Below are positions 1 through 39,290 of a DNA stretch of 39,290 bases, piece after piece (positions within the stretch are counted from its first letter, which is position 1; every line of letters starts with the position of its first letter). The stretch spans positions 1 through 39,290 of the forward strand of contig JAJEBZ010000303.1 in the NCBI GenBank assembly GCA_022822275.1, written 5' to 3'. The position numbers were made by a program, and so were the translations under genes. Below the pieces are notes generated by a model. That model saw only the letters and a program-made list of their open reading frames with translations. It did not search any database and was not told the origin of the DNA. This stretch comes from Candidatus Poribacteria bacterium (GTDB lineage: Bacteria; Poribacteria; WGA-4E; WGA-3G).

Positions 1-1
1 T

Positions 2-112
2 ATCATGCCTGTCGCAGTTTTAATCTTAGTTTCATCCGTAACTCTAATAATTGTTTCTCTGTTTACGAAACCACCAACTACTGAAACAATCGGTAAGTTT
101 TTTGCCGATTGA
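2..112 (+). CDS. C-terminal end of a probable sodium:solute symporter (partial)
   Basis: An open frame enters from the left edge and stops at TGA 110-112, giving about 36 residues. They form a hydrophobic helix followed by the polar tail SLFTKPPTTETIGKFF. A last membrane helix followed by 'TKPP..E.L..F' is typical of the C-terminus of SSF (sodium:solute symporter) proteins, which import sugars or other solutes with Na+. Only the tail is visible, so the substrate cannot be told. It ends 56 bases before the glycosyltransferase start, on the same strand. The assignment rests on that short tail motif and on the hydrophobic segment. Confidence 0.5.
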   Translation: MMPVAVLILVSSVTLIIVSLFTKPPTTETIGKFFAD

Positions 113-168
113 TAACAAAAGGGGAGATTTGCAAGTTTACATATTTTTTCTTAGCGAAGAGTATTATT

Positions 169-1458
169 ATGAAAGTTGCTTATATAACTGCTGGAGCTGC
201 AGGCATGTATTGTGGTACCTGCATCCATGACAACACTGTCGCATCCGTTCTAAAAAAACAAGGGCATAATGTTGACCTGATTCCTACCTATACCCCTACA
301 CGAACGGACGAAGAAAATGTAAGTTTAAATCGCATATTTTATGGAGGTATTAACGTATATCTTCAACAAAAAATTTCGCTATTTCGACATACGCCTTGGG
401 TATTAGATAGAATGTTGGACAATCCGAGTTTGCTTAATGGATTGACACGTTTCAGCTCCTCAACTGATGCACGGGATTTAGGTGAGTTGACAGTCTCAAT
501 GTTACGTGCAGAGGAAGGTTACCAAAAGAAGGAATTGTCAAAATTAATTAAATGGCTGCAAACACACGACAGACCGGATATCGTATATTTGACGAATTCC
601 ATGCTGCTTGGAATGGCAAGAGAAATTAAAAAAGCATTGAATGTACCTGTCGTCTGTGCCTTGCAAGGTGAGGACATATTCCTACGAGATCTGATTGAAC
701 CTTACAAAGCGACTGCTTTATCAATGCTTGCAGAACGCGCTGCGGACGCAGATGGATTTGTCGCGCCTTGTAATTACTATGCACAATTCATGGCAGAAGC
801 GTATCTAAAAGTACCTGTTGACATGATTCACATTGTACCACTCGGATTGAATTTAGAGGGACATGGTAATGTGGTGGATAAACCGGGTCCGCCGCCTTTC
901 ATCATAGGTTATTTAGCACGTATTTGTCCCGAAAAAGGTTTGCATTTATTGGTAAATGCTTTTTATACACTGACAAAGGAGTTAGGAACAGATAACGTTG
1001 AACTACATGTCGCAGGATACCTTGGTAAAAAGGATGAACCCTATTTTGAGGAGTTGGTCAATCAGTTAGATGCATGGGGTTTATCAGATAGTTTTGTACA
1101 TCACGGAGAAGTCACACGTACTGAAAAAATTGATTTTCTCAATCGCTTACATGTATTCTCTGTTCCTACAGTTTACCGTGAATCAAAAGGGTTATCCATT
1201 TTAGAAGCCCTCGCGAATGGCGTACCAGTCGTTCAACCCAAACATGGCTCATTTCCAGAAATGATTAAAGCCACCGAGGGAGGCATTTTGGTTGATCCAG
1301 AATCCGTTGGGGCATTGGCTGAAGGAATACTCCAACTCTACAGAGATTCTGAAAGGAGAAGACACTTGGGCAAAACAGGTAAGGCAAATGTCCATCAAAA
1401 GTTTAGTGATAAACAGATCGCACAACAACTCTTAGACGTTTTCGAACAGTACATTTAG
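169..1458 (+). CDS. Family 4 glycosyltransferase (GT-B fold)
   Basis: Predicted to transfer a sugar from an activated donor to a glycan, lipid or small-molecule acceptor in the cytoplasm. The N-terminus MKVAYITAG followed by a Gly-rich stretch is the usual first strand and loop of a GT-B acceptor domain. The C-terminal half has the GT4 donor-site signature E-x7-E at about residues 338-346 (ESKGLSILE) followed by ALANGVPVV, and an earlier IGYLARICPEKGLHLL segment typical of PF00534. Length is 429 aa, normal for the family. The frame is open upstream to a TTG at 109, but ATG 169 fits the conserved N-terminus and has a weak GAAGAG site ahead of it. The acceptor is unknown. No other polysaccharide genes are adjacent. 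Confidence 0.85.
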   Translation: MKVAYITAGAAGMYCGTCIHDNTVASVLKKQGHNVDLIPTYTPTRTDEENVSLNRIFYGGINVYLQQKISLFRHTPWVLDRMLDNPSLLNGLTRFSSSTDARDLGELTVSMLRAEEGYQKKELSKLIKWLQTHDRPDIVYLTNSMLLGMAREIKKALNVPVVCALQGEDIFLRDLIEPYKATALSMLAERAADADGFVAPCNYYAQFMAEAYLKVPVDMIHIVPLGLNLEGHGNVVDKPGPPPFIIGYLARICPEKGLHLLVNAFYTLTKELGTDNVELHVAGYLGKKDEPYFEELVNQLDAWGLSDSFVHHGEVTRTEKIDFLNRLHVFSVPTVYRESKGLSILEALANGVPVVQPKHGSFPEMIKATEGGILVDPESVGALAEGILQLYRDSERRRHLGKTGKANVHQKFSDKQIAQQLLDVFEQYI

Positions 1459-1551
1459 AATTTGATTAAATCTTGTATTCTCAGTAAATAGGCATATTTC
1501 TTATGAAATAGTACAAATCTTCAGAGATTTTCTGTTAGGAGGTAAATTATT

Positions 1552-2052
1552 GTGGTAAGAACGTGGATCATTTTTGTTGTATTAACTGTCGCTGCATGGG
1601 GACTATACGGTGTTTTGCTTCATAAAGGGCAAAATGCTATGACAGATCCTACAGTGAGTGCAGAAGAGGATGCAGCACCAAGACGTTATAAAGCATTTCT
1701 TTTTGTTGGTATCGCGTACCTCTTGGTAGCAGTAATCGGTTCCGCTGTGATGCTTTACTTAACTGGTGCTGAATGGACGTTTACTGGACAAGGTGTAAAA
1801 TGGTCTTTCCTTGCAGGTGTTGTCGGTGCAATTGGTGCGTTTGGTGTATTACTTGCATTCGGCGCAAAAGGTAGACCCGCTGTTGTTATGTCTATCGTTT
1901 TCGCTGGGGCACCTATTGTGAATGCCGTCGTTGCAACCCTTTCACACCCACCCAAAGGGGGGTGGAGTGCTATCCGTTGGGAATTCATTCTTGGAATCCT
2001 GCTTGCAGCCACCGGTGGTTGCTTAGTCATGTATTTCAGACCCGAATCATAA
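1552..2052 (+). CDS. Small multi-pass membrane protein, EamA/DMT-like
   Basis: A 166-residue protein with about five hydrophobic segments (roughly residues 4-22, 48-70, 85-103, 110-130 and 143-162). It resembles half of a drug/metabolite transporter (EamA-type) protein, including a central glycine/alanine-rich helix pair (GVVGAIGAFGVLLAFGAKG). Full DMT proteins have ten helices, so this would act as a dimer or be a reduced family member. The GTG start at 1552 is fixed by a perfect AGGAGG at 1537-1542. It lies 93 bases after the glycosyltransferase and may be co-transcribed with it. The transported substrate is unknown, and family membership is inferred from hydropathy and general resemblance only. 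Confidence 0.6.
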   Translation: MVRTWIIFVVLTVAAWGLYGVLLHKGQNAMTDPTVSAEEDAAPRRYKAFLFVGIAYLLVAVIGSAVMLYLTGAEWTFTGQGVKWSFLAGVVGAIGAFGVLLAFGAKGRPAVVMSIVFAGAPIVNAVVATLSHPPKGGWSAIRWEFILGILLAATGGCLVMYFRPES

Positions 2053-2266
2053 TACACAATTAGTGCTACTGTAACCCTTTCAATATTGGCTCAACTTTTC
2101 TGATGCATACATACTAATGCTACTACGGTGTCGGCAGGACTTACCAAACTCACCGAAAATCCGTTTATGCCTTCTGCTGCATGCAACACCGTACCATCTT
2201 TATAACTTCATACTATCCTTTTCAAACTAAATTGTATCTATTACATAAGAAAAGGAGAACTTTTTC
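2053..2266. other. Intergenic region with a closing stem (2124-2131 / 2186-2193)
   Basis: This 214-base gap before the sigma-factor gene contains no convincing ORF. TACGGTGT at 2124-2131 is the exact reverse complement of ACACCGTA at 2186-2193 and could close a roughly 70-nt structured RNA or the 5' leader of the sigma gene. I do not recognise a known riboswitch in the enclosed sequence. Confidence 0.3.
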
Positions 2267-2851
2267 ATGAACGCAGTTGAGTTGAAAGATGTAGACGATG
2301 CCGAACTAATAATTGCAGTGTTGGCAGGGAATCTCAAAGCATTCGATGAATTGGTCTTTCGCTATCAGCGCGCCATGCTAACTGTCGCACAACAAATCGT
2401 ACGTAATCCAGCAGATGCAGAAGACATTGTGCAAGATGCTTTTCTTTTGGCATTTGAAGCACTACCCCAGCTCGAAAATCTGGAACGGTTCGGTTCTTGG
2501 CTCTATTCAATTACGCGAAACCGTGCATTGCGTTTTATGAAAAAAGCAAAGAGAATTCAACTACATGAAGATGAAGATGCAGAATTACAAATACAGGCGA
2601 ACCCAACTTCTACTGACCCAGCACAAATATTAGAACGACAATCCACCCAGCAAATTGTACAAGATGCAATCACATCACTACCATCAGAATTCCAAGAAGT
2701 TATCAAACTCTATTATTGGGTAGAAATGCCACAGAAACGTATCGCAGAATTTCTATCGCTACCCCTAACTACAGTAAAATGGCGACTTCACAAAGCAAAA
2801 GATTTGCTAAAGTCACTATTAGAAAAACGTGGGTATGAAAATGTGTTATAG
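2267..2851 (+). CDS. ECF-type RNA polymerase sigma factor
   Basis: Directs RNA polymerase to a dedicated set of promoters. The 194-aa protein has the standard two-domain layout. Sigma-70 region 2 spans about residues 20-95 (FDELVFRYQRAMLTVAQQIV, then NPADAEDIVQDAFLLAF and the SWLYSITRNRALRFMKK helix). Region 4 spans about residues 130-185 (ITSLPSEFQEVIKLYYWVEM, then the HTH IAEFLSLPLTTVKWRLHKAKDLL). The start ATG 2267 has an AAGGAGA site 8-9 bases upstream. The next gene, 62 bases downstream, is a DUF4097 protein, so the two are probably one transcription unit. No zinc-finger or single-helix anti-sigma factor is adjacent, so the control mechanism is open. Confidence 0.93.
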   Translation: MNAVELKDVDDAELIIAVLAGNLKAFDELVFRYQRAMLTVAQQIVRNPADAEDIVQDAFLLAFEALPQLENLERFGSWLYSITRNRALRFMKKAKRIQLHEDEDAELQIQANPTSTDPAQILERQSTQQIVQDAITSLPSEFQEVIKLYYWVEMPQKRIAEFLSLPLTTVKWRLHKAKDLLKSLLEKRGYENVL

Positions 2852-2913
2852 CACAAGGTAGTTCGCTGCTTAAAATTTGACAATTGAACATACAACATAT
2901 TGAGGTATCTCAC

Positions 2914-4296
2914 ATGGAACAGGAACGACAACAAGAACTTCGAGGGCTTTTTCAGATGCTTGAGCAAACCGCTGAAATTGCTGAGGACGCACTATTAACA
3001 GAGACCTATAACAATAGCGAAGGCAGATGTATTTCACAATTCAATAAAGTTCTGAAACGTCTGAATGAGTTAAACGCTGTACCAAAAGACCTTTTTGATC
3101 CATTAGAAACGGATTCCAAATTTAGCGAAATCAGTATCGCCTGTAATCATCTTGCTGCATATCTCAGTGAAGGGTTAGGATTATCCTCCAATTTGAAGGG
3201 AATGATGACCAACCTTCTTGGGAAAAAATTCATTGACGACATCAGTGAAGAGTTGAAAGAGGGGAGTATAGGCGAGTTAATTCGCAATGCAATGCCAGAG
3301 TTCTTGACAGAAACTAAACTGGACGACATCAATGAATCGTTTAATGTGAGTCCTGATGGTAAGTTGATACTTGATACAGATTTCGGCACAATTGATGTTC
3401 ACACATCTGATAGAAATGTAATTAATGTTATCGTCAGTCGTTCAGCTCAATTAAGGACTGATAGGCAGGCAGCTCAAATTCTCAAAGATTTTCAAGTAGA
3501 CTTTAAACAAAAAGAAAATAACTTACATATAAATGGTACTTTCATTGAGGGGAAACAGTACCGGCGAAAGACATCCGACCGATTAGATATACACTTTAAA
3601 ATTATAGTTCCTCAGATATTTCAAGGTGTCTTCTTGAAAACTGCTGGTGGGGATATTTCTGTTGAAGATATAAACGGAACGATTCAAAGTCATACGAATA
3701 CCGGTGATCTTCAATTTGAAAATACTACTGGACCCCTCATTGGGCATACTCGGAATGGTAATATCCGTTTGACAAAGTGTAACGGAAATACACATGTTGA
3801 ATCATTACGCGGCAATATTGAAATAAAAGAAAATAACGGTGCTATTGATGCGACTACATCAAGTGGAAACGTACGATGTTCTGATGTCGTTGGTACAATC
3901 AATGTAGAAACATCCGGTGGAAGTATCAAACTCTTGCGTTGTAAAGGACAAGCACATGTTGAGACTTTAGGTGGTAATATAGACCTACAAAACAAAGGTT
4001 CTGTTACTGCCAAGACTTTTGGTGGCTCAATCAAAGCAGATATATTAGGAAAACTCAAAGAAGATTCAATCTTAGAATCATCTGGAGGGGACATCACTGT
4101 GTCACTTAACTCGGACATACAAGCAAGAGTTGATGCTAAGAGTAGTGGTGGCAAGGTATTTTCAGATCTACCAAAAGTGAAGGTTACCCAATCTTCTCCT
4201 CATACAAATCAAATGAATGTAATCCTGAATGCTGACGGACCTCTCCTAAAACTCCGAAGTATCGGTGGAGATATACATTTAAAATGTCAAAACTGA
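2914..4296 (+). CDS. DUF4097 beta-repeat protein downstream of ECF sigma factor
   Basis: A 460-aa protein with a helical N-terminal part (about 1-130) and a long C-terminal region (about 140-460) of short repeated strands with GG/SGG/NG turns (AGGDISVEDINGTI, TSGGSIKLLRCKG, SSGGDITVSLNSD). This is the pattern of the DUF4097/'putative adhesin' family and suggests a right-handed beta-solenoid. There is no signal peptide or membrane helix, so it appears cytoplasmic. An upstream TTG at 2884 is in frame, but ATG 2914 has GAGG at 2902-2905 and is preferred. Adjacent DUF4097 and ECF sigma genes are common in several phyla, which suggests sensing or regulatory linkage. The molecular function is unknown. 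Confidence 0.75.
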   Translation: MEQERQQELRGLFQMLEQTAEIAEDALLTETYNNSEGRCISQFNKVLKRLNELNAVPKDLFDPLETDSKFSEISIACNHLAAYLSEGLGLSSNLKGMMTNLLGKKFIDDISEELKEGSIGELIRNAMPEFLTETKLDDINESFNVSPDGKLILDTDFGTIDVHTSDRNVINVIVSRSAQLRTDRQAAQILKDFQVDFKQKENNLHINGTFIEGKQYRRKTSDRLDIHFKIIVPQIFQGVFLKTAGGDISVEDINGTIQSHTNTGDLQFENTTGPLIGHTRNGNIRLTKCNGNTHVESLRGNIEIKENNGAIDATTSSGNVRCSDVVGTINVETSGGSIKLLRCKGQAHVETLGGNIDLQNKGSVTAKTFGGSIKADILGKLKEDSILESSGGDITVSLNSDIQARVDAKSSGGKVFSDLPKVKVTQSSPHTNQMNVILNADGPLLKLRSIGGDIHLKCQN

Positions 4297-4320
4297 CATA
4301 ATTCACCTTTTAAATTTTCC

Positions 4321-4350
4321 TTGCTTAATATATAGTTACTTTGCTATAAT
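4321..4350 (+). promoter_or_regulatory. Sigma-70-type promoter of the sugar ABC importer
   Basis: TTGCTT at 4321-4326 and a perfect TATAAT at 4345-4350 are separated by 18 bases. Transcription would start near 4357 and leave a leader of about 90 nt before the binding-protein start at 4446. Confidence 0.6.
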
Positions 4351-4445
4351 GATTGTCAAATATGGATTCGTCTGATCGTTCATGTATTCTAAATTGAACG
4401 TTGGTATAGATTAAATGCGTTACAGAATCAAAAGGAGTTACAGCA

Positions 4446-5816
4446 ATGAAACGTTTTTGTATAATGATTGTTCTCGCGTTGTTAGTTGTTATGGGTTGCG
4501 ACAATAAAAAGGAAGAGGAAGAAAAAGCTAAACCAGAAGACGCACAGATTTCTCCTCAAGAAGGCACGCAAGAATCGTTAAGAATTGCCTGGGCTGAATG
4601 GAACCCAGCAGATTATTTAGAAGAACTCTCTAAAGACTTTACCAGTGATACTGGTATAAACGTTGAAGTCGTACAGATTCCATGGGAAAGTTTCCAAAGT
4701 GAAATCTCCGTAGCATTTGTCGGAAAAAGCTCTAATTATGACATCGTAATAGGTGACAGTCAATGGTTAGGTATGAACTCTGTCGGAGGACACTACGTTG
4801 ATATGACCGACTGGATTAATGAAAATATTGACGTGGCATCCATCTACGGACCCGCAATGACAGCTTTTGCAGAATACCCAAAAGGTAGTGGAAAATACTG
4901 GGCATTACCCGCTGAAGTCGATGCCGCAGGATATGTCTATCGGAAAGACCTATTTGAAGATCCAAAAGAGATGGAGGCATTCCAAGAGAAATACGGGTAT
5001 GCACTTGCACCACCAAAAACCTATAAGGAACTTCGTGACATAGCCGAATTCTTTACACGCAAAGATAAAGATCTCTACGGCATCGCAACATGGTACAGCA
5101 ATTCTTACGATGGAATCACGATGGGATTCCAGCAGGTCATGTGGAGTTTTGGCGGCTCCTATGGGGACACTGAAACCTATAAAGTTGATGGTCATATCAA
5201 TAGCGAAGATTCAGTCAAAGCTCTTGAATATTATAAAGATTTACTAAAATTTGCCCCACCTGACGCACCAAATTACTATTGGCAAGAAACATCAGATGCC
5301 TATAAAGCAGGAAAAGTTGCTATGGCAATGAACTATTTCGCATTTTTTCCTGGGATCGTTGATCCTGAAGAAAATGCTAACTATCATGATAAGAGCGGGT
5401 TCTTCGTTGCACCAGCTGGACCAAAAGGGCACTATATCAGTATTGGTGGACAGGGAATGTCAATCTCTACTTACTCCAAAAAGCAAGATATCGCCAAGCA
5501 ATATCTAAAATGGTTTATGCAGAAACCTGTTCAAGAAAAATGGGCAAAACTGGGTGGCTTCACACCAGTTAAAGAAATTTTGGAATCGGACGCTTTCAAG
5601 ACAGCCACGCCATATAACGAAGCGTTCGCTGCGAGTTTTCCGTATCTACGAGATTTCTGGGCAGTTCCTGAATATGCCGAACTATTAGCCGAATGTCAGA
5701 CTAATTGGAGTGCAGCTGTCACTGGACAAAAATCTCCTAAGGAAGCTCTTGATGCTATAGCAAAAAAACATGAGGAAATCTTTGCAGCGGCAAAGATGGA
5801 AAGCACAGAAGAATGA
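4446..5816 (+). CDS. Carbohydrate ABC transporter substrate-binding lipoprotein
   Basis: Captures a sugar or sugar-like ligand outside the inner membrane and hands it to the permeases encoded next. Residues 1-18 are a lipoprotein signal peptide ending in the lipobox VVMGC (lipidated Cys18), followed by a charged Lys/Glu linker. The rest is a family-1 extracellular solute-binding fold: LRIAWAEWNPADYLEELSKDF, then a hinge region, then GGQGMSISTYSKKQDIAKQYLKWF near residue 340, a hallmark of sugar-binding members (MalE/UgpB-like). Length is 456 aa, normal. ATG 4446 has an AAGGAG site. Its own promoter lies at 4321-4350. The ligand cannot be read from the sequence. Confidence 0.9.
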   Translation: MKRFCIMIVLALLVVMGCDNKKEEEEKAKPEDAQISPQEGTQESLRIAWAEWNPADYLEELSKDFTSDTGINVEVVQIPWESFQSEISVAFVGKSSNYDIVIGDSQWLGMNSVGGHYVDMTDWINENIDVASIYGPAMTAFAEYPKGSGKYWALPAEVDAAGYVYRKDLFEDPKEMEAFQEKYGYALAPPKTYKELRDIAEFFTRKDKDLYGIATWYSNSYDGITMGFQQVMWSFGGSYGDTETYKVDGHINSEDSVKALEYYKDLLKFAPPDAPNYYWQETSDAYKAGKVAMAMNYFAFFPGIVDPEENANYHDKSGFFVAPAGPKGHYISIGGQGMSISTYSKKQDIAKQYLKWFMQKPVQEKWAKLGGFTPVKEILESDAFKTATPYNEAFAASFPYLRDFWAVPEYAELLAECQTNWSAAVTGQKSPKEALDAIAKKHEEIFAAAKMESTEE

Positions 5817-5853
5817 TAAATTTGTGTTCATGTAAAATATAAATCGAAATCTC

Positions 5854-5890
5854 AGCAGGTTGGGTTTTGCTATGCTTTATCCAACCTACT
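5854..5890 (+). terminator. Stem-loop between binding-protein and permease genes
   Basis: AGCAGGTTGG at 5854-5863 pairs with CCAACCTACT at 5881-5890 with one mismatch, leaving a 17-nt loop. There is no T-tract, so it is more likely an attenuator or mRNA-stabilising hairpin than a full terminator. Such a hairpin after the binding-protein gene would let that gene be expressed more than the permeases. Confidence 0.45.
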
Positions 5891-5982
5891 CAATACAGTC
5901 TTAACGTGCAACTTCCAAATGAAACTACCTTATGGAGATAGGAAAAATCCCATTAATTTGATATATGCACGAACAGTAAAAT

Positions 5983-6915
5983 ATGCAAATCAACCGTTTC
6001 TCACGTGGGATGAGCGATTACCAATTGAAGATGGCATTTATCATGCCAACGATGATCTTGCTCATCTTGATGAACATTTTTCCTCTCTTGTGGTCACTTT
6101 TCCTGAGTTTCTACCGTTACAAAGTTTCCATACCAACAGTACCACCAAAATATATCGGTCTGCGTAACTATTCAGATCTTTTCACTGATCCAGCAATTTG
6201 GGGTTATTTTCGTACAACTGCCTATTTTGTCCTTTTAGCTGTAACTGCACAATTTTTCATAGGGTTTGGATTAGCTCTCTTACTAAACCGCGAATTTCCT
6301 GCTAAAGGGCTGGTTACGACGCTGCTGCTGCTGCCGATGATGTTATCACCTGTGGTCGTTGGTCTATTTTGGCGGTTTATTCTTTTGTCAGATAACGCTG
6401 GATTGCTAAATTATCTTTTGAGTCCGATTCTGAATTTACCAATACTAAGATCTATCTTTGACCCGCCTATTGAGTGGACAACTAACCCGAAGATAGCAAT
6501 GTTAGCTGTCGTTATCGTTGACACCTGGATGTGGTCACCATTTATGATGTTAATTGCGTTAGCAGGATTGAGTGCTATACCGAAATATCTGTATGAAGCC
6601 GCAGATGTAGACAGAGCTTCCGCATGGTTTAAATTTCGTTGGATTACACTGCCGTTGGTATCTCCACTTCTCCTTATAGCCCTTTTGTTCCGAACGATGG
6701 ACGCTTTTAAAATGTTTGATATTGTCTATGTATTGACATACCGAGGTGGTCCTGGGAACGCGACAGAAACCGTCTCAATGAATCTATACAAACTCGCTTT
6801 TGAGAATTACAACACCGGAAAAGCGTGCGCAATGGCATATATTCTACTCATCATTATCGTCGCACTCAGCAACATTTACGTTAAATACCTTAACCGTGTG
6901 AAAGGAGAAACTTAA
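5983..6915 (+). CDS. ABC transporter permease, MalF/UgpA-like
   Basis: One of two inner-membrane subunits of the sugar importer. The 310-aa protein has six predicted membrane helices. It carries the cytoplasmic EAA loop that docks to the ATPase (YEAADVDRASAWFKFRWITLPL, around residues 205-226), typical of the MalF/UgpA branch, where the conserved glycine is replaced by arginine here. The N-terminus before helix 1 is short, without the large periplasmic P2 loop of E. coli MalF. The start is either ATG 5983 or ATG 6010, and neither has a strong ribosome site. It lies 6 bases upstream of the second permease gene, so the two are co-translated. Confidence 0.9.
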   Translation: MQINRFSRGMSDYQLKMAFIMPTMILLILMNIFPLLWSLFLSFYRYKVSIPTVPPKYIGLRNYSDLFTDPAIWGYFRTTAYFVLLAVTAQFFIGFGLALLLNREFPAKGLVTTLLLLPMMLSPVVVGLFWRFILLSDNAGLLNYLLSPILNLPILRSIFDPPIEWTTNPKIAMLAVVIVDTWMWSPFMMLIALAGLSAIPKYLYEAADVDRASAWFKFRWITLPLVSPLLLIALLFRTMDAFKMFDIVYVLTYRGGPGNATETVSMNLYKLAFENYNTGKACAMAYILLIIIVALSNIYVKYLNRVKGET

Positions 6916-6921
6916 ATTTAA

Positions 6922-8223
6922 ATGGTAACCAATTCAATAAAGAAGTTTTTTAGATCGCAGAAAAAAATAAATATCATAAATAGAACAAGAAAGTTATTTA
7001 GATTACTCCTCATCATACTGTTTATCGTGTTAATAGTTTTCGTTGTAATCTCCTATATACTACCGATATTCTATATTCTTATTACATCGTTGAAGACGCC
7101 AGCAGATATTAACACACAAGTTCCCAAGTTTTTCTTTAACATCTCAATGGACAACTATAAAAAGTTGATGCCTGAAGGAAATACACCAATCGTAACATAT
7201 CTCCTTATCGGGCAGACATTGTTCGGACTGATATTCTTTGTAATTTTCTCTTTTATAAATGTCTCCCTACTGCACCGCGTGTCGGTTCGTAATATCGGGA
7301 TTTTTTGGAACTTACTTTTTATTGCCACGTGTATCTTCGGTTTTATCAGCACAGAACCACACCCTCGTTTACAATCAGATATAAGGTACTACTTTTTCTT
7401 CTTAGTTATATGTTCTGTCGCTGCTTATCTGTTGTTAGTCCCCTGGAAGAGAAAACCGTATTCTGCTTCTATTTCTACCAGTGGAAACGTGATGCTAAAC
7501 AAGAAAGAAAACCTTGCATTCATTATTCCTGTTATTTTTGCTACAATTGGCACCTGCATTGTTTTGGCAAACGGGGGATCAAAATTTTACTATCAACTAC
7601 TGAACAGTATTATCATCGGTGGTGGCAGCACAGTACTTGCTGTCGGTTTAGGTACTATTGCTGCTTATGCGTTTTCTCGGTTTGATATTGCTGGTAAGAA
7701 CGATCTTCTATTTTTTATTCTAAGCACACGAATGCTTCCCCCGGTTGTTGTGGTAATTCCAATCTATCTCATGTATCGAGCAATTGGGCTACGAGATACA
7801 CACTTTGGATTGATCCTGCTCTACACGACTTTCAACGTTTCGTTTGCTGTGTGGCTCATGAAGGGCTTTATTGACGAAATACCAAGGGAATACGAGGATG
7901 CTGCACTTGTTGATGGGTACACACGTTTTCAAACTTTCCTCAAAGTTGTCTTGCCACAGTCTGTAACAGGAATCGCAGCAACTGCGGTTTTCTGTCTGAT
8001 AACAGCATGGAACGAATTCGCATTTGCGCTTGTCCTCACTGAAACCGGAGGTATAGCCGCAACTGTTCCTCGTTCTATTACAAGTGCTACAGGTTCTGCA
8101 GGCATGGACTGGGGAAAAATCGCTGCATCAACTTTCATTTTTCTGCTGCCAGTTGCCATTTTCACTTTTCTGATGCGCAGCCACCTACTACGCGGTGTTA
8201 CGTTCGGAGCTGTGAAGAAATAG
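6922..8223 (+). CDS. ABC transporter permease, MalG/UgpE-like, with large membrane insertion
   Basis: The second permease of the sugar importer. At 433 aa it is about 140 residues longer than usual (270-300). The start (a helix followed by SLKTPADI and FNISMDNYKKL) and the C-terminal half (LLNSIIIGGGSTVLAVGLGTIAAYAFSRF, then EAA loop YEDAALVDGYTRFQTFLKVV) are standard. Between about residues 95 and 218 an extra segment with four hydrophobic helices separates NYKKL from the LLNS helix, which are normally close together. No ATPase gene follows, so a shared MsmX/UgpC-type ATPase encoded elsewhere probably powers the importer. Confidence 0.88.
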   Translation: MVTNSIKKFFRSQKKINIINRTRKLFRLLLIILFIVLIVFVVISYILPIFYILITSLKTPADINTQVPKFFFNISMDNYKKLMPEGNTPIVTYLLIGQTLFGLIFFVIFSFINVSLLHRVSVRNIGIFWNLLFIATCIFGFISTEPHPRLQSDIRYYFFFLVICSVAAYLLLVPWKRKPYSASISTSGNVMLNKKENLAFIIPVIFATIGTCIVLANGGSKFYYQLLNSIIIGGGSTVLAVGLGTIAAYAFSRFDIAGKNDLLFFILSTRMLPPVVVVIPIYLMYRAIGLRDTHFGLILLYTTFNVSFAVWLMKGFIDEIPREYEDAALVDGYTRFQTFLKVVLPQSVTGIAATAVFCLITAWNEFAFALVLTETGGIAATVPRSITSATGSAGMDWGKIAASTFIFLLPVAIFTFLMRSHLLRGVTFGAVKK

Positions 8224-8225
8224 GC

Positions 8226-8242
8226 ACTGCTTTAATAGCAGT
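8226..8242 (+). terminator. Short hairpin after the permease genes
   Basis: ACTGCT (8226-8231) and AGCAGT (8237-8242) form a perfect 6-bp stem with a TTAAT loop directly after the permease stop codon. The T-run behind it is poor, so termination is uncertain. Confidence 0.35.
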
Positions 8243-8311
8243 TCTATCCACACTTTCCACGATAAAATTGTCAAATGCGCATCCATAATTGTGTATATAT
8301 GGAGGTAATAG

Positions 8312-9766
8312 ATGGCTAAAAAAAGAAAAACTACCAAAACAAAAACATCTATAGAAGAATGTACACTTCAGATGCAAACACACATCCATAGGATCGGTTT
8401 ATCTTCAGTTGAAGGCTACAAAAATTGGTGTAGACGACATAACTTTAGTCGTGGACTGGAGAAAAATTCACGCCAACTCCAAAAAGAACTTAGTTTTGCA
8501 TCCGCAATGATAGCATCTGAAATAATGGCGAATGAGAAGAAAATACGCAACCTGAAAGCGATGATCCCAAAAATCTATAACGGTGAACTAAACAGCGAAA
8601 AAGTAAGGAACAACACTGCAAGGGAAATCGCACACGCTTTTCAGAGAAGCAAATCTAAGAAAACACTACTGCAACTATTGTTACATATTGAGGATAACTC
8701 CGATCTCTTAGAGGAGGCTGTTTATGTCAAGGGAATCGAAGCAATAGCAAACAAATCTGATAATTGGATTCGCCCACTTCAGACATGGCGTGCTAAAAGT
8801 CATAATCGATCTCGGCAGTTCTCTGAACTCCTTCGCCACTTATTTGTGTCTTATGATATGCCAGAATTCATGCATCGTGTTTGGTTAACAGAAAACGAAG
8901 CACACCATAATTGGTATATTCATATCGGTGTCGGACAAAACATCCGAACTGCACCAGATATACCCGTCCAACTTACGAAAAAGATGGCGCATCATTTTCT
9001 CAATGCACCTAAACAATATAGCATTGATGAAGCAATCCGTTGGGGGCAAGTTCACGCTCTCAGCGGGGACAAGCGATTGGTAGATGCCCTCCGCGGCACA
9101 CAACTCATAGAAAATTATCCTAACGATGATTTCTGGTTGAACGTCATCCGTTTCTTCATCGCAAATCCAATGTTAGATGTCAATCATGTGCATCCTATCA
9201 TTGATTATATATGGAATCAGAAATTCCAAAACCAGCAGGTTTTTGTCGGAAGAGGCGTAATAGAAGAGATGGATCCTCCACAACCCAACTTTAGTATGAA
9301 GGGACGAACACCTGACACATTACTCCGTCAAGTTGACGAATGGCATCAAGAACTTGGCAGAGAAACACGAGGCGGGGATCTTCAGTGGTCACGATCAGAT
9401 ATCAGTGAATTCTGTCATCGCGAAGGCAGCAAGGAAAAACATAACTTAAAATACTGGTATATACGGGAACTTCTCAGCACAAAAGAACTCGTTACTGAAG
9501 GTAAAGCGATGAAACACTGTGTCAGATCGTACGCAAGGTCATGCTATGCCGGAAATACATCTATTTGGACATTAGAATCTGAAGAAGATGAAAACGGAAG
9601 AAACAAGGTGCTAACAATTGAAATCTCACGAACTGGAAACGTAATTCGTCAAGTGCGGGGGAAAAGGAATAGATTACCAACACAGAAAGAAAAATACCTG
9701 TTGGAACTTTGGGCAGCAAAGGAAAATCTGAAATTTGCCGGCTATCTCCGGTTTGAACAGGGTTGA
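8312..9766 (+). CDS. PcfJ-like protein
   Basis: A 484-aa soluble protein. The C-terminal segment from about residue 395 (EGKAMKHCVRSY, then a Cys-containing linker, then SIWTLESEEDENGRNKVLTIEI and a final charged helix) matches the PcfJ-like domain (PF14284). That domain was first named from conjugative-plasmid genes but occurs widely on chromosomes. Its biochemical function is not known. The N-terminal 390 residues are helical and basic, with no motif I recognise. ATG 8312 follows a strong GGAGGT site. It stands alone between the ABC importer and the restriction island and may mark the boundary of accessory DNA. Confidence 0.7.
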   Translation: MAKKRKTTKTKTSIEECTLQMQTHIHRIGLSSVEGYKNWCRRHNFSRGLEKNSRQLQKELSFASAMIASEIMANEKKIRNLKAMIPKIYNGELNSEKVRNNTAREIAHAFQRSKSKKTLLQLLLHIEDNSDLLEEAVYVKGIEAIANKSDNWIRPLQTWRAKSHNRSRQFSELLRHLFVSYDMPEFMHRVWLTENEAHHNWYIHIGVGQNIRTAPDIPVQLTKKMAHHFLNAPKQYSIDEAIRWGQVHALSGDKRLVDALRGTQLIENYPNDDFWLNVIRFFIANPMLDVNHVHPIIDYIWNQKFQNQQVFVGRGVIEEMDPPQPNFSMKGRTPDTLLRQVDEWHQELGRETRGGDLQWSRSDISEFCHREGSKEKHNLKYWYIRELLSTKELVTEGKAMKHCVRSYARSCYAGNTSIWTLESEEDENGRNKVLTIEISRTGNVIRQVRGKRNRLPTQKEKYLLELWAAKENLKFAGYLRFEQG

Positions 9767-9855
9767 TTCTGAATACAATTTATGGTAAATTATCTATCAG
9801 TATTTTGGTTTCATAGAATCCTCTATCACAATTAAACCGAAAAGGAGGCAACACC

Positions 9856-10086
9856 ATGGAAAATCTAACGACTGTTGAAGAAATTGTACAGCGATTAGAA
9901 AAACTTACTCCCTGGCAACAGAAACAGATTTTAAATTCCGTTCTATCTTTTTTAGGAGAACCAGTAAGAGGTACTCCGGGTAAGGAATTACTGAAATTTG
10001 TAGGTTTGTTTCCGCCGGAAGACATTGAACAAATAAAACAAGCGATTGAGGAAGATTGTGGGAAAATTGATAAATCAGAATGGTAG
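9856..10086 (+). CDS. Small antitoxin-like protein, partner of the PIN toxin (TA1)
   Basis: A 76-aa protein starting MENLTTVEEIVQRLEKL, probably two or three helices plus an acidic C-terminal tail ending SEW. It resembles DUF2281-type small proteins that pair with PIN-domain genes. The role as antitoxin is inferred from its size, its overlap with the PIN gene and the second, paralogous pair at 13862-14471. The two antitoxins have equal length and about 42 of 76 residues identical by hand alignment, including identical MENLTT starts and SEW ends. A strong AAAGGAGG site precedes ATG 9856. No classical DNA-binding fold is obvious to me. Confidence 0.7.
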   Translation: MENLTTVEEIVQRLEKLTPWQQKQILNSVLSFLGEPVRGTPGKELLKFVGLFPPEDIEQIKQAIEEDCGKIDKSEW

Positions 10087-10465
10087 GTTTCTATTAGACA
10101 CTAACATCGTGATTGGAATGTTTACCGGGAATAGAGCGATCCAAGAAAAAATGCAAAATAGTCAAAACGTATTCCTGGCTTCACCTGTGATTGGCGAACT
10201 CTACTATTGTGCACGGAAATCCGACAGAATTTTAGAGAATCTTCACAGAATCAACACATTTGTAGAAGAACACATTTTTCTTTCTTGTGATTTGGAAACG
10301 GCGAACTGGTACGGAACTATTAAAGAGAGACTACAACGCAAAGGAACTCCTATTCCAGACAACGATATTTGGATTGCAGCCATTGCGATGCAGCATGGAT
10401 TAATTCTTGTCACGCGTGACTCACATTTTGACGAAGTTGAATCTTTGCTGGTAGAACGTTGGTAA
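10067..10465 (+). CDS. PIN-domain toxin, VapC-like (TA1)
   Basis: A predicted Mg2+-dependent RNase toxin of about 132 aa. All four PIN acidic residues are visible: D in FLLDTN, E in IGELYY, D in PDNDIWIAA and D in VTRDSHF. The start is ambiguous. The frame is open from TTG 10046, but the conserved start by comparison with the second copy is near TTG 10067, which overlaps the antitoxin end by 20 bases, as is usual for TA pairs. The stop lies only 7 bases before mod, so toxin and methyltransferase are likely on one mRNA. The RNA target is unknown. Confidence 0.82.
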   Translation: MINQNGRFLLDTNIVIGMFTGNRAIQEKMQNSQNVFLASPVIGELYYCARKSDRILENLHRINTFVEEHIFLSCDLETANWYGTIKERLQRKGTPIPDNDIWIAAIAMQHGLILVTRDSHFDEVESLLVERW

Positions 10466-10472
10466 GTTAAAT

Positions 10473-13400
10473 ATGTCAGAAATCAATCCTACAACCGAAG
10501 CACTCAATACCCTCCGCGAAAAACTCCGTGAAATGTTCCAATTTTCACATACCGATCTGGACTTCGGAATCTTTCGTATACTCAAAATCAAACGTGAAGA
10601 AGTAAATGAGTTCATTGACGAAAAGTTGACTACCATAGTTGACAAAGCATTATCAGAAGCAGCAGATGCACTATACGAGAGTCAACTAACAGAAATCAAA
10701 GAATATGTCCATGAATATGGCAGTAGGAAACTTAGAGAATGCCTTGAGAATATTACTGAAGAATATCAGACGATTATAGAATTCCTGCAGGCTGAGGATA
10801 AGGAAGAACTTACTACACCCTTGAAAACCGATCCTGATGAACTCAAAGCACAACTCGCCTTTCGCGTCTATAACCACATTCACAATTTCTTTGAACGCTA
10901 TTACCGTGACGGAGACTTCGGCTACAACGACAGAAGCACCGCGCAATATAAGGTAAACTATCCAGACGAGACAGACTATAACGGATCAGATATACTTTTT
11001 CATTGGAAATGTCGGGACAGTTATTATGTGAAAACAGCAACAGGTTTCAATAGCGTCACTTTTGAAATTGAAGATAAACGCATTGAATATCGATTAGAAG
11101 GAAAGGCAAGCTCCGCTGTTGCACAAAACAGTAATCAAGACGATTTTAAACACTATCGTTTTGACAGAATTGAACCTCCTGAAGCTGATGACGTTGAGCC
11201 AACATGGCGCGTTATCCTCAACTTAGCAGAAACCTCAACACCAAAAGTTGAGATATACCGCGAAATGAACGCGCAAATTTTCGGTGAACAAGATGATGTA
11301 GACATCTATCTCCATGAACGCCCCAAGAAGGGTGAAGAACAGGGAAAACCGATCTTTAAGGACCTTGCAGATTCTTATGACAAGGTCCGAGATGGCAGAT
11401 TACAAGGCATTAAAGCATTACAGACTAACTTGACAAACTATGCGGGAAAGTTGGCAGACCGCCTTGATTTTAGGGATAAGGCACTGGGCAAAAACAAAAC
11501 AGAACGACAAACGACTCTTGAAAAACGTCCCAAAGTGCGCCGATTCCATACACTTGATAAAAACCTGAATACCTTCTTTGTCGGTATGGATTCCGACTAC
11601 TTTATCCACAAAGATTTGGACAAGTTCCTAAAAACCGAGCAACGCCGCTATATCCAGAACATTATCCTCGGTGATTTGGATACACTCCTGAACCTCAGTC
11701 CTGATAACCCGCATTTTGCTATTGCGACAGCGTTCCGCAACGTCACAGACGAGGTAATTGCACTCCTTGTTGCAGTGGAGACGTTCCAAAAGCAGCTTTT
11801 CCTAATGAAGAAAAAGGTTGTCTCTACCGACTATCTTATCTCTGTAGGTAAAATCACAGAAGCAACAAAAGATAGTCCTGAACTACGTGAAACGTTTTTC
11901 TCCCAAATTTTGGAAAACGAAGCACAACTTGATGACTGGCGCGACACCTTCGATATTGACATTCGGGAACAATTACCATTGCTTGACGGAGTCCATCCGA
12001 CATTACCACTTGACACGCGCTATTTTGACGAAACCTTTGTTGACAAACTCCTTTCACTATTTGATGATTTAGAATCGGAAATTGACGGTTTGCTACTGAA
12101 TAGTGAAAACTTTCAGGCGTTGAATCTGCTTCAGGAAAAATATCGAGGTAAACTCACAGGTGTGTATATCGATCCCCCTTACAACACTCAAGGTTCTCCA
12201 ATTCTGTATAAAAACGACTATAAAAATTCTTCTTGGTTATCGTTAATGTACGATCGACTTTTGTTATCAAAAGAGTTTTTGCAGAATGAAGGGATTATTT
12301 GTGTTGCTATTGATGATGTGGAGGTTTCGCCGTTACGATTCCTTTTAGCAGATCTTTTTGAGAAAGAGTTAGGGGTTGCTGCAGTACGTTCTAATCCGCA
12401 AGGACGAGCGAGAAAAGGTTATTTTTCACCAGCACACGAATATGCACTTTTTTATGGAAAACCGGGAGCATCACCTGGTAGTTTACCAAAGACAGAAAAG
12501 CAAAAAAACAGTTATCCACATCAAGACGCACAAGGACGTTTTACGTGGGATAATTTAATACGGCGACCTCCAGGCGATAACAGAGTAGATGTGCCAACTA
12601 TGTATTATCCGATTTACGTTAAACAAGATAACACTATCCGAATTCCAGAAATGACATGGAATGAATCAGAAAGGTCTTATGATGTTTTAGAAAAACCACG
12701 TGAGGATGAAGTGTCTGTCTGGCCTATTAAAGCAGGAGTGGAAAAAAGGTGGCGACATGGCTGGGAAAAAGTGTCAAGAGAAAGAGACGAATATCGAGTG
12801 CGACGCGTGGAAAACATTCGCGTAGAATATAAATCTCGTATGCAGCAAGAGGCTGTCCCAAAAACATGGTGGAGTGAGGGTACTTATGCCGCAGCCCGCT
12901 ATGGAACAACAGCATTGGAGGAAATTCTGGGCAATGGTAACTTCAACTTCCCAAAATCAGTTTTTCTTGTATCTGACTGTTTGCTGGCTTGCGGTTTGAA
13001 ATCTGATGGAATAGTATTGGATTTTTTCTCAGGTAGTGGCACAACAGGGCATGCTGTCCTCAAGCTTAACAAAGCTGATAAAGAAAAATACAAAGACAAA
13101 GGCAATCGCAAATTTATCCTTGTAGAAATGGGAGATTACTTTGAAAGCACCTTGAAAGAACGGATTCGTCGCGTCATGTTTTCTGAAAATTGGAAAGATG
13201 GTAAACCGGAGAAAAAAATTGACGGTACCGTCGGCATTGTCAAGTATCAACGTCTGGAACAGTACGAAGATGTCCTTAATAATCTCACCACTTTATCACC
13301 AAATGATGATACAGAACCTAAACTGCCGGTCAAATATCTTTATCGTCCTGATGAACAGGAAATTCGGTTGATGATGGATATGCGTTCCCCATTTTCTAAT

Positions 13401-13760
13401 CGTATTACTTATGGTAAAGATAGCACACAAGGCTTTGTAGACGTATTGGAAACCTACTGCTATTTAAAAGGACTTCCAATTGAGCGGCGGCTGCGGTTTG
13501 ATTTCGGTGAACAGCTCTACCGAGTTGTCCGTAGTGGTTCGCGAGTGGTCGTATTCCGCAACATCCTTGAAGATATGGACGATACGTCACATTTGTTAGA
13601 AATCCTTGCAGATGAAAGATTAGCAGGTGTTACACATTTAGATGTTAACCATGATGCTGATAAGAACGAGCTGCTTGCGGACTCGGATTTGCGGGAAATC
13701 CATTTTATCACAACATCGGATTTTGACTCAGGTCCAGTGTGGGACCCTGTTGAAAGTTAG
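10473..13760 (+). CDS. mod: Type III restriction-modification methyltransferase (Mod)
   Basis: Methylates adenine (N6) in the recognition site and supplies sequence specificity to the Mod-Res complex. It has beta-class order: catalytic motif IV DPPYN at about residues 567-571, then a 280-residue target-recognition region, then the SAM-binding motif DFFSGSGTTGHA at about residue 850. The 1095-aa protein is longer than common Type III Mod proteins (about 600-700). The extra length is mainly an N-terminal region of about 540 residues with no motif I recognise. The start ATG 10473 is 7 bases behind the PIN toxin stop. The restriction partner follows after a second TA pair. I see no simple-sequence tract suggesting phase variation. 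Confidence 0.9.
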   Translation: MSEINPTTEALNTLREKLREMFQFSHTDLDFGIFRILKIKREEVNEFIDEKLTTIVDKALSEAADALYESQLTEIKEYVHEYGSRKLRECLENITEEYQTIIEFLQAEDKEELTTPLKTDPDELKAQLAFRVYNHIHNFFERYYRDGDFGYNDRSTAQYKVNYPDETDYNGSDILFHWKCRDSYYVKTATGFNSVTFEIEDKRIEYRLEGKASSAVAQNSNQDDFKHYRFDRIEPPEADDVEPTWRVILNLAETSTPKVEIYREMNAQIFGEQDDVDIYLHERPKKGEEQGKPIFKDLADSYDKVRDGRLQGIKALQTNLTNYAGKLADRLDFRDKALGKNKTERQTTLEKRPKVRRFHTLDKNLNTFFVGMDSDYFIHKDLDKFLKTEQRRYIQNIILGDLDTLLNLSPDNPHFAIATAFRNVTDEVIALLVAVETFQKQLFLMKKKVVSTDYLISVGKITEATKDSPELRETFFSQILENEAQLDDWRDTFDIDIREQLPLLDGVHPTLPLDTRYFDETFVDKLLSLFDDLESEIDGLLLNSENFQALNLLQEKYRGKLTGVYIDPPYNTQGSPILYKNDYKNSSWLSLMYDRLLLSKEFLQNEGIICVAIDDVEVSPLRFLLADLFEKELGVAAVRSNPQGRARKGYFSPAHEYALFYGKPGASPGSLPKTEKQKNSYPHQDAQGRFTWDNLIRRPPGDNRVDVPTMYYPIYVKQDNTIRIPEMTWNESERSYDVLEKPREDEVSVWPIKAGVEKRWRHGWEKVSRERDEYRVRRVENIRVEYKSRMQQEAVPKTWWSEGTYAAARYGTTALEEILGNGNFNFPKSVFLVSDCLLACGLKSDGIVLDFFSGSGTTGHAVLKLNKADKEKYKDKGNRKFILVEMGDYFESTLKERIRRVMFSENWKDGKPEKKIDGTVGIVKYQRLEQYEDVLNNLTTLSPNDDTEPKLPVKYLYRPDEQEIRLMMDMRSPFSNRITYGKDSTQGFVDVLETYCYLKGLPIERRLRFDFGEQLYRVVRSGSRVVVFRNILEDMDDTSHLLEILADERLAGVTHLDVNHDADKNELLADSDLREIHFITTSDFDSGPVWDPVES

Positions 13761-13770
13761 TAATAAAACA

Positions 13771-13800
13771 TTGATTTTTGATACAGTATCATGATAAACT
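13771..13800 (+). promoter_or_regulatory. Promoter with palindromic operator before TA2-res
   Basis: TTGATT (13771-13776) and TAAACT (13795-13800) are separated by 18 bases. Within the spacer lies a perfect inverted repeat TGATAC-A-GTATCA at 13779-13791, placed where a repressor would block polymerase. Autoregulation by the TA2 proteins is an inference from position. Confidence 0.5.
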
Positions 13801-13861
13801 TGGGGCAAGAAGTTCGTTAGATGCAAACCCTGCCGTAGTAAAACGAAAAGGAGATAACACA

Positions 13862-14092
13862 ATGGAAAATTTGACAACTATCCAAGAGATTTCCCAACGA
13901 CTCAAAGTCCTTCCACTGGAGCAACAAAGGCAAGTGTTGGATTTCATATTAGAGTTATCAGGTGAACCGCCAAAGCAATACCCCGGCAAAAATCTTCTTC
14001 AATTTGTAGGCACAATTTCAAAAGAGGATTTGGAAATTATGAAGCAGACGATTGAAGAAGGATGCGGGCAGGTTGATGAATCAGAGTGGTAG
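13862..14092 (+). CDS. Small antitoxin-like protein, partner of the second PIN toxin (TA2)
   Basis: A 76-aa paralogue of the product at 9856-10086, with the same length, the same MENLTT start and the same SEW end. Differences concentrate in the middle (residues 30-60), where partner specificity could lie. The open frame extends upstream to 13778, but ATG 13862 has AAAGGAG 8 bases ahead and matches the start of the first copy. It overlaps the toxin gene. The role as antitoxin is inferred from pairing with a PIN toxin. Its promoter and a palindromic operator lie at 13771-13800. Confidence 0.7.
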   Translation: MENLTTIQEISQRLKVLPLEQQRQVLDFILELSGEPPKQYPGKNLLQFVGTISKEDLEIMKQTIEEGCGQVDESEW

Positions 14093-14471
14093 ATATCTGC
14101 TTGATACGAATGTCGTTATTGCATTATTTTCTGGTGATAGAGCAGTGGAAGCGAAAGTAGCGAACACAGAGAACGTTGCGCTTGCACCACCGATGATTGG
14201 TGAACTTTACTTTGGGGCGCAGAAATCTGAAAAAGTCACGGAGAATCTTCACAGAATCGATATGTTCATAGAAGAACATTTGCTATTTTCTTGTGACTTG
14301 GAAACTGCCCGGTGGTTTGGAATCATAAAAAATCAGTTACGACGTAAAGGAACTCCTATCCCAGACAACGATATCTGGATTGCAGCGATTGCGATACAAC
14401 ATGAGTTAATCCTCGTTACACGAGACGCACATTTTGAGGCAGTGGAATCCTTGCAGACAGAACGTTGGTAA
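14076..14471 (+). CDS. PIN-domain toxin, VapC-like (TA2)
   Basis: A second predicted PIN RNase (131 aa). The acidic residues are conserved (D in YLLDTN, E in IGELYF, D in PDNDIWIAA, D in VTRDAHF). The 17-residue block RKGTPIPDNDIWIAAIA is identical in the first toxin, as is SCDLETA. ATG 14076 overlaps the antitoxin end by 17 bases. TTG starts slightly upstream (14073, 14052) are also possible. The stop is 35 bases before the restriction subunit gene. The strong resemblance to the first pair shows that one pair arose by duplication of the other or both from a recent common source. Confidence 0.82.
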   Translation: MNQSGRYLLDTNVVIALFSGDRAVEAKVANTENVALAPPMIGELYFGAQKSEKVTENLHRIDMFIEEHLLFSCDLETARWFGIIKNQLRRKGTPIPDNDIWIAAIAIQHELILVTRDAHFEAVESLQTERW

Positions 14472-14506
14472 ACGATTGTATAACTATTTCTTCCAATTGA
14501 AACCTT

Positions 14507-17500
14507 ATGCCACTATATCAAGAATACGAAGCCAAAATCTTAACCGAAAACGGAATTGACATCCGAAATGATGGAACAAAAGAGATTATTCGGATGTACG
14601 ACCCAAATCAGGAATTGCAGCTACCTTTTGAAACTTTGGAAAGGCTTCAGTCTTTTCTTGACGAGTACAATTATCTCACAAAAAATAGTTTTAAACTCCG
14701 TTACTACCAAGTCTTAGCACTGCTTTTCACTGAGCAATTCTTTGCCGACCACAAACAACTTGCAAAACAGACACTGAACAGCGAACAAGAAAATCAGCGA
14801 ATGTTGGCGTATTGGATGGCGACAGGAAGTGGAAAAACCCTTGTCATGCATCTTAACATTCTCCAATATTTGCATCATTTCTGTAAAAAAGAGGGGGCGC
14901 GACTTCAAATTTACCTAACAACCCCTTTGGCAAATCTGATTAAGCAGCATGAACGCGAATTGGAACCCTACGTGCGTCAACTCAACGAAACCTATAACAA
15001 TCGGATTGAACTTGTAATTGACACCACGCAGGGACTTTTGCAGAAAGATGAGGATTATTTCCGATTGCCAGATGACGGAGAAATTCGCCGCCTCATTTTA
15101 GTAGACGAAGCGCATATTGGTTTGACAACTGGAGAAGCAGGAAAATTTAGAGAACTTCGGAACCGTCTCAATGTTGGTAACTCCTTCCTATTTGAGTATT
15201 CTGCTACCTTTCACAACGTTGCCAAAGAACTGAAGGATGAATACGAAAAGGCTATTATCTACCGTTATGATTATGCCCGATTTTACAGCGATGGATACGG
15301 CAAAGATCATTTTTTCAAGCCAATAGCAGCAGATACGGTTACTGACGAATCCGAAGAAGAAATTAAAGACAATTTGGATGAATGTCTCAGGGTGATGGAG
15401 GAAAAGTTGCAGACATTCAGCAGAGTCCAAAACAATGAACAGTACGACAATGACCTAACTGCACATCGTCCTTTGATGGCGTTTATGGGACACACAGTCG
15501 ACAATCCGACAGAGGAGGGCGAAAAGGACGAAGTTTCTGACATACAGAAAGTGCTTGATTACTTTGCGGCACTGAGTGATGAAGAACGGCAAAATTTCAG
15601 ACACATTTTTGGTAATCACATTATCGGTCCCCTTGTTGTCGCTCGCAATCCTGAAAACAATAGCGAACTACTCCTCTCTTATGGCGATGGTGAAAAATGG
15701 GGAATGATTAACGTTGGCGATGCAGCAAGTTTTTACAACAGCATTGCCAATAGCCGCATTGAAACGCGTGATGAACCCTTCGGCGATCCAAAACTACAAT
15801 TTGAAAATCTTGATAACGAAACAAGTCCAATAAATGTCCTGATTGGGAGTCGTAAGTTTGCGGAAGGGTGGAACTCTTATCGTCTCTCTGTAATTGATCT
15901 GATTAATTTGGGAAGTTCCAAGGGCAACCTGATTATACAAATTTTTGGTCGTGGCGTGCGGTTACGCGGGTTAGGCGGAGATGGGAAACGTCGGCATCCT
16001 GAACACAACCCCGATTACTATCTCTTAAGAAAAAATGACAAAAAAGACAATATTCGACGGTTAGAAACGTTAACTGTTTTCAGTTTGCGGCGAAGTTATC
16101 TTGAACATTTCCTTAAAGAGGTGCACGCGGGCGGTATTTCACTTCTGCATACTTTTCCGATTGAGGTAAACCCAACGCTTTTTAAAGTAGATAGCAACAC
16201 GTCAATTAACTTTGAAGAGTATAGTCAAAAATTACGTATCTTTAAGCAGGATGATACATTGGGCAGTGGCATCAAACGGGTTTTTCTCAACGGACAAAAA
16301 ATCCACTACACCTATCTTGATAATGGGGTTAAAGAATCTGGAACTATCAGGAACTGGCGGAAGTTGGCGTTAGATTACAGAACGGATAAGGAAAGAAATG
16401 ACCCCGATGTATTTGAGGACCTACGGCAAAATAATGAAAAGTATTTTTGCTATCTGAATAGGGCAAAACTTGCTACCGTTATTCACCGTGAGGCAGAGAA
16501 AAACCATCTGCAACTTTATAACAAAGAAAATCGTAAACCTACTATCATTGATTTCCTATCACTCGTTGGGGAAATTCGTTATCGGGAGCAGGGACAAGAT
16601 CCAATTGCGTGGACAGATCAACTCAATCGCCAAATTGTAATTGATGTCACCCGTAAACTGCGGAACCGTATCAATGCTCACATCAATCGCACGAACTATG
16701 TCTATAAACCGTTAAATCGAGATGATTTTATCTACGAGTACACGGTGACAAAAGAATTTGAGGACCGAGATGAAATGGACACTTTTTTAAAGGAAATTGA
16801 AACCTCAGAATTAAATCCTCTTGTGGAAAACCCACACTCACATATCAAAAGCAAATTGCAATTGTCACTATTCCGAGGACATCGACACATTTACGAACCG
16901 CTGGTACTTCATCAAGACGATGTGGAGAATGCGTATCGTAATGTGAAAGTTTCACCAGACAGGTTGAACGCAGGCGAAAAGAAATTTGTTGAAGACCTGA
17001 CAGAATATATCAAGTTAAATTATCTAAAGAATAAAAGGTACGAATTCTATCTGATGCGGAATGTGCAGAAGATCGGCATCTATTTGGAAAGCGATGCAGG
17101 AAGTTATTATCCCGATTTTGTGCTATGGGTACTTGATAAGGAACAAGAGATAACACACATTCTTTTCGTTGATCCGAAGGGACAACGCGGTATCATTGAC
17201 GATACGACTCTTAGTTATAAGGACCATCCGAAGGTAAAACTTGCCCGAAAATCCGAGGACCAAACGCTTATCACACTTGAAAAGAAATTAGAATCTGAAC
17301 AAGTTGGAACGTTTTCTCTCAATTCATTCCTACTGCTAAGGGATAGTTCCAAGTTAGGAGATGGGGAAACTGACGTTAAATGGATTGAAGCAAATATGTT
17401 GGCTTACAACATACTCCGCTTGGATTGGCATGAAAAAAAGGAGGACGGTTCCACAAGCAGACTTTTCAATGATGAGAAATCTTACTTAGATTTGATGTTT

Positions 17501-17524
17501 GAAAAGGTGGGAATTCGGCAGTAA
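14507..17524 (+). CDS. res: Type III restriction enzyme, Res (helicase-nuclease) subunit
   Basis: An ATP-dependent translocase and endonuclease that cleaves unmethylated DNA together with Mod. The 1005-aa protein has superfamily-2 helicase motifs in order: Walker A ATGSGKT (about 105-111), DEAH (200-203) in LVDEAH, and motif VI QIFGRGVRLRG (from 478). The C-terminal nuclease shows a PD-(D/E)XK pattern: YYPDF with PD near 869-870, then FVDPKG with D889 and K891. Length and domain order are as expected for Type III Res. ATG 14507 has no strong Shine-Dalgarno site, so translation may be coupled to the TA2 genes upstream. A bidirectional terminator follows. Confidence 0.92.
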   Translation: MPLYQEYEAKILTENGIDIRNDGTKEIIRMYDPNQELQLPFETLERLQSFLDEYNYLTKNSFKLRYYQVLALLFTEQFFADHKQLAKQTLNSEQENQRMLAYWMATGSGKTLVMHLNILQYLHHFCKKEGARLQIYLTTPLANLIKQHERELEPYVRQLNETYNNRIELVIDTTQGLLQKDEDYFRLPDDGEIRRLILVDEAHIGLTTGEAGKFRELRNRLNVGNSFLFEYSATFHNVAKELKDEYEKAIIYRYDYARFYSDGYGKDHFFKPIAADTVTDESEEEIKDNLDECLRVMEEKLQTFSRVQNNEQYDNDLTAHRPLMAFMGHTVDNPTEEGEKDEVSDIQKVLDYFAALSDEERQNFRHIFGNHIIGPLVVARNPENNSELLLSYGDGEKWGMINVGDAASFYNSIANSRIETRDEPFGDPKLQFENLDNETSPINVLIGSRKFAEGWNSYRLSVIDLINLGSSKGNLIIQIFGRGVRLRGLGGDGKRRHPEHNPDYYLLRKNDKKDNIRRLETLTVFSLRRSYLEHFLKEVHAGGISLLHTFPIEVNPTLFKVDSNTSINFEEYSQKLRIFKQDDTLGSGIKRVFLNGQKIHYTYLDNGVKESGTIRNWRKLALDYRTDKERNDPDVFEDLRQNNEKYFCYLNRAKLATVIHREAEKNHLQLYNKENRKPTIIDFLSLVGEIRYREQGQDPIAWTDQLNRQIVIDVTRKLRNRINAHINRTNYVYKPLNRDDFIYEYTVTKEFEDRDEMDTFLKEIETSELNPLVENPHSHIKSKLQLSLFRGHRHIYEPLVLHQDDVENAYRNVKVSPDRLNAGEKKFVEDLTEYIKLNYLKNKRYEFYLMRNVQKIGIYLESDAGSYYPDFVLWVLDKEQEITHILFVDPKGQRGIIDDTTLSYKDHPKVKLARKSEDQTLITLEKKLESEQVGTFSLNSFLLLRDSSKLGDGETDVKWIEANMLAYNILRLDWHEKKEDGSTSRLFNDEKSYLDLMFEKVGIRQ

Positions 17525-17531
17525 GACAAAA

Positions 17532-17563
17532 AAATAGACGGGTTTGGATGAACCCGCCTATTT
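17532..17563. terminator. Bidirectional terminator between res and the TRAP binding protein
   Basis: AAATAGacgggtt at 17532-17544 pairs with aacccgcCTATTT at 17551-17563: a 6-bp inner stem (CGGGTT), one mismatch and a 6-bp outer stem, with a 6-nt loop. A-rich sequence on the left and T-rich sequence on the right allow it to stop both convergent transcripts. Confidence 0.7.
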
Positions 17564-17588
17564 CATAACAGAAACACAGATTTCAAAA

Positions 17589-18632
17589 CTAATTCTTCTC
17601 GCGATATTCCTGCAAATGTGCTTTAATCTTATCAAGAAACTCTTGTGAGTAGATTTCACCAACAAGTGCATTGTGCGTTTCAACAGCAATGGCATCCCAA
17701 GTTTCAAGCGCGTCTTCCTCAAACTCAACAATCTTTATGCCTGCTCTCGTTGTCAATGCCTCAATCGCTGTCTCATTATCTTTCCGAATTTCCAGAATCA
17801 TCTTATCCTGATATTTATCCCCTACTTCACGTAAAGTCTCTTGCTGTGCTGGTGTTAGTTCATCATACTTTTCCTTTGTGATGACTGTGGCACCGACACC
17901 AATACTTACCGGCAGGTCGGTCATATATTTGAATTTATCGTGCCACTGCAATGCCACAGTTACATACGGGGAGGCTGTCACTGCATTGAGTTGACCAGAA
18001 TAGAGTGAAGACATAACCTGCGTAACTTCTCTTGGTACAGTCGCGATGTTCGCCTTCTTGTAAAATGTCTGTGCGATTTTGTCACTTGTTCGTGCCCACA
18101 TCTTGACCTTAGGGGATTGCAGGTCTGCTATCGTTCTAATCGGATGATTACTAAAAATATAGTAGAAACCTATATCTCCCATTCCGATGAGAACATAGCC
18201 AGCATCTAAAAAGGCTTTATCCAAATCTTCGCGGAGAAAGTCACGAACATAGTCAAGCTCTTCGTAGTTTTTAAACAGACGCGGGAGTTGGAAAATGAGG
18301 ACCTCTTTTTGAATTTCACCGAGACCATTTGCAGTCATAGCACCCGCGTGCAGCAGTCCAGCACGCATCTTCCGGATAACATCAATTTCGTCTCCCTGAA
18401 TACCGTTTGCATAGAACCTGAATTTGATATTATCACCTGTTTTTGCTTTTATTTCTTTTGCCATCGCATCGAAATTGTTCATCCAAGTAGAACCTTTCGG
18501 TGCAAGCGTAGCAAACTTAATAGGATCAACAGCCAAAGTAGACTGCGGCAAACATAACATACTGAATACAACTATAAACACACTCGCTATAATGGCGGAG
18601 TGAATTTTATTGCATGTTTTTTTATCGATCAT
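17589..18632 (-). CDS. TRAP transporter substrate-binding protein (DctP/TatP type)
   Basis: A periplasmic ligand receptor of a tripartite ATP-independent transporter. The 347-aa protein has an N-terminal signal helix (about 10-30, cleaved near STLAVDP) and then the DctP pattern FATLAPKGSTWMNNFDAMAKEI, FRFYANGIQGDEIDVIRKMRAG and a central GDIGFYYIFSN...VKMWAR segment. Adjacency to a TatT lipoprotein makes it similar to the Treponema pallidum TatP-TatT pair, thought to bind hydrophobic ligands. A TTG at 18638 is in frame, but ATG 18632 is 9 bases from AAGGAG and is preferred. That ribosome site contains the TatT stop codon, so translation is coupled. No dctQ/dctM genes are near. Confidence 0.87.
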   Translation of the reverse strand: MIDKKTCNKIHSAIIASVFIVVFSMLCLPQSTLAVDPIKFATLAPKGSTWMNNFDAMAKEIKAKTGDNIKFRFYANGIQGDEIDVIRKMRAGLLHAGAMTANGLGEIQKEVLIFQLPRLFKNYEELDYVRDFLREDLDKAFLDAGYVLIGMGDIGFYYIFSNHPIRTIADLQSPKVKMWARTSDKIAQTFYKKANIATVPREVTQVMSSLYSGQLNAVTASPYVTVALQWHDKFKYMTDLPVSIGVGATVITKEKYDELTPAQQETLREVGDKYQDKMILEIRKDNETAIEALTTRAGIKIVEFEEDALETWDAIAVETHNALVGEIYSQEFLDKIKAHLQEYREKN

Positions 18633-18645
18633 ATTCAATTTCTCC

Positions 18646-19542
18646 TTATGGAATTTCTAAATCAAAAAGTGTATCAACTTGGGAGAGCAGACGTTGTGCG
18701 CGGGACTTAGCCAATGCTGTCGCGGCTTCCTCTCCCGGATACATGTCATTTGGTGCATCAATAATTTCTTGTAAAGATGTCTTGAAAAGCTCAACATCTT
18801 GTTTAGGATAGGCGTAGTAACGTGCTAAATAGAATTTGCTCAACAAGAACTTGCCATCATTTAGCTCATCAACGCGATCAATGTGTTCCTTTGCCTTTTC
18901 GGGATCACCCCCAACCGCAGGAGACCGATCCCCATAATAGACAGCATAAAACAGGTGTGCGCTGCCAAAATAGAATTTTTCATCTAATTCCAAGACACGT
19001 CGCATCATCAATTCCACGCGATTGAGATCAACGATCTGCATAGGATCGTCTTTCTGCAAACTAATGCCGCGTGCAATTGAATAAGCAGCCCAAAACAGAG
19101 GTTCTACGTCCTTCTTTTTTAGTTGCTGAAGTGCAGTTTCAAACACATCTTTGTCAATTGCTCTTCCTTTCTTGAAGATTTTGTCTGATTTTGCCAGTGC
19201 CTTGAAAGCATACATTTCCGAACGTTGATAGTGATAGATTGCTTGTTCTCGCATCTTTTCAGCGGTTTCAGTGTCCCCTGCAAGCTCTGCCTCCTCCATC
19301 CTATCTTCGCGAAAACCACTGTATGATGAATGCGCGCGCGCAGTCTTTACAGTCAGAGACTTACTCCTTGATAATTTAGATAACCGTTCAAGGGTTTTCA
19401 GGTTTTTCTCAAGGGTAGTTTCAACCACCTCTAAGTCCCCCTCCTGCTGAATTTTGGATAGTTTGCTTAAACCGCATCCACCAACAACTACAGGCAACAA
19501 GAGTAAAAGAACTAATTGCAAATAGATTGTCTTATATTTCAT
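18646..19542 (-). CDS. TRAP-associated TPR lipoprotein (TatT family)
   Basis: A 298-aa lipoprotein with a signal helix and lipobox VVVGGC (Cys23). The rest is helical, with repeat-like segments (KMREQAIYHYQRSEMYAFKAL, FWAAYSIARGISL, YFGSAHLFYAVYYGDRSPAVGGDPEKA, FYLARYYAYPKQDVELFKTSL) that match the TRAP transporter TatT component family (cryptic TPR trimer). TatT is thought to form a complex with its TRAP binding protein in the periplasm. The open frame extends to 19653, but ATG 19542 has a perfect AAGGAGG site 8 bases ahead and starts directly at the signal peptide. It lies 13 bases upstream of the TatP-like start. Confidence 0.85.
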   Translation of the reverse strand: MKYKTIYLQLVLLLLLPVVVGGCGLSKLSKIQQEGDLEVVETTLEKNLKTLERLSKLSRSKSLTVKTARAHSSYSGFREDRMEEAELAGDTETAEKMREQAIYHYQRSEMYAFKALAKSDKIFKKGRAIDKDVFETALQQLKKKDVEPLFWAAYSIARGISLQKDDPMQIVDLNRVELMMRRVLELDEKFYFGSAHLFYAVYYGDRSPAVGGDPEKAKEHIDRVDELNDGKFLLSKFYLARYYAYPKQDVELFKTSLQEIIDAPNDMYPGEEAATALAKSRAQRLLSQVDTLFDLEIP

Positions 19543-19609
19543 CAATTTATCTTCCTCCTTTCTGATAGATATGAAAATGAAACTATTATTACCAATAAAT
19601 AAAAATCGC

Positions 19610-20707
19610 TCAATCACCATTAAATGTAAAGGGTAGAACAACAACCTTGGCACTCACGAGTTCGTTTGATATCTGTATCTGAACTTCACTGCCGGGTTCT
19701 GTGACTACCATTCGTACGTATGCTAACGCAATCGGTTTAGAAAGTGTAGGAGAGTATGCAGAACTTGTTACCCATCCGATCTTTTTGTCTTCGTTATAAA
19801 TAGGTGCGTTCTGTTGTGCTGGTTTTTCCCCATCAATTACAAGACCACGCAACAATCGGTTCGGATGACCGCGATACTTCATCCGCGCGACTATCTCTTG
19901 CCCGATATAACACCCTTTCTCAAAATCAATTGCATGTTCTAATTCTGCCTCAAGCGGTATGACGGAATCGGTTAATTCTGCTCCATATCTCGGTGTACCT
20001 GCTTCTATCCGCAACGATTCAGCTGCATCCCATCCGATAGGGACAACACCATCACTCTCTGATGTCAACTTTTCCCATAGCCATGCCAATGTGGTTGCAG
20101 ATGTATATATATGATAGCCACATTCACCAACTATATTAGTCCGCACACAACCTACCCACCTATCCTCAATTTCGCAGTATACAGAATGATATTCAGGTAA
20201 TGTACTGGCTTCATCAATACCCAAAGCAGACTGCAATAGTTCAGGTGAATTCGGTCCGTAAACACCAATTGTTCCGACATTCTCAGTTTCTACAGAAAGC
20301 TCCACATCATCCGCAATAATATACTTGTCCAATTCCGTAAATACCTGCTCTACGTTTTCAGGGGCAGTACTGATATAGATTGTATCATTAAATACATAAA
20401 CCCTCAAATCACCGATGATTTTACCACGGTTTGTTAGCAGTGTCGCATAATTGCCTTCCCCATTCGCAAGGTTTTCTACATCATTAGATATGAGCCTATG
20501 CAAGAATTTAGCACGGTCTTCTCCTGTCAAACGTAATGTCCCAAGGTATGAAACATCTGCAATTCCGACATCATTTCTCACAGCATTGTGTTCGGCAATA
20601 GGATCGGTAAACTTCACTGGCAATTTCCAATCTTCGTGTCGGACATCAAAGGTTGCTCCGAGTTTGCTATGTATGTTATAAAGCGGTGTGATTCTTATTC
20701 CTTTCAT
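19610..20707 (-). CDS. ygfZ: Folate-binding protein YgfZ/GcvT-like
   Basis: A 365-aa member of the GcvT-like superfamily. The YgfZ signature KGCYIGQE is present in EKGCYIGQEIVARMKYRGHPNRLL, with the conserved cysteine. YgfZ proteins bind tetrahydrofolate and support iron-sulfur cluster enzymes such as MiaB. The N-terminal part (GIADVSYLGTLRLTGEDRAKFLHRLISNDV) is the common GcvT start, so an aminomethyltransferase role is the alternative, but the Cys motif favours YgfZ. The start has AGAGGAAA ahead of it and lies 18 bases downstream of the outer-membrane protein gene, suggesting co-transcription. Confidence 0.85.
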   Translation of the reverse strand: MKGIRITPLYNIHSKLGATFDVRHEDWKLPVKFTDPIAEHNAVRNDVGIADVSYLGTLRLTGEDRAKFLHRLISNDVENLANGEGNYATLLTNRGKIIGDLRVYVFNDTIYISTAPENVEQVFTELDKYIIADDVELSVETENVGTIGVYGPNSPELLQSALGIDEASTLPEYHSVYCEIEDRWVGCVRTNIVGECGYHIYTSATTLAWLWEKLTSESDGVVPIGWDAAESLRIEAGTPRYGAELTDSVIPLEAELEHAIDFEKGCYIGQEIVARMKYRGHPNRLLRGLVIDGEKPAQQNAPIYNEDKKIGWVTSSAYSPTLSKPIALAYVRMVVTEPGSEVQIQISNELVSAKVVVLPFTFNGD

Positions 20708-20725
20708 ATTTCCTCTTTGATAAAA

Positions 20726-23700
20726 CTAAAACATTCTTTCCAAACGCCAGGTAATTCTCGGTTTACGTAGCGTGGCTTCCACGCTGAGTGGAATAGCAAT
20801 TTCAACTGATGTACTCACAGGTTGCAAGTCTCCAGGTGGACTAACAAAAAACGATGCCCCAAAACCAATTGCGGTTTTAAAGTCATTAAGTGAAAAATCT
20901 GAAAACATTTTTTCACCATACCACCACGTCCTTCCTGTATCCAGAAAAGCTGTAAACGCCCAACCAAAATAAGCATCTGTAGTCGGATCAATACGAGTCT
21001 CATTAAAGAGTCTATACTCAATATTTAGTAGAAAACGTCTATCTCCTGCATACGCATTAAAGTTGTATCCGCGCAAAGTAGTTGATCCGCCGAGAAAAAG
21101 TAACCGTTGCCTTGGCAAAGGGGCATTAGAATAATCTCCTATGAGACGGAAGTTCAGTTGATGAGGTCCATATAATTGATTGTAGCGTACTAATTCTATA
21201 TTGTAAAAGTTATAAATGAATTTCCCACCAATAACGCCCCCAGCTTTTTCAAAGCCGACATGTCCTCTCCATCCTCGTTTTGTTCGCTCATTCGGCAATA
21301 GCAACAGGTGAGTTCCGATGTCTTGCTGACGTTTGAGCGTGGATTTTTTGTCGCGTGTATCAAAAGTATAACCTATGGAAATCGCTTTTAAATGTCCGGT
21401 ATCAATTCTCGCATTTCCACGTTTGATAAGATCACGGTCAAAATAACTCCAGTCCGTTGTTTTCGTTAGGTTTTCATGATCTTCCTGTGTGAATTGAATC
21501 CGCACCAATGACGATGTTCCATAAGATTGGGCAATCCATATCTGTTCTCCTTGGCGTTGATAAAAATCATCATAGGCTGTTCCATAAAGAGCTGAACTCA
21601 GATTGCTTTCAGCGGAATGGAGACGATAAGCATTCGTACTCATGTCTGTTAGTTTGAATAGACCAGCACCTATTGCCAAAGGATAACGTTCAAAGAAACT
21701 CTTTTCAACACCGAAACTATAGTTCAGGATTTTGCTGGAAAATCCGCGACTGATTGAACCGAACAGTTGTTCAGCTCCAGTATAGTGCGTGGTAAGTGTT
21801 CCACCGACACCGAGCAATAACCCATGCACACGATTGTACCCAAGTATAGGATACCATCCAGGTTTAACAAAAGGTGTTTCTTCAATCTCAACAACAAGGA
21901 CGTTTTTTCCGCCTTCGCGTTGTACATACCAATTACGAACCGACTTAAAAATATCGTTGTCTTTGCTAAGTTTTTTCTGCAAATTACTGATTTTGGTGCG
22001 ACCCATTGCGTGAAAATACACACCTTCAGTATCCATGTCAAGAGCAGATGATAGTTCAGATTGCTGGATTCGGCGATTGCCTGTAAAACGGACCTCATCC
22101 AAAGATCCTTCATTGATATTGTACTGTAACACATCATTTTCAAACTGATGCGAAACCTTGACAAAAGAGAAACCACGATTTACGTAAAAATCGTTTATCA
22201 TCTGTTGTTTCAGTTTGGCATTTGATTCAGATATGTATCCCGGTGAAAGATCAAACCATCTTTTTAAGAATAGGGCAGGAAAATTCTTATTGCCTATGAT
22301 GGTCACCTCATTTGCAATCTTTACTGGTGCTTCGGTTAGGTTGATTTGGAGCGTGACTTCCGTGTCATCAGATAGTTCGCTGTTTGTTGAACTTTCCGCT
22401 TCGATTTCTGCCAATACAGTCTTCAATTGCACCTCTTCAAATAGGTCAGAGTGATCTAATTCTGCAATCAATTTTGTTATTTGTTCGTTTGAGATGGTAT
22501 CTCCTACGTCTATTGGTATCTGTTCCAACACTATCTTGGTCGGGATTGTTATGTTTCCCTCAACTTCAATTGCTGTAACTTTGTACTTCTCAGCAACCTT
22601 ATAGGTTTCCGATGGAGAAGGTTGACCTTTGACTAATTTGAGTGTTCCCATAGATTCTTTCCAATGTGGCCACCACTGAAACTCCTCATCATATAGTGGT
22701 AACCAATAACTAAATTCTTGAAAAAGGACAGTGTTTAGGTTATCAACATATTCTTCCTTATATTGTGCTTTGCGGTGTATGTTAAGAAGCCAAGTGTCTG
22801 TCTCCTGTTTTTTTTCATCCTTTCGTGGAACAGCAATTTCGAAACTCCAGTAATTGGCGTTTATTTTCGTTGCGACTTTTGCCCCAGAATTCCAAGTAGT
22901 ATCCGCCTTAAACGGTTTTGCAGAATCGTCAAATTCTTCTCGTTGAACACCAATAGGTGCATACCTATAATGCGGATATCCTACATTTTGAACCAACTGG
23001 TCAAAGAAACCACCAATGGGATTGACGATAAGGTGAAAATAATCCTCTGTCCCAGGATTCATATCAATGAGGATTTCAACGCACTCATCCTCCCAGATGG
23101 GTGAATCAAGTTGTGTTTGTGAAACACGCGGAATATGTGAGTTCTCTATATACACCCTTGCACCAATATAAAGGTTTTCATTGTCCCACATCAAACTAAC
23201 ATCAGTTGGATTTTCAGCTGTTTTTGTCCCTATGGGGTTTTGAAATGCAGTCAATGCAATTGCATCTAACCAAGCTTTTTCGGTTAAATTGCCGTCAATC
23301 TTAGGCGAGTGTTCTGTAAATGGAATAGGTTGGACATAACTTGATGCGATTAACTCTTGCGAATTATCTGTTTTATTTTCTTGTGGAGATGTATTGATGC
23401 CCGGATTCTTGAGGATTTGAATTGTATCAGTCGCAGTTAGGCGGAGAAGTGGTCCACCACCGTTGATAGTGCCTATATTCTCTTCAATTTCTGCAGGTAT
23501 ACCCATAATATATTGTTGCTTTTCATTCGCTAATTCAACATCTGCTGGATAGTTTGTAGGTAATAACAAACCAATTTTCCCGCCAAGTGCAGTTAAATCC
23601 AGTGGCGCAGCAAGGTCATCAAGTACTGTGAGATTGATTGAACCGTCATCAGTCTTTATCTCGTTTTGTCCTGGAGTCAACAGAATTTTTCCGTTAATGC

Positions 23701-24280
23701 GTCCCTTTTTCACATGCACTCGGTAAGTTCCTAAAGTCTCATCAAGTTCAACGTTTCCTGATTCTGTGGTAACTTCTATATTTCCACGGATATGATGCAG
23801 GTATACATCTCCATTTTTTACATTAAGCTGTATTGAAACATCAGGAGGTGTTTTGATTTCATAATTAAATTGAAGTTTTTCTTTAATTTCACGGGTGTCC
23901 TGATATTCTATTTTTCCCTTTGCTAAATCTACTGGCAGCTGCGAACTTAACTGAAGTGTTCCATCTGTAATTTCTCCGAATAATGATATATTTTCAAGAT
24001 ATGATTTTGATAGGATTGCATGTTGTTCCAGCACCTGTTTTTGAAGTGTAACGCTAATTGTATCCTTTTTTGCTTCCTTACTATCTAATGCAATTATTCT
24101 TACATCGCCCGGTATATCTAAGTCCAATTTAATCTGATATACATCAACAAAATTGAAGGTTTGCTTAGAAATTGTGGTGTCTGTGCTTTCGTCATTAACT
24201 GCTTCTATAGGCTGCACAGAGAAACATGTTCCAAATAGCATAAACCAGAATAGCAAAAGACTATTTCCTACTCTAATCAT
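20726..24280 (-). CDS. BamA/Omp85-like outer membrane protein fused to CBM9-like and DUF4097-like domains
   Basis: An 1184-aa predicted outer-membrane beta-barrel protein with a large periplasmic part. In order it has a signal peptide (about 1-27), a DUF4097-like beta-repeat region (about 30-280; GNIEVTTESGNVELDE), a carbohydrate-binding family 9-like domain (about 325-545; KIDGNLTEKAWLDA, LMWDNENLYIGARVY) and POTRA domains (about 563-797; YKVTAIEVEGNI, VRFTGNRRIQQSEL). A D15/Omp85 barrel follows from about 800 to the C-terminus, which ends in phenylalanine as barrel proteins do. The frame is open to 24454, but the signal peptide begins at ATG 24280, although its ribosome site is weak. Downstream are ygfZ and the TRAP-type genes. 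Confidence 0.82.
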   Translation of the reverse strand: MIRVGNSLLLFWFMLFGTCFSVQPIEAVNDESTDTTISKQTFNFVDVYQIKLDLDIPGDVRIIALDSKEAKKDTISVTLQKQVLEQHAILSKSYLENISLFGEITDGTLQLSSQLPVDLAKGKIEYQDTREIKEKLQFNYEIKTPPDVSIQLNVKNGDVYLHHIRGNIEVTTESGNVELDETLGTYRVHVKKGRINGKILLTPGQNEIKTDDGSINLTVLDDLAAPLDLTALGGKIGLLLPTNYPADVELANEKQQYIMGIPAEIEENIGTINGGGPLLRLTATDTIQILKNPGINTSPQENKTDNSQELIASSYVQPIPFTEHSPKIDGNLTEKAWLDAIALTAFQNPIGTKTAENPTDVSLMWDNENLYIGARVYIENSHIPRVSQTQLDSPIWEDECVEILIDMNPGTEDYFHLIVNPIGGFFDQLVQNVGYPHYRYAPIGVQREEFDDSAKPFKADTTWNSGAKVATKINANYWSFEIAVPRKDEKKQETDTWLLNIHRKAQYKEEYVDNLNTVLFQEFSYWLPLYDEEFQWWPHWKESMGTLKLVKGQPSPSETYKVAEKYKVTAIEVEGNITIPTKIVLEQIPIDVGDTISNEQITKLIAELDHSDLFEEVQLKTVLAEIEAESSTNSELSDDTEVTLQINLTEAPVKIANEVTIIGNKNFPALFLKRWFDLSPGYISESNAKLKQQMINDFYVNRGFSFVKVSHQFENDVLQYNINEGSLDEVRFTGNRRIQQSELSSALDMDTEGVYFHAMGRTKISNLQKKLSKDNDIFKSVRNWYVQREGGKNVLVVEIEETPFVKPGWYPILGYNRVHGLLLGVGGTLTTHYTGAEQLFGSISRGFSSKILNYSFGVEKSFFERYPLAIGAGLFKLTDMSTNAYRLHSAESNLSSALYGTAYDDFYQRQGEQIWIAQSYGTSSLVRIQFTQEDHENLTKTTDWSYFDRDLIKRGNARIDTGHLKAISIGYTFDTRDKKSTLKRQQDIGTHLLLLPNERTKRGWRGHVGFEKAGGVIGGKFIYNFYNIELVRYNQLYGPHQLNFRLIGDYSNAPLPRQRLLFLGGSTTLRGYNFNAYAGDRRFLLNIEYRLFNETRIDPTTDAYFGWAFTAFLDTGRTWWYGEKMFSDFSLNDFKTAIGFGASFFVSPPGDLQPVSTSVEIAIPLSVEATLRKPRITWRLERMF

Positions 24281-24414
24281 AGATTTCTTGAAAAATCGGT
24301 TTCGGATAGGAACGTGGGCAGGTAAATCTGAAAAAGGGGTTGATATAGAATTTGACAACATCACATTTATTGTAAGGAATATCACTGAGAACCTAATTGA
24401 GCGCGCTCCTATTA

Positions 24415-24660
24415 GGGTGTGTAAAGTTTTTGGCACTCTTTTTGTCAGAATCACGGATTACGCGGATTACGCGGAGTGCGCGGATAAGATACCACCCTGA
24501 GATCGTAATGGTAGCGGATAAATGTTCTCTAAGCAGAACGATTAGAGGCAGAGGTCTTCTCCGCGTCCTCCGTGTCATCCGCGAAATCCGCGATTCCGTA
24601 CACAAAGGAAATATGAAATTCCTAAATTGACACTTGTAGTGACAAAAACTTTACACACCC
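24415..24660. mobile_element. 246-bp MITE-like non-coding element with 9-bp target duplication
   Basis: The ends are GGGTGTGTAAAGTTTTTG at 24415-24432 and its reverse complement at 24643-24660. Both ends are flanked by the direct repeat CTCCTATTA (24406-24414 and 24661-24669), a clear target-site duplication. Inside is a second inverted repeat of about 37 bases, built of GCGGATT units, with roughly 31 positions matching. No transposase is encoded. A 9-bp duplication and these ends are compatible with mobilisation by an IS256/Mutator-type transposase, which is inference. It sits between divergent promoters. Confidence 0.88.
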
Positions 24661-24676
24661 CTCCTATTAAAATGAC

Positions 24677-24705
24677 TTGACACTATTAACATAATACTTT
24701 ATACT
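24677..24705 (+). promoter_or_regulatory. Consensus sigma-70 promoter of the xylose-isomerase-like gene
   Basis: A perfect TTGACA at 24677-24682 and TATACT at 24700-24705 with a 17-base spacer. It begins only 7 bases after the target duplication of the mobile element. It gives a leader of about 120 nt before 24831. Confidence 0.75.
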
Positions 24706-24830
24706 TAATACAAAAGTCAAGCAGTTTGTAATAACACAGTAACTTAATATAAATAAAAGCGTTAATGTACAGGTATGTTATATACTGATATGTCCTGCTT
24801 GTCCAGATTCTTTTACAGTCGGAGCAAGTA

Positions 24831-25874
24831 ATGCCCAATTCCCTGACAGAATATCGTTTTTCATTCGGTCCCTGGAATATACATGAGGGGGCTGACCCTT
24901 TTGGTCCTCCAGTGCGAGAGTCCTTTAGTTTTGATGAAAAAGTTGAATTTTACCGAAAACTCGGTTTTTTAGGCATACAATTTCATGATGATGATGTTGT
25001 GCCTGAAATTGATGACAAGACGCACACACAACTCATAACCCGTGCTAAAGATGTAAAAGCACTAATTGATAGTCACGGTCTAACTGCAGAAGTCATAGCA
25101 CCACGTCTGTGGGAATCCTCAAAGACGATTGATGGTGCATTCACTTCAAATTCCAAAGAGGAAAGACATTACGCGATTGAACGTTCAAAACGGTGCGTTG
25201 ATATTGCGAATGTACTTGAGTGTAAGAATTTTGTGTTGTGGCTTGCACGAGAAGGTACTTATATCCGTGAAACAAAGCACGCCGCAAACGCAGTCGGTTA
25301 TATATTAGATGCCATTAACGTCCTTCTTGACTACGATCCGGAGATTCGTATTCTGATTGAACCGAAACCGAATGAACCGATGGATATTGCATATATCCCG
25401 ACGATTGGACATGCTATCGGTTTATCTTATGCCAGCACAGACCCTGACCGTGTTGGTGGATTAATTGAAAGCGCGCATGCTATCCTTGCTGGATTAGAAC
25501 CTTCGGATGAAATGGGGTATGCACTGTACCATAAGAAACTTTGGAGTGTGCATCTTAATGACCAGAACGGGCTTAAATTTGACCAAGACAAAGCATTCGG
25601 TTCAGCGAATTTACGCCGCGCTTTTAATCAAGTCCGAGTGCTTGAAGAGAACGGTTATGGCAAAAATGGAGAATTCGTTGGATTAGATGTTAAAGTGATG
25701 CGGACACAACCGCGCGAAATTTCTACAAAACATTTACTGAGCAGCCGTAGAACGTTTCTTAACCTACTTGAGAAAGTGCGAACATTAGACAAGAAAGTGG
25801 AACAGGAGTTTATCACAGCAAGAGATTACGAAGGTTTAGATTATTATATTCTTGAACACCTACTCGGTGTATAA
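24831..25874 (+). CDS. Xylose isomerase-like TIM-barrel sugar isomerase
   Basis: Predicted to interconvert an aldose and a ketose using two divalent metals. The 347-aa sequence aligns with actinobacterial XylA along its length: FGPW (Trp16 region), FHDDD (51-55, catalytic His), FVLWLAREG, IEPKPNEP (metal ligand Glu177 and Lys179), E-x2-H in LIESAH, FDQD (Asp251/253) and LDVKVMRT (Asp and Lys). The residue equivalent to metal ligand Asp245 of Actinoplanes XylA is His241 here, and the WGGREG motif is WLAREG, so it is a divergent subfamily with possibly different substrate preference. A GGAG site is 6 bases from ATG 24831. It has its own strong promoter. Confidence 0.8.
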   Translation: MPNSLTEYRFSFGPWNIHEGADPFGPPVRESFSFDEKVEFYRKLGFLGIQFHDDDVVPEIDDKTHTQLITRAKDVKALIDSHGLTAEVIAPRLWESSKTIDGAFTSNSKEERHYAIERSKRCVDIANVLECKNFVLWLAREGTYIRETKHAANAVGYILDAINVLLDYDPEIRILIEPKPNEPMDIAYIPTIGHAIGLSYASTDPDRVGGLIESAHAILAGLEPSDEMGYALYHKKLWSVHLNDQNGLKFDQDKAFGSANLRRAFNQVRVLEENGYGKNGEFVGLDVKVMRTQPREISTKHLLSSRRTFLNLLEKVRTLDKKVEQEFITARDYEGLDYYILEHLLGV

Positions 25875-25965
25875 CTATTCCTAAATTATGCACTGAAACC
25901 GATCCTTCCTTTAATGAACTCAACCTTTTAAAATGACACAAAGAACAACTCAGGAAAGAACACAC

Positions 25966-26634
25966 ATGAAATTGGACATGAAATCTTTATTTTTTGACGA
26001 ACCGTTATCTGAGGAGGTGACACCTTGCTATCGTTCAGTCGTCTTGGTTGGACCTCCGGGGGTCGGTAAGGGTACACAAGGAAAACTCCTCTCCAAAATC
26101 CCGGGTATTTTTCACATTTCCAGTGGAGATATGTTCCGAGAACTTGACGAAGAGTCTGAATTAGGACAACTCTTCAATGAATATGCAACGCGCGGTGAAT
26201 TAGTACCCGACGATATAACAGTCAAAACTTGGCAGAAATATGTCAGAAAGAAGGTTGAACAAAAGATTTACAATCCAGAAACCGATTTACTGATACTTGA
26301 CGGTATCCCCCGAAACATAGCACAGGTTGATTTATTATCCCCTTATATCAATGTCCTAATAGTTCTTTATATGGTGTGTGACGATCGCGCAGTCATGTTT
26401 AAGCGGATCCAAGGAAGAGCCATCAAAGAAAGACGACAGGACGATAAGGATGAATATGTAGTACGATACAGATGGGATTACTATAAACGTTTTACCGAAC
26501 CCATTATTGACTACTATCCACAAGACGCGATTAGGATTATTGATGCTGACGCTGTTCCCGCTGATGTGCTGCATCAGATATTAGGTGTTCTCGTTCCAAT
26601 TCAGAAAAAGTACTTTTCTCCACCTCTTGTGTAG
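25966..26634 (+). CDS. adk: Adenylate kinase family nucleoside monophosphate kinase
   Basis: Transfers phosphate between ATP and AMP. It has the P-loop GPPGVGKGTQ at about 29-38, ISSGDMFRE (NMP-binding), DGIPRN (the DGFPR motif) and a short LID with RIQGRAIKERRQDDKDE, lacking the zinc-finger LID insertion. The 222-aa protein has about 20 extra N-terminal residues before the P-loop strand. ATG 25966 has an AGGAAAG site. ATG 25933 is in frame but lacks one. The last codons and stop are part of a dispersed repeat (26627-26648). It follows the isomerase gene by 91 bases and could be a second adk in the genome, since the classical adk sits in ribosomal operons. Confidence 0.87.
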   Translation: MKLDMKSLFFDEPLSEEVTPCYRSVVLVGPPGVGKGTQGKLLSKIPGIFHISSGDMFRELDEESELGQLFNEYATRGELVPDDITVKTWQKYVRKKVEQKIYNPETDLLILDGIPRNIAQVDLLSPYINVLIVLYMVCDDRAVMFKRIQGRAIKERRQDDKDEYVVRYRWDYYKRFTEPIIDYYPQDAIRIIDADAVPADVLHQILGVLVPIQKKYFSPPLV

Positions 26635-26717
26635 AACGCCATTCTGGGTTTCTTACTCTGGTTCGGTTAGGAAACCGCCCTTACCGATACGGGGTTTGTG
26701 TAGAACACCATTCTGGG
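26627..26717. repeat. Direct repeat pair flanking a GGTT-agga-AACC hairpin
   Basis: Two near-identical 22-base copies (TTGTGTAGAACnCCATTCTGGG) lie at 26627-26648 and 26696-26717, differing at one position. Between them is the hairpin CGGTTaggaAACCG at 26664-26677, the same core as the perfect hairpin at 38971-38992. The first copy includes the adk stop codon. The region lies between the converging adk and glycosyltransferase genes and could act as a termination or mRNA-end structure. Confidence 0.65.
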
Positions 26718-26738
26718 ATTTTATACAAAGGCAATATG

Positions 26739-28406
26739 TTATTCGTTAAGACGATATATGCGAATCTCTGGATGCGTCAATGATTGCATTGGAAATGGTG
26801 CATTCGAAGCAGAAAAACTGAAAGCAAAAAACCGTGGCACGCGACGGAACGTTTTGTGTAATATATACCGCCTATCCTCACCTAAGACACTATCGTAGAA
26901 CTGGACAGTGTTATCTATCTCAATATCTTCAAGTGGATACCAATCAATCTTTTCATAATATTGCGGGTTCATCCGATACTTTTCAAAGACTTGCCAATTT
27001 GGTTGGATAATTAAGACCCATTCCGATTCTATAGCTCCTACTTCCACATCTCTATCTAACTCAGGTATAAGCCAAGTAAATAATACTTCTGGGGCATGTG
27101 CAATTGTCTCGTCGTGAGGTATGTTCTCCGATACCCAATCTGAGACCTCCTGACCTGTCGGTTGAGTCAACAGGACAGAAGCAAAGGCAACAGTATAAAC
27201 AAGTGAATAAAACCATACCAGACTCCCATAAATTATACCGAGCCACCTATATATGGAAACTAAAAATACAGCTGCAACAACTGAAAAAACAGGATAAAGA
27301 ATCAGCAAGTGGCGCGTGAAGGACACCTTGAAAGATCCGATAAAAAGAAGATACGGAATCACGAAAGCAAGCAACATCAATCCTTGCCGTACTTTTTCTT
27401 CAGTAAACAGTTTTTCTGTGGAAGATGGTTTTACTAACAACATTGATTTGCTAAGTAAATGTATGATACCTATACTTACTAAAAAAGCAAGTGGTACCCC
27501 AAGTCCCCATCTCAAGAGCGTCCACAAGTATAGAAACCGATGCCCCCAACCTATGTCGCCGGTTGAAAACAGGCCGAAGTGCCCAAGATGATAGTGTCCT
27601 GCTTCATACCAGAAATCATCAAAAAAGTAATTCCACTGTGATGAAAACAGATCGTACAGCCAATACGGACAGATCAATGTAAAAGTAAACGCAGCTAATC
27701 CAAAAATCGTAGCAAACTTCCGAAAAAAGTTCTCAGTTCTAATGAAAACCAACAGAGATAATCCAACGAATACGGTTGTGAATTTAACTGCAACACCTAT
27801 CCCCGCAATGATCCCTAACCATAGACAAGTCCGTAACGTGAGTTGCGTATCTCGCGCAACGCACCAAAGGAACAGCGTCACACAAAAGGTTGCAGGTATG
27901 TCAACAAGTGCAAATCGGGATTCGTTGGTAGCATGCAACATGGAAACTGCCAAAAAGCCAGCAGCAATCTGACCTACACGCTTGTTGAAACACTGACTAC
28001 CAAGGCTATAGGTAAACCAAATCGTACTTGTCGATAACAGAACATTGAAGACGCGTGCAATCCAAATTACACGTACGACAGTCATTTCCAATCCGAAAAT
28101 TGAAAGCACCTTGCCTGCAAAAGCAATCAGATAAAACCATGCTGTTCCGGGCCAGTTGTAGATTTCTGGAGGGGCAGTGAAATTGATGAGATTTAAAATG
28201 TCTGCTGCTATCAGTGTTTCACGAGGATCAGGAGTGTTTGGGAGACCAACGCCTATACCAATTAGACGGATTCCGCATCCAAGGACAAGAATCGCTGGCA
28301 TCAAAAGAATAGCGGGTCTATGAGAATTATTTCTCAACACGGTGGGAAATTGTAAGGTGGGTAAATCTCTAAGATCGTGTCTGACCATTCTAAGTTGACG
28401 CGCCAT
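26739..28406 (-). CDS. Membrane glycosyltransferase, GT39/ArnT-like
   Basis: A 555-aa integral membrane protein with about ten predicted helices and the GT-C fold of dolichyl-phosphate-mannose mannosyltransferase-like enzymes (PMT_2/PF13231). The first large extracytoplasmic loop holds the expected acidic pair, D60-P-R-E63 (GLPNTPDPRE). The next conserved block is WPGTAWFYLIAFAGKVL. The C-terminal part after the last helix is a soluble domain of about 130 residues. Such enzymes move a sugar from a lipid-linked donor to a lipid or protein outside the inner membrane. The acceptor is not predictable. The start at 28406 has an AAGGAA site. It is transcribed alone, converging on adk. Confidence 0.8.
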   Translation of the reverse strand: MARQLRMVRHDLRDLPTLQFPTVLRNNSHRPAILLMPAILVLGCGIRLIGIGVGLPNTPDPRETLIAADILNLINFTAPPEIYNWPGTAWFYLIAFAGKVLSIFGLEMTVVRVIWIARVFNVLLSTSTIWFTYSLGSQCFNKRVGQIAAGFLAVSMLHATNESRFALVDIPATFCVTLFLWCVARDTQLTLRTCLWLGIIAGIGVAVKFTTVFVGLSLLVFIRTENFFRKFATIFGLAAFTFTLICPYWLYDLFSSQWNYFFDDFWYEAGHYHLGHFGLFSTGDIGWGHRFLYLWTLLRWGLGVPLAFLVSIGIIHLLSKSMLLVKPSSTEKLFTEEKVRQGLMLLAFVIPYLLFIGSFKVSFTRHLLILYPVFSVVAAVFLVSIYRWLGIIYGSLVWFYSLVYTVAFASVLLTQPTGQEVSDWVSENIPHDETIAHAPEVLFTWLIPELDRDVEVGAIESEWVLIIQPNWQVFEKYRMNPQYYEKIDWYPLEDIEIDNTVQFYDSVLGEDRRYILHKTFRRVPRFFAFSFSASNAPFPMQSLTHPEIRIYRLNE

Positions 28407-28472
28407 CTGTTAGTTCCTTCTGAGTACTTACCATCGTACATACACATATATCTTATTCCATTATATCACACA

Positions 28473-28789
28473 CAGGGTTATTTAGTTTTCAATTTTTGAG
28501 TAAATTCTATCACAAGCGTTAGTCCTCCGATTTGCTTATTGTGAGGTGTAATTCATTCTTTGTCTGAACCAGGATTTTCAGGATTACCAGATTACCAGGA
28601 TTTTTCTCATCAAATCCTATTCCAAAAGAGAGCATAAACACACATCAAAAATCTTTGATGGGGTCATCCTGGAAATCTGGTAATCCTGAAAATCCTGGTT
28701 CAGACAAAAAATAAATATCTCAAAATAAGCAAATAGCACTAACGTTTGTGATAAAATCTATCCGAAAAACCTAAAACTAAATAACCCTG
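28473..28789. repeat. 317-bp long imperfect inverted repeat
   Basis: The left arm 28473-28600 and right arm 28667-28789 are near reverse complements, from outer ends CAGGGTTATTTAGTTTT / AAAACTAAATAACCCTG through the inner core TGTCTGAACCAGGATTTTC. Pairing is almost perfect in the inner 40 bases and looser outside. A 66-base loop separates them. There is no ORF. A decayed relative is at 38284-38447. It looks like a non-autonomous mobile element, but I could not find a clear target duplication. It fills the gap between the divergent GT39 and ferredoxin genes. Confidence 0.75.
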
Positions 28790-28808
28790 CCCATATTTCT
28801 AATATCAA

Positions 28809-28837
28809 TTGACATTTCCTACACTTTATGGTAAAAT
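28809..28837 (+). promoter_or_regulatory. Consensus promoter of the ferredoxin gene
   Basis: TTGACA at 28809-28814, a 17-base spacer and TAAAAT at 28832-28837. The predicted start is near 28844, at the AGGAGGT ribosome site (28844-28850), so the leader would be very short (about 16 nt). Confidence 0.7.
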
Positions 28838-28859
28838 TAGAATAGGAGGTATAGTTTCA

Positions 28860-29318
28860 ATGGCGTATTTTATTACTGACGAATGTATCGGTTGCATGGC
28901 ATGTTTGACAAACTGCCCGGTTGACGCAATTACCGGTGACCGCAATATGCTGCACATCATTGATCCAACAATATGTATTGACTGCACTGCATGTGGTATG
29001 GTCTGTCCGGTAGAAGCTATCCGAGACCAGTTCGGTAATGTGTGCAAATTCATTCGTCGTCCAACACATAGACCGATAGCCGTTATTTACGATGAACTCT
29101 GCTCTGGGTGCGATTTCTGCGTTCACATTTGCCCATGGGAATGTCTTGAACTCAAAGACCCAGAAACCGGGGAACACGCAGAAAGTTTCTTCGGAATCTG
29201 TGAATTAGTCAAACCCAAAGATTGCGTTGGCTGCAAGTTGTGTGAAGAGGTTTGCATCAAAGATGCTATCCGTGTTGAATCCCCTGTCTTATTAGAACTC
29301 GCTGAGGCAGCAGATTAG
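28860..29318 (+). CDS. Ferredoxin with four [4Fe-4S] motifs
   Basis: A soluble electron carrier of 152 aa. Four CxxCxxCxxxC motifs are seen: Cys 9/12/15/19, 39/42/45/49, 81/84/87/91 and 122/125/128/132. The first three are followed by proline (CP) and the fourth by isoleucine. It looks like two bacterial 2x[4Fe-4S] ferredoxin modules in tandem, joined by a linker at about residues 55-78. Many such proteins are subunits of larger oxidoreductases (pyruvate or 2-oxoacid oxidoreductase, HycB-like), but no partner gene is adjacent. ATG 28860 has a perfect AGGAGGT site. A frame extending upstream to 28809 is not used because it would run through the promoter. Confidence 0.9.
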   Translation: MAYFITDECIGCMACLTNCPVDAITGDRNMLHIIDPTICIDCTACGMVCPVEAIRDQFGNVCKFIRRPTHRPIAVIYDELCSGCDFCVHICPWECLELKDPETGEHAESFFGICELVKPKDCVGCKLCEEVCIKDAIRVESPVLLELAEAAD

Positions 29319-29395
29319 TTCTTATTCAATCCACAATCGTTTCCACACCGCAAGAAGAAACAAAGAATAATTCGTCGTATAGGGAAGTATCCAAT

Positions 29396-29555
29396 ATGAA
29401 AACGAACACTACCCGCAGCACTCATTGTCGTCATTAGTATTATTTCCTTTTTCTCTGCTTGTTCTAAAGATGCGTCCGATGATATGGTGTTGAATCCAGC
29501 GGGAAAATTCCAGACGGGAAATAAGGATGGTGGTTCCGACACGCAAAAGGAGTAA
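29396..29555 (+). pseudogene. Small lipoprotein gene with a single-base frameshift
   Basis: ATG 29396 has an excellent AGGGAAG site 8 bases upstream, but its frame stops at TAG after 13 codons. Dropping one A from the AAAA run at 29399-29402 opens a frame reading MKRTLPAALIVVISIISFF then SACSKDASDD, ending at TAA 29553. That is a typical lipoprotein signal with lipobox FSAC and a short polar tail, about 52 aa in all. Either the gene is broken, it uses slippage at the A-run, or the base is a sequencing error. The stop codon overlaps the ribosome site region of gmk (AAAGGAG at 29546-29552). The function of such short lipoproteins is unknown. Confidence 0.6.
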
Positions 29556-29567
29556 ACCATAGTCTTC

Positions 29568-30203
29568 ATGGATTTAGTTATTGTTATTTCTGGCCCTTCA
29601 GGTTGTGGTAAGAGTACTGTCGCTAAAGCATTGTGTGAAGCAGATGAGACATTACGGCTCTCAGTATCCGCAACAACACGCACAGCACGCTCCAGTGAAA
29701 TAGATGGAGTCAATTATCATTTCTTATCAAAAACAGAATTTGAAAAAAAGATAAAACAGGATGCATTCATAGAGTGGGCAGAATACCATAAGAACTACTA
29801 CGGCACTCTCAAATCTGAAATCGACACGTCACGTCAAGAGAAGAAAGACACTATTTTAGAAATTGAGGTAAATGGGGCATTACAAGTCCGAAAACAGAAC
29901 CTGAGTACAGCAAGAACTATCCTGGTTTTTCTCATGCCAACATCTTATGCTATTTTAGAGAAAAGGCTGCGTGCAAGGAAAACCGAATCAGAAGAAGAAC
30001 TTAGAAAGAGATTGGAAATAGCAAAAACCGAGTTGAACCAGTTGAAACATTACGATTACTGCGTTGTTAACCCCGAAAATAAAGTAGAGCAAGCAGTTCA
30101 ACAAATTCAATCTATTGTCTCTGCGGAACGCAACCGAATATTTCCTGAACATGTTTCAACATTCATTGAATCTTTTGCTATACCCAGTAGGCGGGATTTG
30201 TAA
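29568..30203 (+). CDS. gmk: Guanylate kinase
   Basis: Phosphorylates GMP to GDP in the cytoplasm. The P-loop GPSGCGKST is at about 9-17. The GMP-binding region follows (SVSATTRTARSSEIDGVNYHF, then FIEWAEYHKNYYGTLKSEI), then the helix ILEIEVNGALQVRKQ, in which the usual DID/DVD triad is EIE. The C-terminus has RKTESEEELRKRLEIAKTEL. The 211-aa length is normal, with a slightly extended tail. The final residues (SRRDL) and stop are encoded inside a repeat-like hairpin (30192-30208). ATG 29568 is 15 bases from AAAGGAG, which is long. coaBC follows after 12 bases, but rpoZ, often found between them, is absent. Confidence 0.93.
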   Translation: MDLVIVISGPSGCGKSTVAKALCEADETLRLSVSATTRTARSSEIDGVNYHFLSKTEFEKKIKQDAFIEWAEYHKNYYGTLKSEIDTSRQEKKDTILEIEVNGALQVRKQNLSTARTILVFLMPTSYAILEKRLRARKTESEEELRKRLEIAKTELNQLKHYDYCVVNPENKVEQAVQQIQSIVSAERNRIFPEHVSTFIESFAIPSRRDL

Positions 30204-30208
30204 TCCCG
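30192..30208 (+). repeat. Hairpin overlapping the gmk stop codon
   Basis: CGGGATT (30192-30198) and AATCCCG (30202-30208) form a perfect 7-bp stem with a TGT loop. The gmk stop TAA is at 30201-30203, within the loop and right arm. This may be a dispersed hairpin that was recruited as the gene end. Confidence 0.55.
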
Positions 30209-30215
30209 ATTGTTC

Positions 30216-31412
30216 ATGGAACTGAGCAACCGAACCATCCTTTTAGGTGTTACTGGCGGAATTGCTATCCATAGATCGCTTGATTATGCAAGTCAATTGG
30301 TCAAATGGGGGGCATCAGTTCACGTCATTATGACGCAGAACGCCACACGCTTAATAAACCCATTACAATTCCAAGTTCTATCACGGAACCCCGTGCTACT
30401 TGACCTTTTTGAAACCGGTGAGAATTGGAAACCACCACATATTGAGTTAGCAGACCGTGCCGACCTCCTCACAATTGTCCCAGCAACCGCGAACATACTG
30501 GGCAAAATAGCAAACGGCATTGCAGATGATGCACTCTCTACTGTCGCTGTTTCTGTCCATTGTCCCATACTCATCGCACCTGCAATGAACGGACACATGT
30601 ATCAAAATCCTTATGTCCAACGAAACATTGATATACTCAGTAAACAGGGCGTGAAATTCATCGATCCAGCAATCGGTGACCTTGCATGTGGATATGAAGG
30701 AACAGGTAGATTGAGTCCGATGGATACAATCCTTGAACGTACGAGAAGTATTTTACAAGACCGCAATGATTTACACGGTAAACGAGTTCTTGTAACTGCA
30801 GGTGCTACGCGGGAATACATCGACCCCGTTAGGTTCATCACTAACGGCTCCAGCGGAAAGATGGGTTATGCGTTGGCAGAGGCTGCAATACGTAGAGGTG
30901 CAAAAGTACATTTGGTTAGTGGACATGCAACTGTTAACCCACCGTTTGGTGTTGAATTCTGTCATGTGGATTCTACCCAAGAAATGCATAATGCGGTGCT
31001 GCAGAAGTTTAAGGAAACAAATATCGTTGTCATGGCAGCTGCCCCTACCGATTTTCGTCCTGTAGAATTCAAACCGCACAAGATAAAAAAGCACGCAGAT
31101 GACTTAACCCTCAACTTGAAAAAGAATCCTGATATTGCACAGACACTTGGAGAGACAAAATCACATCAGTTTCTTGTCTGTTTTGCAGCAGAAACAAATG
31201 ATGTCATTGAAAACGCAAAAGAGAAACTCATCAAGAAAAACTGTGACCTTATCGTAGCAAATGACATACTTGCTGAGGGGGCAGGATTTGCAACTGATAC
31301 AAACATTGTAACTCTATTGGATAAAGCAGGAAATTGTGAACAATTCCCACGTTTATCCAAACTGGAAGTAGCAGATGCAATCTTTGATCGCATTGTAGAA
31401 ATGATGAAGTAG
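30216..31412 (+). CDS. coaBC: Bifunctional phosphopantothenoylcysteine decarboxylase / phosphopantothenate-cysteine ligase
   Basis: Catalyses two consecutive steps of coenzyme A synthesis. The N-terminal CoaC flavoprotein domain (about 1-180) has LGVTGGIA, PHIELADRADL (catalytic His) and PAMNGHMYQNP. The C-terminal CoaB ligase domain (about 185-398) starts KRVLVTAGATREYIDPVRF, then NGSSGKMGYALAEAA, and has IKKHADDLTLNLKKNPDI, which carries the conserved Lys residues. At 398 aa it is full length. TTG 30210 is in frame, but ATG 30216 is preferred. It is in the order gmk-coaBC common in bacteria. Confidence 0.95.
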   Translation: MELSNRTILLGVTGGIAIHRSLDYASQLVKWGASVHVIMTQNATRLINPLQFQVLSRNPVLLDLFETGENWKPPHIELADRADLLTIVPATANILGKIANGIADDALSTVAVSVHCPILIAPAMNGHMYQNPYVQRNIDILSKQGVKFIDPAIGDLACGYEGTGRLSPMDTILERTRSILQDRNDLHGKRVLVTAGATREYIDPVRFITNGSSGKMGYALAEAAIRRGAKVHLVSGHATVNPPFGVEFCHVDSTQEMHNAVLQKFKETNIVVMAAAPTDFRPVEFKPHKIKKHADDLTLNLKKNPDIAQTLGETKSHQFLVCFAAETNDVIENAKEKLIKKNCDLIVANDILAEGAGFATDTNIVTLLDKAGNCEQFPRLSKLEVADAIFDRIVEMMK

Positions 31413-31495
31413 CAGCATTTTTTCTGATTGTTGAATAGGACTTTTTGTTTGCTCTGTCAAATCTTACGGAGCTTGAATACAGGATAAGTGTGCTA

Positions 31496-32368
31496 ATGAA
31501 AAACATCAGTAAGAATGCTACCCATAAACAGAACTTGCTTATTCAGCAGGCACAAGCATTCTTCCGAGTAAACCGCACACGTCCCAAGAAACAATTAGGT
31601 CAACACTTCCTTATTAACCCAGACATCTTATCTGTTATCATTGAAGCAGGTGAAGTTACAAGTAACGATGTCGTCATTGAAGTCGGAGCTGGGCTCGGTT
31701 GCCTAACCACTGCTTTAGCAGAGAGTGCCAAGAATGTTGTTGCTATTGAAATAGACCCGCAACTCGTTTCTGAATTAGAAACCCAATTTTCATCGGATCA
31801 GAAGGTACAGATTGTTCAGGCAGATATACTTGAAGTAGATTTTCCATCACTCCTTCCACCTGATTCACGTCCGAAGGTTGTCGCAAATCTCCCCTATGGT
31901 ATAACTTCCCCTATCTTGTGGAAACTGTTGGAACACACTAAAATACTGGATACTTGTGTTTTGATGATGCAGCGGGAGGTCGCTGAACGAATTGTCGCAT
32001 CACCCGGAGGAAAAGACTACGGTGCGCTAACAATAGGCATTTCCTATTACGCTGATACAACACTGATTGATCTCTTGACACCAGATAACTTTTATCCTGC
32101 ACCAAAAGTGGATTCAGCACTTCTGAAGTTAACGATGCGTGACGAACCGAGAGTCATCGTGAATGATGAAGATTACTTTTTTAGGGTTGTTAGGGAAGCA
32201 TTTCGGGGTAGGCGTAAAATGCTCAAAAACTCTTTGCGTCGATTCGCTTCTGCTAATATACTGAGTAACATATTTGAAGAATTAGACATTGCCCCCCAAA
32301 GACGTGCAGAAACATTAGATATTGCTGAATTTGCCGCATTGGCAGACCTGTTACATTTGAACGTCTAA
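31496..32368 (+). CDS. rsmA: 16S rRNA dimethyladenosine transferase
   Basis: Dimethylates the two adjacent adenines in the 3'-terminal hairpin of 16S rRNA during 30S assembly. RsmA/KsgA signatures are GQHFL near the start, the SAM motif VIEVGAGLGCLT, acidic EIDPQL, the catalytic NLPYGITSPI and a C-terminal helical domain (EAFRGRRKMLKNSLRRF). The 290-aa product from ATG 31496 (AGGATAAG ahead) carries about 33 residues before GQHFL. A TTG at 31445 would add 17 more. The 3' end overlaps the end of the convergent lipoprotein gene by 18 bases. Confidence 0.95.
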   Translation: MKNISKNATHKQNLLIQQAQAFFRVNRTRPKKQLGQHFLINPDILSVIIEAGEVTSNDVVIEVGAGLGCLTTALAESAKNVVAIEIDPQLVSELETQFSSDQKVQIVQADILEVDFPSLLPPDSRPKVVANLPYGITSPILWKLLEHTKILDTCVLMMQREVAERIVASPGGKDYGALTIGISYYADTTLIDLLTPDNFYPAPKVDSALLKLTMRDEPRVIVNDEDYFFRVVREAFRGRRKMLKNSLRRFASANILSNIFEELDIAPQRRAETLDIAEFAALADLLHLNV

Positions 32369-33187
32369 GAACAACACTTCCCAATGTACAATTTTCCAAC
32401 CTGTTTCCTCGCGACGAAATTCAAACTCGCATCGTGCTTCAATGTGACTCAAATCCCCATCTTCTGCGTTCTCAGAATCTATGTCTAACACAGTATGAAT
32501 TGAAGCTTTTCTGGCATGCGTGATATCTATTTCTAATTGCTTGAAATCAAACTGTATCCATGAATAGGTTTCAAAAAGGGCGGTGACAGTTGGTAATACA
32601 CTTTCATAATTTTGCGGTATTATACCTGAAGCAATAGCAAAGAGAGTTGCCGGATCATCTCCTGCTACATACGTTTCAGAGAATTTTGCTTGGAGTAATT
32701 CAGTATTTTCTGGGTCCACGCTTTCTATGAGTGCGGAAAAATCTTCAAAGAACGTTTTCAATTCCGCCTCGTTGTCTATTTTAGATATCAACGGAACATT
32801 GATTGTCAAACGGACTTGGTTTAGGGTAAATTCATGCTTGAAATCCTGATAGTCGGGGTCTTGAACAGTCAACTGATGTTCCACGTTATATGGAATATCT
32901 TGAAATGTATATACACCATCAACTTCTGTTTTTACTTCAAGGTCATTTAACATCACTGTAACGTTAGGTATCGGATTTTTTGTTCCTGAATCAGTAATTA
33001 TCCCTGATACTGTCCCGTATTGTATAGGTTCAGGTGTCTTGTCATCATCAGGTACAGGTTGTGGTGTTGTAATTGGTTCGGGTTGCACAACGGAATCCGA
33101 TGTGTCATCATCGGCACCACATGCAACAATTACACTGAGAACAAGAAGAAATATGAACAATCGATAGGTTGAAAGATAAATTTGCAT
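32351..33187 (-). CDS. Lipoprotein with carboxypeptidase regulatory-like domain
   Basis: A 278-aa secreted lipoprotein. The signal helix ends in lipobox VIVAC (Cys23), followed by an Asp/Pro-rich linker. Residues about 55-125 form a transthyretin-like/carboxypeptidase regulatory fold (GTVSGIITDSGTKNPIPNVTV, then VDGVYTFQDIPYN and HQLTVQDPDY). The C-terminal part (about 130-278) resembles a SnoaL/NTF2-like accessory fold in spacing (FFEDFSALIESVDPENTELLQ to WKIVHWEVLFLD), which is a tentative guess. ATG 33187 has AGGAG 5 bases upstream. The frame is open to 33262, but that region holds a tandem duplication (ATTGTGGTATT twice). The function is unknown. Confidence 0.72.
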   Translation of the reverse strand: MQIYLSTYRLFIFLLVLSVIVACGADDDTSDSVVQPEPITTPQPVPDDDKTPEPIQYGTVSGIITDSGTKNPIPNVTVMLNDLEVKTEVDGVYTFQDIPYNVEHQLTVQDPDYQDFKHEFTLNQVRLTINVPLISKIDNEAELKTFFEDFSALIESVDPENTELLQAKFSETYVAGDDPATLFAIASGIIPQNYESVLPTVTALFETYSWIQFDFKQLEIDITHARKASIHTVLDIDSENAEDGDLSHIEARCEFEFRREETGWKIVHWEVLFLDVQM

Positions 33188-33280
33188 TTGACTCCTAATT
33201 GTGGTATTCTTTATTGTGGTATTTTTTATGTATAAAATCTGAAAACAATTCAAATGTACCAAACAAAGGAGGTGTTTCGT

Positions 33281-33493
33281 TTGGCACGCGTATGTACTTT
33301 ATGTGGAAAAAGACCTCGTACAGGAAATCAGATTAGTCCTTCATACCGACATACAAAACGTCGCTGGCTTCCAAATCTTCAACGCGTACGTGCTATGACG
33401 GAAGAAGGAGCGAGGCGTATCCGTGTTTGCACGTCTTGTATTCGTAGCGGCAAAGTTACAAAAGTCATTTCCCGCATGTCGTCCGAGGTGTAA
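33281..33493 (+). CDS. rpmB: 50S ribosomal protein L28
   Basis: A 70-aa large-subunit ribosomal protein. RVCTLCGKRPRTGNQISPSY and KRRWLPNLQRV are the L28 signature. Two CxxC pairs (CTLC and CTSC) make it the zinc-binding form. The frame is open from ATG 33254, but TTG 33281 follows AAAGGAGGT at 33266-33274 and gives the conserved N-terminus (L/M-ARVC), so TTG is chosen. The 3' end forms a 10-bp stem with the 3' end of the convergent RelA/SpoT gene. Confidence 0.93.
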   Translation: MARVCTLCGKRPRTGNQISPSYRHTKRRWLPNLQRVRAMTEEGARRIRVCTSCIRSGKVTKVISRMSSEV

Positions 33494-33516
33494 ATTTCTA
33501 CATTTTTCGGACGACA
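33477..33516. terminator. Shared stem-loop at the converging ends of rpmB and the RelA/SpoT gene
   Basis: TGTCGTCCGA at 33477-33486 is perfectly complementary to TCGGACGACA at 33507-33516, with a 20-nt loop that contains both stop codons. The left arm codes for the last residues of L28 and the right arm for the last residues of the RelA/SpoT protein. It probably serves as a bidirectional terminator, although T-tracts are short. Confidence 0.55.
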
Positions 33517-35630
33517 CTCTCCACCCCATTTAAACTTTTTATCGCATCCATTACCTTTTTCAACTGTTCAACACCAGTCACATCCAAAGTAAAGTAATCC
33601 GCAGCTGTATCATTGATTCTGGTGACAGTTGAGGATTTAAAGTTCCCTTCTCGTATGTTCACCTGGAATTTTGCAATAGCAGTTGTGATCTCTCCTAACA
33701 TCCCAGGTTTGTCATCACATTCAACAAAAATCTGTGCAGGATAGTTCGTACCTTCTACAGCGTGCATATTGACCGCAACAAATCTTTCCGGTTCATCAAG
33801 AAGGCGGGCACACCCATCCCGATGAATAGAAACCCCGCGCCCACGCGTAAGATACCCAACTATATCGTCTCCAGGGATTGGATTGCAACATTTCATAATG
33901 CGGAACATCCCCAAATCTATACCGTTATCAAGATGGATAATGGGTTCAACATCTTTAGGTTTTTGTTTTTCAGGTACTACTTCTGTTTTTTCTGGTTTCA
34001 ACCGATTTACGATCTGTGTCGCAGATTCATGTCCATTTCCAATCCGAATGCATAATTCCTCAACGTTTGCGTGGCCAAGTTGTTTGGCAATCTCCAGCAG
34101 CTTTGGAGATTTCAGATAATCGTTTGCATTGAGGTATGACACCTGAAGTTCCGCTTTGAGAAATTTCTTTCCCAATTCAAGTGCATCGACTCTGTCTTTT
34201 TCTTTGAACCAGTTTCGGATTTTTGTACGCGCATTCGCTGTTTTCACGATACGTAGCCATGACCTACTGGGTGTGCTTTTCGGGTGTGTCAGAATTCGGA
34301 TGCGGTCACCGTTCTGTAAAGGCTCGCGTATCGGGGTGAGAACATTGTTCACCTCTGCCCCATAGCATGTATGTCCAATCTCGGTGTGGATTCTGTAGGC
34401 AAAGTCTATTGCTGTTGAACCGACAGGTAGTGCGTGGATATCACCTTTTGGCGTGAAAACATAAACCTCATCTTGAAAAAGTTCCAACTTCATAGACTCA
34501 ATAAATCGGTCTGGAACATCTTGCGTATCCTGGATATCATCAAGCATCGCCTTGTAATTCGCATAAATGGAGAGTGCTTCCTTTGTTGTTGGTACCCCCT
34601 CTTTATAACTCCAGTGTGCAGCGATTCCGTTTTCAGCGACCTGATGCATCCCCTTACTTCGAATCTGGATCTCAATTGGTTTGCCATCATCTAAAATGGT
34701 CGTATGTAGTGATTGGTATCCGTTCTTTTTCGGTTGTCCAATCCAATCTCGGACACGGTCGGGAAGATAATTCCACCTTAAATGTAACGCACCGAGTGCG
34801 CTGTAACAGCTCCAATCGTCATCTACAAGCACACGCAGTCCAACCAAATCACAAATGTCTTTAAACGGAGTTCCTTTCTCATGCATCTTTTGGTAGATGC
34901 TGTATATATGCTTTGTTCGTCCTCTGACGTTTGCTGGAATGCCGTGTTTTTTTAACTCTGTATGAATTATCGCTTCCATTTTCTTACAGTATGCTTGTCG
35001 TTCTTCCAATTTTTCGTTTAGTAGGTCAGCGATTTCTCTATAGGTGTCGGGGAGGAGATATTTGAGGGCGCGATCTTCAAGTCGACTCATGATAGACCAA
35101 ATCCCAAGTCGGTGTGCGATAGGGGCATAGATTTCCAGAGTCTCTTTAGAAATCCGCAGCTGCTGTTCATCGGATAAATGGTCCAGCGTCTCCATATTGT
35201 GTACCCTGTCAGCCAGTTTAATCAGGATGACACGCAAATCCTCGGCAGTTGCTAATAAAAGTTTTCTATATGTTTCGGCTTGTCTTTGACGTTGACCACC
35301 ACTAAATTTATAGCGTCCGATTTTTGTCACACCTTCCACCAAGTGGGCAATACTTTTGCCGAACTGTTTTTCCAACTCCACACGTGTAATACCTGTATCT
35401 TCTAACACATCGTGCATCAAACCCGCACAGATCGTATCCATATCTAACCGCAGTTGCGCGAGTATTTCTGCAGTTCTCACACAATGCATGAAATACGGTT
35501 CGCCAGATTTTCGTAGCTGCTTTCTATGTGCATTCTCAGCGTAACTATAACACGTTTTGAGAAAGTCAAAATCGGTCGCTGCTTCTGGGTTATGTCTCTG
35601 TATGATATTAATCAGGGATTCCACACTCAT
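33498..35630 (-). CDS. relA: Bifunctional (p)ppGpp synthetase/hydrolase (RelA/SpoT family)
   Basis: Makes and degrades the stringent-response alarmone. The 710-aa protein has the full long-RSH layout. An HD hydrolase domain has YFMHCVRTAEIL and MHDVLEDT with intact metal residues. The synthetase domain has HIYSIYQKMHEKG, DICDLVGLRV, GYQSLHTTI and IEIQIRSKGMHQVAENGIAAHW. A TGS domain (VYVFTPKGDIHALPVGSTAIDFAY) and a C-terminal ACT domain (AQIFVECDDKPGMLGEITTAIAKF) follow. Intact HD and synthetase motifs indicate both activities. ATG 35630 (MSVESL) lies within the 3' end of recJ, overlapping it by 23 bases, so recJ and this gene form one operon. Confidence 0.94.
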   Translation of the reverse strand: MSVESLINIIQRHNPEAATDFDFLKTCYSYAENAHRKQLRKSGEPYFMHCVRTAEILAQLRLDMDTICAGLMHDVLEDTGITRVELEKQFGKSIAHLVEGVTKIGRYKFSGGQRQRQAETYRKLLLATAEDLRVILIKLADRVHNMETLDHLSDEQQLRISKETLEIYAPIAHRLGIWSIMSRLEDRALKYLLPDTYREIADLLNEKLEERQAYCKKMEAIIHTELKKHGIPANVRGRTKHIYSIYQKMHEKGTPFKDICDLVGLRVLVDDDWSCYSALGALHLRWNYLPDRVRDWIGQPKKNGYQSLHTTILDDGKPIEIQIRSKGMHQVAENGIAAHWSYKEGVPTTKEALSIYANYKAMLDDIQDTQDVPDRFIESMKLELFQDEVYVFTPKGDIHALPVGSTAIDFAYRIHTEIGHTCYGAEVNNVLTPIREPLQNGDRIRILTHPKSTPSRSWLRIVKTANARTKIRNWFKEKDRVDALELGKKFLKAELQVSYLNANDYLKSPKLLEIAKQLGHANVEELCIRIGNGHESATQIVNRLKPEKTEVVPEKQKPKDVEPIIHLDNGIDLGMFRIMKCCNPIPGDDIVGYLTRGRGVSIHRDGCARLLDEPERFVAVNMHAVEGTNYPAQIFVECDDKPGMLGEITTAIAKFQVNIREGNFKSSTVTRINDTAADYFTLDVTGVEQLKKVMDAIKSLNGVESVVRKM

Positions 35631-38169
35631 CTTTGATTCGCTCCCAAATTTGTTGGGTATTTTCATGTAGTTGGAATTTCGCAAATTTCAGGCTATTCTG
35701 TTTCAACCATTCACATTTTAAATAGGTTTTTGATCTCACCAATTCACTCTTGCGGTTGGGTATTAGTCTTATATATTGCTGTCCAACCTCTGAATTTCTC
35801 TCAATTAATCCTAATTCTACAAAAATTGTTAATCCTAATTCTACAGCTTGATCTGAGTTTAGTTCAAGTCTTTCTGTCAATGTTTTAAAATCAGTTATCT
35901 CCGTACTGTTTGTTTCACACAATTTTCGATATAAGGTTGCAAGATATTTTCTGTCAGGATACGTATTATCTATCCATTCCTTTAACAGTTGCTCATCAGA
36001 ATCCTGATTATACAAGAGATTAAGCAATGTGGTACTATGATTTTTTGCTGCAGATTTGCACTTCTCAAAGAAATCATCCTGTTGTATCTCAAGATGACAA
36101 AAGATAATATTTTCAATGATTGGAACAACTTCTAATGCAGAGGTAGAAAATGTGCTTGAGGAAACAATTCCCCTATATCTGCAGTTCTTAACTTTTTCTA
36201 ACAGCTCAAGTTCTTCTGCTTCCGTTGTTGTCTCATCATGTCTTGCAAATGTTGATGCCTTTTCAGGAATTACATTTGTCAATAATTGTTTTATCTTCTC
36301 ATTATTCAGTACATATATTATACATGGTTTATCTGTGTTTAGCAAAGTCAATAGACTTTCTTTCTTATTCTGATTGCGACTATCCACGACTCTTGCATAA
36401 GAAGGTATGTCGGTCGGAGGATATATCAATAGATTCGGAGACCGGTCTGGTGACTTGATATGAAACTCTTCAAGAACCAGTTGGACAGAACGGGAATTAT
36501 TATAGTCATTGATTTCAGGGGAAAATGCAATATCTAACGAAATATTCGGTCTACTCAGTGTTATTGAATGCTGTGCCTTTCGCCATCCTATCGATCTTTT
36601 TGAATCTAAACCGTCACTGACAAACATTGAGAGATGTTCCTGCTCCTTCCCCATCGTTGACGGTTGCCCCTTAATAGTGAGATCTTTAATGACAAAACGC
36701 GGTGACGGATTTTCGCCTCCAAAGGGTTCTAAGACATCAAACTGCTCTAATGTTTGTAACGTTAGAGCAGATAGGTTTGTTTCAAAATCTAAAGGAAGTT
36801 TTGGAATTAAGTCTTCGTCGTCAAGATGTTCACAGGCAAAATCATTAAATGCTTTTTTAAATTTCGGTAAGTTTTCTGTTTTTAATGTGACACCAGCCGC
36901 AGCCTGATGTCCTCCATGTTTAATGAGTAGATTAGAGCAACTGTTCAAGCTATCAGCGAGATTCATGCCTTCAATACAACGGCCTGAACCGGTGGCTTCA
37001 TCACCATCAATTGCAAGCACAAAAATGGGGCGGTAATACTGTTCAAGCAACCTTGAAGCAACAATGCCGACAACACCTTTTGCATGTTCTCCCCAAGAAT
37101 CACTCGCAACCACCAATCCTTTTGCCTGTTCAAGATTTACATTTTTGTTAAGATGTGCTGCTGCACTTTCCTGAATTTTATTTTCAATGTCTTTGCGGTC
37201 CTGATTGTATTTGTCTAAATCATTGGCATATTCTTCAGCTTTTTCTTTTGACTCTGTCGTCAACAGTTCTACTACGGTCTTAGCTGTTTTTAACCTACCA
37301 GCAGCGTTCAAACGGGGACCCAGACGATAAGATAAGGAGCTACCCACGAGTGGTCTGTTAGATATGTCTGCCACGTCACACAGTTTCTGAATGCCGATAC
37401 GATTTTTCTTGTTGATTTCTGCTAACCCAAGTCGACTCAACGTGCGATTTTCACCAGTGAGTGGAGCAATGTCTACAACTGTCCCCAAAACTACGAGATC
37501 AAGCAGCGATTTCAAATACGATTCATCTTCTAATAAACCTTGTGCTAACTTGAAAGCTAATCCTACACCCGCTAATTCTGTATAAGGATATTCGTTGCCA
37601 GCGACCTTCGGTGAAATAATAGCATAGGCAGGCGGCGGATCGCTTTCAGGGGGTTGATGGTGATCTGTGAGAATCACATCTATGCCAAGTTCATTCGCAT
37701 ATCCTATCTCCTCTATGGAGGTAATACCACAATCAACAGTAATTAGTAAGTTACATCCGTTTTCATGTATCTTTTTTATAGCATCTTTATTGAGTCCATA
37801 TCCTTCACGGAAACGGTCTGGAATATAATAACTGACAGGAAAATCTATATGCCGAAAGGCATTCACCAAAAGGGCAGTTGCTGTTGTCCCGTCCGCATCA
37901 TAGTCCCCATAAATGCAAATCTGTTCACCATTCTTTTTTGCCTGCTGGATTCGCTCAACTGCTTTCGTCATATCTGCCATCTTAAAAGGGGAGTGCAGGT
38001 CGGCATAGGTCGGATACAAATAGGTCTTTCCTTCCCCTACCGTTTTTATTCCGCGATTGACAAGTAGACGTGCGACAAGCGGAGAGACACCGAGTTTAGC
38101 AGCAAGGGTCAGACTCAAATCTATATCAGGATTTTGATACTGCCATATTTTTTGGGGTTGCAGTCTCAT
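35608..38169 (-). CDS. recJ: Single-stranded-DNA-specific exonuclease RecJ
   Basis: A 5'-3' exonuclease acting on single-stranded DNA in recombination and repair. The DHH phosphoesterase core has YGDYDADGT (about 87-95), VDCG (147-150) and LTDHH (169-172). The DHHA1 region has ASDSWGEHAKGVVGIVASRL, GSGRC and GGHQAAAG. It is followed by the OB-fold RecJ domain (PSPRFVIKDLTIKGQ). At 853 aa it has a C-terminal extension of about 280 residues compared with E. coli RecJ, as in Firmicutes and other long RecJ forms. The start at 38169 has a weak AAGAAG site. A strong promoter lies at 38215-38246. Confidence 0.94.
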   Translation of the reverse strand: MRLQPQKIWQYQNPDIDLSLTLAAKLGVSPLVARLLVNRGIKTVGEGKTYLYPTYADLHSPFKMADMTKAVERIQQAKKNGEQICIYGDYDADGTTATALLVNAFRHIDFPVSYYIPDRFREGYGLNKDAIKKIHENGCNLLITVDCGITSIEEIGYANELGIDVILTDHHQPPESDPPPAYAIISPKVAGNEYPYTELAGVGLAFKLAQGLLEDESYLKSLLDLVVLGTVVDIAPLTGENRTLSRLGLAEINKKNRIGIQKLCDVADISNRPLVGSSLSYRLGPRLNAAGRLKTAKTVVELLTTESKEKAEEYANDLDKYNQDRKDIENKIQESAAAHLNKNVNLEQAKGLVVASDSWGEHAKGVVGIVASRLLEQYYRPIFVLAIDGDEATGSGRCIEGMNLADSLNSCSNLLIKHGGHQAAAGVTLKTENLPKFKKAFNDFACEHLDDEDLIPKLPLDFETNLSALTLQTLEQFDVLEPFGGENPSPRFVIKDLTIKGQPSTMGKEQEHLSMFVSDGLDSKRSIGWRKAQHSITLSRPNISLDIAFSPEINDYNNSRSVQLVLEEFHIKSPDRSPNLLIYPPTDIPSYARVVDSRNQNKKESLLTLLNTDKPCIIYVLNNEKIKQLLTNVIPEKASTFARHDETTTEAEELELLEKVKNCRYRGIVSSSTFSTSALEVVPIIENIIFCHLEIQQDDFFEKCKSAAKNHSTTLLNLLYNQDSDEQLLKEWIDNTYPDRKYLATLYRKLCETNSTEITDFKTLTERLELNSDQAVELGLTIFVELGLIERNSEVGQQYIRLIPNRKSELVRSKTYLKCEWLKQNSLKFAKFQLHENTQQIWERIKDECGIPD

Positions 38170-38214
38170 GAAAAGTACTTCTTATAAATTGAAATTTCTG
38201 TAAGTATGTTGTAG

Positions 38215-38246
38215 ATAATATATCACGGATTGTCACGTGATGTCAA
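38215..38246 (-). promoter_or_regulatory. recJ-relA promoter with a palindrome in the spacer
   Basis: On the minus strand TTGACA (38246-38241) is followed by an 18-base spacer and TATATT (38222-38217), with a TATTAT two bases further on. The spacer carries the inverted repeat ATCACG-8 nt-CGTGAT (38222-38241), placed like an operator. The leader to the recJ start is about 40 nt. Confidence 0.6.
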
Positions 38247-38283
38247 GATTTCTTAAATGATGGTGTGTGTATAGTTTTTGGTA

Positions 38284-38447
38284 TTTGTCTGAACCAGGAT
38301 TTTCAGGATTTATGGATTGCCAAGATAAGAGTTTGATGTGAGATGTTCAATTCTTAATGTATACATTCTTGATGGTACTATCAATCATTTGTGGTAATCC
38401 TTGAAAATGATCTTGATAAGGTAATCCTGGAAATTCTGTTCCAGACT
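38284..38447. repeat. Decayed copy of the TCTGAACCAGGATTTTC palindromic element
   Basis: The left end (38284-38310) matches 27 bases of the inner arm of the 28473-28789 inverted repeat. The right end, GGTAATCCTGGAAATTCTG then TTCCAGAC (to 38446), is a degenerate reverse complement of it. The arms no longer pair well. The region contains no gene, and a 70-aa frame within it is not supported. Confidence 0.6.
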
Positions 38448-38533
38448 GAATTGATGTCTATGAGTTTGTTCAGCACTAACCAACCTACAAGATTACGACA
38501 CACAGATATCAGCAATAGGTGGAGACAGCATTG

Positions 38534-38773
38534 TCAAGATGCTCCCTCGCGCGGAAAAGGCATATCTATCACGATGTCGTTCTTTAATGCGCGTGCTGCA
38601 TAGCTAAGCACCGCCCGAATGCTTTCTTCAGTTAGATCCGGATAATCTGCAATAATCTCCTCGTTTGTCATACCACTCGCCAATAGTCCTAACACATGTT
38701 CAACACTTATGCGTGTGCCTTCAATTACCGGTTTTCCTCCAAGGATTCCCGGATTAGCGATTATTCTAACCAT
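38534..38773 (-). CDS. DUF433 domain protein (antitoxin-like)
   Basis: A 79-aa protein matching DUF433 (PF04255) across its whole length: RIIANPGILGGKPVIEGTRISVEHVLGLLASGMTNEEIIADYPDLTEESIRAVLSYAA. The family has a helix-turn-helix-like fold and is usually the antitoxin of a DUF5615 PIN-like toxin. No toxin gene follows: the region downstream is the repeat at 38284-38447. It may be an orphan antitoxin or a stand-alone regulator. The start has a perfect GGAGG site. Confidence 0.88.
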   Translation of the reverse strand: MVRIIANPGILGGKPVIEGTRISVEHVLGLLASGMTNEEIIADYPDLTEESIRAVLSYAARALKNDIVIDMPFPREGAS

Positions 38774-38864
38774 AATTATTTTCCTCCATCGTGAAATTTA
38801 TTAACCTACAATATTTTACCAAAGTCTTGGGATTATATCAAATCGTTTTGTTTTCACAAAAGAC

Positions 38865-38893
38865 TTGACATCTAATCCGCTGCAGCATACAAT
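38865..38893 (+). promoter_or_regulatory. Consensus promoter without a following gene
   Basis: TTGACA at 38865-38870, a 17-base spacer and TACAAT at 38888-38893, on the + strand. No ORF of useful size lies on this strand downstream within the window. A transcript starting near 38900 would contain the hairpin at 38971-38992 and the repeats from 39037. Confidence 0.6.
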
Positions 38894-38970
38894 CTTTTCA
38901 ACGGTAAAAATTAGCACACTGGCATAAGATTATACAAATTAATTGGATTTATCTTGTTTCATTGGCATTA

Positions 38971-38992
38971 GGTGCGGTTAGGAAACCGCACC
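38971..38992. repeat. Perfect GGTGCGGTT-agga-AACCGCACC hairpin
   Basis: A 9-bp perfect stem with a 4-nt loop. Its core CGGTTaggaAACCG also occurs at 26664-26677, so this is a dispersed repeat. It could serve as a terminator or a small-RNA stem. Confidence 0.7.
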
Positions 38993-39036
38993 ATAAACGT
39001 CAATATAAGGAATTTTGATTTTGAATAATGCTCTTC

Positions 39037-39151
39037 AGTCCCGTAGGGACGATATGTTTATAGAAAACGGTCTAACAAGGTCTCTTTAGTCCCGTAGGGA
39101 CGATATGTAGATACCATGACAGTGCTATAAACATAGCGTCCCTACGGGACT
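39037..39151. repeat. Three GTCCCGTAGGGAC repeat units (two direct, one inverted)
   Basis: AGTCCCGTAGGGACGATATGT occurs at 39037-39057 and 39088-39108, and inverted with one change at 39131-39151. Each unit contains the hairpin GTCCC-GTA-GGGAC. Units 1 and 3 also share the adjoining TTATAG, so they form a larger inverted repeat around unit 2. This is a palindromic interspersed repeat cluster, not a CRISPR. Confidence 0.75.
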
Positions 39152-39165
39152 AAATGGTTTACTCG

Positions 39166-39290
39166 CTAAGTTTTAGACATATTTTCAATTATAGAACCGT
39201 AAGGTCCTAATGTGTATAAAGGTTGTTTTTGCGGTTGTTTCTTCCAATGGTAAGGGTGTTTATGTGCATTCCACCAACACACCGCATTTT
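39166..39290 (-). CDS. Possible C-terminus of a transposase (partial)
   Basis: An open minus-strand frame enters from the right edge and stops at TAG 39168-39166, giving about 41 residues. It includes WWNAHKHPYHWKK, which resembles the C-terminal 'YWN.HPHPFxW' segment of IS630-like DDE transposases. The composition (many H, W, Q, K) could also reflect translated repeat DNA. The catalytic part would be outside the window. Confidence 0.35.
   Translation of the reverse strand, partial: NAVCWWNAHKHPYHWKKQPQKQPLYTLGPYGSIIENMSKT

What the first reader, a model, noticed from the sequence alone, without database searches (positions are those of the whole stretch)
9856..17524. Restriction-modification island with a paralogous toxin-antitoxin pair before each R-M gene
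The order is antitoxin-PIN toxin-mod-antitoxin-PIN toxin-res, all on one strand with gaps of 7 and 35 bases between toxin and R-M gene. The two TA pairs have equal layout, the same overlap and identical blocks such as RKGTPIPDNDIWIAAIA. A TA pair linked to each component could punish loss of either gene or act as a second defence layer when restriction fails. I do not know of a described system with this interleaving.
Basis: partly seen in the sequence, partly recalled or inferred. Interest (0 to 1): 0.68.

Follow-up and report, generated by a model that had tools for sequence, protein, structure and literature searches.

The report
Restriction system interleaved with toxin-antitoxin pairs
In a sponge-dwelling bacterium, the two genes of a DNA-cutting immune system each sit directly behind a toxin-antitoxin gene pair; relatives show that the pairs live at the same chromosomal spot with or without the immune system, and that scars of a pair or its antitoxin remain in front of the modification gene in many of them.

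Summary
In a Candidatus Poribacteria MAG the order A1-T1-mod-A2-T2-res is real, on one strand, with gaps of 7 and 35 nt. mod and res are an intact Type III R-M system. T1/T2 are VapC-type PIN toxins with intact catalytic residues, and A1/A2 are an antitoxin family that no curated model covers. The interleaving is not a recent tandem duplication: T1 and T2 lie in different clades. It is also not a fixed system. In 85 Poribacteria genomes the same A(-A)-T module sits mostly at two fixed chromosomal sites, usually next to the PcfJ-like gene also present here, often with no R-M. In R-M-bearing relatives, TA units lie before mod, before res or after res. Mod is preceded by an intact antitoxin, or by an antitoxin or toxin 3'-end scar, in 11 of 18 loci, in some with the antitoxin promoter kept. 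My reading: a resident TA locus became the docking site of this R-M family, and TA units lend it their promoters. The pairs are autonomous modules, not obligate parts of the R-M system; toxins are lost while antitoxin and R-M stay. Functional coupling (addiction or second-layer defence) is possible but unshown. New variant of a known kind.

The parts
8312..9766 (+). ORF0, PcfJ-like protein (484 aa); recurrent left neighbour of the TA module with or without R-M
   Evidence: Pfam PcfJ 2.7e-13; same position in relatives at both chromosomal sites
9763..9791 (+). promoter-like element of A1 (TTGATT-17-TAAATT), shared with TA-only sites of relatives
   Evidence: aligned left edges; below the cut-off of the generic promoter scan
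9842..9848 (+). Shine-Dalgarno AAGGAGG of A1
   Evidence: sequence; the same motif precedes the other antitoxins
9856..10086 (+). A1, antitoxin (76 aa, mostly helical in a low-confidence model, unclassified family)
10067..10465 (+). T1, VapC-type PIN toxin; start most likely TTG (ATG changed to ATA at 10070)
10473..13760 (+). mod, Type III DNA methyltransferase (DPPY and FxGxG motifs)
   Evidence: Pfam N6_N4_Mtase 1.1e-22; PADLOC MTase_III 6.3e-108
13771..13800 (+). promoter-like element of A2 (TTGATT-18-TAAACT) between mod and A2
13862..14092 (+). A2, second antitoxin
14076..14471 (+). T2, second VapC-type PIN toxin (ATG start)
14507..17524 (+). res, Type III restriction subunit (TGSGKT, DEAH, PD..DPKG motifs)
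   Evidence: Pfam ResIII 4.7e-11; PADLOC REase_III 2.4e-52
17531..17564 (.). terminator-like hairpin between res and the convergent TRAP gene

Best explanation
A VapBC-like TA module (antitoxin gene overlapping the VapC gene, often with extra solitary antitoxins in tandem) is a long-term resident of two chromosomal sites in Poribacteria, usually next to a PcfJ-like gene. One Type III R-M family docked at these sites and became interleaved with TA units. A unit in front of mod is old, since its scars survive in two genera; a second unit between mod and res is seen in the window's genus and once in another. Each TA unit brings a promoter and strong ribosome-binding site, and mod and res follow the toxins at 7 and 35 nt without a terminator, so most likely they are read from the TA promoters as two TA-R-M operons. 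The toxins are probably active tRNA-cleaving VapCs held by their antitoxins. They help keep the site and possibly arrest growth in stress or infection, but they are autonomous and dispensable to the R-M system. Shown: anatomy, site sharing, scars, purifying selection. Inferred: transcription from TA promoters, toxicity, stabilisation.
For: TA at the same two sites without R-M: ABCperm-ORF0-A-T-TRAP in G045, G044, G039, G040, and ORF0-(A)-A-T-E2 in many others. With R-M: window, G046, G035, G038, G036 at the TRAP site; G063, G069, G056, G077, G071, G049, G076 at the E2 site. Antitoxin 3'-end scars 13-15 nt before mod in G071, G069, G063 (weak), G047, G051, G053, G076; toxin 3'-end scar in G038; antitoxin intact and toxin gone or gutted in G046, G035. 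Antitoxin-type promoter kept before mod after loss of the antitoxin ORF in G071, G069, G063, G076. Res 3'-end remnants beside TA in G083 and G061. T1 and T2 in different clades. dN/dS 0.10-0.15 for toxins, mod and res. All 44 close T genes have an A directly upstream, while A outnumbers T.
Against: No transcript data; the generic promoter scan does not call the TA promoters (8 of 12 matches or fewer, below its cut-off) and finds about as many promoter-like sites as shuffles. Order of events (TA first or R-M first) is not rooted by a species tree. Seven of 18 mod loci show no TA trace upstream, so ancestry of that linkage is inferred. MAG contigs are short and several loci are cut.
Confidence: 0.6

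Rival explanations
1. Pure co-residence in a defence hotspot: TA and R-M both accumulate at the PcfJ-like site, and their order has no functional meaning.
For: TA without R-M at the same sites and R-M without TA genes elsewhere; mod-res gaps also hold other cargo (ATPase pair in G035, p150/p380 cassette, Rpn-like proteins in G029); pairs shuffle among positions.
Against: TA units abut mod and res at short distances in the same orientation; antitoxin promoter is kept before mod after the antitoxin ORF is lost; no occurrence of this TA family at the 17 more distant Type III loci of the phylum fetched.
Confidence: 0.27
2. One reading: each TA pair guards its R-M gene, killing or arresting the cell when mod or res is lost or when restriction fails (PrrC-like second layer).
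For: One intact pair directly before each R-M gene here; a second double case in G046; the concept is established for other toxins (PMC3506569, PMC3710099).
Against: R-M persists where the left toxin is gone (G046, G035, G038) or where no TA gene remains (G047, G053); TA persists without R-M in many genomes; the G046 pre-res toxin carries a stop codon.
Confidence: 0.1
3. TA units act mainly as homologous recombination handles that let R-M modules enter, leave and shuffle.
For: Dispersed copies of one family around mod and res, mixed clades at each position, res remnants.
Against: The two copies here share no exact match longer than 18 nt, short for RecA-type recombination; no chimeric junction was demonstrated.
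Confidence: 0.08

Closest known systems
tRNA(fMet)-specific VapBC (VapC of enterobacteria, PDB 3tnd, 6nkl, 5ecd)
   Same: PIN toxin with the four acidic residues; antitoxin gene upstream and overlapping; best match of T by sequence profile among solved structures, 8.5e-19
   Different: scores far below the equivalog cut-offs (80.9 vs 140 bits); antitoxin is not a recognised VapB and looks all-helical
pneumococcal tvr locus (Type I R-M with phd-doc-like tvrAT between hsdM and hsdR, PMC6265443)
   Same: a TA-like pair embedded between modification and restriction genes
   Different: Type I, with recombinase tvrR and hsdS shuffling; one pair only; TvrT regulates the recombinase and no clear addiction was found there
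PrrC-PrrI and HEPN toxins in R-M operons (PMC3506569, PMC3710099)
   Same: RNase toxin coupled to R-M genes as a possible second layer
   Different: there the R-M proteins are thought to act as the antitoxin; [quoted passage not shown]
A-VapC pair on Allocoleopsis plasmid pMIC7113.04 (NC_019761.1)
   Same: same antitoxin family (38% to A2) and VapC (53% to T2), same overlap layout
   Different: plasmid pair beside a ParA gene; no Type III R-M, though an Mrr-like nuclease gene lies about 460 nt downstream

Membership tests
Type III R-M system | adjacent mod with N6/N4 methylase motifs and res with SF2 helicase plus PD-(D/E)xK nuclease | tested here: met
   HMM matches and invariant DPPY, FxGxG, TGSGKT, DEAH, PD..DPKG columns across relatives
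Type III R-M system | methylation-sensitive, ATP-dependent cleavage at a defined site | not testable with these tools
   needs methylome and restriction assay
VapBC type II toxin-antitoxin | PIN toxin with conserved acidic active site | tested here: met
   DTN, GEL, NDIW, TRD invariant across 10 members including T1 and T2
VapBC type II toxin-antitoxin | toxin always accompanied by an upstream antitoxin gene | tested here: met
   44 of 44 close T genes have A directly upstream
VapBC type II toxin-antitoxin | antitoxin of a known VapB class (RHH, AbrB, Phd/YefM, HTH) | tested here: not met
   no curated family over cut-off; weak VAPB_antitox (0.014) and DUF2281 (0.0028) touches; low-confidence all-helical model
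VapBC type II toxin-antitoxin | toxicity and neutralisation | not testable with these tools
   needs expression assay
tvr-type phase-variable R-M with TA | tyrosine recombinase and shuffling specificity genes in the locus | tested here: not met
   no such gene among the ORFs of 9856-17524
   positions and presence vary; only the window and, in part, G046 have both

The most novel reading that the evidence does not exclude
The two TA-R-M operons form a guard circuit: antitoxin-toxin complexes repress their own promoters and thereby mod and res, so that phage-induced antitoxin decay both raises R-M expression and frees a tRNA-cleaving toxin, giving restriction and growth arrest from one switch at each R-M gene.
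Probability: 0.12. Interest if true: 0.8.

Novelty: new variant of a known kind. Interest (0 to 1): 0.47.

Why it matters
It is a natural series (TA only, TA plus R-M, R-M with TA scars) in one phylum that makes the old proposal of immunity-suicide coupling testable. It is also a counter-example to the statement that immunity loci lack dedicated antitoxins (PMC3506569), and it suggests that TA promoters can be captured to express restriction genes.

Tried and rejected
Recent tandem duplication of the pair: rejected by tree and dS. Scattered ordinary TA modules landing by chance: rejected as the main account because most copies sit at two fixed sites, though about 15 copies lie elsewhere. Systematic R-M remnants at empty sites: only two sites (G083, G061) have res remnants, so most empty sites give no proof of former R-M. 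Viral contigs: no relative of T2. Plasmids: only distant VapC and res relatives. Solved structures for the antitoxin: nothing significant.

Full report
Observation. The window lies in a Candidatus Poribacteria assembly (G000:C94; 4.53 Mb, 320 contigs; the phylum is inferred from the named relatives). The six ORFs are as described: A1 9856-10086, T1 to 10465, mod 10473-13760, A2 13862-14092, T2 to 14471, res 14507-17524, all on the + strand. mod and res match Type III families (Pfam and PADLOC) and keep their catalytic motifs across relatives. T1 and T2 match PIN/VapC; their closest solved relatives by sequence profile are tRNA(fMet)-specific VapC toxins. A1 and A2 belong to a 76-residue family that no curated model covers above cut-off and that has no significant solved relative. 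A low-confidence model (pLDDT 67) is all-helical. T2 has an ATG (14076) where T1 has ATA (10070), so T1 probably starts at TTG 10067.

Not a recent duplication. A1/A2 are 55% and T1/T2 65% identical; third codon positions are near saturation and dN/dS of T1-T2 is 0.15. In a toxin tree T1 groups with a copy at an unrelated site in G034 (99/95), and T2 groups (100/98) with pairs from sites without R-M (G044, G039, G040) and others. The shared block RKGTPIPDNDIWIAAIA is conserved in the whole family. Both toxin lineages are under purifying selection.

Where the pairs live. The antitoxin family occurs in 48 of 85 Poribacteria genomes. The close toxin family (E <= 1e-40) has 44 places and every one has an antitoxin directly upstream, while antitoxins are more numerous and often solitary. 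Most copies lie at two chromosomal sites, usually right after the PcfJ-like ORF0: ABC permease-ORF0-[TA]-TRAP (the window's site) and ORF0-[A-A-T array]-lipoyl acyltransferase E2. At the first site four genomes carry only ORF0-A-T and no R-M (G045, G044, G039, G040); at the second site TA-only is the commoner state. About 15 further copies are elsewhere. The window's own genome has only the two copies described.

R-M relatives. This mod/res family (mostly 64-81% identical) occurs in about 19 genomes of one taxonomic family. Thirteen have antitoxins or pairs inside or directly beside the R-M genes: before mod (window, G046, G035, fragment in G076), between mod and res (window, G046, G038, G036, G049), after res (G063, G069, G056, G077, G071, G076, G044). 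Both positions together are seen in the window and, with the left toxin missing, in G046. The pre-res toxin of G046 carries a stop codon.

Scars. Immediately before mod, where no antitoxin gene remains, the last antitoxin codons with their stop are still readable about 13-15 nt before the mod start in G071 (..EDCRQFDESGW*), G069, G047 and G051 (..EEGCEQVYKSER*), G053, G076, and weakly G063; G038 keeps the toxin's last codons; G035 keeps the antitoxin and a gutted toxin. In all, 11 of 18 mod loci carry an intact or scarred TA unit at that place. The background used for scoring contained true antitoxin genes, so its probabilities are conservative. In G071, G069, G063 and G076 the antitoxin-type promoter (TTGATT..TAAACT or a near copy) still stands before mod, which is the best sign that mod is read from it. 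Two TA-only sites keep a res 3' end (G083, G061), so R-M has also been lost.

How it probably works. Shown: order, orientation, short gaps, no terminator-like site in the T1-mod and T2-res gaps, intact active sites, selection on toxins and R-M genes. Inferred: mod and res are expressed from the TA promoters; the pairs are ordinary autonomous TA modules that stabilise the site and may arrest growth under stress. The guard idea is not excluded but is not needed, because toxins are repeatedly lost while R-M and antitoxin remain, and TA modules persist without R-M.

Comparison with the literature. Coupling of suicide genes with R-M was proposed by Makarova and colleagues (PMC3506569) and extended to HEPN toxins (PMC3710099); [quoted passage not shown] A TA-like pair embedded in a Type I R-M locus is known in pneumococcus (PMC6265443). 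Sponge symbionts, with Poribacteria among the bins studied, are enriched in both R-M and TA genes (PMC5649159). My searches of the held library found no description of VapBC-like pairs interleaved with Type III mod and res; most subscription papers are missing from that library.

Verdict. Real, conserved in part, variable in form: a new variant of TA-R-M association, most economically explained by R-M docking in a resident TA locus and capture of TA promoters.

Noticed in passing
L056:12567-13019, L059:13106-14707, L063:6397-6843, L062:1286-1771, L068:2769-4517: The mod-res gap of at least eight relatives holds a 150-residue protein of unknown family, in some followed by a 380-residue protein with an HEFGH zinc-peptidase-like motif; neither has a Pfam match over its cut-off. 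Possible second accessory cassette of this R-M family.
   Followed up: partly
window 12459-12941 (mod residues about 663-823) versus relatives: The middle of mod (target recognition region) is replaced in most relatives while both ends stay about 70-80% identical; only G046 and G076 align over the whole length with the window's version. Suggests exchange of specificity.
   Followed up: no
L058:9303-11982: In G035 the mod-res gap holds an AAA_15/AbiEii-like ATPase and a 336-residue partner, resembling a two-gene defence cassette.
   Followed up: no
L054:9589-9813, L063:3030-3257, L066:4511-4729, L050:5894-6118, L141: Solitary antitoxins in tandem arrays share a replaced C-terminal tail (..CGMASLSQ..) and their own promoter, as if one toxin-less antitoxin unit had spread.
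   Followed up: partly
window 8312-9766: The PcfJ-like gene accompanies the TA module at two unrelated chromosomal sites; its role is unknown.
   Followed up: partly
L179 (NC_019761.1 4627-11010): A cyanobacterial plasmid carries the same antitoxin-VapC pair with an Mrr-like nuclease gene about 460 nt downstream.
   Followed up: no
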